Positions 1-47,259 of a stretch of DNA of 47,259 nucleotides are shown one piece after another. The notes beneath the pieces were generated by a model that was not told the DNA's origin, ran no database searches, and worked only from the letters and a program-made list of their open reading frames with translations. The stretch comes from Chromatiaceae bacterium (GTDB lineage Bacteria > Pseudomonadota > Gammaproteobacteria > Chromatiales > Chromatiaceae): assembly GCA_007693535.1 (NCBI GenBank), contig REDK01000140.1, positions 1 through 47,259 of the forward strand. Direction: 5' to 3'. Within the stretch, counting starts at the first letter, position 1. Each line of letters starts with the position of its first letter. The position numbers and the translations under genes are program-made.

Positions 1-1991
1 TCGGCCGCGCCGCTGGTCTCATCGCCGGTCCCATCGTCGGCGTCGTCGGTGGTCCCGGTCCCGGTCCCGGTCCTGGTCCTGGTCCTGGTCCTGGTCTGGG
101 CGCCGGTCCGCCTGCCACCCCGGGCACTCGCGCGGGCGCCGCTGCCGCGCTGCCCCTGCGCCGCGCGCGCAGCGGCCACCTGCTCGGGACTCAGGGCCGG
201 CCCTGCCGCCACCTGCGGCAGCAGCCCGGCGATCAGGTCGCAGATGTCCTGATAGAAGGCGGCCGCCTCCGCGCGCCCCTGTTCGATGTCCTTGAGCCGC
301 TGCTCCCAGGCGGCGGTGAGTTCGGCGCTGCGCAGCGGTTCGGCGACCAGCGCGATCAGGGCGCGACCCTTGTCGGTGCTGCGCAGTTGTTTGCGCTCGC
401 GCACCACATAGCCGGTGCGGATCAGTTTTTCGATGATCTCGGCGCGGGTGGCCGGGGTGCCCAGACCGCTGCCTTGCATCGCCGCGGCCAGGGCGTCGTC
501 CCCGATCTCGCGCCCGGCGCCCTTCATTGCGCTGAGCAGGGTCGCATCGTCGAAGGGCCGTGGCGGCTGGGTCTCGCGTTCGCGCACCTCCAGGCGCTCC
601 ACATGCACGGTCTGGCCCTGTGTCAGGGGCGGCAGGGCTGGCTCGTCGCCGGGCGTCCCCGAGGTCGCGGCCGGCGACGCGTTCGGGCGCGCCTCGGCCC
701 GCTTCCAACCGGGATCGAGCACCCGACTGCCACGGGCGATGAACACCGCCCCGCCGATGTCCAGGGTCACGCCGGTCTCTTCAACCTGTTGCGGAGGCAG
801 GAATACGGCGACGAAGCGGGTCGCGACCAGGTCGTAGATCTGGCGCAAGGGTCCGGTCAGGTCGGCCGGCACTCGGCGCGCGGTGGGCAGGATGGCATGA
901 TGGTCGGTGAGCCGGGTCTGATCCACATAGGCGCGCCCGAGGCGGTGCCCGGCGGCCAGTCGGTCCAAGGCCTCGGCGGCCAGCGGATGGTCGACCTGGC
1001 GCAGGATATCGGGCAGTTGCGGCAGCAGATCCTCGCCGATGTGGCGGCTTTCGGTGCGCGGATAGCTGATCAGCTTATGGGTCTCGTAGAGGGTCTGCGC
1101 CAGTTCCAGCACCCGCGCCGCGGTGAACCCATGGCGGCGGTTGGCGTCACGCTGCAGGCTGGTCAGGTCGTAAAGCGGCGGTGGCCGGTGTTGGCGCACC
1201 CGCTGTTCGATGGCGGTCACGGTGCCGGTGCGCTGGGGTGCGAGCGCGCGTTGCAGGCGTTCAGCCTCGGCACGGTCGTCGATGCGGGTCTCGCTGTCCT
1301 TGCTGTAGCGGGCCTCAAAGCCCTCGGTAAGCGTGGCCACCAGTTCGTAGAAGCGAGTCTTGACGAATCCGGCGATGGCGGCATCGCGGGCGCAGATCAT
1401 CGCCAGGGTCGGGGTCTGCACCCGACCGATGGTACAGAGCACCCGATTGTGCACGGTGTAGGCGCGGGTGAGGTTCATGCCTACCAGCCAGTCCGCCTGA
1501 GCGCGGGCGCGCGCGGCCGCGCCCAGGGCGTCGTAGTCGCCGGCCGGGCGCAGTTGGGCGAACCCGGCGCGCAGAGCGCTGTCGGTCAGGCTGGAGACCC
1601 ATAGCCGCTGCACCGGACGCCGGCAGCGGGCATGCTCGGCGATCAGGCGAAAGATCAGCTCGCCCTCGCGCCCGGCATCGGTGGCGCAGATGACCTGTTC
1701 GGTATCGGCGGCGCTGAGCAGACCCTTGACGATGCGGTACTGGGCGACGGTGCGCGGCTCGGTCTTGAGCTGCCAGCGCGCGGGGATGATCGGCAACTGC
1801 GCCGCCGACCAGCGCCCGGCCCAAGGTTCGCCGTAATCATCCGGTTCGGCGAAGTGCACTAGGTGCCCCAGCGCCCAGGTCACCCGATACCCATTGCCTT
1901 CCAAGAACCCCTCGCGACGCGTGCGTGCCCCGAGCACGCGCGCGAGGTCGCGGGCAACGCTGGGTTTCTCGGCCACGACGACGATGGTCAT
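1..1991 (-). CDS. topB: DNA topoisomerase III (type IA), 3' end outside window
   Basis: Type IA topoisomerase that passes and decatenates single strands through a transient tyrosyl-DNA link. The N-terminus begins MTIVVVAEKPSVARDLA, the TopB-type TOPRIM start. The acidic TOPRIM motif TDAGREGELI follows, and the active-site tyrosine is in KLISYPRTES near residue 310. About 663 codons are visible with no stop; E. coli TopB is 653 residues, so this protein has an extended tail. The visible tail is low-complexity (Thr/Arg, Thr/Gly, then Asp/Gly-rich) and replaces recognisable zinc motifs. The start ATG overlaps the stop of the upstream transporter gene as ATGA, which implies translational coupling. 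The true C-terminus lies left of base 1. Confidence 0.93.
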   Translation of the reverse strand, partial: MTIVVVAEKPSVARDLARVLGARTRREGFLEGNGYRVTWALGHLVHFAEPDDYGEPWAGRWSAAQLPIIPARWQLKTEPRTVAQYRIVKGLLSAADTEQVICATDAGREGELIFRLIAEHARCRRPVQRLWVSSLTDSALRAGFAQLRPAGDYDALGAAARARAQADWLVGMNLTRAYTVHNRVLCTIGRVQTPTLAMICARDAAIAGFVKTRFYELVATLTEGFEARYSKDSETRIDDRAEAERLQRALAPQRTGTVTAIEQRVRQHRPPPLYDLTSLQRDANRRHGFTAARVLELAQTLYETHKLISYPRTESRHIGEDLLPQLPDILRQVDHPLAAEALDRLAAGHRLGRAYVDQTRLTDHHAILPTARRVPADLTGPLRQIYDLVATRFVAVFLPPQQVEETGVTLDIGGAVFIARGSRVLDPGWKRAEARPNASPAATSGTPGDEPALPPLTQGQTVHVERLEVRERETQPPRPFDDATLLSAMKGAGREIGDDALAAAMQGSGLGTPATRAEIIEKLIRTGYVVRERKQLRSTDKGRALIALVAEPLRSAELTAAWEQRLKDIEQGRAEAAAFYQDICDLIAGLLPQVAAGPALSPEQVAAARAAQGQRGSGARASARGGRRTGAQTRTRTRTRTGTGTGTTDDADDGTGDETSGAA
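51..92. repeat. Hexanucleotide tandem repeat inside topB
   Basis: Seven perfect 6-bp units, three GGTCCC then four GGTCCT, followed by a partial unit. In the topB frame (minus strand) they encode four Arg-Thr and then three Gly-Thr dipeptides in the C-terminal tail. Slippage by whole units would keep the reading frame. Confidence 0.9.
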
Positions 1992-3283
1992 CGAACGGGT
2001 CTGGCAAGCGACGCAGGGCGGCGGTCGGCGTCGCGGCCAAGGTATTTGACGGTCCGCACGGTAGTGTCGTCGGCCTGCATGATCTGCAGGGGATAGGCGT
2101 AGAGCTTGAGGCTGGTGCCGGGCTCGGGGATGGTCTCCAGATAGTCCAGGATCAGGCCGTTGAGAGTCTTGGGGCCGGTGGTGGGCAGGTTCCAGCGCAG
2201 TGCCCGGTTGAGTTCCCGCACGCTGATGGTGCAGTCGATGAGCAGGCTGCCATCCTCGCCGCGGCTGATGTCGGGAAAGGCGTCGGCCGGGTCGGTGGTG
2301 AACTCGCCGACGATCTCCTCCAGCAGGTCGGGCAGGGTGATCAGCCCCTGCAGATCACCGTACTCGTCCACCACCAAGGCCACCCGCTGACGGGCACGCT
2401 GGAAGTTCACCAGTTGCTGATAGAGCGAGGTCCCCGCCGGGCAGAAATAGGGCGGTCGGCAGATCGCCCGCAGGTGGGCCTTGATCGGCCCGCGGTCGAT
2501 GACCGCGGTCAGCGCCAGGCGCACATCGAACAAGCCCACGATGTTGTCGCGGCCACCATCGAACAGCGGCAGCCGCGTGTAATTGGCGCGCCGGATCGCG
2601 GCGACGATCTCATCGTCGTCATCCTGCAGGTCGACGCCCTCGACCTCGTTGCGCGGCACCATGATGTCCTCGACCGTGGCCGCGTCCAGGTCAAGGATGG
2701 CAAGCAGCATATCGCGGCCGCGCTCCGGGATCATCGCCCCGGCCTCGTTGACCACCGATCGCAGTTCCTCCGGACTCAGGGCCTGCCCTTGGGCCAGGCC
2801 TGGGCGTACCCCGAATTGCCGAAGCAGCCCGTTGCTGAGCACATTGACGATCCACACCAGCGGATAGAGCAACCGCATCATCGGTGCATAGACCCAGGCC
2901 GCCGGATAGGCCAAGCGTTCCGGATGCAGCGCGGCCAGGGTCTTGGGGGTGACCTCGGCGAAGATCAGGATCACGAGCGTCAACAGGCCGGCGGCGATGG
3001 CGATGGCCCCCTCGCCGCCGAGGCGCAGCGCGATCACCGTGGCCAACGACGAGGCCAGGATATTGACGAAGTTATTGCCCAGCAGGATCAGCCCGATCAG
3101 CTTGTCGGGGCGTTGCAACAGCCGCCAGGCGCGCAGGGCATCGCGGCGGCCTTGATCCGCCTGATGACGCAGCCGGTAGCGGTTCAGCGTCATCAGGGCC
3201 GTTTCCGACCCTGAGAAGAAGCCAGACAGGGCGAGCAGCACGACCAGGGCCAGGAATAGGACCCACAGCGGGAGGGCGTCCAT
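1988..3283 (-). CDS. HlyC/CorC (CNNM/CorB) family membrane transporter
   Basis: A 431-residue protein with the CorB/YfjD layout. A DUF21 membrane domain spans about residues 1-180, with hydrophobic segments and the early motif LSGFFSGSETALM. A CBS-domain pair follows (about 190-320) with the motif EDIMVPRNEVEG, then a C-terminal CorC/HlyC domain (about 335-415) containing LNGLILDYLETIPEPG. Family members are implicated in Mg2+/Co2+ efflux or divalent-cation homeostasis at the inner membrane; the substrate here is not shown. Length matches E. coli CorB (about 428). It starts 19 bp after the AMMECR1 stop and overlaps topB by 4 bp, so all four genes are probably co-transcribed. Confidence 0.9.
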   Translation of the reverse strand: MDALPLWVLFLALVVLLALSGFFSGSETALMTLNRYRLRHQADQGRRDALRAWRLLQRPDKLIGLILLGNNFVNILASSLATVIALRLGGEGAIAIAAGLLTLVILIFAEVTPKTLAALHPERLAYPAAWVYAPMMRLLYPLVWIVNVLSNGLLRQFGVRPGLAQGQALSPEELRSVVNEAGAMIPERGRDMLLAILDLDAATVEDIMVPRNEVEGVDLQDDDDEIVAAIRRANYTRLPLFDGGRDNIVGLFDVRLALTAVIDRGPIKAHLRAICRPPYFCPAGTSLYQQLVNFQRARQRVALVVDEYGDLQGLITLPDLLEEIVGEFTTDPADAFPDISRGEDGSLLIDCTISVRELNRALRWNLPTTGPKTLNGLILDYLETIPEPGTSLKLYAYPLQIMQADDTTVRTVKYLGRDADRRPASLARPVR

Positions 3284-3302
3284 CGGGCAGGCGGCGGCAG
3301 GC

Positions 3303-3911
3303 CTAGGTGCCGAAGGTCTCGGTGCGGTAGCGCGCTACCCGCAGCCCGGGCGACCAATGATCGGGCGCGAGCCCGGCCTTGATCCGCAACTGACGCAGAA
3401 AGTCGGCGGGGTCCGGCAACTGCGCCCACACCGCCGGCAGGAAGGTGCCGCGGTGCGGGCCGTCGGTCAGGATCAGGCCATCCAGCCCAGGCTGCAACGC
3501 GGCGATCAGCTCGGCCTCGCTGGCGCAAGGGACGGGCCGCGGGGGCGTCAGCACCGAGACCTCAAGCTGAACCCGCGCGAATTCGGCCCGGGTCAGGGCC
3601 GGAAAGCGCGGATCGCGAAAGGCGGCGGCCCAGGCATTATCGGCGACCGCCTGGGCCAGCGCCGCCACCGGCTCCAGATGGCCGATACAGCCGCGCAGGC
3701 GCCCATCCTGGTGCAGGGTCACAAAGGCGGCTGCGGGGTCGGCCAATGGCGGCGGCAGGTCGCGCAGATCGACCACCGATGCCAGCGCCCCACCCAGCCC
3801 GGCGGCGATCGCCTGCCGGGCCAGGTCCAGCAGGCGGGCGCGGGCAGCGATATCCAGCTGCGCCGGCGCCTCGGCCGCGCCCGCCCGGTCAACCGAAGGC
3901 ATAGGCACCAT
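3303..3911 (-). CDS. AMMECR1-domain protein (AmmeMemoRadiSam system protein A)
   Basis: About 202 residues with the family hallmark LRGCIG inside VTLHQDGRLRGCIGHLEP, followed by the AMMECR1 segment DPRFPALTRAEF and a C-terminal LPDPADFLRQLRIKAGL. In prokaryotes it is often linked to a Memo protein and a radical SAM enzyme, a trio with no settled biochemical function. The start is uncertain: ATG at 3911 or ATG at 3902 both fall inside the end of the Memo gene (overlap 23 or 14 bp) and neither has a clear Shine-Dalgarno site. A longer open frame up to 4094 is only the shadow of Memo. It lies directly upstream of the CorB-type transporter. Confidence 0.88.
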   Translation of the reverse strand: MVPMPSVDRAGAAEAPAQLDIAARARLLDLARQAIAAGLGGALASVVDLRDLPPPLADPAAAFVTLHQDGRLRGCIGHLEPVAALAQAVADNAWAAAFRDPRFPALTRAEFARVQLEVSVLTPPRPVPCASEAELIAALQPGLDGLILTDGPHRGTFLPAVWAQLPDPADFLRQLRIKAGLAPDHWSPGLRVARYRTETFGT

Positions 3912-4728
3912 AGCCCACCACCCGGTCGCGCGGGCCGGCGGTATCGCCGGAGTTACGCAGATCCAGCAGCCGGCCGCGCAGCCCATGCGCCGCCGCGGTC
4001 CGCAGCAGTCCGGCGATCGGTAGCCGACCGCAGGCCTGATCGGCAGCGATTGCCTCCGGGCGCAGGGCACAGATGGCCGCAGAGGTGCGGGCATCCAGGG
4101 CGCGGGCGGTCTCGTAGGGCAGATAATGGCTGAGATCGGAACTGATGACGATCAGGGTCTCTGGGCCGCCCCAGAGCCGCTCCAGCACCGCCGCGATGCT
4201 GGCCGCATTGCTGGTACCCACCAGTAGAGGCACCAGGCGGAAATCACCAAACAGCACCTGCAGGAAGGGCAATTGCACTTCCAGACAATGCTCGCCGTCG
4301 AAGGCGACCTCCAATGGCCAGACTTGGGGCAGATCGGCGATCGCGGCAAGCGCCGCGCGATCCAGCAACACCGGCCCCAGCGGGGTGGCAAAGGCCTCGG
4401 CCTCGCTATAGGCAATGCCATGGAAGCCGTAATGATGAGCTGGCCCCAGCAACACCACCCGCCGGACAGCAGCGGCCTCGGCCCCCAGGCTGGCGTAGGC
4501 ACTGCCGGCGATGGGTCCGGAATAGGGATAACCGGCATGCGGCACGATCAGGGCCTTAGGGGCGGTGCCTACATCCGGCCGCGCGGCGCCCGCTCCACTG
4601 CGACCTGCCCCGGTGCTGTGCGCCCCGGCCGCACCGGCCGCGATGAAGGCCTGCACCTCATTGCGCAGGCCATCCGGATCACTGCGATAAAACAGCCCGG
4701 CAACGGCCGGGGGACGCGTCTGGGACAT
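3889..4728 (-). CDS. MEMO1-family protein (AmmeMemoRadiSam system protein B)
   Basis: A 279-residue Memo homologue (class III dioxygenase-like fold). The residues matching the human MEMO1 metal/active site are present: His64 in VPHAGYPYSG, His98 in LLGPAHHYGF, Asp198/His201 in SSDLSHY, and Cys233 in ACGRLPI. Human MEMO1 is reported to bind iron or copper; the bacterial role is unknown. The start ATG at 4728 has a CCGGAG ribosome site 7-12 bp upstream and gives the usual MSQTRPPAVAGLFY opening. The 47-residue upstream in-frame extension is Arg-rich and was rejected. It is the first gene of the compact Memo/AMMECR1/CorB/topB unit. The radical SAM partner is not in the window. Confidence 0.9.
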   Translation of the reverse strand: MSQTRPPAVAGLFYRSDPDGLRNEVQAFIAAGAAGAHSTGAGRSGAGAARPDVGTAPKALIVPHAGYPYSGPIAGSAYASLGAEAAAVRRVVLLGPAHHYGFHGIAYSEAEAFATPLGPVLLDRAALAAIADLPQVWPLEVAFDGEHCLEVQLPFLQVLFGDFRLVPLLVGTSNAASIAAVLERLWGGPETLIVISSDLSHYLPYETARALDARTSAAICALRPEAIAADQACGRLPIAGLLRTAAAHGLRGRLLDLRNSGDTAGPRDRVVGYGAYAFG

Positions 4729-5140
4729 ACGATGACTCCGGTGGGAATGGGTGCCGGGCGCGCCCGCCACGGACCAGCGCCGATTGCGATCACGCGGCCG
4801 GCACCGCCGCGGCACCAGATCGCTACCGATGCTCAAGTCAGGTCGGGCGCGGTGGCTTGACGCGCTCAAGTGTAGTCGCGATCCGCCCGCGCGGCCGGAC
4901 CTTCGCCGACGGCTGCATGATGCTCAGAATCGACGCCATGCCATCAGACGTGATGATTGATCCGCGCGCAGCAGGGGCGCTTGCCTGCTCCACTTCGGCC
5001 GGTTTCATCTGCTTGAGCAACACTGACCGCCACCCTGCCCCAACCGCGGCGCTAGCGCGATCGGCGCACTGCCTGGCCGGCCGGGCCGCTACCGAACGGC
5101 GCCAGCGAACAGCACTGGTCGAGCAGCGCGGGCAGACGTC
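4729..5140. other. Gene-free stretch upstream of Memo
   Basis: About 410 bp between two minus-strand genes. It should hold the promoter of the Memo unit and the end of the ybbP transcript, but I see no convincing promoter or terminator. A 61-codon minus-strand frame (GTG at 5023 to 4838) has no recognisable domain and only a poor ribosome site. Confidence 0.5.
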
Positions 5141-7684
5141 TCAGTCGGCCCCGCGCAACACGGTCAGCGGCGGACGCACCAGCACCCCGTAGGTACCGAG
5201 GGTACCGGCCAGGCCGATCACCAGCGCACTGCCGAATACCCCGGCGACCCACAGCCAGGGATTGAACGCGAACGGTAACCCCAGCAGCTCCCGCGCCAGC
5301 ACCCAGCCGGTGACCTCGGCGAACAGGGAGGCCAGCAGCCCGGCCAGTAGCCCAGCGGTGGTGAATTCCACCGCCAGACTGCGCAGCAGTTGCGAGCGTC
5401 CCGCCCCCAGGGTGCGCAACACCCCATGCTCCACCCGCCGCACCGAAAGGCTGGCCTGGATGCCGGCGTACATCACCAGCAGCCCCGCGGCCAGGGTGAA
5501 CGCGAACACGAATTCCACCGCCCGCACCCCCTGGCCGATGATGCCACGCACCTGCGCGAGCAGGGTGCCGACATCGATCAAGGTCATCGAGGGGAAGCGA
5601 CGCAGCAGCTCGGGCACCAGATCCTCGCGGCTGGCCGGCAGATAGAAGCTGGTGACCCAGGTGGCCGGCTCGGCGGCCAGCAGACCGGGGGTCGCGATGA
5701 CGAAGAAGTTGACGTTGAAGCTGTCCCATTGCACCTGGCGCAGGCTGGTCACCGGGGCGCTGACCTCGCGACCGGCGATCCAGAAGCGCAGCTCGTCGCC
5801 GAGGGCGATGTCGAGGGTCTCGGCGATGCCGGTCTCGACCGAGAACTGGCCCGCGGCATCAGGATCGTCCCACCAGCGCCCGGCGCTGATCCGGTTGTCG
5901 GCCTGCGGCTCGACCGCGAAGCTGAGGTTGAACTCGCGCTCGGCCAAACGCTGGGCACGCTGATCGGCCAGCCGCTCAGGCACGACAGGCTCGCCGCCGA
6001 TGGCGGTGAGCCGGCCGCGGATCATCGGATAGATGCCGGCGGTCGCGATCTCATGCTCGGCGAAGAAGGCCTCCAGTGGGGCCACCTCGTCGGGCTGGAT
6101 ATTGATCAAGAAGCGGTTTGGCGCCCCCTCCGGCAGGGTCTGCTGCCAGGTGTCGAGCAGATCCAGGCGCACCACCGCCAGCAGCAGCAGGGCCAGCACG
6201 CCGAGGCCGAAACCAACGATGGAGAGGATCGCCGCGCCCGGACGGCGCGCCAGTCCGGCTAGCCCCAGCCGCCAGACCCCGCGCGCACGGCCGGCGGCCA
6301 GCCCGGCCAGCTTGACCAGCCCGGCGCCCAGGCCGATCAGGGCCAGGACCGCGGTGGCCACCCCGGCCAGCAGCTTCCAGGCCAGGGCCGGGTCGCCGGC
6401 CTGCCACCACACCAGCACCACCAGGGCGCCGATGGCGGCGCTGCCGGCCAGGGCCACCGAGGCCCGTGGCGCGCCCAGGTCGCGCCGAATCGCGCGCAGC
6501 GGCGGCACGTCGGCCAATTGCAGCAGCGGCGGCAGGGCGAAACCGATCAGCGCCACCAGCCCGGCCCCGATGGCGACCAGGGCCGGCTTGAACCCGGCCG
6601 CCGGCAGCGCGCTGCCGAACCAGTCGGCCAGCAGTAACGCCAGCCCGAACTGGGCCACCCAGCCGAGCAGACAGCCCACCAGGCTAGCCAGCAGGCCGAA
6701 GAGTAGCAGGCGCAGGGCCAGTACCCGGGTCAGCAAGTGGCGCGGCGCCCCCAGGCAGCGCATGATCGCGACGGCGTCGATCTGGCGCTCGACCAGCCGG
6801 CGGCTGGCCAGGGCGATGGCAGCGCCAGCTACCAACAGGGTGGTCAGGGCGGCGAGGTGCAGGAAGCGCCCGGCCCGCTCCACCGCGGTCTCGAACTCGG
6901 GACGCGCCTCGCGGGCATCCAACAGGCTCGCGTCCGGCGGCAGCCGCGGGCGCACCCAGGCGGCAAAGGCGTCGACCGCCGCCTGCTCGCCGGCCACCAG
7001 CAGTCGGTAGCGCACCCGGCTGGCAAAGGTCACCAGCCCGGTGGCAGCCACGCTGTCGGCGTGGATCATCACGCGCGGGGCGACCTGGAAGAAATTGCCG
7101 CCGCGGTCGGGCTCATAGGCAACCAGCCGGGTCATCGGCAGGGCCGCCTCGCCCAGGGTCAGGTCGGCGTCCAGGTCCAGGTCCAGTACATGCAGCAGGC
7201 GCGCCTCGATCCAGGCCTCGCCAGGCGCCGGGCCGGCCGGCACCGGCTGTTCCGGCCCATTCAGTTCCGCCTGCACGCGCAGGGTGCCGCGCAGTGGATA
7301 GGCGTCGTCGACCGCCTTGACCTGCACCAGTTGGCTGGCCTCCCCGGCCAGCACCACGCTGCTGAACTCCTGGGTGTTAGCAACCCGCAGGCCACGCTCG
7401 CGCGCCGCGTCGGCAAACTCGGCCGCGATCGGCGCCGTCCCGTCGATAACCAGATCGGCCGCGATCAGCTCGCTGCCCTGGCGCTGCATCGCCCCCTCGA
7501 TCCGGTCGGTGAAGAAGCCCACCGCGGCAATGGCCGCCACGGTGATCACCAGCGCCGCGGCCAGCAGATAGAGTTCGCCGCTGCGCCAGTCGCGCCGCAA
7601 CAAGCGCCAGGCCAGACGCCAGCTTTCAAAGACCGGCCGGCCGCGCGGCCGGGCCGGCTGCTGCCCCTGCTGGACGGCGCTCAT
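5141..7684 (-). CDS. FtsX-like ABC transporter permease (YbbP-type)
   Basis: An 847-residue inner-membrane permease, close in size to E. coli YbbP (804). The N-terminal membrane helix at about 38-60 is followed by a large periplasmic domain (about 60-265). Next come a first FtsX block of four to six helices (about 270-520), a second periplasmic domain (about 530-710), and a C-terminal FtsX block ending in LVRPPLTVLRGAD. About ten hydrophobic segments are visible. It pairs with the ATPase gene immediately upstream through an ATGA overlap (7681-7684). The YbbA/YbbP/TesA neighbourhood is conserved in many gammaproteobacteria and is thought to act in lipid or hydrophobic-compound export; the substrate is unproven. 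Confidence 0.92.
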   Translation of the reverse strand: MSAVQQGQQPARPRGRPVFESWRLAWRLLRRDWRSGELYLLAAALVITVAAIAAVGFFTDRIEGAMQRQGSELIAADLVIDGTAPIAAEFADAARERGLRVANTQEFSSVVLAGEASQLVQVKAVDDAYPLRGTLRVQAELNGPEQPVPAGPAPGEAWIEARLLHVLDLDLDADLTLGEAALPMTRLVAYEPDRGGNFFQVAPRVMIHADSVAATGLVTFASRVRYRLLVAGEQAAVDAFAAWVRPRLPPDASLLDAREARPEFETAVERAGRFLHLAALTTLLVAGAAIALASRRLVERQIDAVAIMRCLGAPRHLLTRVLALRLLLFGLLASLVGCLLGWVAQFGLALLLADWFGSALPAAGFKPALVAIGAGLVALIGFALPPLLQLADVPPLRAIRRDLGAPRASVALAGSAAIGALVVLVWWQAGDPALAWKLLAGVATAVLALIGLGAGLVKLAGLAAGRARGVWRLGLAGLARRPGAAILSIVGFGLGVLALLLLAVVRLDLLDTWQQTLPEGAPNRFLINIQPDEVAPLEAFFAEHEIATAGIYPMIRGRLTAIGGEPVVPERLADQRAQRLAEREFNLSFAVEPQADNRISAGRWWDDPDAAGQFSVETGIAETLDIALGDELRFWIAGREVSAPVTSLRQVQWDSFNVNFFVIATPGLLAAEPATWVTSFYLPASREDLVPELLRRFPSMTLIDVGTLLAQVRGIIGQGVRAVEFVFAFTLAAGLLVMYAGIQASLSVRRVEHGVLRTLGAGRSQLLRSLAVEFTTAGLLAGLLASLFAEVTGWVLARELLGLPFAFNPWLWVAGVFGSALVIGLAGTLGTYGVLVRPPLTVLRGAD

Positions 7685-8397
7685 ACGCTAACCTCCAGGC
7701 GCCCGTCCTGCATGTGCAAGCGCCGGTCGCAGCGCCGCGCCAGGGCCGGATCATGGGTGACCAGTACCAGCGCGGCACCAGCATCGGCACGCAGGGCCAG
7801 CAATAGGTCGATGATGCGCGCACCGGTGGCCGCGTCCAGGTTCCCGGTCGGCTCGTCGGCGAACAGGATCGCCGGCCCCGGGGCAAAGGCGCGGGCGATC
7901 GCCACCCGCTGCTGTTCGCCGCCGGAGAGTTGGCGCGGATAATGATCGGCACGCGCGGTCAGTCCAACCCGCGCCAAGGCCTCGCCGGCAGACGCTGTAG
8001 CGGCGCGGCCGCCGCCGACGGCGTTGGTCAGCTCCAGCGGCAGCAGCACGTTCTCCAGCGCGGTCAGGGTGGGCAACAATTGGAAGTTCTGGAAGACAAA
8101 GCCCACACGCCCACTGCGCAGGGCGGCACGGCCGTCCTCGTCGAGATCGGCCAGCGACTGGCCGCAGAGCGCGACCTCACCGCTGCTGGGGTGATCCAGT
8201 CCGGCCAGCAGCCCGAGCAGGGTGGACTTGCCGCTGCCGGAGGCGCCGAGGATGGCAACCACCTCGCCGGGAGCGACGCTGAGCGACGCCCCATCGAGGA
8301 TGGTCAGTTGGCCACCGGGGCCAGTCACATTTTTGGTCAGGCCGACGGCCCGACAGATGGGTTCGACGGTCACGGCCGCAGTTCCGAGATCCAACAT
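7681..8397 (-). CDS. ABC transporter ATP-binding protein (YbbA-type)
   Basis: About 238 residues with the full ABC ATPase set: Walker A GASGSGKST, Q-loop FVFQNFQLLPT, signature QLSGGEQQRVAIARAF, Walker B ILFADEPTGNLD, and H-loop VTHDPALA. This is the LolD/MacB-like class that pairs with FtsX permeases. The ATG at 8397 gives MLDLGTAAVTVEPIC. It shares bases with the tesA start on the other strand (CATG, 8395-8398). A GTG at 8373, nine bases after a GGA, is a credible alternative that removes the start-codon overlap. A longer open frame to 8673 runs antisense through tesA and is not believed. Confidence 0.92.
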   Translation of the reverse strand: MLDLGTAAVTVEPICRAVGLTKNVTGPGGQLTILDGASLSVAPGEVVAILGASGSGKSTLLGLLAGLDHPSSGEVALCGQSLADLDEDGRAALRSGRVGFVFQNFQLLPTLTALENVLLPLELTNAVGGGRAATASAGEALARVGLTARADHYPRQLSGGEQQRVAIARAFAPGPAILFADEPTGNLDAATGARIIDLLLALRADAGAALVLVTHDPALARRCDRRLHMQDGRLEVSV

Positions 8398-9076
8398 GAA
8401 GCACTTGCTCCTCATTACGATGATAGCGCTGCTGCCTGGCGTGCTGTCCGGGCCGTCGGCGGCCAGTGCCGCGACCCGCGTTCCCGACGATGCACCCGCA
8501 GGGATCGGCACGCCGGTCCTGCTGGTGCTTGGCGACAGCCTCAGCGCGGCGTATGGACTGCCGCTGGACCAGGGCTGGGTCAGTCTGTTGCAAGAGCGCC
8601 TAGACCGGCTGGAGTCACCCTGGAAGGTGGTGAATGCGGGCATTTCGGGGGATACGACGGCCGGCGGCATCAACCGGCTGCCGGCCCTGCTGACGGCGCA
8701 CCGGCCGGCGCTGGTGATGATTCAGCTCGGCGCCAACGATGGTCTGCGCGGTTTTGCCCCGGCGCAGATCGCTACCAGCCTGAAGCAGCTGATCGCCCTG
8801 GCCCGGGACGCCGATGCCGAGGTGCTGCTGATTGGTTTGCGCCTGCCGCCGAACTATGGTCCGGCCTATACCGAGCGCTTTCAACGCATGTTCGCTGAGG
8901 TGGCCGAGCGCACCGGGGTCGCCTTGGTGCCACGGTTGCTGGCCGGCATCGCCGAGCGGCCGGACCTCATGCAGCCCGACGGGCTGCATCCGGAGGCAGC
9001 GGCGCAGCCGCTGATCCTGGACAATATCTGGCCGGTGCTAGCACCCATGCTCGGGCTGGCGACAGACCCGGATTGA
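8396..9076 (+). CDS. tesA: Periplasmic arylesterase/acyl-CoA thioesterase I (TesA-type SGNH hydrolase)
   Basis: A 226-residue secreted SGNH/GDSL hydrolase. The signal peptide starts MKHLLLITMIALLP and probably ends after PSAASA. The catalytic blocks are in order: GDSLSAAYGL (Ser), GISGDTTAGG (Gly), LGANDGLRG (Asn), and DGLHPEA (Asp and His). TesA/EstA enzymes hydrolyse acyl thioesters and esters, with a lysophospholipase side activity, in the periplasm. It is divergent from ybbA, as in E. coli, but with no intergenic space if both ATGs are used, so its promoter must lie inside the ybbA coding region. Upstream in-frame codons to 8222 are antisense to ybbA. Confidence 0.94.
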   Translation: MKHLLLITMIALLPGVLSGPSAASAATRVPDDAPAGIGTPVLLVLGDSLSAAYGLPLDQGWVSLLQERLDRLESPWKVVNAGISGDTTAGGINRLPALLTAHRPALVMIQLGANDGLRGFAPAQIATSLKQLIALARDADAEVLLIGLRLPPNYGPAYTERFQRMFAEVAERTGVALVPRLLAGIAERPDLMQPDGLHPEAAAQPLILDNIWPVLAPMLGLATDPD

Positions 9077-9186
9077 CCCGCCCACGGCGCGGGATCAGTC
9101 GCGTCCGAGCCGCCCTCCAACGCTGGCAGCGACCGACACCCGGCCGCGCCTGCCCGCACCTCCCATTCACCTAAACGGAGTCATCC

Positions 9187-10314
9187 ATGCAGCAGGTCAC
9201 TATCGTCGGCGCCGGTTTTGGCGCCCTGACCGCAGTCCAACGCCTGCGCGAGGCTGGGCTGAAGGAGCCGATCACCCTGGTCAGTCCCAGGGCGGAGTTC
9301 ATCTATTATCCGGGGCTGATCTGGATCCCTTGCGGCCTGCGCCGGGGCGAGGATCTGCGCATCGATCTCAAGGGCTTCTTCCGGCGCATGAACGTCAATC
9401 ACATCGCCGCCGAGGCGACCGGGCTGCGTGATAGTGGACGCACCCTGGAGACCAGCACCGGCGAGGTGCGCAACGATGGCCTGATCATCGCCAGCGGCGG
9501 CCGCTTTATCAAAAAGCTGCCCGGCATCGAGCATGCACTGACCCCCTGCGAGGGGATCGCACCGGTGGAGGCCTTCCGCGACCGGCTCCGCGCACTAGAC
9601 GGTGGCACCGTCGCCATGGGCTTCGCCGGCAACCCCAATGAGCCGGCCTCGATGCGCGGTGGGCCGATCTTCGAATTTCTGTTTGGCCTGGACCGGCAAC
9701 TACGCAAGGAGGGTCGCCGCGAGCGCTTTCGGATCATCTTCTTCACCCCCGCCGAGCGGCCCGGCAACCGGCTCGGCCCCAAGGCCGTAGACCGGCTGCT
9801 GGGCGAGATGGCGCGGGTGGGCATCGAGACCCACCTGGGCCACAAGCTCAAGGGCTTCAGCGCCGACAAGGTGATGACCGAGGGCGGCGAGATTCCGGCC
9901 GACATCATCCTGTTCATGCCCGGAATGACTGGTAACCAGTGGTTCGACCACACCGACCTGCCGCGCTCGCCGGGCGGTTTACTGCAGGCCGATGCCCAGT
10001 GCCGGGTGCCGGGCTGCGAGCGGGTCTATGTGGTCGGCGATTCCGGCAGCTTCCCCGGCCCCGAATGGATGCCCAAGCAGGCCCACATGGCCGACCTGCA
10101 GGCCGCGGCGGCGGCCCGGAATCTGACCGCCGAACTGCGTGGCGAGACCCCCACCGAGACCTTTAAGGTGGAACTGCTATGCATCGTGGATGCCAACGAC
10201 CGCGGCATGCTGGTGGCCCGCACTGAGAAGCACAACATCGTGCTGCCCTCATCGCCGGTCTTCCACTGGCTCAAACGCGGCTTTGAATGGTGGTATCTAC
10301 GCCACTATCGCTGA
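9187..10314 (+). CDS. SQR-like FAD-dependent oxidoreductase
   Basis: A 375-residue flavoprotein of the sulfide:quinone reductase/flavocytochrome c family. The N-terminal FAD Rossmann motif is VTIVGAGFGALTAV (8-GAGFG-12). The second FAD motif YVVGDSGSFPGPEWMPKQAH is near 281-300. The C-terminus PVFHWLKRGFEWWYLRHYR is an amphipathic aromatic helix typical of monotopic membrane-bound SQRs. There is no signal peptide. Cysteines are at 49, 121, 272, 277 and 332. C121 and C332 fall where the first and last SQR redox cysteines lie, but no cysteine occurs in 122-271, where most SQRs have the middle one. It may be an atypical SQR or a relative with another sulfur substrate. The ribosome site ACGGAG lies 6 bp before the ATG. 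Confidence 0.82.
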   Translation: MQQVTIVGAGFGALTAVQRLREAGLKEPITLVSPRAEFIYYPGLIWIPCGLRRGEDLRIDLKGFFRRMNVNHIAAEATGLRDSGRTLETSTGEVRNDGLIIASGGRFIKKLPGIEHALTPCEGIAPVEAFRDRLRALDGGTVAMGFAGNPNEPASMRGGPIFEFLFGLDRQLRKEGRRERFRIIFFTPAERPGNRLGPKAVDRLLGEMARVGIETHLGHKLKGFSADKVMTEGGEIPADIILFMPGMTGNQWFDHTDLPRSPGGLLQADAQCRVPGCERVYVVGDSGSFPGPEWMPKQAHMADLQAAAAARNLTAELRGETPTETFKVELLCIVDANDRGMLVARTEKHNIVLPSSPVFHWLKRGFEWWYLRHYR

Positions 10315-10344
10315 GGCCGCCATTTGCCGCGGCCATGGCTCCGG

Positions 10345-10384
10345 GCGCCAGGGTCAATGCGGGCGCCCGCATTGGCCCTGGCGC
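10345..10384. terminator. Long inverted repeat between convergent genes
   Basis: Two adjacent 20-base arms (10345-10364 and 10365-10384) match in 19 of 20 positions, the exception being a G-T wobble pair. The region folds into an extended GC-rich hairpin between the SQR-like gene (plus) and the lipoprotein gene (minus). Its position fits a bidirectional terminator, although neither side has a clear T tract. Confidence 0.6.
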
Positions 10385-10423
10385 TGGCCCCGGCAGCCGC
10401 CACAGAGCCTGGCCGAGAACAGC

Positions 10424-11032
10424 TCAAAAGACCGGCGGCCGCCCGAAGCTGCGCTCCAGATCGCGGGTCAGCGTCGCCATGACCTCGGTCAGGGCGTCGC
10501 CGCGCCGGGAGGTGCGGCCGCTGTAGACTCGATCAAGGCCGATCTCACCGGTGCCCTTGACCGTCGCCCGCACCCCGAGCGAGAGCGCCTGCAACTCGCT
10601 GCCGCGCATCTGGGCATCCACCACCGCCGGCTTGATGATGATCTCGGCCTCGTTGCGCTCCAGCGGCGAATCGATGGCGATGACGTTAGCGAAGATGCCG
10701 GCGGCCTCCAGCTCCGCCAACAGGCGCTGCTGCAGACCGGGGGTCGTGCTGCCCTGGACCGGGGCCAGCGCAGCCGCGAACTGCCCTTGATAGTCCTCGG
10801 TGCTGCCGCCCCCGAAGCGGCCGAAGCCGAACGACGGCGCAGTCGGGCTAGGCGCGACATCGACGACGCGGTCCGGGGGCGCGACACCAGAAGTGGCCCG
10901 CGAGACCGGGGCTCGATTGCCGGACGAGCCGCAGCCGGCGAGTATCACAGCCAGCAGCACTGCCAGCATAACAAGCATGAACTTGGTACCCGGGAGAGTC
11001 AGGCCCGGGCGATTCAGGACATTGCGGCGCAT
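10424..11032 (-). CDS. Uncharacterised outer-membrane-type lipoprotein
   Basis: About 202 residues. A hydrophobic stretch (FMLVMLAVLLAVILAGC) ends in a lipobox with the cysteine to be lipidated, followed by GSSGN with no Asp at +2, so outer-membrane sorting is expected. A Pro/Gly-rich linker follows, then an alpha/beta domain with QQRLLAELEAAGIFANVIA and IIIKPAVVDAQM. The pattern resembles small lipoproteins of the YajG/LptE-like size class, but I recognise no family with certainty. The start at 11032 (MRRNVLNRPG) has GAGG about 10 bp upstream. An ATG at 11056 and the internal ATG next to the hydrophobic core are alternatives. It is convergent with the SQR-like gene. Confidence 0.72.
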   Translation of the reverse strand: MRRNVLNRPGLTLPGTKFMLVMLAVLLAVILAGCGSSGNRAPVSRATSGVAPPDRVVDVAPSPTAPSFGFGRFGGGSTEDYQGQFAAALAPVQGSTTPGLQQRLLAELEAAGIFANVIAIDSPLERNEAEIIIKPAVVDAQMRGSELQALSLGVRATVKGTGEIGLDRVYSGRTSRRGDALTEVMATLTRDLERSFGRPPVF

Positions 11033-11213
11033 GGGTTGAGGCCTCGGGTCATGCACAGGAAACGGAGATGCGGATCGGCCGGGTCTGCCGGGATGACGCG
11101 CCCACCTACGCGATCTCGCCTAAACTATCAAGTTCGCGTCCCACGCGCACGTGCACCCGACCGCCGTCAGCACTTGCGCTCACTTGCGATCGGTACCCGC
11201 CCGTTTATCGGTG

Positions 11214-11348
11214 CTAGCAGGTGCCGTGGAAGCGCTGGGGGTTGACGAAGGTCTCCAACAACCACAATGGATGACCGAAACGTCCCTGCCAATCGGCGCT
11301 GACCTGCCGCTCAAGCAGCGAGCGCACGCGCGAGGCGAGGTTTTGAAG
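11214..11348 (-). pseudogene. Fragment of a DUF4338 (DruA-like) protein
   Basis: Read on the minus strand from 11348, this frame gives LASRVRSLLERQ, SADWQGRFGHP and LLETFVNPQRFHGTC. That is the conserved core of DUF4338 proteins, where the consensus continues GTCYRAANW. Here a TAG at 11216-11214 replaces the tyrosine codon. The upstream side meets a TGA within five codons, so both ends of the gene are gone. DUF4338 proteins occur with mobile elements and as DruA in Druantia defence systems. This piece is too small to act and is a relic. Confidence 0.7.
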
Positions 11349-11494
11349 CGCGGCTCTTCCTCACGCGCGACCGCTCGCGACATGATCTCGTGCAGATTCA
11401 AGCAGATCGCTCACAACGCACGCTTGCCCGGCGCGATACCCCGCGCGGAGAGGGCTGTCCAGATCTGGGGACAACATGCGCTCCCAGCAGTGGG

Positions 11495-11722
11495 TTTGCC
11501 CTGGAACGGTTCCTGTCGCCCCTGGAGATCGTCCCGTTCGATGCCGAGGCAGCGCGACATTACTGCCGGTTGCGTCGCAAGCTCAAGCGTGCCGAGTGCC
11601 CGATCGGCTCAAACGATCTCCTGATCGGCGCCCATGCCTTGGCACTGGCTGTGAAGCTCGTGACGAACAATGTCCAGGAGTTTTCCAGGATCGACGGACT
11701 CTGCGTAGAGCAATGGTCCTGA
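11495..11722 (+). pseudogene. C-terminal half of a VapC-type PIN toxin
   Basis: About 75 codons match the C-terminal half of VapC ribonucleases. The segment starts at FALERFLSPLEIVPFD and includes RAECPIGSNDLLIGAHA, carrying the conserved acidic D in SNDLLI, then LVTNNVQEFSRIDGL. The N-terminal half with the first catalytic aspartate (usually DTN or DTS) is absent. The frame is open back to 11390 but without VapC similarity. No VapB antitoxin gene is beside it. It is taken as a truncated, inactive toxin remnant. Confidence 0.8.
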
Positions 11723-11949
11723 TGAGCTTAGTGGTCAAGCGGGCTAGGCCGGCCGCCATCGATAGCGCGGCGGATGTCGTGCTCTGGAACGTGGTCGTCA
11801 CAAGAAGCCGAGCACGTACCTTTCGGCGACGGAGCCGCTCCAGCTCACTTCTGAGGTGGTGCAGTCCCTTCTCCTGAACGGAAGGCGACGTAAAGGAAGG
11901 CATCCTCGGCACCGTCCAGCGTGGCGCAGACGGCATTTAGGGGCGTTCT

Positions 11950-12306
11950 GTGGCCTACGAGGCGCACGAATGTCCCTACCACAACATCGCTGGATGGCGC
12001 CGTGAGCGCCTGCCGCGCCTTCCCGACGGGCCGATCGGGCTGCCGCCAGATTGGGTGCTTGAGATCGTCTCGTCCGGTCATGAGAAGAAGGACATCCTGT
12101 CGGTCTGTCGGTCCCGCTACTGCCCCGTCGGCATCGGGTACCCCATGATTTGGGTCATTTGGCCGGAGGACCCGGCGCTGATCGCCTATGCCCTTGACGG
12201 CGGAGATTGGCGCGTTGTCGCGACGCTCAAGGACACGGACCGCGCACGGGTGCCGCCGTTTGATGCCCTTGAGCTTGACTTGGGTGCCGTGGTCGGCGAC
12301 GACTAG
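11950..12306 (+). pseudogene. Degenerate Uma2 (DUF820) nuclease-fold gene
   Basis: The frame from a GTG at 11950 reads NIAGWRRERLPRLPDGPI, PPDWVLEIVS, then IWVIWPEDPALIAY and PPFDALELDLGAVVGDD, the C-terminal two thirds of a Uma2-family protein. The first 50-70 residues of the family are missing. Between about 12090 and 12145 the main frame gives nonsense, while the neighbouring frame gives SVPLLPRRHRVPH, the expected family sequence. Two compensating frameshifts are therefore inferred. Uma2 proteins have a PD-(D/E)XK-like fold and multiply in cyanobacteria and some proteobacteria with unknown roles. It is treated as decayed. Confidence 0.75.
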
Positions 12307-12702
12307 CCTATCTCCGCCGGGAATAGCGCTCAGGTCGGGCTCGCCGACAATCGCGACTGACGATCCGCGCGGCACAGTCCAGGGACAACAGGCCAGTACC
12401 CCTCATCCTTGCCCCGGGTTTCGCATGCTCCACGCGAACGTCGGCGCTCGATGCACACCGCTGCCGCCGCGACGACGCGCTCTCCCGGGGCAGCTACGCC
12501 AGCGTCAAGATGAGGTCCCCGATGTGTGCGGTACCTGGCTGACCCCGATGATCACAGGCCTATCGGACCGGCGCCGACAGAATGCGAGCGATTGCCGTGC
12601 ATTTCGGCGGCAGTCGCTTGACGGTGAGCCGGGCAGAGCCACCCCACGAGGTTTCGGGAGACTCCGCAGCCTTGCGAGGATGTTCCGGCGGGGTCGGCCG
12701 GC
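12307..12702. other. Gene-free stretch before the transposase
   Basis: Nearly 400 bp with no protein I can recognise in any frame. The plus frame ending at 12724 (TPRGFGRLRSLARMFRRGRP) could be a scrambled N-terminus of the transposase, but the match is too weak to claim. The large minus-strand open frame crossing this region is an antisense shadow. Confidence 0.4.
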
Positions 12703-12718
12703 CAGCGCTGACGCACGA
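12703..12718. repeat. Left copy of a 16-bp inverted repeat
   Basis: The sequence CAGCGCTGACGCACGA occurs here, and its exact reverse complement is at 14169-14184. The pair encloses the transposase gene and would define a 1482 bp unit. I see no target duplication outside it. Confidence 0.6.
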
Positions 12719-12723
12719 GCCTG

Positions 12724-13956
12724 ATGCTGTTTGGTCTGCTGTGCTTCGTGTTGCAGCTCAGTTCGCGGCGCGAGGCCACACGCGAACTGAGCTGGCCGCA
12801 GTTCGAGCAGAACCTGCGTACGCTCTTCCCCGAGCTCGGCACGATCCCGCACGCCGATACGCTGTACCGGCTGCTGCGCGACCTGGGCGAGGACGTGACC
12901 CAGATCGAACAGGCGCACGTCGCGCTCGTCACGCAACTCATCCGCAAGAAGAAGTTCCGCCGCTACCTGATCAACCACTGCTATCCCGTTGCCATCGACG
13001 GCTCGCGCAAGCTCAGCAGCGCCGAGCTGTGGAGCGAGGCACTGCTCGAGCAACGCCTGCCGCTCGCCCAGGGCGAGACCGAGCCGCGCTACCAGTACTA
13101 CGCCGATGTGCTTGAGGCGAGCCTGTGTTTTGCCAACGGCATGGTCATCCCGCTGCTGAGCGAGTTTCTCGACGACCGTGAAGGCGACGGCGAGCGGGAC
13201 AAACAGGACTGCGAGCTGCGCGCCTTCCAGCGCCTGACCCAGCGCATCAAGGCGACCTTCCCGCGCCTGCCGATCCTGCTGCTCCTGGACGGCCTGTCTG
13301 CCAACGGCCCGGCCATGCAACGGGCCCACGAATACCATTGGCAGTTCATGATCGTACTCAAGGACGACGTGCTGTCCTCGGTCTGGAGCGAGTACCGCGC
13401 GCTCGCCCCCCACAGCCGCAACAATCTGCACGGCCAGCACTGGGGCGAACGCACACAGCATTTTTGCTGGGTCAACGACATCCGCTACGAATTCGGCGCC
13501 AACGGCCGCCAGCACCTCAGCGTGCATGTGGTCACCTGCACCGAACAATGGCAGACGCTCGACGCGCACGGCGAAATCGTCACTCAGCAGAGCCGTCACG
13601 CGTGGCTCTCGAGCCGGCCACTGCGCCCAGAGAACGTGCATGAACGCTGCAACCTCGCCGCCCGCTATCGCTGGGGCATCGAGGCCGGCTTCCTGGTCGA
13701 GAAGCATCACGGCTACCACGACGAGCATGGCTTCGCCCGCCACTGGGATGCGCTGCGCGGCGACCACTACCTGATGCGCCTCGCACACCTGTTGAACACC
13801 CTCGCGCGCTTTGCCGCCGCACTCGCACCGACGTTCCGCGAACTGGGGGTGCGCGGTTTCATCCACTTGGTGCGCCAGAGCCTGAGCGGACCCTGGTTCG
13901 ATCTCCAGGAACTCGCTTGGCGGGTGATGCAACCGTTGGTGCTCCGCTTGCTCTGA
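12724..13956 (+). CDS. DDE transposase, probably N-terminally truncated
   Basis: A 410-residue IS4-like DDE transposase. Catalytic residues are Asp92 in YPVAIDGSRK, Asp189 in LLLLDGLSANG, and Glu320 in RYRWGIEAGFLVEK, where Arg316, Glu320 and Lys327 keep the R-x3-E-x6-K spacing. The C-terminus SGPWFDLQEL is complete. As I recall homologues, they carry some 40 more N-terminal residues before the MFGLLCFVLQ-type helix. Here a TGA at 12709 and a frame change occur at exactly that point, so the copy is probably 5'-truncated or frameshifted. The ATG at 12724 is simply the first available start. A 500-codon antisense frame is spurious. Confidence 0.85.
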   Translation: MLFGLLCFVLQLSSRREATRELSWPQFEQNLRTLFPELGTIPHADTLYRLLRDLGEDVTQIEQAHVALVTQLIRKKKFRRYLINHCYPVAIDGSRKLSSAELWSEALLEQRLPLAQGETEPRYQYYADVLEASLCFANGMVIPLLSEFLDDREGDGERDKQDCELRAFQRLTQRIKATFPRLPILLLLDGLSANGPAMQRAHEYHWQFMIVLKDDVLSSVWSEYRALAPHSRNNLHGQHWGERTQHFCWVNDIRYEFGANGRQHLSVHVVTCTEQWQTLDAHGEIVTQQSRHAWLSSRPLRPENVHERCNLAARYRWGIEAGFLVEKHHGYHDEHGFARHWDALRGDHYLMRLAHLLNTLARFAAALAPTFRELGVRGFIHLVRQSLSGPWFDLQELAWRVMQPLVLRLL

Positions 13957-14473
13957 CCGCAGCGCCCACCCCGAACTGCCTCCAGCCAACGCGGCCCGCC
14001 CGGCCACGCGCCGCGTGCGCCACGCGGAGTGTCCCGACGCGCTCAGAACGTGACCACACCTCCGCGCACCCTCCTCAGCGCGACAAAACCGCCCGCTTCA
14101 GCGATGATTCGGCCGCGCTCACCCCCTGGCCAGCTGCGGGGCACCCGCTAAATTCAACGATCACCCCTTCGTGCGTCAGCGCTGCGCTGGAGGCTGGCAT
14201 CCTGCCGCGGCCCATGGCAGATGCGCCTCCGGCGCCCCCGGCCGCTGTGCGCGGATCTGGTTGCGCTGCTGCTCGCGGGGCCGGCAGCGACTTTGGCGCG
14301 GGTTGCGGCCAAACCAGCCCGGGCGGGTCCGGATGGTCGGCTTGAATCCAGGTCGCGGGGCCCCGCGCCCGCGGTAGCCTCCCTGGGACCGGCTGTGATG
14401 CTTGCCTGCCGAGCTTCACCGGAGCCGGGCGCCTGGCCCCGGCGTTGACGCGGGCGTTGGTGCCTACGTTGGA
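13957..14473. other. Gene-free stretch after the transposase
   Basis: About 517 bp between the transposase (plus) and the methyltransferase gene (minus), which converge. It contains the right copy of the 16-bp inverted repeat and several short GC-rich palindromes, one near 14422-14441 (GCCGGG and CCCGGC arms). No protein family is recognisable. Confidence 0.5.
14169..14184. repeat. Right copy of the 16-bp inverted repeat
   Basis: Exact reverse complement of 12703-12718, located 213 bp after the transposase stop. Candidate right end of the mobile unit. Confidence 0.6.
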
Positions 14474-15529
14474 TCAGGCGCCGGTCGCCGCTGGGCGCTC
14501 GAACAGGTAGTGGCCGACCCACCATTCCTGGCCGTCGCGCAGCCCGAACAATTCGGCGCAGGCCATGAAGAAGAGCCGCCAGCGCACCCACCAGACCCCC
14601 GCCGCGGCGGCGCCATAGGTCTCGCTCAGGATCGGCCAGACCTGATCGCGGGCAGCATCCATGCGTGCCAGCCAGGCATTGAGGGTGCGCTCGTAGTGGC
14701 GTCCGTCCCAGCGCCAGCGTTGCCGCAGCCGCAGGTGGTCCTGGAAGTACAGCGGCAGATCGTCGCTCGGCATGATGCCGCCGGCGAAGAAATAATGGCT
14801 CATCCAGTCGTCCGGTTTGTCCTCGTAGGGGTAGGGATGTTCGCGATGACAAAAAACGTGCATGAAGAAGCGCCCACCGGGCTTGAGCCAGTCGTGCACG
14901 CGTGCGAACAGCGTCCGCCAGTTGCGCATGTGCTCGAACATCTCGATGGAGACGATGCGGTCATAACGATCGCTGCTTGCGAAGTCGTTCATGTCCGCGG
15001 TGATCACGCGGAGGTTGCTGATCCCTGCGCGCGCGGCGGTGGCTTCGATGAAGGCGCGCTGGGAGCTAGAGTTGGAGACCGCCGTGAAGCGGCTGTCGGG
15101 GAAGCGAGCGGCGGCCCACAGGCTGAACGAGCCCCAGCCGCAGCCGAGTTCCAGCACGTCCATGTCGGCGCCGATGCCGGCGCGCTCGGCGGTGGCCACC
15201 AGCGCCGCTTCCTCGGCCGCGGCAAGGTCGGTGACCCCATCCGGCCACCAGCAGGCGCTGTACTTGCGCCGCGGTCCCAGTACCAGATCGAAAAAGGCGG
15301 CCGGCACCTCGTAATGCTGCTCGTTGGCGCGCTCCGGCACCGCCGCTACCGGGGCGGCGTCCATCAGCGCGAGGAAGTCGCGCTTGTGGTCCAGGGCCGC
15401 CTCGCAGTCGCCTTGGGGCAGGGTCGCCAGGTGCTTGCGCAGGCGTTGGCGGATGCCGGCTCGGATGACGCTGTCGGGCACCCGCCCGCGCTCCACCCAA
15501 TCGATGATCTTGGCCTCGGACAAGGGCAT
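14474..15529 (-). CDS. CFA-synthase/coclaurine N-methyltransferase-like SAM methyltransferase
   Basis: A 351-residue class I SAM methyltransferase. The SAM site is VLELGCGWGSFSLWAA, and the acidic follow-up IVSIEMFEHMRNW matches the CFA family MFEHV motif. The later segment HPYPYEDKPDDWMSHYFF and GGIMPSDDLP resembles coclaurine N-methyltransferases more than E. coli Cfa. The roughly 100-residue N-terminal lipid-binding domain of Cfa is replaced by a short helical region (WVERGRVPDSVIRAGIR). The product could be a cyclopropane fatty acid or a methylated small molecule; the sequence does not decide. The ATG at 15529 has CGGAG 10-14 bp upstream. The start at 15589 would include the palindromes and is less likely. 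Confidence 0.85.
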   Translation of the reverse strand: MPLSEAKIIDWVERGRVPDSVIRAGIRQRLRKHLATLPQGDCEAALDHKRDFLALMDAAPVAAVPERANEQHYEVPAAFFDLVLGPRRKYSACWWPDGVTDLAAAEEAALVATAERAGIGADMDVLELGCGWGSFSLWAAARFPDSRFTAVSNSSSQRAFIEATAARAGISNLRVITADMNDFASSDRYDRIVSIEMFEHMRNWRTLFARVHDWLKPGGRFFMHVFCHREHPYPYEDKPDDWMSHYFFAGGIMPSDDLPLYFQDHLRLRQRWRWDGRHYERTLNAWLARMDAARDQVWPILSETYGAAAAGVWWVRWRLFFMACAELFGLRDGQEWWVGHYLFERPAATGA

Positions 15530-15544
15530 GGGGTCAGCTCCGAA

Positions 15545-15590
15545 AATACCTGAGTGTTCTTGGTGGTGAACAGGTATTGTCCCGGACAAT
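15545..15590 (-). promoter_or_regulatory. Two palindromes upstream of the methyltransferase gene
   Basis: AATACCTG (15545-15552) and CAGGTATT (15571-15578) form perfect 8-bp arms 18 bp apart. The 15-bp palindrome ATTGTCC-C-GGACAAT (15576-15590) overlaps the second arm. Both sit 16-61 bp upstream of the start codon, just ahead of the ribosome site, where a repressor or activator would bind. No known regulator motif is assigned. Confidence 0.5.
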
Positions 15591-15849
15591 CACTTGCAAG
15601 CCCTGCCAGCGATTCACAGCACCCCGGCTGTTCCATCGCCAGAGACTGACTGACCAGAGCTAGCGGCAGTCGCCGTAGCAGCGAATCGAACAAGCACGTC
15701 GGCGCCGGCGTGGCCGGACCAGGCGCACCCCCGAGCAGGGTCCAGCCGGTGTGCGCCGACGGCCGCCAGGCTCAACCCTGGTCCAGCCGGGGAGGTCGTT
15801 CAGCAGCGGGCGCGGGGGCGCAACGGCAGCAGATGTCGGTGGCTGTCGC

Positions 15850-16506
15850 TCAGGGCGGCGGTGTCTGCAGCGCAGCAACGGCCGCCCGCAGAGCGGCGAC
15901 CTCGGCCTCCAGCGCGGCGACCCGGGCGGCCAGATCAGGGTCGGCCGGGCTGGTGGCGGGCGGGTCGACGAGCCGTGCTGCTGGCACCGCCGGCTCGCCA
16001 CACAGCAGATGGGCATAGCGCTGTTCGCGCAGGCCGGGCTGACGCGGCAGTTCGCGCACCAGCGGCGGGTTGTGCCCAGCTAGCGCCTGCAGGCTGTCGA
16101 GTAGGCTGGCAAGGTCGTCGAAGCTAGCGAGGCGGGCAGTATTGGTGCGCAATTCACCCGGTGTCTGCGGCCCACGCAACAGCAGCGCGCAGAGCAGGGC
16201 CTGGGCGCGGCGGTCGAGCATGAAGGTGCCGGCGAGCTTGTGATCGTAACGCTCGGCGCGACCGGTAAAGCTGACATGGACCAGACCACGGTCGCGCAGC
16301 TCGCCCAGGGTATGGCCGACCTCGCCGGGGCTGAGGCGCATGATCGGCTCACGGCTGGTCTTTTGGTTGCAGGCGGTGACCAGGGCGTTGAGGGTGAGCG
16401 GATACTGCTCCGGGGTGGTGCGCTGTTTCTCCATTAGACAGCCGAGCACGCGGGCCTCGACCGGGGTCAGCATGGGGTCGCCGGGGGCGGGGCTGGCGTT
16501 CATCAT
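15850..16506 (-). CDS. yceH: YceH family protein (DUF480)
   Basis: About 218 residues, like E. coli YceH (215). The N-terminal winged-helix half has LTPVEARVLGCLMEKQRTTP, YPLTLNALVTACNQKTSR and LRDRGLVHVSF. The second winged helix has LLCALLLRGPQTPGELRTNT. The C-terminal third has a linker and a short coiled coil DLAARVAALEAEVAALRAAV. The family is conserved in proteobacteria and its molecular function is not established. The start at 16506 (MMNASPAPGDP) lacks a clear ribosome site; an ATG at 16473 (MLTPVEARV) is the minimal alternative. The 320 bp after it, to the methyltransferase start, hold no gene, only the palindromes. Confidence 0.88.
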   Translation of the reverse strand: MMNASPAPGDPMLTPVEARVLGCLMEKQRTTPEQYPLTLNALVTACNQKTSREPIMRLSPGEVGHTLGELRDRGLVHVSFTGRAERYDHKLAGTFMLDRRAQALLCALLLRGPQTPGELRTNTARLASFDDLASLLDSLQALAGHNPPLVRELPRQPGLREQRYAHLLCGEPAVPAARLVDPPATSPADPDLAARVAALEAEVAALRAAVAALQTPPP

Positions 16507-16651
16507 GGGCGCGGGCTGGCGGGGGATGATGGTGCGGGCGTGATCCGGGTTCGGACTGGGTTCGGGTCGGGGCCGCTCTGGTCCCGAGCTGGGCGCGATG
16601 CGGGGATGCTCCGTGGCGCGCGGTAATGCTCGGGCCGGATGGCGCGCGACC

Positions 16652-18880
16652 TCAGCCGGCGGTAGCGGCCGCTGCGGATTCGGCCTCCGAGTTTGGCTCT
16701 GATGCCGATTCCGATGTCGGCTCTGGGTTGGCCTCCTCCGGGACCTGGCAGGCATCGAAGAACCGATAGTGATCGATCGCTTCCAGGATGCCGGCGGCGA
16801 ATGGGCGCTCGGCGAAATAGATACTGCGGGTATCGGTAAGCTGGGAGAGTTCTTCGTTGTGGCGGTTGGCGACCACCACCGCCAGGGTGTTGCCGCGCAT
16901 CATGTCCTCGTCGGCGCCAGAACCGCCGGCCGCCAGGCAGTGCTCCAGCGGGATGCCGAACTGGTCGGCCACGTAGCGCAGGGCCAGGCCCTTGGAGGCA
17001 CGCACCGGCACCACGTCCAGGAATTGTCCGAAGGACATGTTCAGATGCACGCTGAGCCCGGCCTGATGCAGGCGACTGCCGATCTCTTCCAGGCTCGGGG
17101 CACGGCTGGGATCGATGAAATAGCTGACCTTGAAGCGGCTCTGCTCGGTCTTGGGCTGGCGCTCTAGGCCAGGCAGGTCGGCCAGGGTCTCGCGCGCCCG
17201 TAGCGGCGACCAGAGGTGGTCGATATGACGCGCCCAGGCGGCATCGGCAGTGAGTTGCGGGGCATAGTAGATTTCGGTGCCCAGCGCGGTGATCAGCACG
17301 TCCGGGCGCGGGATGCCGTAGCGGCGCATCACCGCCAGGGCCGATTCCAGACGCCGGCCGGTGGCGATGCCGAAGCTGGTGCACTTGCGGTTCTCGCGCA
17401 TGATGCGAATGAAATCGGCCAGGGAGTCGGGATCACCGAGCAGGTTTTGGTCCAGGTCGGTGAAGATGGCGCGGTCGTGATAGAGCATCGGCTTGCGTAC
17501 CAGTGGCGCCTGCGGCGGCCCCGGGACCTTCTCCAGCAGCGGTTCTACCGCGGCCATGTAGCGCTCGGCATGGGCCGGCCAGGAGTAGTGCGCCTTGACC
17601 CCGGCCAGGCCGTTGCGCGAGAGGCTGCGCCACTTGCTGGCATCGCTGATGACCCGCAGCAGGGCCTTGGTGATGTCCTGCTTGTCGAGCGGGTCGATCA
17701 AAAAACCGTTCTTGCAATGGCCGATGATGTCGATTGGCCCGCCGTCCTCGGTGGCGACGATCGGCAGGCCGCTGGCGGCAGCCTCGATCAGGGTCAGCCC
17801 GAAGGGCTCGGTGAGGGCCGGATTGACGAACACCCCGCGCGCGGCGGCGGCGAGCTGATAGATCACCGGCACCTCGTCGGCGCGATGATGCTTGGGATAG
17901 GCGACGCGCCCGTATAAATCATAGGTATCGATGGCCAGTAGCACGTCGGTCAGCACCTGCTGGGCGCCGCTGTCGAGTTCGCGAATGTCATCGCGGTTGC
18001 CGGCGACGATGATCAGGTTGGCCGCCTGTTGCAGCTCCTCGGACTCGCCGTAGGCCTCCACCAGGGTGACGATGTTCTTGCGCTCGTCCGGCCGCGACAG
18101 GGCGAGGATCATCGGCCGCTTGGGCTCGCGCAGAAAGCGAGTCAGTTCGGCCCGGATGGGGGCCCGTTGCTCGCTGCCATCCGGTGGATGGAACCGGCCG
18201 AGATCGGTGCCGGGCGGGATCACCGACATCCGTTCGGGCTGATAGTGATCGTAGAGGCCGTACTGCTCCTCGATCTCCTGGGTCGTGCTGGTGACCACCA
18301 GGCTGGCGGCGCCGAGGGTCTCCTCCTCGGCATTGATGCGCCGGTCCATTTGGTAGCGGGCGTCGATGTCCTCTTGCTTCAGGCCCGAGGCGAGCAGCCG
18401 GCGCCGCTTGACCCGCCCCAGGGAATGTCCGGTGTGGGCCAGTGGCACGCCGAGCTGGGCCGCGAGCCGCGCACCCACATAGCCGGCATCGGCATAATGG
18501 CTGTGGACCAGGCTGGGTGCCGTGTCGTGGGTGCGCAGGAACGCGAGCAGGTTGTCTGCAAAGGTGTCCAGGTGATCCCAGAGCTGTTCTTTGGGCAAAT
18601 ATTCCGCCGGCCCGCACTCGACCCGCACGATGCGCGCCCCGCCGCCGAGATCCTCCACCGGTTGGGCATAGTCCGGGCTGATCCGCGGGTCTTTGACCAG
18701 GCGGGTGAAGAGGTCCACCTGGTCCACATCCGCGCGGGCGGCCAGGGCGCGGGCCAGTTCCACCACATAGAGGGTCTGACCCCCGGTGTCGGCGTCGCGG
18801 CCGAGTTCCAGGTCATGGCCGCGGATCAGTCCGTGCACGCTGATCAGCACGATATAACGAGGGGGACGCTCGGCCGTCAT
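16652..18880 (-). CDS. Sucrose-phosphate synthase with fused HAD phosphatase-like domain
   Basis: A 742-residue GT4 enzyme that makes sucrose 6-phosphate from UDP-glucose and fructose 6-phosphate. The N-terminal half (about 1-455) has LISVHGLIRGHDLELGRDADTGGQ written here in two parts: LISVHGLIRGHDLELG and RDADTGGQTLYVVELA. It also has HSHYADAGYVG, HTGHSLGRVKR and the nucleotide-sugar motif EPFGLTLIEAAASGLP. The C-terminal HAD domain (about 470-710) has TDLDQNLLGD near 476 and a Lys in ASKGLALRYV, but motif IV reads GGSGADEDMM instead of GDSGND. An acidic Ser/Glu/Ala tail ends the protein. Sucrose is a common osmolyte in salt-exposed proteobacteria. No separate phosphatase or sucrose synthase gene is adjacent. 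Confidence 0.9.
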   Translation of the reverse strand: MTAERPPRYIVLISVHGLIRGHDLELGRDADTGGQTLYVVELARALAARADVDQVDLFTRLVKDPRISPDYAQPVEDLGGGARIVRVECGPAEYLPKEQLWDHLDTFADNLLAFLRTHDTAPSLVHSHYADAGYVGARLAAQLGVPLAHTGHSLGRVKRRRLLASGLKQEDIDARYQMDRRINAEEETLGAASLVVTSTTQEIEEQYGLYDHYQPERMSVIPPGTDLGRFHPPDGSEQRAPIRAELTRFLREPKRPMILALSRPDERKNIVTLVEAYGESEELQQAANLIIVAGNRDDIRELDSGAQQVLTDVLLAIDTYDLYGRVAYPKHHRADEVPVIYQLAAAARGVFVNPALTEPFGLTLIEAAASGLPIVATEDGGPIDIIGHCKNGFLIDPLDKQDITKALLRVISDASKWRSLSRNGLAGVKAHYSWPAHAERYMAAVEPLLEKVPGPPQAPLVRKPMLYHDRAIFTDLDQNLLGDPDSLADFIRIMRENRKCTSFGIATGRRLESALAVMRRYGIPRPDVLITALGTEIYYAPQLTADAAWARHIDHLWSPLRARETLADLPGLERQPKTEQSRFKVSYFIDPSRAPSLEEIGSRLHQAGLSVHLNMSFGQFLDVVPVRASKGLALRYVADQFGIPLEHCLAAGGSGADEDMMRGNTLAVVVANRHNEELSQLTDTRSIYFAERPFAAGILEAIDHYRFFDACQVPEEANPEPTSESASEPNSEAESAAAATAG

Positions 18881-19002
18881 AGGCTATCTCTCTGGCTCGG
18901 GGGGCCGCCGTCGCGCCGGCGGGCGTGAAGCGGGGATGCTAGCAAGGCCGGCGCCAGGCGCAAACCCGTCCGCGGTTGCGGCCGGGTCGCCGCTGGGCTG
19001 GT

Positions 19003-19689
19003 TTACCAGGGCATGAAGGAGTCCATGACCCGAAACGGCACCCCCATGGCGCGGGTGTCGCTGGACATGCTGCCAACGCCCTGGCGCAGCAGCAGGGTGT
19101 CGTACTGCATGCGGCCCATGGTGGCATTCATCGTGCCCATGTCGCGGCTCATGCTGCCGATGTCCCCGCCCATGGCGCCGATGGTGCCGTCCATCTGGAT
19201 GATGGCCACGCGCATCGCGCCGATGTCGCTACGCATCTGGGTCATCTGCTCGTGCATCGACTGCATGTCCCGCGCCATCGCGTGCATGAAGCTCGGCCCG
19301 GCCACCTTGCGTTCATGGCGCCGTGCCGGGCGCTCGTCGCTGGGGGCATGGCCCATGTTGAACATGTAGTCCTCCATGCGGTTCATGTCGCGGGCCATCT
19401 CGAAGACCATGTAGAACAGCACCGCGCCGATCAGGACCGCGAACACCGCCAGCACTCCGGTGTACCAGCGGGCGCGCTTGTTGGTCTGCTGCTCGGCCGC
19501 CAGGCGCCGCTGCATGCTGCGGCTGACGCTGGCGGTGTGGCGGGCGACGCGCTGCTGCATCAGCTTGTTGCGCGTGTCGAGCTGGTCGCTGATCGCAACC
19601 ATGGATTGGTTACGCAGGGCGACATCCTCGCGCAGCACCTGGAGCAGTTCCTCGACAGTCTGCATCGGGTCGGGGCGTTTCTCGGCCAT
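19003..19689 (-). CDS. Single-pass membrane protein with methionine-heptad coiled coil
   Basis: A 228-residue protein of unknown function. Residues 1-74 are helical and charged (TVEELLQVLREDVALRN) and probably cytosolic. A membrane helix spans about 75-97 (WYTGVLAVFAVLIGAVLFYM). Residues 98-228 are probably periplasmic. From 138 to 222 every seventh residue is Met (12 of 13; Leu at 201), while the matching second core position is Met or Ile from 135 to 191. This is a long left-handed coiled coil with a methionine core. Start at 19689 (MAEKRPDPMQ), with GGA about 12 bp upstream. It lies back to back with the mraZ promoter. Possible roles include a structural spacer or a soft-metal (Cu) binder; neither is shown. 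Confidence 0.8.
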   Translation of the reverse strand: MAEKRPDPMQTVEELLQVLREDVALRNQSMVAISDQLDTRNKLMQQRVARHTASVSRSMQRRLAAEQQTNKRARWYTGVLAVFAVLIGAVLFYMVFEMARDMNRMEDYMFNMGHAPSDERPARRHERKVAGPSFMHAMARDMQSMHEQMTQMRSDIGAMRVAIIQMDGTIGAMGGDIGSMSRDMGTMNATMGRMQYDTLLLRQGVGSMSSDTRAMGVPFRVMDSFMPW

Positions 19690-19943
19690 GGGGGCTAAGG
19701 TCCAAGCAAGCTGGGAGCAGAGTCCTATTATGCGCCGATTGCGCGCCGGTGGCCGGTCAGGTCCAGCCGGTTGCTGGATCGGGCTGCCGCGGCCACGCGG
19801 GCGACCTGGGCATGACATCGACAGGATGTTAAGAAAACGTGACAGAAAAATGAAACCGCTGGGTTTTTCGGTGGAACCTTTCGTCTCGCCTTCCGATCGT
19901 CGGGTAAGTCACTGGCGCTGACAAAAATTCAGAGCTTGCTGTC

Positions 19944-19972
19944 TTGACCCCCGGCAACCCCTCTCCTAAGAT
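19944..19972 (+). promoter_or_regulatory. Sigma70-type promoter of the mra/dcw cluster
   Basis: TTGACC (19944-19949) and TAAGAT (19967-19972) are separated by 17 bp, close to the consensus TTGACA-17-TATAAT. The predicted transcription start near 19979 coincides with the first GTGGG repeat of the MraZ operator. AT-rich sequence lies upstream (about 19825-19935). Confidence 0.75.
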
Positions 19973-19980
19973 GGAACCAA

Positions 19981-20020
19981 GTGGGGGAAAGTGGGGAAAT
20001 CTGGGGGAGGCCGCCGTGGG
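19981..20020 (+). promoter_or_regulatory. MraZ operator repeats
   Basis: GTGGG at 19981, GTGGG at 19991 and CTGGG at 20001 recur with a 10-bp period (5-bp spacers). A further GTGGG is at 20016. E. coli MraZ is known to bind GTGGG repeats with 5-bp spacers ahead of mraZ and to repress the cluster. Placement just after the predicted transcription start fits autorepression. Confidence 0.82.
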
Positions 20021-20028
20021 GGACGGTC

Positions 20029-20481
20029 GTGTTTACCGGGACGCAGGTACTCAGCCTTGACGACAAAGGCCGGCTCGCCATTCCCGCGCGTCAGCGCGAA
20101 CGGCTGGCCAAGGTCTGTGACTCCCGTCTTGTGATCACTGCCGACCCGCAGCGCTGTCTGCTGGTCTATCCCGAGCCCACCTTCGACGAACTCGCACGCA
20201 AACTGAACGCCCTGCCGGCGTTCGCCAAAGAGACGCGCGCGCTGCAACGGTTGTTGATCGGCTATGCCAATGAGGTCGAGATGGACGGCCAGGGTCGGGT
20301 ATTGCTGACGCCGGCCCAGCGCGACTACGCGCGCCTGGACAAGCGGGTGGTGCTGGTGGGCCAATACAACCGCTTCGAACTCTGGGACGAGGCGGCCTGG
20401 CAGCAGACCCTGGCAGAGTCGGAGGCCGTCAGTCTGGAAGCCCTGTCCGGGCATCCGGATACTGCCTTGATCCGGCTTTGA
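20029..20481 (+). CDS. mraZ: MraZ transcriptional regulator
   Basis: A 150-residue AbrB-like double-barrel regulator, E. coli length 152. The two SpoVT/AbrB halves are visible: VLSLDDKGRLAIPARQRERL near the N-terminus and EVEMDGQGRVLLTPAQRDY in the middle, each with the DxxGR signature. The start is a GTG at 20029 giving (M)FTGTQVLSLD, preceded by GGGGGA; the in-frame ATG-like extension to 19981 would translate the operator itself and is rejected. It is the first gene of the cell wall and division cluster and probably represses its own promoter. Confidence 0.95.
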   Translation: MFTGTQVLSLDDKGRLAIPARQRERLAKVCDSRLVITADPQRCLLVYPEPTFDELARKLNALPAFAKETRALQRLLIGYANEVEMDGQGRVLLTPAQRDYARLDKRVVLVGQYNRFELWDEAAWQQTLAESEAVSLEALSGHPDTALIRL

Positions 20482-20622
20482 GGCGTTCGCCAGACGACCG
20501 CAAACCAGCCTGCTGGTCAATGGCTCGGCAGTCATTGCCCGAGTAGTCGCGCCGGGTCGGGCCTGCCCGATCAGGCTGCGGAAATCACCGACCCGTTCTC
20601 AGAGGGTCTCTAGGCAGCGCCG

Positions 20623-21642
20623 ATGGCATCGACAGCGCAACGATCCGGGGACAGACCGGCTCCGGATCGACCCGGGCTACAGCCGCAGCAAGATTTGCTG
20701 CCCACGGCAACGCCGACGGCGGACGCACATCAACCGGTCTTGTTGGGGGAAAGCATGCAGGCCTTGGCGGTGCGCGCCGACGGTCTCTACCTGGACGGCA
20801 CTTTCGGTCGCGGCGGTCATGCGCGGGCGCTCCTCGCCCGGCTCGGCCCGGCCGGGCGTCTGTTGGCGGTGGACCGCGACCCGCAGGCATTCGCCGCTGG
20901 CGCGGCCCTGGCGGCCGCCGATCCCCGCTTCACTATCGAGCAGGCACCGTTCTCGCGACTGCCGGCGCTAGCTGCCGCGCGCGGCTGGCAGGGGCGGGTG
21001 GCCGGGTTACTACTCGACCTGGGGGTGTCCTCGCCACAGCTCGATCAGCCAGTGCGCGGCTTCAGCTTCTTGGCCGATGGTCCGCTGGACATGCGCATGG
21101 ACCCCGGGGCGGGGGTGGCGGCAGCCGACTGGCTGGCGAGCGCCAGCGAGCAGCAGATTGCCGGCGTGCTGCGCGATCTGGGCGAGGAGCGCTTCGCCCG
21201 CCGCATCGCCCGGGCCATCGTCGCCCGGCGGACCACGGTACCCCTGCGCACCACCGCCGACTTGGCCGCGCTGATCACGCAAGTGGTGCCGACGCGGGAA
21301 CCGGGCCGGCACCCGGCCACCCGCAGTTTCCAGGCCCTGCGCATCCAGGTGAACGGCGAATTGGATGAATTGCGCGTCTGCCTGGCCGGCGTCTGCGACC
21401 TGCTGTCGACGGGGGGGCGCCTGGTGGTAATCAGCTTTCATTCCCTGGAGGATCGGATCGTGAAACGCTTCATTCGCGACGAATCGCGCGGTGCACCCCT
21501 GCCCAAGCGCTTACCGGTGCGGGCCGATGCGAGCCTCCGGCGCCTGCGTCCGATCGGTGCTGCCACCTTTCCCCAGCCTGCCGAGGTCGCGGCCAACCCG
21601 CGTGCCCGCAGTGCCGTGCTGCGCGCGGCGGAGCGCCGGTAA
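20623..21642 (+). CDS. rsmH: 16S rRNA (cytosine1402-N4)-methyltransferase
   Basis: A 339-residue RsmH (MraW) that methylates C1402 of 16S rRNA using SAM. Motifs: [13 protein letters not shown], the SAM loop [40 protein letters not shown], and the C-terminal [16 protein letters not shown]. The N-terminus is about 30 residues longer than in E. coli (313), rich in Pro/Gln, and may be shorter in reality. It is 141 bp after mraZ, and its TAA overlaps the ftsL ATG by one base (TAATG). Confidence 0.95.
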
Positions 21643-21968
21643 TGAGCCGTGCCGCGGTCCAGCCGCCGTTGGTTGCCGCCGGCAGCGGCCTAGTCAGCGC
21701 GCTCCTCCTGACCGTCGCTGTGCTCGCCAGCGCGGTTGCGGTGATCCATGTCAAGTATCTGACCCGCATCGAGTTCGTCGAGCTGCAGACCCTGCGCGCG
21801 GCGCGCGACGCGCTGGACGTGGAATGGGGGCAACTACAACTGGAAGAGGCGGCCCTGACCACGCACACGCGGGTCGAGCGGGCCGCCTATCAGCGTCTGA
21901 ACATGCACATGCCCACCGGCGACGAGGTGCGGGTGGTGGAGGTCAGGGTCCGTGCCGAGCAGCCATAG
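21642..21968 (+). CDS. ftsL: Cell division protein FtsL
   Basis: A 108-residue bitopic division protein. A short cytosolic N-terminus is followed by one membrane helix (SALLLTVAVLASAVAVIHV, about residues 19-37) and a periplasmic coiled coil with ARDALDVEWGQLQLEEAAL. Sequence conservation in the family is low, so the call rests on size, topology and place between rsmH and ftsI. FtsL joins FtsB and FtsQ to activate FtsWI. The ATG overlaps the rsmH stop by one base; ftsI starts 17 bp before its end. Confidence 0.9.
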   Translation: MSRAAVQPPLVAAGSGLVSALLLTVAVLASAVAVIHVKYLTRIEFVELQTLRAARDALDVEWGQLQLEEAALTTHTRVERAAYQRLNMHMPTGDEVRVVEVRVRAEQP

Positions 21969-23730
21969 GTCGAGTGTGCGCGCTCGCCGCCGCCGGGCCG
22001 CTCAGGCCAAGCGCCGGCCGCCGAGCTTTGCTGCCCGGCGGCTGGTGCTGGGGGTGGTGCTCAGCGCCGCCTTCGTCAGCGTGCTCGGCAGTGCCTTCTA
22101 TCGACAGGTGCTGGAGACCGAGTTTCTGCGCAGCGAGGGCGAGAAGCGCTTCCTGCGTACCCGCGAGATCCCGGCTCGCCGCGGCATGGTCACCGATCGC
22201 AATGGGGTGCCGCTGGCCATCAGCACCGCGGTGACCACCATCTGGGCCGATCCGCGCCAGCTCGTCGATCGAGACGACGCCCTCACCGACCTGGCCACTG
22301 CGCTGGAGATGCCGCTGGCCGAGCTGCGCGAGCGCCTGGCGACCGCCACCGCGCGGCGGCGCCACTTTATGTACCTGCGCCGGCGGGTGGAGCCACAGAT
22401 CGCCCGTGCCGTGGAGGGGGTCATCGATGCCCATCGGCTGGCCGGGGTGGGGATGGACACCGAGTATCGCCGCTACTATCCCGGTGGCGAGATGCTCGGC
22501 CATGTGATCGGCTACACCAATATCGACGACGAGGGTCAGGAGGGCATCGAGCTGGCCTATGAGTCGGTCCTGGCGGCCCGCCCCGGCGCGCGCCGCGTGG
22601 TGCAGGACGGCCGCGGGCGGGTGGTGGCCGAGATCGAACAGCTGCGTGCCCCCGAGCATGGTCAGGATCTGGCGCTGAGCATCGATCGCCGCCTGCAGTT
22701 TCTGATGTATCGGGAGCTGATGCGGGCAGTGAAGGAGCATCGCGCCGCATCTGGCTCCGCGGTCCTCATCGATATCCAGACCGGCGAGGTGTTGGCGCTG
22801 GTCAATCAGCCTGCCTACAACCCCAATACGCCGCGCTCGGAGCCTGCCGACCAGCGCCGCAACCGCGCCTTGACCGATGTCTTCGAGCCCGGCTCCACGG
22901 TCAAGCCGTTCGTGGTCGCCGCCGGGCTGGAGGCGGGGATCATCACCCCGCGCACGTCAATTCATACCTCGCCCGGGGTCTATCAGGTGGGCAACAACCG
23001 GGTCCGCGACATCCGCAACCTGGGTACCTTGGACGTGACCGCGGTGATCACCCGCTCCAGCAACATTGGCGTGGTCAAGATCGCCCAGCAGATGGATCGG
23101 GCCAGCCTCTGGCGAGTCTATAACGAACTCGGCTTCGGACAGCCCACCGCGGTCGCCTTTCCCGGTGAACGCACCGGGCGCCTGCCGCATTTTCAACGCT
23201 GGTCGAGCTTCGAGCATGCCACCCTGGCCTTCGGCTACGGGCTGAATGTGACCACGCTGCAACTGGCCCAGGCCTATGCCGTGCTGGCCGCCGATGGGGT
23301 TCGCCGCCCGCTGACCCTGTTCCGGCGCGACAGCATCCCCCCTGGCGAGCGGGTCTTCTCCGAGGACACCGCGCGCAAGGTGCGCCTCATGATGGAGACC
23401 GTGGTCGCGACCGATCGGGGCACCGCGCGGCGGGCGGCGGTGCCCGGCTACCGGGTCGGCGGCAAGACCGGTACCGCCAAGAAGGCGACGGCACGCGGCT
23501 ATGTGGCTGGGAAGTATCAATCGGTCTTTGCCGGTATGGCGCCGATCCCGCAGCCCCGGTTCGTGATGGTGGTGATGATCGACGAGCCCGGCGGCCAGCA
23601 CTTCTATGGCGGCATCGTTGCCGCGCCCACCTTCGCCACGGTGATGCAGGCGGCGTTGCGTCTATACAACGTGCCACCGGATGATCCCCAGGCCTCGCTG
23701 TTGCTGGCGGCCAACCGGAGGCAGCCATGA
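21952..23730 (+). CDS. ftsI: Septal peptidoglycan transpeptidase PBP3
   Basis: A 592-residue class B penicillin-binding protein. Arg/Lys-rich cytosolic start, membrane helix LVLGVVLSAAFVSVLGSAFY (about 31-50), then the PBP dimer domain with IPARRGMVTDRNGVPLA. The transpeptidase domain carries the three active-site motifs: STVK in FEPGSTVKPF, SSN in ITRSSNIGVV, and KTG in VGGKTGTAKK. It cross-links septal murein with FtsW. The start is a GTG at 21952 inside ftsL. The gene ends in an ATGA overlap with murE. Confidence 0.96.
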   Translation: MPSSHRSSVRARRRRAAQAKRRPPSFAARRLVLGVVLSAAFVSVLGSAFYRQVLETEFLRSEGEKRFLRTREIPARRGMVTDRNGVPLAISTAVTTIWADPRQLVDRDDALTDLATALEMPLAELRERLATATARRRHFMYLRRRVEPQIARAVEGVIDAHRLAGVGMDTEYRRYYPGGEMLGHVIGYTNIDDEGQEGIELAYESVLAARPGARRVVQDGRGRVVAEIEQLRAPEHGQDLALSIDRRLQFLMYRELMRAVKEHRAASGSAVLIDIQTGEVLALVNQPAYNPNTPRSEPADQRRNRALTDVFEPGSTVKPFVVAAGLEAGIITPRTSIHTSPGVYQVGNNRVRDIRNLGTLDVTAVITRSSNIGVVKIAQQMDRASLWRVYNELGFGQPTAVAFPGERTGRLPHFQRWSSFEHATLAFGYGLNVTTLQLAQAYAVLAADGVRRPLTLFRRDSIPPGERVFSEDTARKVRLMMETVVATDRGTARRAAVPGYRVGGKTGTAKKATARGYVAGKYQSVFAGMAPIPQPRFVMVVMIDEPGGQHFYGGIVAAPTFATVMQAALRLYNVPPDDPQASLLLAANRRQP

Positions 23731-25280
23731 TGGCCCTGCGCCGTACCCTGCCGCACTGGACCCTGGATCAGCTGCTCGCCGGTTTTGCCAGCACCCGGTC
23801 GCTACCGGTTGCCGCGGTGCCGGTGGAGCGGCTGACCCTCGACAGCCGCAGCGCCGGTCCTGGCAGTCTGTTCCTGGCCTGTCGTGGCACCCGCGCCCAT
23901 GGCCTCGCCTATGCCGCGCAGGCCCGCGCCCATGGCTGCGTTGCCATCGCTGCCGAGCCCGATGACCACTGGGGGTTGGCCCAGCTCGACCGGCTGGCCG
24001 AGGATCTCGACTTGCCGGTGGTTGCGGTACCAGACCTAGCCCGATGCGCGGGCGCCATCGCCGCGCGTTTCTACGATGACCCCAGTGCCGAGTTGGAGCT
24101 GTTCGGCATCACCGGTACCAATGGCAAGACCAGCGTCAGTCATTTCCTTGCCCAGGCCCTCTCCCAGCAGCGCCGTTGCGGGATCATCGGCACCCTGGGC
24201 AGCGGCTTCGCGGGCGAGTTGCTCCCCGGCGGGTTGACCACGCCGGATGCCGTCGGGTTACAGGCGACCCTGGCGACGCTGGCCGAGCGCGGGGCTGGGG
24301 CGGTCGCGATGGAGGTCTCCTCCCATGCCCTGGATCAGCATCGGGTCGACGCCGTGCGGTTCGATTACGCGCTGTTTACGAATCTCACCCGCGATCATCT
24401 GGACTATCACTCCGATATGGCCAGCTACGGTGCGGCCAAGCAGCGGCTGTTTCGTTTGCCCGGGCTGCAGTGGGCGGTGCTCAACCGCGATGACCCTTTC
24501 GGTCGGGTCATCGCCGCGGACCTGGCGCCTGGGGTACGGCGGGCCCTCTATAGCCTCGATCCGGACTGGCAGCCCGACACCGAGCCGGCCGATCTCTGGG
24601 TGCGGGCGACCGCCCTGCGACCGCTGGTCTGGGGGCTGGCGATACAGGTCGAGACCTCGCTGGGTCCCGGGGACCTGACGGTGCGCCTGCTCGGCCGTTT
24701 CAATGCCGCCAATCTGCTAGCGGTGCTGGCGGTTTTGCTGGCGCGCGGTCTGGGCCTGGCCCCGGCGCTGGCGACCCTGGCGCGGGCGCATGGGGTTCCG
24801 GGACGGATGGAATGTTTCGGCGGCGGCGAGACGCCGCTGGTGGTGGTCGACTATGCCCACACCCCGGATGCCCTGGAACAGGCACTGACCAATCTGCGCC
24901 TGCATTGCGGCGGGCGCATCATCACCGTGTTCGGCTGCGGTGGTGAGCGCGACCGCGGCAAGCGCCCGCAGATGGGCGCCATTGCCGAGCGCGCGAGCGA
25001 CCGCGTCATCGTCACCGATGACAATCCACGCGGTGAGGATGGCGACGCCATCATCAGCCAAATCTGCGACGGCATGGCGCGCCCGGACCAGGCGGTGGTC
25101 GAGCGCCAACGCGCGCTGGCGATCCGGCGCGCGATCGCCCTGGCCGGCCGCGGCGACGCCGTGCTGGTGGCCGGTAAGGGCCATGAAACAACGCAGGATA
25201 TGGGGGACCTCAAGGTGCATTTCAGCGATCGCGCCCAGGTGGTGCAGGCACTGAGCGAATGGGGAGGGCTCGGCGTATGA
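23727..25280 (+). CDS. murE: UDP-MurNAc-L-Ala-D-Glu:meso-DAP ligase
   Basis: A 517-residue Mur ligase adding the third stem-peptide residue. The ATP-binding loop is ITGTNGKTSVSHF, and the C-terminal domain includes VVVDYAHTPDALEQAL and VFGCGGERDRGKRP. The motif TDDNPRGED is the DNPR signature that selects meso-diaminopimelate rather than lysine, as expected for a Gram-negative wall. Two adjacent ATGs (23727, 23730) are possible starts; the first forms ATGA with the ftsI stop. The end overlaps murF by ATGA. Confidence 0.96.
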   Translation: MMALRRTLPHWTLDQLLAGFASTRSLPVAAVPVERLTLDSRSAGPGSLFLACRGTRAHGLAYAAQARAHGCVAIAAEPDDHWGLAQLDRLAEDLDLPVVAVPDLARCAGAIAARFYDDPSAELELFGITGTNGKTSVSHFLAQALSQQRRCGIIGTLGSGFAGELLPGGLTTPDAVGLQATLATLAERGAGAVAMEVSSHALDQHRVDAVRFDYALFTNLTRDHLDYHSDMASYGAAKQRLFRLPGLQWAVLNRDDPFGRVIAADLAPGVRRALYSLDPDWQPDTEPADLWVRATALRPLVWGLAIQVETSLGPGDLTVRLLGRFNAANLLAVLAVLLARGLGLAPALATLARAHGVPGRMECFGGGETPLVVVDYAHTPDALEQALTNLRLHCGGRIITVFGCGGERDRGKRPQMGAIAERASDRVIVTDDNPRGEDGDAIISQICDGMARPDQAVVERQRALAIRRAIALAGRGDAVLVAGKGHETTQDMGDLKVHFSDRAQVVQALSEWGGLGV

Positions 25281-26683
25281 GTGCCAGCGCCGGGCCGGCC
25301 ATGTGGTCATTGGCGGCGTCTGCGGCGGCGGTTGGGGGCCAGCTGACGGGGCCCGATGCCCCCTACCTTGGCGTGGTCACCGACACCCGTGGCGATTGTC
25401 GGGGCCAGCTCTTCGTGGCCCTGCGCGGGGCGCGTTTCGATGGCCATGACTATGTCATGCAGGCGGCCGCGCAGGGCGCAGCGGCGGCGATGGTGGAACG
25501 ACCGGTCGCCGTCGACCTGCCGCAATGGGTACTGCCCGATACCCGCCTTGCCTTGGGCCGGCTGGCCGCTGCCTGGCGCCAGCGCATCCCGGCCCGGGTG
25601 GTGGCCATCACCGGCAGCAACGGCAAGACTACAGTCAAGGAGATGGTTGCAGCGATCCTGTCCCAATGCGGGCCGACCCGGGCCACCGCCGGCAACCTGA
25701 ACAACGACATCGGCATGCCACTGACCCTGCTGGCGGCCCGCGACGAGGCCTATCTGATCCTGGAGATGGGCGCCAATCATGCCGGGGAGATCGGCTATCT
25801 GACCGACCTCGCCCGCCCCGCGGCGGCCCTGATCACCAATGCCGGGCGCGCCCATCTGGAGGGTTTCGGCAGCCTGGAAGGGGTGGCCCGGGCCAAGGGC
25901 GAGATCGCCCGCGGACTGCCTGCCGATGGCACCTTCGTGTTCATGGCCGATTGCCCGTGGACCCCACTGTGGCAGTCCCTCGCGGCTGGCCGCCCTACCC
26001 TGACCTTCGGCGCCGGCCCGAGTGCTCAGGTCCGGGCCGAGGCGGCATCGATCACGACGACCTGGGACGCCGATGGCTTTGCGACCCGGTTCCAGGCCGA
26101 TCTGGCCGGCCAGCCGGTCGCGCTCAGCCTAGGCCTGGCTGGCGCGCACAATGTGCACAACGCCCTGGCCGCCAGTGCCCTGGTCACCGCCCTGGGCGTG
26201 GCGCCGGCGACCATTCAGGCTGGCCTGGCCAGCCTGCGCCCGGTTCCGCGGCGGCTGCAGCCGCGCCTGGGCAGCGACGGGCGGCGGCTGATCGACGACA
26301 CCTATAACGCCAATCCCGACTCCCTAGCCGCGGCGGTAGCGGTCCTGGTGGGACTGCCGGGCCGACCGGTGCTGGTGCTCGGCGACTTCGCCGAACTCGG
26401 CCCGGACAGTGCCACGCTCCATCGGGAGATGGGCGCTGCCGCCCGCGCTGCCGGCGTCGCCGCCCTGTATGCAGTCGGGCCGCTGGCGGCCGCCGCGGTG
26501 GACGGTTTTGGTCCTGGCGCCCGCCATTGTCCCGACCAGGCCGCGCTGATTGCTACGGTCGCTGCCGACACTGGTCCCGACGCAGTCATTCTAGTCAAGG
26601 GGTCGCGCAGTGCTGCGATGGAGCGCGTGGCCGATGCCCTCTGCCATGGGTGGGCCGTTGCCGGCCAGGGACAGGGGACGTAA
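25277..26683 (+). CDS. murF: UDP-MurNAc-tripeptide:D-Ala-D-Ala ligase
   Basis: A 468-residue Mur ligase that attaches D-Ala-D-Ala and completes UDP-MurNAc-pentapeptide. The ATP loop is [14 protein letters not shown]. Other features are [28 protein letters not shown] and [15 protein letters not shown] near the C-terminus. The start at 25277 is chosen because it makes ATGA with the murE stop; the open frame back to 25259 adds only MGRARR. It ends 4 bp before mraY, whose ribosome site lies within the murF end. Confidence 0.96.
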
Positions 26684-26687
26684 TCAC

Positions 26688-27770
26688 ATGCTGCTGTATC
26701 TGACCGACTGGCTGGCGCAATTCCACAGCGGCTTCTTCGTGTTCCGCTATCTGACCCTGCGCACCATCCTCGGCATCCTCACCGCCCTGGCCATGGCCCT
26801 GCTGATCGGGCGGCCACTGATCCGCTGGTTGAGTACTTATAAGATCGGCCAGACCGTGCGCAGCGATGGCCCCCAGAGCCATTTCTCCAAGGCCGGTACG
26901 CCCACCATGGGCGGCACCCTGATCCTGGTGGCGATCGTCGTCAGCACCCTGCTCTGGGCCGATCTGCAGAACCGCTTCGTCTGGGTGGTGCTGATCACCA
27001 CCGTCGCCTTCGGCCTGATCGGGCTGTGGGACGACTATCGCAAGCTGGTGCTGCGCGACCCCAAGGGTCTGCCCGGGCGCTGGAAGTATTTCTGGCAGAC
27101 CGTCGCCGGGCTGGCTGCCGCGCTCTATCTGTACCTGAGCGCGACCTCGCCCAACGAGACGGCCCTGCTGGTGCCCTATCTCAAGGATGTCAGCCTGCAG
27201 CTCGGGCCGGCCTTCGTGCTGTTCGCCTATTTCGTTATCGTTGGCACCAGCAACGCAGTCAATCTCACCGATGGCCTCGACGGACTGGCCGTGCTGCCCT
27301 CGGTCATGGTCGCCGGTGGCCTCGGTATCATGGTCTATGCCGCCGGCCATACCGAGATCGCCAGCTATCTGAAGATTCCCCATGTCACCGATGTCGGCGA
27401 GGTGGTGATCTTTTGCGGCGCCGTGGCCGGGGCTGGGCTCGGCTTCCTCTGGTTCAATACCTATCCCGCCCAGGTCTTCATGGGCGACGTCGGTGCCCTG
27501 GCCCTGGGGGCGGCGCTCGGTACCATCGCGGTGGTGGCCAAGCAGGAACTGGTGCTGTTCATCATGGGCGGCATCTTCGTGCTGGAGACCCTCTCGGTGA
27601 TGCTCCAGGTCGCCTCCTACAAGCTCACCGGCCGGCGCATCTTCCGGATGGCGCCGCTGCACCATCACTACGAACTGAAGGGCTGGCCCGAGCCGCGGGT
27701 GATCGTGCGCTTCTGGATCGTTACCGTGGTGCTGGTGCTGATCGGCCTAGCCAGCCTGAAGATCCGGTGA
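26688..27770 (+). CDS. mraY: Phospho-MurNAc-pentapeptide translocase
   Basis: A 360-residue polytopic membrane enzyme, exactly the E. coli length, that moves phospho-MurNAc-pentapeptide to undecaprenyl phosphate to give lipid I. Motifs: [50 protein letters not shown] and [14 protein letters not shown], which hold the catalytic aspartates and the histidine cluster. The ATG at 26688 gives [14 protein letters not shown]; upstream in-frame codons belong to murF. A 106 bp gap to murD follows, the longest within the mur stretch, with a 12-bp palindrome CCCACCGGTGGG at 27837-27848. Confidence 0.97.
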
Positions 27771-27876
27771 GTCCCGCCATGTCTGCGTGTGCTCAGCTCA
27801 ACCTTGGCCGGCGGTCGGTGCCCGCCGGTTGCCCGACCCACCGGTGGGGCCGGTTGCGTGGCAACGGTGGGCGGCG

Positions 27877-29265
27877 ATGAACGACCTGTCAGCAGCCGCT
27901 GCCGTGCGTTCCGCGTCCGCGACCTGGCCGGGTAAGGTGGTGATTGCCGGTCTTGGCAAGACCGGGCTGTCCTGCGCCCGCTATCTGCGCGCCCAGGGCT
28001 GCACGCTGGCGATCGTCGATACCCGCGCGCAGCCGCCGCTGTTGGCCCAGGCGCGCGCCGAATTGCCCGACGTCGCCCTGCTGCCGGGTGGCCTCGATCC
28101 CGCCGTGCTGACCGCGGCCGAGGCGGTGGTCGTCAGTCCCGGGTTGCCGCTTGCGCATCCAGCCCTGCAAGCGGCAGCCCGTGCCGGCATTCCCCTGTTG
28201 GGCGATGTCGAACTGTTCGCGCGGGCCGCTACCGCGCCGGTCATCGCCATCACCGGCTCCAATGGCAAGAGCACGGTCACCACCCTACTCGGCCTGATGG
28301 CGCGTGCGGCTGGGTTGCGGGTCGCGGTCGGTGGCAACCTCGGCGAGCCGGTGCTGGACCTGCTCGACCCCACGGCGGCGCTTTACGTGGTGGAGTTGTC
28401 GAGCTTTCAACTGGAGACCACGCATTCCCTGCGCACGCGGGCGGCGACAGTCCTGAACCTCTCGCCGGACCATCTCGACCGCTATCCCGACCTGGCCACC
28501 TATGCCGCTGCCAAAGCGCGCATCTTCAGCCATTGCGAGACCGCGATCGTCAATCGTGATGATCCCGCCGCGGCCGCCCTGGCCGCTGAGGTCGCGACGC
28601 AGATCGGCTTCACCCTGGGCGCGCCCGCCAGCGAGCGCGACTACGGCATCGAGGTGCAAGCTGGGGAGCGCTGGGTCTGTCGCGGCCGCCAGGCGCTGCT
28701 GCCGGTGGCTGCGGTGCGTCTGCCCGGTACCCATAACCTGGCCAATGCCCTGGCCGCACTCGCCCTGGCCGAGACCTGCGCCCTACCAGTGCCGCTCTTG
28801 CAGGACGTGCTGGCCAGCTTTCCCGGGTTGCCGCACCGCAGCCAACTGGTGGCGGAGCACGCCGGGGTCCGCTGGATCAACGACTCCAAGGGCACCAATC
28901 CCGGGGCCACCATCGCTGCCCTGACGGGCCTGGTACCTGACCCCGCGCGCGGGCGGGCGGTGCTGATCGCCGGCGGTGATGGCAAGGGGGCCGATTTCTC
29001 GGACCTGGCGGCCCCGGTGCGCGACCGCGCGCGGGCGGTGGTGCTGATCGGCCGCGATGCGCCGCGGCTGGAGCAGGTCCTCGCGGGACTGGTGCCGCTG
29101 GCGCGGGCAGCCGATATGGAGGACGCCGTGCAGGCGGCCGCACGGCTGGCCCAGCCCGGCGATTGCGTGGTGCTGTCGCCGGCCTGCGCCAGTTTCGATA
29201 TGTTCAACGATTACCAACATCGCGGCCTGGCCTTCGCCGCTGCGGTGGCGAGGTGGGTGAGATGA
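27877..29265 (+). CDS. murD: UDP-MurNAc-L-Ala:D-Glu ligase
   Basis: A 462-residue Mur ligase adding D-glutamate. The N-terminal Rossmann-like domain begins VVIAGLGKTGLSCARYL. The ATP loop is ITGSNGKSTVTTLLG, followed by VVELSSFQLE and LNLSPDHLDRY. The C-terminal domain has WINDSKGTNPGATIAAL and LSPACASFDMFNDYQHRG. The ATG at 27877 (MNDLSAAAA) is preferred, since the 30 upstream in-frame codons cover a palindromic spacer and have no family similarity. It ends in ATGA with ftsW. Confidence 0.96.
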   Translation: MNDLSAAAAVRSASATWPGKVVIAGLGKTGLSCARYLRAQGCTLAIVDTRAQPPLLAQARAELPDVALLPGGLDPAVLTAAEAVVVSPGLPLAHPALQAAARAGIPLLGDVELFARAATAPVIAITGSNGKSTVTTLLGLMARAAGLRVAVGGNLGEPVLDLLDPTAALYVVELSSFQLETTHSLRTRAATVLNLSPDHLDRYPDLATYAAAKARIFSHCETAIVNRDDPAAAALAAEVATQIGFTLGAPASERDYGIEVQAGERWVCRGRQALLPVAAVRLPGTHNLANALAALALAETCALPVPLLQDVLASFPGLPHRSQLVAEHAGVRWINDSKGTNPGATIAALTGLVPDPARGRAVLIAGGDGKGADFSDLAAPVRDRARAVVLIGRDAPRLEQVLAGLVPLARAADMEDAVQAAARLAQPGDCVVLSPACASFDMFNDYQHRGLAFAAAVARWVR

Positions 29266-30497
29266 GTTCCCGGCCGACCCCTGCCGCCCGCCCGGTCGCG
29301 CGCCCGGGGCGACGCCCGCGTCGGCTGGAGCGGCGCGAGGCAGTCTTTGATCTGTGGCTGCTGGTGATTGCCGCTGGCCTGCTCGGGTTTGGCTTCGTGA
29401 TGGTCGCCTCGGCCTCGATGCCGATCGGCGATCGGCTCTATGGCGATCCCTTCTTCTTCGTCCTGCGCCATGGGCTGGCGTTGGTGCTAGCCCTTGCCAG
29501 CGCCGCGCTGTGCTTTGCCGTACCGGTCAAGGTCTGGGAGCAGGCCGGGGTCTGGCTGCTCCTGTTCGCGACCCTGTTGCTGGCGCTGCTGCTGGTGCCC
29601 GGGGTCGGACGCACGGTCAACGGCGCCACCCGCTGGATCCCGCTCGGCGTGCTCACCCTGCAGCCGTCGGAACTGATGAAGTTCGTGGTGGTGATCTATC
29701 TCTGTGGCTATCTGGTGCGCCGCCAACAGGAGATCAGCAGCACCCTGACCGGCTTTCTGCGCCCGATGTTGCTAATCGGCCTGGCCAGTGCCCTGATCAT
29801 GGCCCAGCCCGACTTTGGCACCACCGCGGTGATCCTGGCCACGGTGATGGCGCTGCTGTTTCTGGGCGGGGTGCCGGTCTACCACTTCATTATGCTATTC
29901 GGCCTGGTGCTGGCGGCCCTGGTGGCGCTGATCATCTTCGAGCCCTACCGGTTGCAGCGAGTCACCTCGTTCATGAATCCCTTTGCCGATCCGTTCAATA
30001 CCGGCTACCAGCTCAGTCAGGCCCTGATCGCGCTGGGGCGTGGCGAATGGCTTGGGGTCGGGCTCGGCAATGGCATCCAAAAGCAGTTCTATCTGCCTGA
30101 GGCGCATACCGATTTTATCCTGGCAGTAGTTGGTGAGGAGTTTGGGCTGCTGGGGGTGGCACTCGTGGTGGCCGCATTCGCCTTCATCACCTGGCGGGCG
30201 TTTCAGATCGGCGCTTGTGCCCGCGCCGCCGAGCAATTGTTCGCTGCTTACACCGCCCATGGTCTTGGCCTCATGCTCGGCATGCAGGCGGTGGTCAACG
30301 CCGGAGTCAACACCGGCCTGCTGCCGACCAAGGGCCTACCGCTGCCGTTTCTCAGCTATGGCAGCAATGCCCTGATCGTGGCCGCGATGTCGGTTGCGGT
30401 CCTGTTGCGCATCGATTTCGAGTTGCGCCGTCACGCTGGGGAGCCGATCCCGGACGTAGTGCGTCCGCACGGAGGTCTGCGATGGCGCCGCGCGTAG
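29262..30497 (+). CDS. ftsW: Septal peptidoglycan glycosyltransferase FtsW
   Basis: A 411-residue SEDS glycosyltransferase that polymerises lipid II at the septum with FtsI. A basic Pro/Arg-rich cytosolic start (about 30 residues) is followed by about ten membrane helices. SEDS signatures: NGATRWIPLGVLTLQPSELMK, here seen as GATRWIPLG and LQPSELMKF, then AQPDFGTT, LPEAHTDFILAVVGEEFG and the late LPLPFLSYGSNALIVA. The ATG at 29262 overlaps the murD stop as ATGA; murG starts 16 bp before the end. Confidence 0.96.
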   Translation: MSSRPTPAARPVARPGRRPRRLERREAVFDLWLLVIAAGLLGFGFVMVASASMPIGDRLYGDPFFFVLRHGLALVLALASAALCFAVPVKVWEQAGVWLLLFATLLLALLLVPGVGRTVNGATRWIPLGVLTLQPSELMKFVVVIYLCGYLVRRQQEISSTLTGFLRPMLLIGLASALIMAQPDFGTTAVILATVMALLFLGGVPVYHFIMLFGLVLAALVALIIFEPYRLQRVTSFMNPFADPFNTGYQLSQALIALGRGEWLGVGLGNGIQKQFYLPEAHTDFILAVVGEEFGLLGVALVVAAFAFITWRAFQIGACARAAEQLFAAYTAHGLGLMLGMQAVVNAGVNTGLLPTKGLPLPFLSYGSNALIVAAMSVAVLLRIDFELRRHAGEPIPDVVRPHGGLRWRRA

Positions 30498-31576
30498 CGG
30501 TCATGGCCGGTGGTACCGGCGGTCATGTGTTCCCGGCCCTGGCGGTGGCCGAGGCCCTGCGTGCGCGGGGAGCCGAGGTGTTCTGGATCGGGACCCGCGC
30601 CGGGATGGAGGCGAGCCTGGTGCCGCGTCATGGCTTCGAGCTGGAATGGATCGGCATCAGCGGGGTGCGTGGCAAGGGCCTGCTGACGCTGTTGCGTGCG
30701 CCCTGGCAGTTGGCCCGGGCGATCCGCGAGGCGGCGGTGATCCTGCGGCGGCGTGCCCCCGATTTGGTCCTCGGCATGGGTGGCTTCGTCGCCGGTCCCG
30801 GCGGTCTCAGCGCCCGCTTGCAAGGCCGCCCGCTGGTGATCCAGGAGCAGAACAGCGTGCCGGGGCTGACCAATCAATGGCTCGCGCGCATCGCGACGGC
30901 CGTGTTCGAGGCCTTCCCGGGCAGCTTCCCGGCAGCGCGCCGGGCGGTCACCAGCGGCAATCCGGTACGAGCTGCAATTGCCGCCTTGCCGCCGCCGGCG
31001 TCGCGTCTGGACCGGGTGGCGTCCGGCGATGCCGGCGGGCCGGCGCGGCTACTGGTGGTGGGCGGGTCGCTCGGGGCGCGCACCCTCAATCAGCAGGTTC
31101 CCCAGGCGCTGGCCCTGCTGCCAGAGGCAGCTCGCCCGCTGGTGCGGCATCAGGCCGGTGAACGCACGCTGGAACTGGCCCGAGCCGCCTATGCGGAGGC
31201 CGGGGTAACGGCCGAGGTAGTGCCGTTTATCGACGACATGGCTGCCGCCTATGCCTGGGCTGACCTGGTGGTGTGCCGGGCCGGCGCGCTGACCGTCTCG
31301 GAACTGGCCGCGGCCGGGCTGCCGGCGATCCTGATCCCGTTTCCGTATGCGGTGGACGACCATCAGGTCGGCAACGCCCGCTATCTGAGCGAGGCCGGTG
31401 CTGCCCGCCTGATCCTGGAGCGTGAACTGACCCCGGTCGGGTTGGCCCAGCAGTTAGTGCATCTGCTCGGCGACCCGGCGCTGCGCCGGGACATGGGCGA
31501 GGCGGCCCACCGCCAGGCCCGAGTCGATGCGGCCGAGACCATCGCCTGTGTCTGTCTGGAGTTGATCGGCCGATGA
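30482..31576 (+). CDS. murG: Lipid II synthase (GlcNAc transferase)
   Basis: A 364-residue GT28 enzyme adding GlcNAc to lipid I on the inner face of the membrane. The N-terminal signature is AGGTGGHVFPALAVAEAL. Further motifs are GMGGFVAGPGG, QEQNSVPGLTNQWLA, VVGGSLGARTLNQQVP, and the donor site RAGALTVSELAAAGLPAILIP. The ATG at 30482 has a strong GGAGG eight bases upstream and lies inside the end of ftsW. Then 52 bp lead to murC. Confidence 0.96.
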   Translation: MAPRVAVMAGGTGGHVFPALAVAEALRARGAEVFWIGTRAGMEASLVPRHGFELEWIGISGVRGKGLLTLLRAPWQLARAIREAAVILRRRAPDLVLGMGGFVAGPGGLSARLQGRPLVIQEQNSVPGLTNQWLARIATAVFEAFPGSFPAARRAVTSGNPVRAAIAALPPPASRLDRVASGDAGGPARLLVVGGSLGARTLNQQVPQALALLPEAARPLVRHQAGERTLELARAAYAEAGVTAEVVPFIDDMAAAYAWADLVVCRAGALTVSELAAAGLPAILIPFPYAVDDHQVGNARYLSEAGAARLILERELTPVGLAQQLVHLLGDPALRRDMGEAAHRQARVDAAETIACVCLELIGR

Positions 31577-31628
31577 AGACCTGCGTAACCACTGCTGACA
31601 GCCGCCAGTGCGAGGCCGGAGGACGCGC

Positions 31629-33056
31629 GTGAACGCTGCCCACCGCACCCACAGCGCCAGTCAAATGGGCCGCATCCGTCGCCTGCATTTTGTCGGCATC
31701 GGCGGTGCGGGGATGAGTGGCATCGCCGAGTTGATGGCCAACCTCGGCTATGCAGTGCAGGGATCGGACCGCCGACCAAGCGAAGTCACCCGGCGCCTCG
31801 ATGGACTCGGGGTGCCGGTATTCATCGGTCATCGTGCCGGGCAGGTGGCGGATGTGGATGCGGTGGTGGTCTCCAGCGCCATCGACGAGGGCAATCCCGA
31901 GATCGTCGCCGCCCGCGCCGCCCGCATCCCGGTGGTGCGCCGCGCCGAGATGCTGGCCGAACTGATGCGTTTCCATTATGGGGTCGCGGTGGCCGGCACT
32001 CATGGCAAGACCACCACCACCAGCCTGATCGCCAGCATCCTGGCCGAGGGTGGACTCGATCCCACCTTCGTGATCGGTGGGCTGCTCAATAGCGCCGGTG
32101 CCAATGCGCGTCTCGGCAGCAGCAAATACCTAGTGGCAGAGGCCGACGAGAGCGATGCCTCGTTCCTGTTTCTGCAACCGATGCTGGCAGTGGTCACCAA
32201 TATCGACGCCGACCACATGCGCACCTATGGCAACGACTTCAATCGTCTGCGCCGGACCTTCATGGAGTTCATTCATCATCTGCCCTTCTACGGGCTGGCG
32301 GTGCTCTGCACCGATGACGACGAGGTGCGCGCACTGGTGCCGATGATCAGCCGTCCGGTGCGCACCTATGGTACCGGCGCGGAGGCCGATGTGCGCGCCA
32401 GTGCGATCTGTCAGGACGGTTTGCAGATGCGTTTCGATGTGCATCTGCCGGCTGCCGATGGGCCGCTGCCGGTAGCCCTCAACCTGCCGGGCCGGCATAA
32501 CGTGCTCAATGCCCTGGCGGCGATCACGGTGGGCCTGGAACTGGGCGTAGACCAGGACGCCATCGGCCGCGCCCTGGCCGGCTTCGCTGGGGTCGGCCGC
32601 CGCTTCGTGGTCAGTACCTGCGCGGTTCGCGGTGGGCGACGCATCACGCTGGTCGATGACTATGGTCATCATCCGCGGGAGCTGGCGGCAACCCTGGCGG
32701 CGGCGCGCGGCGGCTGGCCGGGCCGGCGCCTGGTGCTGGTGTTCCAGCCGCATCGTTACACCCGCACCCAAGAGCAGTTCGACGACTTTGTCCAGGTCTG
32801 CTCGGGCGTCGATGTGTTGGTGCTCTGCGAGGTGTATCCCGCTGGCGAGCAGCCGCTACCGGGTGCCGATGGACGCAGCCTAGCGCGGGCGATTCGCTCC
32901 CGCGGTCAGGTCGAGCCGATCTTCGTCCCGGAACTGAACGAGGTGCCGGTGGTGCTAGAGAACCTGCTGGAGGACGGCGACCTAGTCCTGTTGGCAGGTG
33001 CCGGCGACATCGGCGGCCTCGCTGCCCGGCTGCCCGGGCTGTTGGGGGCGCCATGA
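31629..33056 (+). CDS. murC: UDP-MurNAc:L-alanine ligase
   Basis: A 475-residue Mur ligase catalysing the first stem-peptide step. The N-terminus has [17 protein letters not shown], the ATP loop is [15 protein letters not shown], then [10 protein letters not shown], the ligand-domain motif [16 protein letters not shown], and [10 protein letters not shown]. The start is taken as the GTG at 31629, preceded by GGAGGA at ideal spacing. GTG 31608 and ATG 31665 are alternatives. It ends in ATGA with murB. Confidence 0.95.
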
Positions 33057-33964
33057 GCGAGATCGGACTGCGCGGGGAGTTGCGGCTGCAGGAGCCACTG
33101 GCCGGCTATACCACCTGGCGGGTCGGCGGGCCGGCCGCGCGTCTGTACCGGCCAGCGGATCGCGACGATCTGATTGCGTTCCTGGCCAGCCTGCCGGACG
33201 ACGAGCCGCTGCTGTGGCTTGGGCTTGGCAGCAACCTGCTGGTCAGCGATGCCGGTTTTCCCGGCACCGTGATCGCGACCGCGGGACGCCTGCGCAGCCT
33301 CACCACACCGGCCCCCGGCCGCATCCGTGCCGAGGCCGGAGTCGCCTGTGCGAAGGCGGCCCGCTTCGCCGGCCGCTTGGGGCTGGTCGGCGCGGAGTTC
33401 CTGGCTGGCATTCCCGGTACCATCGGCGGCGCCCTCGCCATGAATGCCGGCGCCTGGGGTGGGGAGACCTGGCCCCATGTCGATCTGGTGCGCACCGTCG
33501 ACCGCCAGGGCCAGGTGTACACCCGGCGACCGGCGGAGTTCACCATCGGCTATCGGCATGTCGCCGGGCCGATCTCGCGTCCTGACGGGCAGCCGCGAGA
33601 ATGGTTTCTGGAGGCGGAACTGGTGCTTGCCGCTGGCGCTGCCGACGCTGCCCAGGCGCAGATGCGCGCACTGCTGGCGCGCCGCGCCGAGACTCAACCC
33701 ATCGGATTGCCCAGTTGCGGGTCGGTGTTCCGCAATCCGCCCGGGGAACACGCCGCCCGCTTGATCGAGGCGGCCGGGCTCAAGGGCCGGCGCATCGGCG
33801 GGGCCGAGGTCTCGCCCAAGCATGCCAATTTCATCATCAACCTCGGCACGGCCAGCGCCCGCGACATCGCGCAACTCATCGAGCTGGTCCAAGCCGAGGT
33901 GGAGCGTACCAGCGGCGTCAAACTGATACCCGAGGTCCGTCGGGTGGGAGAACCGAACCCATGA
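33053..33964 (+). CDS. murB: UDP-N-acetylenolpyruvoylglucosamine reductase
   Basis: A 303-residue flavoenzyme reducing UDP-GlcNAc-enolpyruvate to UDP-MurNAc. The FAD-binding motifs [28 protein letters not shown] and [16 protein letters not shown] precede the catalytic SCGSVFRNP and the C-terminal [14 protein letters not shown]. The length and absence of the E. coli-type insertion place it with the shorter MurB enzymes commonly found inside dcw clusters. It overlaps murC and ddl by 4 bp each. Confidence 0.95.
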
Positions 33965-34944
33965 GCAGCGACATTGGCCAGCCCACGGGCAGCGGCGCCG
34001 CGGTGTTCGCACCGGCGCGCTTCGGCAAGGTGGCACTGCTGCTCGGCGGGCGCGCCGCCGAGCGCGAGATCTCTCTGCGCAGCGGTGCTGCAGTGCTGGC
34101 GGCCCTGCAGCGCCTGCGCGTGGATGTCCATCCGATCGACCCCGGCGACGATCTGCTCGAGCAGTTGCGTGGCGGCGAGTTCGATCGTGCCTTCATCATC
34201 CTGCATGGTCGTGGTGGCGAGGACGGGCAGATACAGGGGGCGCTGGAATCGATCGGCCTGCCCTATACCGGCTCCGGCGTGCTCGGGTCGGCGATCGGCA
34301 TGGACAAGTATCGGACCAAGCTGGTTTGGGCCGGGGCAGGCTTACCGACCGCACCGTTCGTGCTGTTGCACGGGGCCGAGGATCTGTCGGCTGCCGCTGA
34401 GCTGGGCCTGCCGCTGATGATCAAGCCGGTGCACGAGGGCTCCAGTATCGGCATGGCCAAGGTCGAGGACCAGTCCGCCCTGGAGGCGGCCTGGCAGGCG
34501 GCAGCAGCCTATGACGATCTGGTGCTGGCCGAGCGCTGGCTGCCTGGTCCTGAATACACCTGCGCCATCCTCGGTGCGCGCGCACTGCCCCTGATCCGAC
34601 TGCAGACCCCGCGCACCTTCTATGACTTCGAGGCCAAGTATCAGGCCAACAGCACCTCCTACATCTGCCCGTGCGAGCTACCCCCGGCACGCGAGGCGGC
34701 GTTCCAGGCGCTCTGTCTGCGCGCCTTCGATGCGGTCGGAGCAAGCGGCTGGGGGCGGGTGGACTTCATGCTCGATGCCGCCGGCGAGCCGGTGCTGCTG
34801 GAGATCAACACCGTGCCCGGCATGACCGACCATAGCCTGGTCCCGATGTCAGCCCGGGTTGCCGGCATCGATTTCGATCATCTGGTGGCGGAGATCCTCG
34901 CCAGCAGCCTGGGATCCGGAGCGGAGGCCGACGACGATGGTTGA
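33961..34944 (+). CDS. ddl: D-alanine:D-alanine ligase
   Basis: A 327-residue ATP-grasp ligase making D-Ala-D-Ala for MurF. Motifs: VALLLGGRAAEREISLRSG, FIILHGRGGEDGQIQGALE, LPYTGSGVLGSAIGMDK, IKPVHEGSSIGMAKVE, and the C-terminal VDFMLDAAGEPVLLEINTVPG, shown here in shortened form as VLLEINTVPGMTDHSLVP. The N-terminus is about 20 residues longer than in E. coli DdlB (306). The ATG at 33961 forms ATGA with murB, and ftsQ starts 8 bp before its end. Confidence 0.95.
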   Translation: MSSDIGQPTGSGAAVFAPARFGKVALLLGGRAAEREISLRSGAAVLAALQRLRVDVHPIDPGDDLLEQLRGGEFDRAFIILHGRGGEDGQIQGALESIGLPYTGSGVLGSAIGMDKYRTKLVWAGAGLPTAPFVLLHGAEDLSAAAELGLPLMIKPVHEGSSIGMAKVEDQSALEAAWQAAAAYDDLVLAERWLPGPEYTCAILGARALPLIRLQTPRTFYDFEAKYQANSTSYICPCELPPAREAAFQALCLRAFDAVGASGWGRVDFMLDAAGEPVLLEINTVPGMTDHSLVPMSARVAGIDFDHLVAEILASSLGSGAEADDDG

Positions 34945-35884
34945 TGTACGTCCCCGGTCTGGCAGCGGTGGGCACAGCCGCGCGGTGGCGGCAGCCGATG
35001 GACCGATCCCGCCGGCGCGGCGCGGCAAGAAGACCATGCCGGGGCTGCGTGGGGGTCCTGCGGCGGTGCCGCCGCTAGTCGACCCGCATACGATCGGGTC
35101 CCAACCAAGCGGGCATCAAGAGGAACCGCTGCCGAGCCGGGGCGCCCTGCTCGGGCGGCTGGTCACCGCGGTGGTCCTGCTCGGCTTGTTGGGCGGGGCT
35201 GGCTATATCGCCGTGCAATGGGAGCCGCGGCTGTTGCCGATCCGGATTGTCACCGTGGAGGGCGAGATGCAGGGCCTGTCTCGGCAGGCCCTGCAGGAGA
35301 CCATCGGCGCCGGTATCAGCGGCGGCATCCTGACCCAAGACCTGATGACCCTGCAGCAGGCGGTGGAAGCACTGCCCTGGGTGGATCGCGCCAGCGTGCG
35401 CCGGCTGTGGCCGGACCGCATCGAGGTGCAGGTGAGCGAACACGAGGCGGTGGCACGCTGGGGGGAAAACGGGCTGGTGACCGCCGCTGGCGTGGTGTTC
35501 CGGCCCCGCGATGGCCGTCTGCCACCCGGACTCGCTCTGCTCGAGGGGGCTGACGACAGTTTGGCTCCCAAGGTGGTCACGCGCTTCTTCGACTGGGGCG
35601 CGCGCCTCACCAGTGTCGGTCTGGTGATCGATGGCATCCGCCGCGATGCCCGCGGCGACTGGACCATCCAACTCCTCGGCGGCATTGAGGTCCTGCTCGG
35701 CACCGGTGCCCTGGAGACGCGTCTGCAGCGCCTGCTGGCCGCCTATCCCCAGGTTGAGGCAGCCGGCAAGCCCGCCCGCATCGACCTGCGCTACAGCAAC
35801 GGCTTCGCCGTGCGCTGGGTGCCGACTCATTCCGGCGGCGGCACTGGGCGCGTCGCCGCCTCTACGCACCGGCATCGGAGCTGA
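34937..35884 (+). CDS. ftsQ: Cell division protein FtsQ
   Basis: A 315-residue bitopic division protein. A long cytosolic segment of about 70 residues, rich in Pro/Gly/Arg, is followed by one membrane helix (VTAVVLLGLLGGAGYIAV, about 77-95). Next come the periplasmic POTRA domain starting LPIRIVTVEGEMQGLS and the beta domain with SVRRLWPDRIEVQVSEHEAV. FtsQ connects FtsB/FtsL to the divisome. The ATG at 34937 is chosen over the longer frame at 34859, which lies wholly inside ddl. ftsA follows after 7 bp. Confidence 0.94.
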   Translation: MVDVRPRSGSGGHSRAVAAADGPIPPARRGKKTMPGLRGGPAAVPPLVDPHTIGSQPSGHQEEPLPSRGALLGRLVTAVVLLGLLGGAGYIAVQWEPRLLPIRIVTVEGEMQGLSRQALQETIGAGISGGILTQDLMTLQQAVEALPWVDRASVRRLWPDRIEVQVSEHEAVARWGENGLVTAAGVVFRPRDGRLPPGLALLEGADDSLAPKVVTRFFDWGARLTSVGLVIDGIRRDARGDWTIQLLGGIEVLLGTGALETRLQRLLAAYPQVEAAGKPARIDLRYSNGFAVRWVPTHSGGGTGRVAASTHRHRS

Positions 35885-35891
35885 CCCGAAC

Positions 35892-37115
35892 ATGGCCAAA
35901 CGCAATGAAAAGAACCTGGTGGTCGGCCTCGATATCGGCACCGCCAAGGTCGCCGCCCTGGTCGGCGAGATCAAGCCCGACGATACCATCGAGGTGGTCG
36001 GCATCGGCACCCATCCCTCGCGCGGCTTGAAGAAGGGCGTCGTGGTGGATATCGAGTCCACTGTGCAGTCGATTCAGCGGGCAGTGGAAGAGGCCGAATT
36101 GATGGCCGGCTGCGAGATCCATTCGGTCCATGCCGGGATTGCCGGGAGCCATGTGCGCAGCCTCAATTCGCATGGCATTACGGCGATCAAGGAGCATGAG
36201 GTCAGCCAGGCCGACGTCGATCGGGTGATCGATGCGGCGCGTGCGGTGGCGATCCCGGCCGATCAGAAGATCCTCCATATCCTGCCCCAGGAATTCATCA
36301 TCGACGATCAGGAAGGCATCCGCGAACCGATCGGCATGTGCGGGGTGCGCCTGGAAGCGCGCGTGCACATCGTCACCGGTGCCGCCAGTGCCGCTCAGAA
36401 CGTGGTCAAGTGCATCCGCCGCTGCGGCCTGGAGGTCGATGATCTGGTCCTCGGTCAACTCAGCTCCAGTTATGCCGTGCTGGCCGACGACGAAAAAGAA
36501 CTGGGGGTGTGCCTGGTGGATATCGGCGGTGGGACCACGGATCTCGCCGTGTTCACCGACGGCGCCATCCGCCATACCGCGGTGATCCCGATCGCCGGCG
36601 ATCAGGTCACCAACGACATCGCGGTGGCCCTGCGCACCCCGACCCAACATGCCGAGGAGATCAAGATCCGGTTCGGCTGTGCGTTGTCGGCCAAGGGTGG
36701 CATCGAGGATATCGAGGTGCCGAGCATCGGCGAGCGCCCGGCCCGCCAACTCTCCCGGCAAACGCTTGCCGAGGTGGTCGAGCCGCGCTTCGAGGAGCTG
36801 CTCAGCCTGCTGCGCAACGAACTGCGCCGCAGTGGCTTCGAGGACCTAGTGGCCGGCGGCGTCGTGCTCACCGGCGGCAGCGCCAAGATGGACGGGCTGA
36901 TCGACCTCGCCGAAGAGGTCTTTCACATGCCGGTGCGCCTTGGGGCGCCGCAATACGTCACCGGCCTCGCCGATAGCATTGCCGATCCAGCCTATTCCAC
37001 CGGTGTTGGCCTACTGATCTATGCCCGCGAGCATCGCTTCGCCGGGCGTGCCGAGTTCGGTGATCGCGCCGGCGTCTGGGCGCGCATGCGCAAATGGTTT
37101 ACCGGTAATTTCTGA
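35892..37115 (+). CDS. ftsA: Cell division protein FtsA
   Basis: A 407-residue actin-like protein tethering FtsZ to the membrane. The ATPase phosphate loops are [16 protein letters not shown] and [14 protein letters not shown]; the adenosine motif is [13 protein letters not shown]. The C-terminal [14 protein letters not shown] is the amphipathic membrane-targeting helix. The ATG at 35892 matches the usual [12 protein letters not shown] start. The length is close to E. coli (420). A 152 bp hairpin-rich gap separates it from ftsZ. Confidence 0.96.
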
Positions 37116-37164
37116 CGACGACTGGTGTCCGGTGCCCGGGATGGCCGTCCCGGCGCGCCAGTCA

Positions 37165-37205
37165 GGACCGGCCGGCGCGGTGCGCCGGTGCCGGGTTTCC
37201 GGTCC
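37165..37205 (+). promoter_or_regulatory. Nested hairpin between ftsA and ftsZ
   Basis: The inner stem is CCGGCGC (37172-37178) with GCGCCGG (37182-37188) around a GGT loop. The outer stem is GGACCGG (37165-37171) with CCGGTCC (37199-37205). Both are perfect. There is no T tract, so it looks like an mRNA stability or processing element rather than a terminator. Confidence 0.45.
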
Positions 37206-37267
37206 CCGCGGCCCGAGGGGACGAGCGGCGATTTCGCCACGGCAGCCACAACTGTGAGGTACGAGAT

Positions 37268-38437
37268 ATGTTCCAACTGATGGATACCCAGACGCAGACC
37301 GCCGTCATCAAGGTCATCGGCGTTGGTGGTGGCGGCGGTAATGCCGTCAATCACATGGCGGCCGCCAACATCGAGGGGGTCGACTTCATCTGCGCCAATA
37401 CCGACGCCCAGGCGTTGGAGAACTCCCTGGTCAAGACCATCCTGCAGCTCGGTGCTGGGATCACCAAAGGGCTTGGGGCAGGCGCCGATCCCGAGGTTGG
37501 GCGACGCGCCGCCGAGGAGGACCGCGATCGCATCAAGGACGCCCTGGATGGGGCCGACATGGTGTTCATCACGGCCGGCATGGGCGGTGGCACCGGCACC
37601 GGGGCCGCGCCGGTGGTGGCTGAGGTGGCGCGTGAACTCGGCATCCTGACCGTGGCCGTCGTTACCAAGCCATTCAGCTTCGAGGGCGGACGGCGCGGCA
37701 AGGTGGCCGGCGACGGCATCGCCGCGCTGGCCAAGCACGTCGATTCGCTGATCACCATCCCCAACGAGAAGCTGCTGGCGGTCCTGGGCAAGGACATGAC
37801 CCTGCTCGATGCCTTCAGCGCGGCCAACGACGTGTTGCTCAATGCCACTGCCGGCATCGCCGAGCTGATCACCCGGCCGGGCCTGATCAACGTGGACTTC
37901 GCCGACGTGAAGACGGTCATGGCCGAGATGGGCGTCTCGATGATGGGCACCGGCGCCGCCAGCGGCGAGAACCGCGCCCGCGAGGCGGCCGAGAAGGCGA
38001 TCAATAGCCCGCTGCTGGAGGACATCGACCTGGCCGGCGCCAAGGGCATCCTGGTCAACATCACCGCCGGGCTCACCCTGTCCATCGGCGAATTCGACGA
38101 GGTCGGCAATACCGTGCGCGACTTCGCCGATGATGATGCCACCGTCGTCGTGGGCACCGTCATCGATCCTGATCTCAAGGACGAACTGCGGGTCACCGTG
38201 GTCGCCACCGGCCTCGGCGAGCGCCGTCGCCAGGAGCGCGCCAGCCTGCAGCGCGAGGAGCCCAAGATGCGGCTGGTCAGCAATGCCGCCGAGGTCGAAG
38301 AGAGCATGCTGCCGGACTATCGCGACATGGATCAGCCAGCCTATATCCGCAACAAGCGCGCCGCGGCCGGCGGTACCGATGCCGCGGATCTGGACTATCT
38401 GGACATCCCTGCCTTTCTGCGCCGACAGGCGGACTGA
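37268..38437 (+). CDS. ftsZ: Cell division GTPase FtsZ
   Basis: A 389-residue tubulin homologue that forms the Z ring. GTP-binding features: [24 protein letters not shown] and the tubulin signature [19 protein letters not shown]. The T7 loop region is [13 protein letters not shown]. The C-terminal tail [15 protein letters not shown] is the conserved FtsA/ZipA-binding peptide. The ATG at 37268 has TGAGG 9-13 bp upstream. The protein is close in length to E. coli FtsZ (383). Confidence 0.98.
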
Positions 38438-38863
38438 GCGCCCGTGGGGCGGGCGGCCCTGGGTCGATGTCCTGCGTCCGTCCCATCAGGGCAAACCCGA
38501 ATCATGGAGTTGCGTGTAAATTCAAAGAGTTTACTTGCAATTCAACAGAACACTTGCCAATCATTCGGGAAAACCCTAACATGCTTGCTAGACACCGTTG
38601 GTATCAGCCAGCGTTCCTGCGCCCGACCCGGGATCGGTTCTCGGTCGGGCCGTCCTTCTGCCGGCCAGCTATGGCCTGGTTGGTACCGGGATGCAGTCCG
38701 GTCCTGCGGCAGGAGGCGACGATCGCGTTCCGACCGGGGCGTGGTCCGGTTGGCCTACCGGATGGCCACCGACAGGACGCCGGCTGGGGCAGCGGATATC
38801 GATCAGCAGCATGCGCGCTCCGGTGGGCTAGGCCAGGACCCCGCGGCGCCGGGAGGAACGAGC
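38438..38863. other. ftsZ-lpxC spacer (lpxC leader)
   Basis: A 426 bp non-coding stretch with a distinctly AT-rich core (about 38505-38590), unlike its surroundings. It holds the predicted lpxC promoter and a GTAAA-N9-TTTAC inverted repeat at 38516-38534. The remainder is GC-rich and would form a leader of roughly 275 bases. No real gene is seen in it. Confidence 0.6.
38554..38582 (+). promoter_or_regulatory. Predicted lpxC promoter
   Basis: TTGCCA (38554-38559, 5/6 to consensus) and TAACAT (38577-38582, 4/6) are spaced 17 bp apart within the AT-rich island. lpxC in E. coli also has its own promoter after ftsZ. Confidence 0.6.
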
Positions 38864-39775
38864 GTGATCCCCCAGCGTACATTGAAAAATGTGATCCGTG
38901 CCACCGGCGTGGGTCTGCACACCGGTGACAAGGTCTATCTGACCCTGCGGCCCGCCGCCGTCGATACCGGCATCGTGTTCCGGCGGGTGGATCTCGATCC
39001 GCCAGTCGACATCAAGGCCAGTCCGCTCAATGTCGGCGATACCCGCCTCTCCACCAGTCTCACCAACGGCGAGGTACGGATCGCCACCGTCGAGCATCTG
39101 CTGTCCGCCTTCGCCGGGCTCGGCATCGACAACGCCTACGTGGACGTGAGTGCCCCGGAGGTGCCGATCATGGATGGTAGCGCCGGTCCCTTTGTGTTTC
39201 TCATCCAATCTGCCGGCATCGAGGAACAACACCGGCCCAAGCGTTTCATTCGCATCAAGCGGCCGGTGATCGTGGAAGACGGGGACAAGTTCGCCCGCTT
39301 CGATCCCTTCAATGGATTCAAGGTGGATTTCTCGATCGACTTTGAGCATCCCGCCTTCGCCTCCCGCACCCAGCGCGCCACCGTGGACTTCTCCATGACC
39401 TCGTTCGTCAAGGAGATTAGCCGCGCCCGTACCTTCGGCTTTCTGCGCGATATCGAGGCCCTGCGCCAGCAGAATCTGGCCCTTGGCGGCAGTCTCGACA
39501 ATGCCGTCGTCGTGGACGACTACCGGGTGCTCAATGACGGCGGGCTGCGTTACGAAGACGAATTCGTCAAGCACAAGATCCTCGATGCGATCGGCGACCT
39601 GTATCTACTCGGGCATTCGCTGATCGGTGCCTTCCGGGGGCACAAGGCCGGCCATTCGCTGAATAACCGGTTACTACGGGCGCTGCTCGCCGATGCCACG
39701 GCTTGGGAAGAGGTCAGCTTCGAGGATCAGGTGGAGTCGCCGGTGGGCTATGGGCAACCCCTCGCCATTGGCTGA
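38864..39775 (+). CDS. lpxC: UDP-3-O-acyl-GlcNAc deacetylase
   Basis: A 303-residue zinc hydrolase performing the committed step of lipid A synthesis, E. coli length 305. Zinc and catalytic residues are visible: His in [12 protein letters not shown], Glu/Asp in [11 protein letters not shown], His and Asp in [17 protein letters not shown], and His in [12 protein letters not shown]. The start is a GTG at 38864 preceded by GGAGGA, giving (M)[16 protein letters not shown]. The long open frame back to 38444 crosses the promoter and is not coding. A strong terminator follows. Confidence 0.96.
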
Positions 39776-39835
39776 GTGTGCTGGCATGCCGGGGGTGCGG
39801 CAGCCGCTTTTAATACCGGATCACTTGAAAGCAAT

Positions 39836-39876
39836 CGGCCCGGCGACCGCGTCGTCGGGCCGTTGATTGGTTGTTT
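39836..39876 (+). terminator. Intrinsic terminator after lpxC
   Basis: An 11-bp stem (39836-39846 with 39852-39862, one G-U pair) and a 5-base loop are followed by the T-rich TTGATTGGTTGTTT. It closes the mra/dcw transcript and faces the convergent dciA gene. Confidence 0.85.
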
Positions 39877-39967
39877 GCCTCAAGTCAGCCAGTCACCAGG
39901 CACAGCATGCAGATGCTAGGGAAGGTGGCGGCCGCCGTGACCGGAAACGTGCGCCGTTGCTGATCGT

Positions 39968-40450
39968 TCAGCGTGCGGGCGGGGTCGGCTTGGGAGGTAT
40001 TGCAGCCGACGGGTTGCAGGTGGTTGCCAGTCGCCGCAGGGCCTGCCCGAGGGCTGAATCGCCGACGTCGGCTGCCGCCTGTCGCAGGCAGGTTGCCGCC
40101 AATGTCGGCGTAAACGAGTGGCCTGCCTCGTCGGCCCGACCGGAGGCGTTGGGCGGGCCGACCAAGGGGACTGCCCGTACCCGGCAGGTCGCGACCTCGG
40201 CGCCGGTCCGTCGGACCGCGTCGATGAGCTGGGGCGCGATAAACCTCAGCCGATCGACCCACACGGGGGAATCAACAATCAGAGTGAGCCGGCCCGCCGC
40301 TACTGCGGCCTGCTGGCAATGTCCTGCCAGGGGCGCTGGAAGCGCTGCACGGATCGTGGACAGCAGGGCCTCGCGCTGTTCGATCTCTATCAGGAGGGCG
40401 GCGATGGCCTCGTTTTTGCGGAGATGTCCGCGCAGATGTGAGACGGTCAT
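39968..40450 (-). CDS. DciA-family protein (DUF721)
   Basis: A 160-residue DUF721 protein. DciA loads or recruits the replicative helicase DnaB in bacteria lacking DnaC/DnaI. The conserved region is LRFIAPQLIDAVRRTG preceded by GRLTLIVDSPVWVDRL, the KH-like fold seen in DUF721 proteins. The C-terminal part (about 100-160) is a variable Ala/Pro-rich tail. Location directly after lpxC on the opposite strand is common in gammaproteobacteria. The ATG at 40450 (MTVSHLRGHLRKNEA) is chosen; the frame extending to 41131 is antisense to the peptidase gene. Confidence 0.82.
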   Translation of the reverse strand: MTVSHLRGHLRKNEAIAALLIEIEQREALLSTIRAALPAPLAGHCQQAAVAAGRLTLIVDSPVWVDRLRFIAPQLIDAVRRTGAEVATCRVRAVPLVGPPNASGRADEAGHSFTPTLAATCLRQAAADVGDSALGQALRRLATTCNPSAAIPPKPTPPAR

Positions 40451-40574
40451 GACCAGGGACGGCAGTGTAGGCAGGAGAATTCTTTCAGTCCGGAGGGGCT
40501 GCGCCGCCGATGGCCGCTGATTCGGTCTTGGTGTCCGGCGCCGTCCCCATGTCAGCCGAGATGACGGAGAAACG

Positions 40575-41426
40575 ATGCGACCATTTCCGCTCAACCGCAT
40601 GCAGTACCGCCCGGCGGTGATCCTGCCATTCGCCTTGCTGATCGTGGCCCTGGCCGCTGGTCGCGTTGGCTTCAGTCTAGGGCAGGAGAAGAGTCTGAGT
40701 GTCCCGCGGATGACCGCGACCGCTCTGTCCGGCATGGCCGAAGAGATTGGCGCGATGCAGGCAGAAATCAACCGGATCAATGCCTTGGGCGAGCGTCTGG
40801 TGGCGATGGCCGGCCTCGACCCGGCCGAGTTCGATTTCGCCAACCCGCCGGCGATGGGCGGGCCCGAGCGCGCCCATCTGCGCGGCCGCGACGTCGACCA
40901 GGCTGCCCAGGATTTCGCCAAGGTCCTGGCCAACATCGACGATCGCAAGCGTAAGCTGGGACTGCTCGAGACCCTGATCATGGACCGCGATCTCCAGCGC
41001 CACAGCGCCCCCGACGGCTGGCCGCTTGCCACGGCCGGGGTCATGACCTCGGGCTTCGGCTGGCGTCGCAGCCCCTTCAGCGGTCGCCGCAGCATGCACA
41101 AGGGGGTGGACATCGCGGCCCGGCCGGGCACCGATATCCTAGCGGTTGCCGATGGGGTGGTGAGCTTCTCCGGGCGTCGCGGTGGCTACGGGAACCTCGT
41201 GCAGATCAAGCACAGCAGCACCATGGAGACCCGCTATGCCCATAACCAAACCAATCTGGTGAGCGAGGGCGAGCGCGTGCGCAAGGGTCAGGTGATTGCC
41301 CGGGTCGGCTCGACCGGTCGTTCCACCGGTCCCCACCTGCACTTCGAAGTTCGCCGCAACGGCGAGGCTCTCGACCCCATGGGCTATCTGGACCTGAACG
41401 AGCGCTCACGCCTGGCCAGACTATAG
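40575..41426 (+). CDS. M23 family metallopeptidase (murein hydrolase-type)
   Basis: A 283-residue membrane-anchored protein. The N-terminal helix PAVILPFALLIVALAAGRVG (about 13-33) is an anchor or signal. A coiled-coil region (AEEIGAMQAEINRINALGER) follows, then a C-terminal LytM domain with the zinc motifs HKGVDIAARPG and GPHLHFEVRRNG, both with intact ligands. It may cleave peptidoglycan cross-links or regulate other hydrolases. ACGGAG lies 7 bp before the ATG. In many gammaproteobacteria this gene sits between lpxC and secA; secA is not here, and BipA follows 850 bp on. Confidence 0.92.
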   Translation: MRPFPLNRMQYRPAVILPFALLIVALAAGRVGFSLGQEKSLSVPRMTATALSGMAEEIGAMQAEINRINALGERLVAMAGLDPAEFDFANPPAMGGPERAHLRGRDVDQAAQDFAKVLANIDDRKRKLGLLETLIMDRDLQRHSAPDGWPLATAGVMTSGFGWRRSPFSGRRSMHKGVDIAARPGTDILAVADGVVSFSGRRGGYGNLVQIKHSSTMETRYAHNQTNLVSEGERVRKGQVIARVGSTGRSTGPHLHFEVRRNGEALDPMGYLDLNERSRLARL

Positions 41427-41435
41427 GCGGCGATG

Positions 41436-41497
41436 GCCGGACTGGCCCGGTCCGGCGCCCTCTGATCCCGTGCGGACCTGGCCAGTCCGGTCCGCAC
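41436..41497 (+). terminator. Overlapping hairpins after the M23 gene
   Basis: Three perfect stems share sequence: 41436-41442 with 41450-41456 (7 bp), 41437-41447 with 41480-41490 (11 bp), and 41470-41478 with 41489-41497 (9 bp). The 11-bp stem excludes both others. The position 10 bp after the stop suggests termination or 3'-end protection, but a T tract is lacking. Confidence 0.5.
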
Positions 41498-41509
41498 TGC
41501 TCAATCAAT

Positions 41510-41528
41510 CTAGAAGCGGCAGTTGAAC
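41510..41528 (-). repeat. 19-bp dispersed motif, copy A (inverted)
   Basis: On the minus strand it reads GTTCAACTGCCGCTTCTAG, matching copy B in 17 of 19 positions. Confidence 0.65.
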
Positions 41529-41733
41529 GGCCCCCAGGGTGCGTCCCGCCGTCTGGCAAGGCACAGCGAGGCGGAAGAGTGATCTATTCCAACGCGTTGT
41601 CACGCAGCCGGGCGCCGCGCGGGGCGTGCCCCCTGGTTGGGATCAGGGGGCCGTCGCGACCCGCACCGGAAAGGTGATCTCGAGGCGAGCGCAGAATCCC
41701 CGACCAGTCGATCACTTGTGTGATGCACGAAGC

Positions 41734-41752
41734 GGTCAACTGCCGTTTCTAG
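41734..41752 (+). repeat. 19-bp dispersed motif, copy B
   Basis: It reads GGTCAACTGCCGTTTCTAG, with CACTTG starting 21 bp upstream at 41713. Confidence 0.65.
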
Positions 41753-41961
41753 GATCAAAGCGCGGGGCGGCAGATCCCGCCGCATCAGCGCCTCTGCGCG
41801 TCTCCAGATCCCGCGTTCTCCTGCCGCGGCCGGTTCTTGCGCCGGGACGCGTCGCGGTATTTCACCCAGAAAGAGCGGCCGTGGCGGAGCCCACCCGGCG
41901 GGTGCGGCGCGAAGCCTCCTGTGGTTCCAACTAGCACCGGCACTTGCATGCGCGCGACACC

Positions 41962-41980
41962 GGTCAACCGCGCTTTCTAG
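41962..41980 (+). repeat. 19-bp dispersed motif, copy C
   Basis: It reads GGTCAACCGCGCTTTCTAG, 16 of 19 matches to copy B, and also has CACTTG starting exactly 21 bp upstream (41941), as copy B does. The shared unit is therefore about 40 bp. Confidence 0.65.
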
Positions 41981-42276
41981 ATGCAAGGCGATTTCTGTCA
42001 ACTTCCATACCAGTTGACTGGTCTTGGCGCCCGCCTTCGGCATCGCCCTGGCGGTCGCAGCGCTTGCGATGCTCCGGCCAGCCTCCTTGGGGCGAACGTC
42101 AATCCTGCGTCAACTGGCATCAAAGCGTGCGGCAATCGCCCAGCTGCTGGCAGGCCGCCCGGCCATGCCTGGTGGGCGGCGTGCGACCCCAATATAGAGA
42201 GGGCGGGCAGATTTCCCTGCGCGCCCCGCTGTCAGACCAGACCCCTGCCCCTGTCCAACCCGGAGTCAGCACTGCC

Positions 42277-44100
<1,824 letters not shown>

Positions 44101-44279
44101 GATGGATCGCCGCGGCACTGGTTGCCGCTGATGCCCCTTCCTGATGACCGGCTGTGGTGGTAGCGCCCCGTTTCGAACCCTTGCCGATTGCATCAGCACC
44201 TGCGGGGCGCGCATGTTGCCAAAGAAAACTGCCCGAAAGAAATTGCCCTAGTGGGAAACGCGCAAGCCTGCGGCCTTTC

Positions 44280-44294
44280 CCGCCCTGCGGGCGG
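44280..44294. terminator. Short hairpin between bipA and the esterase gene
   Basis: CCGCCC and GGGCGG arms surround a TGC loop midway between two convergent genes. It is a possible bidirectional terminator without a T tract. Confidence 0.3.
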
Positions 44295-44329
44295 CGTTGC
44301 CCGGCCTGCTGCTCACCAGCGTGGGCGGA

Positions 44330-45352
44330 TCATGGGAGTAGGCGCCAAAAGCGCGCAATCTCGCGCATGGCGCACAGGGCGGCATCGGCCATGTATGGCC
44401 CCACGACGCCGCAGGCCTCCGGCTCGGCGGCGGGATCGATCGGTACGGCGTGGTCGAGTTGCGGCAGCCGCCAAGCCTCGACCCGCACGTCGCCGTCCGT
44501 CAACCAGAAGACCTGCCGCTCAGCCGTCCCCACCTGCATGGTCTGGTCGGCGATGGGATCGATGCCGTGGACAGCGGTCCACTGGTCGATCAATTCGCGG
44601 CGGTTTTGCGGATGCACGATGGTGTCGGCGTCGCCATGCCAGATCGAGACGATCGGCCAGCGTGACGGCGCTGTCCCATGCAACCCTCGCACTGCAGCCC
44701 CCCAATCCTCGGGCGTGCGATCAATGGGGGCTTGTCGAAAGATGCCGCAGGCGTAGCTGGCGGCGGCCGCCTCACCCCAGATCGTGCGCATCCACCACCA
44801 GATGAACGACGTCATCAGGGTTGGGCGATTGCAGTCGAAGGGCAGGCCGGCGATGATGCCGCCGCCGGCAAAGCGTTCAGGATGGTTCGCCAGCAGCACC
44901 GCCGTCATGCCGCCGCCGGCCGACAATCCCACCACGTGGACCCGCGCGCGATCAATGGCATAGGTTACTGCCGCGTGGTCGACCATCGCCATGATCGACG
45001 CGCTCTCGCCGCGGCCCGGCCGGTTGTGCGCCCGGTCGAAGAAATTGAAGCAGCGCCCCGGGTTGTTCTCCGGTCGCTGCTGCGGCAGCAAAAGGACGAA
45101 CGGTACCGCATCCGCTAGCGCTTCGAGCCCGGTTTCGTCGTCGAAGTCGGCTGCCTGCTGGGTGCAGCCGTGCAGAGCCACCACCAGCGCCGCCCCGGGG
45201 CCAGCGCCGCGGGGCAGATAGATAAATGCATCCAGATTGCCGGGATTCGCGCCGAAATCCCCCAGCGGCTGCAGCGAGCCCCCGTACCCGCTGCCAGTGA
45301 ACAGTGCCGACGCGACACAAACCAACCAGGCCAACCCCAAGCGCCGTCGCAT
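44330..45352 (-). CDS. Secreted PHB-depolymerase-like esterase
   Basis: A 340-residue alpha/beta hydrolase of the poly(3-hydroxybutyrate) depolymerase/feruloyl-esterase type (LpqC-like). A signal peptide begins [18 protein letters not shown]. The oxyanion region is VVALHGCTQQAADFD, the nucleophile Ser is in VVGLSAGGGMTAV, the Asp in WHGDADTIVHP, and the His in LPQLDHAVPID. The product is probably exported and acts on polyesters or acyl esters; the substrate is unknown. The ATG at 45352 shares its A with the lipB stop (TGATG), and CGGAG lies 9-13 bp upstream. The gene converges with bipA. Confidence 0.88.
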   Translation of the reverse strand: MRRRLGLAWLVCVASALFTGSGYGGSLQPLGDFGANPGNLDAFIYLPRGAGPGAALVVALHGCTQQAADFDDETGLEALADAVPFVLLLPQQRPENNPGRCFNFFDRAHNRPGRGESASIMAMVDHAAVTYAIDRARVHVVGLSAGGGMTAVLLANHPERFAGGGIIAGLPFDCNRPTLMTSFIWWWMRTIWGEAAAASYACGIFRQAPIDRTPEDWGAAVRGLHGTAPSRWPIVSIWHGDADTIVHPQNRRELIDQWTAVHGIDPIADQTMQVGTAERQVFWLTDGDVRVEAWRLPQLDHAVPIDPAAEPEACGVVGPYMADAALCAMREIARFWRLLP

Positions 45353-46047
45353 CACTCGCTGCTCCGTACCCAGCCTGAATCGGTTCGAATGGACTGCGAT
45401 TTTGAGCCTGACCCCCAAGACAGCTCGCGGCTAAGCTGCGCGGCGATCGCCGCTGCCAGCCGTGATGGGACCTCGGCGGTCGCCAGTCCCGGTGCCAGAT
45501 CCACCAGCCGGGTCACCGCCAGGCCGGCGTGGCCGCAGGGATCGATGCGGCTGAACGGGGCGAGATCCAGATCCAGGTTCAGCGCCAGCCCGTGATAGCT
45601 GCAGCCCTGGCTCACGCGCAGACCCAGGGCCGCGATCTTGGCCCCGTGGACATAGACCCCGGGGGCATCCGGGCGGGCGACGGCCGGGATGCCGTGCTCG
45701 GCGAGCAGTGCGATCACGGCCGCCTCCAGCAGATGCACCAGTCGGCGCACGCCAAGTCCGGCCCGGCGCAGGTCGAGCAACAGATAGGCGATGAGCTGGC
45801 CTGGTCCGTGATAGGTCACCTGGCCGCCGCGATCGGTCTGGTGCACCGGGATCGGTCCGGCGTCTAGCACATGCTCCCGGCGTCCTGCCTGCCCCAGGGT
45901 AAAGATCGGCGGATGTTCTAGCAGCCAGAGTTCGTCGCGGCTGTGGGCGGTGCGCGTCTCGGTATAGCGGCGCATGGCCTGCCAGGTCTCGCCATAGTCA
46001 CGCCGTCCTAACTGGCGGAGATATAGCAGGCGGTTCGCGGGCGGCAT
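45352..46047 (-). CDS. lipB: Octanoyl-[ACP]:protein N-octanoyltransferase
   Basis: A 231-residue LipB that moves octanoate from ACP to lipoyl domains, the first step of endogenous lipoate synthesis. Motifs: [21 protein letters not shown], given here as [14 protein letters not shown]; the catalytic Lys in [11 protein letters not shown]; and the acyl-accepting Cys in [14 protein letters not shown]. The C-terminal tail ([16 protein letters not shown]) is slightly longer than in E. coli. The ATG at 46047 ([14 protein letters not shown]) follows the upstream gene by 14 bp. lipA, often next to lipB, is not in the window. Confidence 0.95.
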
Positions 46048-46061
46048 CAGGGGCGCGCGGC

Positions 46062-47234
46062 TCAGCAGTCGAAGCGGCACAGGGGCACATGCAGTTCGGC
46101 GCTGCTCAGGCCGCCGTGGACGCCAATCTGTCTGAATGCCGGTTCCCCGGTCAGGGCGTCGTGGATCACCTGGCGGTCGCGCCCGATCAGCACGTAGTCG
46201 CCGATGCGCTCTGCCAGCCGCGGATGCCCTGTTCCGCTGCCGAACAGGCCCATCGCCAGCAACTCCTCGCTGCGGTGGAGCGTGAAGCGCTCGCCCAGCA
46301 CCTGGCTGCAATAGCGCTCGAAGCGCTCGTCCTGGCCAGGGCGGACGTAGCAGTAGGCGGCGCGTGGTTCCCCGCACAACGGCATGCGCAGGCAGGCGAC
46401 CAGGTCGGGATGCGTCTCCAGCCGGGTCAGGTCGGCTGGCCCGTGGTCAAGCTGGCCATGATCGGCGGTCACCAGCAGCAGGCTGTCGCTGCCGCGCAGG
46501 CGATCGATCAGCCAGGCAAGCTGCGTCTCCAGCGCCAGCAGATGCGCACTGGCGGCGCTGCTCTCGATCCCCTTCGCATGGCCGATGCTGTCGAGGCCTG
46601 GCCAATAGGCATAGATATAGCTTGGTGCCTGGGCCAGCCGAACCGCTCGACGCAGCGCCTGCACCAGGCCCGGCAGTCCGGCAAACGGCAGCAGGGTCGC
46701 CGCCCCCAAATGGGCCAGGTTGAAGTCTGACCGGGCGATCTCCTCCGGCGACACGCACAGACCGCTGGTATCGATACGGTCGAAGACCGGCGGCTGGCCG
46801 TATAGGGCGGTGAGATCGATGCCCGCGGCCCGATAGCCGACGCCGCCATAACGGGGGCGACCGGGCAGGACGGTCATCACGCAGCCCAGTTCCTGCAGCC
46901 ACATGAACCAGCCGGTGAGCCCGTGCTGCTGCGGAGCGGTGCCGGTCAGAAAGCTGGGGATCGCGCTGGCGGTGGTGGTGGGGAAGACCGAGGTCAGCCG
47001 GGCGATCCGGCCGCGGGCGAGCAGTCCATGTGGGTGCCGGCGCTGCAGCCAGTCATCGCCGAGGCCATCGATGACCAACAGGATCAGATGGCGCGCCGGG
47101 CGGAGATCCGCGGCTGGTAGCGCGGCGAGGTCAGGATAGGCCGCCTCGCCGCCGCGGGCGCGAATGACCGAGGCCATTAGGTTGACGATCCCGGTGCCGC
47201 TGTAGTCGGGTCGATTCATGATGGTCTGCAGCAT
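46062..47234 (-). CDS. Alkaline-phosphatase-superfamily hydrolase (phosphodiesterase/nucleotide pyrophosphatase type)
   Basis: About 390 residues with the metal-binding pattern of type I phosphodiesterase/nucleotide pyrophosphatases. Asp is in [11 protein letters not shown]; the nucleophile Thr is in [16 protein letters not shown], followed by HGLTGW. Asp/His lie in [12 protein letters not shown], Asp-His in TADHGQLDH, and His in [15 protein letters not shown]. There is no signal peptide, so it is probably cytosolic. Substrates vary widely in this superfamily. The ATG at 47234 or the one at 47219 ([15 protein letters not shown]) may be used, and the second matches relatives better. It is the first visible gene of the lipB/esterase unit. 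Confidence 0.85.
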
Positions 47235-47259
47235 ACCTCAGGATACGCCGCACTGGACC

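Follow-up and report, generated by a model that had tools for sequence, protein, structure and literature searches.

The gene at positions 19003 to 19689 of the window, by which we mean the whole stretch of 47,259 nucleotides of DNA from a purple sulfur bacterium (Chromatiaceae) that was analyzed, codes for a putative membrane-anchored coiled coil whose core is built largely of methionine. Its product may serve as an inner-membrane tether for periplasmic sulfur globules, a reading to which, judging from sequence comparison, we assign a probability of about 0.45. The reading draws together a transmembrane-anchored methionine rod with a hydrophobic tail, hosts which bear dsrA, and sulfur-globule protein (SGP) genes that adjoin some family members. 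For the window protein itself, a globule role would follow from family membership, the function being carried over from a related branch linked to a ParA-like ATPase. According to the part of PMC3368242 that was consulted, the sulfur globules of the Chromatiaceae are periplasmic and have the envelope proteins SgpA-C, and oxidation of the stored sulfur requires Dsr proteins.

Gene and protein architecture

The gene and the segments of its predicted product are as follows.

19003..19689, minus strand: gene of the methionine-core coiled-coil membrane protein, 228 amino acids plus stop (stop codon 19003-19005); orthologues exist
19459..19689, minus strand: residues 1-77, predicted cytoplasmic helix whose hydrophobic residues are of the Leu type; conservation is poor, with 26% identity to the window protein across residues 2-72
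19402..19458, minus strand: residues 78-96, predicted single transmembrane helix, with a K/R-rich flank on its N-terminal side
19354..19398, minus strand: residues 98-112, juxtamembrane methionine heptads (M98, 102, 105, 109, 112), with Met in 50/50 orthologue cells
19045..19290, minus strand: residues 134-215, methionine-core heptad region, with AlphaFold helices 134-166 and 177-215 of low to moderate confidence
19006..19044, minus strand: residues 216-228, tail GVPFRVMDSFMPW, which matches the family pattern P-[MF]-x-x-M-[ND]-x-F-x-P-W

A longer reading frame is also open, from an upstream ATG at 19818; the start at 19689 is preferred since the orthologue alignment begins there and M1 is invariant in alignment A2, which comprises eleven close proteins (that of the window genome and ten others). 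The N-terminal part of the window protein contains 14 K+R and 9 D+E residues and is predicted to be helical. A K/R-rich flank precedes the transmembrane helix in each row of A2, giving a positive-inside pattern of N-in/C-out in 11/11 rows, and on this ground the window protein is predicted to be single-pass, N-in/C-out. The membrane protein with a periplasmic methionine coiled coil, as pictured in an earlier note on this DNA, is thus upheld as a prediction. The hydrophobic tail PFRVMDSFMPW ends the protein.

The AlphaFold monomer model built with 36 family sequences consists of helices at residues 8-112, 134-166, 177-215 and 219-225 and of nothing beyond helices in terms of fold, with a mean pLDDT of 75.6, a pTM of 0.34 and low means (48-77) for the coil blocks; an earlier run with 11 sequences gave a mean pLDDT of 65.8 and a pTM of 0.22. 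Searches of PHROGs, Pfam and NCBIfam returned no curated family for the window protein, only weak coil-like matches. The SGP family (PF17228) is absent from its five Pfam matches up to E 10, and the same library recognizes SGP elsewhere. A phage or plasmid origin was considered and set aside, the protein having no match in the phage and plasmid collections.

A conserved methionine core

The heptad register 138, 145, ..., 222 (position 'd') carries methionine at 12 of its 13 positions, the exception being Leu201, in whose column all ten other rows of A2 have Met. The partner positions ('a') from 135 to 191 read M M M I I I I M M, followed by T, V, T, F and M. Both counts given in the earlier note, Met in 12 of 13 heptads between 138 and 222 and Met or Ile at the partner position for nine heptads, are thereby confirmed. 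Together, the two core phases contain all of the methionines of residues 131-228 (18/18). The best single phase holds 12 methionines; when these same residues were shuffled 200,000 times, the corresponding count averaged 4.6, peaked at 10 and reached 12 in 0/200,000. The DNA repeats in the gene are few and short (a 21-bp repeat in 2.4 copies at 19134-19183 and one 9-bp repeat, covering about two heptads), and the methionine pattern is thus not the product of one fresh tandem expansion.

Methionine occupies 115/124 non-gap cells at 'd' in A2 and 60/134 cells at 'a', where 26 Ile, 15 Val, 16 Thr and 12 Phe are also found. In the 'd' columns in which the window protein has Met, it is kept in 105 of 114 cells; retention elsewhere amounts to 351/650 for non-core tail positions, 44/133 for N-terminal Leu/Ile/Val and 3/35 for N-terminal Met. 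Since the alignment of repeats can pull Met onto Met, an alignment-free count was also made, in which the best two core phases of each of the 11 orthologues hold 207/216 of the methionines of the last 110 residues. The 25 more distant family rows have Met in 217/291 cells at 'd' and in 133/331 at 'a'. Methionine is confined to the a/d phases and conserved there and, as read from these alignments, conservation of the core is strong at 'd', looser at 'a' and looser still in distant branches. The earlier note had reasoned that homologues with free replacement by Leu or Val would leave a generic hydrophobic core; such replacement is not seen at 'd', where the register is conserved, but is partly seen at 'a'. 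The length of the coil varies among orthologues in steps of 7 and 14 residues, and the C-terminal part of the A2 proteins contains 16-22% Met.

Orthologues and the wider family

Of 55 related genomes searched, 29 had matches at E 0.01, and across 210 genomes of the order a profile yielded 137 matches at E 1e-6, mostly paralogues. The close proteins of A2 are 42-59% identical to the window protein, with one at 28%, and eight named close relatives come from Thiohalocapsa (five), Marichromatium (two) and Thiodictyon (one). Marichromatium gracile DSM 203 and M. bheemlicum DSM 18632 are among the bacteria in which the orthologue is present. The window-type gene is patchily distributed, since a strong orthologue occurs in only 1/8 genomes of the window's own genus. 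In the class sample, at least 34 of 369 genomes match the A2 profile at E 1e-8, a search that scored up to seven candidates per genome and is likely to include misses.

The broader alignment A4 consists of 36 rows picked by hand from 142 Met-heptad open reading frames (ORFs), duplicates and antisense frames included. The tail pattern recurs in 30 of the 36 rows, and a looser version of it is passed by 86/142 of the ORFs. Matches to A4 were found in 53/244 genomes of the phylum sample, most of them in another class and with E values down to 4e-48; this figure is an overcount, because several of the weaker matches fall within open frames some 500-1500 aa long that resemble chemoreceptors, and at least seven genomes (G373, G715, G747, G683, G695, G707, G730) have chemoreceptor-like matches only.

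Of the 90 flanked or short loci that were scanned, 26 contain family genes in tandem pairs, L100, L101, L117-L123, L125, L126, L128 and L152 among them, and the genes that flank these pairs are conserved only within a genus. The presence of different tail types in tandem genes suggests hetero-oligomers. In L080, L081, L097, L099 and L129, tandem Met-coil genes are divergent from or near a STAS-type gene (anti-sigma-antagonist-like, named by eye).

Genomic neighborhood

The gene is flanked in the window by two others.

16652..18880, minus strand: sucrose-phosphate synthase/phosphatase, downstream neighbor, 122 bp away; neighborhood not conserved
20029..20481, plus strand: mraZ, divergent neighbor; neighborhood not conserved

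The downstream gene encodes a compatible-solute enzyme, with the synthase and phosphatase domains in one piece. An operon with it was considered, the two genes being on the same strand, yet the arrangement is not conserved and the candidate was rejected. On the other side, 339 bp separate the Met start (19689) from the GTG of mraZ (20029), and the divergent orientation is real in the window genome. The regulatory region common with mraZ, which the earlier note had proposed, stands in this orientation but not in its conservation: none of the 20 flanked loci searched contains mraZ, rsmH or the sucrose-phosphate synthase; in six mraZ-bearing congeners, the 1.5 kb or so around mraZ include neither the Met-coil gene nor the synthase, one further congener giving no mraZ match; and divergence from mraZ was found in no other locus examined. 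A promoter scan yielded one sigma-70-like site, on the mraZ strand, and none for the Met-coil gene. The gene could have encoded a divisome or septal protein co-regulated with mraZ, as the divergent orientation in the window genome had hinted; with a neighborhood that is not conserved, the septal link is unsupported, was rejected, and must be rated extremely improbable.

The neighbors of the window-type orthologues differ from locus to locus, comprising a lytic transglycosylase and an ABC permease (Pfam), metG, a hisS/bamB operon and others, several of which were named by eye. Their composition also bears on a further explanation, in which the protein would bind Cu(I)/Ag(I) or relay metal together with RND efflux pumps. 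Clusters of methionine can bind Cu(I), and some paralogues adjoin an AcrB-family RND pump and a membrane-fusion protein (Pfam HlyD_D23, named after CusB or HlyD). However, the methionines stand at coiled-coil core spacing and not in surface Met motifs, the coil of the window protein is not rich in His or Cys, and the 11 rows of A2 are without any Cys. In addition, no copper gene was recognized beside the orthologues in the loci read by eye, and an RND gene lies near window-type orthologues only in three loci of the Marichromatium group, 2.5-6.9 kb off. A copper relay thus appears quite improbable. The RND pump was likewise dropped as a general partner, since it is near some paralogues only.

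In two Marichromatium-group loci (L062:9557-10030 and L065:9686-10156), a gene for a small exported protein with one CxxCH motif is overlapped or nearly touched by the orthologue. A cytochrome partner was tried and rejected, as the CxxCH neighbor is found in 2/3 loci of this group, a scan of the third showed no ORF with a haem motif, and both proteins tested are without a Pfam match.

A ParA-linked branch and sulfur-globule genes

The window genome codes for a second family member, on contig C33, which lies 310 bp from a ParA/MinD-like ATPase and has an RND pump and a membrane-fusion protein nearby. Between the RND and ParA genes of this locus (L077:5544-14695) there is a secreted-looking ORF of 238 aa, and comparable loci, in eight or more related genomes, contain a DUF4412-like gene in addition. 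Of 83 rows with a Met-coil ORF, 19 have a ParA-like ATPase no more than 1 kb away. They come from two classes, ten of these rows belonging to the window's taxonomic family, one to another family of its class and eight to the other class. The ATPase of this branch is matched by NCBIfam ParA_partition, below the cut-off.

The ParA-type branch was aligned as A5 (18 rows, L023 and L029 included); of the 16 other rows, which were scanned for ParA, 14 have it near and two (L153, L168) do not; no ParA match was found in L168 or in L153/L154. The profile of the window group matches that of A5 at E 2.9e-17 over 126 columns, tail included, and a control comparison with an unrelated membrane-fusion-protein family gave E 0.76. 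The window protein itself is about 20% identical to the ParA-linked branch, whose N-terminal parts are near neutral to acidic and not clearly basic.

Pfam SGP (PF17228) genes that score above the cut-off were found near family members in G243 (4.3 kb, 56.7 bits), G293 (3.5 kb, 33.2 bits), G289 (2.0 kb, 28.0 bits) and G579 (1.3 kb, 64.9 bits). Outside the window's taxonomic family, 14 of the 30 class genomes with matches were flanked, and among these, four have an SGP-like gene by composition and three reach the Pfam cut-off. Among the loci read, ParA, Pfam SGP and Met-coil genes stand together in two: L158, from G243 of the same class, and L186, from G579 of another class. The order in L158:45-11012 is RND pump, secreted proteins, Pfam SGP, ParA-like ATPase, Met-coil and then a dynamin-like GTPase; that in L186:3434-10139 is RND, secreted proteins, two SGP-like genes (one with 64.9 bits, the other with 20.1 bits, below the cut-off), ParA and Met-coil. 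The dynamin-like GTPase follows the Met-coil gene by 50 bp or less in L116, L153, L158 and L164, and was confirmed by Pfam Dynamin_N in L158 and L164. ParA is present in L164, and an SGP-like ORF occurs there by composition only, without a Pfam match, as in L068, L097 and L188.

Neither the window locus nor any of the ten loci of window-type orthologues has a ParA gene within the stretches scanned, and an SGP-like ORF is likewise lacking at the window locus. Among the window-type orthologues, only L068 has one, 5.8 kb away and unrecognized by Pfam. The two SGP loci of the window genome (19.5 kb each) contain no Met-coil or ParA gene.

Association with sulfur oxidation

Among the class genomes, to which this comparison was confined, dsrA (TIGR02064, E 1e-50) is present in 30/34 with the Met-coil family and in 88/335 without it (Fisher 1.2e-12, uncorrected for phylogeny, with genomes treated as independent although they are not). 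When the window's own taxonomic family is excluded, four sampled genomes being taken as that family, the figures are 26/30 and 88/335, and 19 of the 20 taxonomic families with a match to the Met-coil family have dsrA. The association is incomplete in both directions, G359, G446 (55% complete), G491 and G506 having the Met-coil family without a dsrA match and 88 genomes having dsrA without a family match. A soxB match is above the cut-off in 27/34 family genomes, with two more at E below 1e-135, and in 148/369 overall. The window genome carries MsrP, dsrA, two SGP genes and the ParA-linked paralogue. A direct link to the dsr cluster was considered and rejected, since three class matches lie 6-20 kb from dsrA and the intervening genes looked unrelated; the dsrA region of the window genome (about 20 kb) has no Met-coil ORF.

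These data may also be explained by a periplasmic coiled coil of purely structural role, unrelated to sulfur globules, whose methionine would be cheap in sulfur-rich cells or would provide a soft, adaptable core, the dsrA association reflecting shared ancestry. The heterogeneous neighbors of the window-type orthologues fit such a coil, as do an AlphaFold model of helices with no further fold and PDB matches to generic long coiled coils (tail needles, Lpp). Yet the N-terminal helix of the same proteins uses Leu and not Met, for which reason cheap methionine alone is insufficient; moreover, distant rows have the specific tail in common, and a related branch resides within clusters of sulfur-globule and ParA genes. 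We regard the purely structural coil as possible but unlikely.

Alternatively, the methionines would act as a sacrificial sink for oxidants in the manner of MrpX/BcrX and be repaired by methionine sulfoxide reductase. The methionine content of the C-terminal part, its predicted periplasmic location and the presence of MsrP in the window genome are in line with it. Nevertheless, MsrP, the one reductase in this test, is not enriched, being found in 19/34 genomes with the family and 142/335 without it (p = 0.15), and 15 of the 34 family genomes have no MsrP match at E 1e-40. No msr gene was recognized beside the orthologue loci when these were read by eye, and methionines confined to the core phases would be shielded. 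The oxidation-sensitive role put forward in the earlier note is hence unsupported by the distribution of MsrP, and an oxidant sink is improbable.

Proposed function and significance

In the tether that we favor, the protein would be anchored in the inner membrane and comprise a short cytoplasmic helix, one transmembrane segment and, on the periplasmic side, a helical rod some eleven heptads long, its core being Met at 'd' and Met or Ile at 'a'. The heptads imply that the rod may oligomerize. Reaching into the periplasm, it could link the inner membrane to sulfur globules, whereby the flexible thioether core and the hydrophobic tail would touch the surface of the globule or the proteins of its envelope. 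With the same architecture, the ParA-linked branch could couple a cytoplasmic ParA ATPase across the membrane to periplasmic cargo, and this branch is possibly a transmembrane adaptor for globule positioning. The window protein would then be a solitary family member with a longer cytoplasmic part.

A bolder and rather unlikely extension is that the family forms the transmembrane link of an undescribed positioning system, in which ParA would act through the Met coil on globules across the inner membrane, together with envelope proteins, the RND exporter and, in some lineages, the dynamin-like GTPase. Methionine may in that case have been favored by selection, a flexible core and tail lined with thioethers being suited to contact with polysulfane sulfur, and the window protein would be a ParA-independent globule anchor. 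The near-neutral to acidic N-terminal parts of the ParA-linked branch are of no help to the positioning reading. In the open-licence literature, nothing was found that joins sulfur globules with ParA, and nothing on methionine zipper coiled coils or Met-rich periplasmic heptad coils, which does not show their absence from print.

A coiled-coil core made of methionine by selection, and not by drift, represents a design rule rarely met in structural biology. If the link to globules is true, it raises the questions of how periplasmic sulfur stores are positioned and apportioned by bacteria and whether a ParA ATPase can act on cargo across a membrane.

Comparison with known systems

The Met-coil family has in common with SgpA-D and Pfam PF17228 a periplasmic setting, predicted for the Met coil, in dsrA-bearing sulfur oxidizers, and in four genomes an SGP gene is located 1.3-4.3 kb from a family member; in contrast, the window protein has no PF17228 match. 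SgpD of Allochromatium, as described in the part of PMC10386293 that was consulted, has a cleaved signal peptide and regularly spaced Pro, whereas the window protein is a predicted transmembrane-anchored Met coil; an mCherry fusion has been reported for SgpD in PMC10386293.

As with the partners of ParA/MinD ATPases (McdB, ParB), a branch of the family is encoded immediately after a ParA-like ATPase, with an N-terminal part predicted to be cytoplasmic. Such partners are reported to use a positively charged, disordered N-terminus (PMC10241942, in the sections available); the N-terminal part of the ParA-linked branch, by comparison, is not clearly basic. The Met-coil protein would also differ in spanning the membrane towards a periplasmic cargo, and no ParA gene adjoins the window gene.

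MrpX and BcrX are similarly Met-rich and thought to be periplasmic. They are encoded with MsrPQ, according to the portion of PMC8315932 at hand, a linkage that was not seen for the Met-coil family, nor is MsrP enriched in its genomes. Lpp and trimeric coiled-coil fibers share the heptad rod with the window protein, and weak profile matches connect it with Lpp, the tail needle gp26 and others; the Lpp-type PDB matches are at the level of the coil only, and a single-sequence search gave no PDB match better than E 0.012. The window protein is distinguished from these rods by a core of Met in place of Leu/Ile/Val and by its predicted anchor in the inner membrane.
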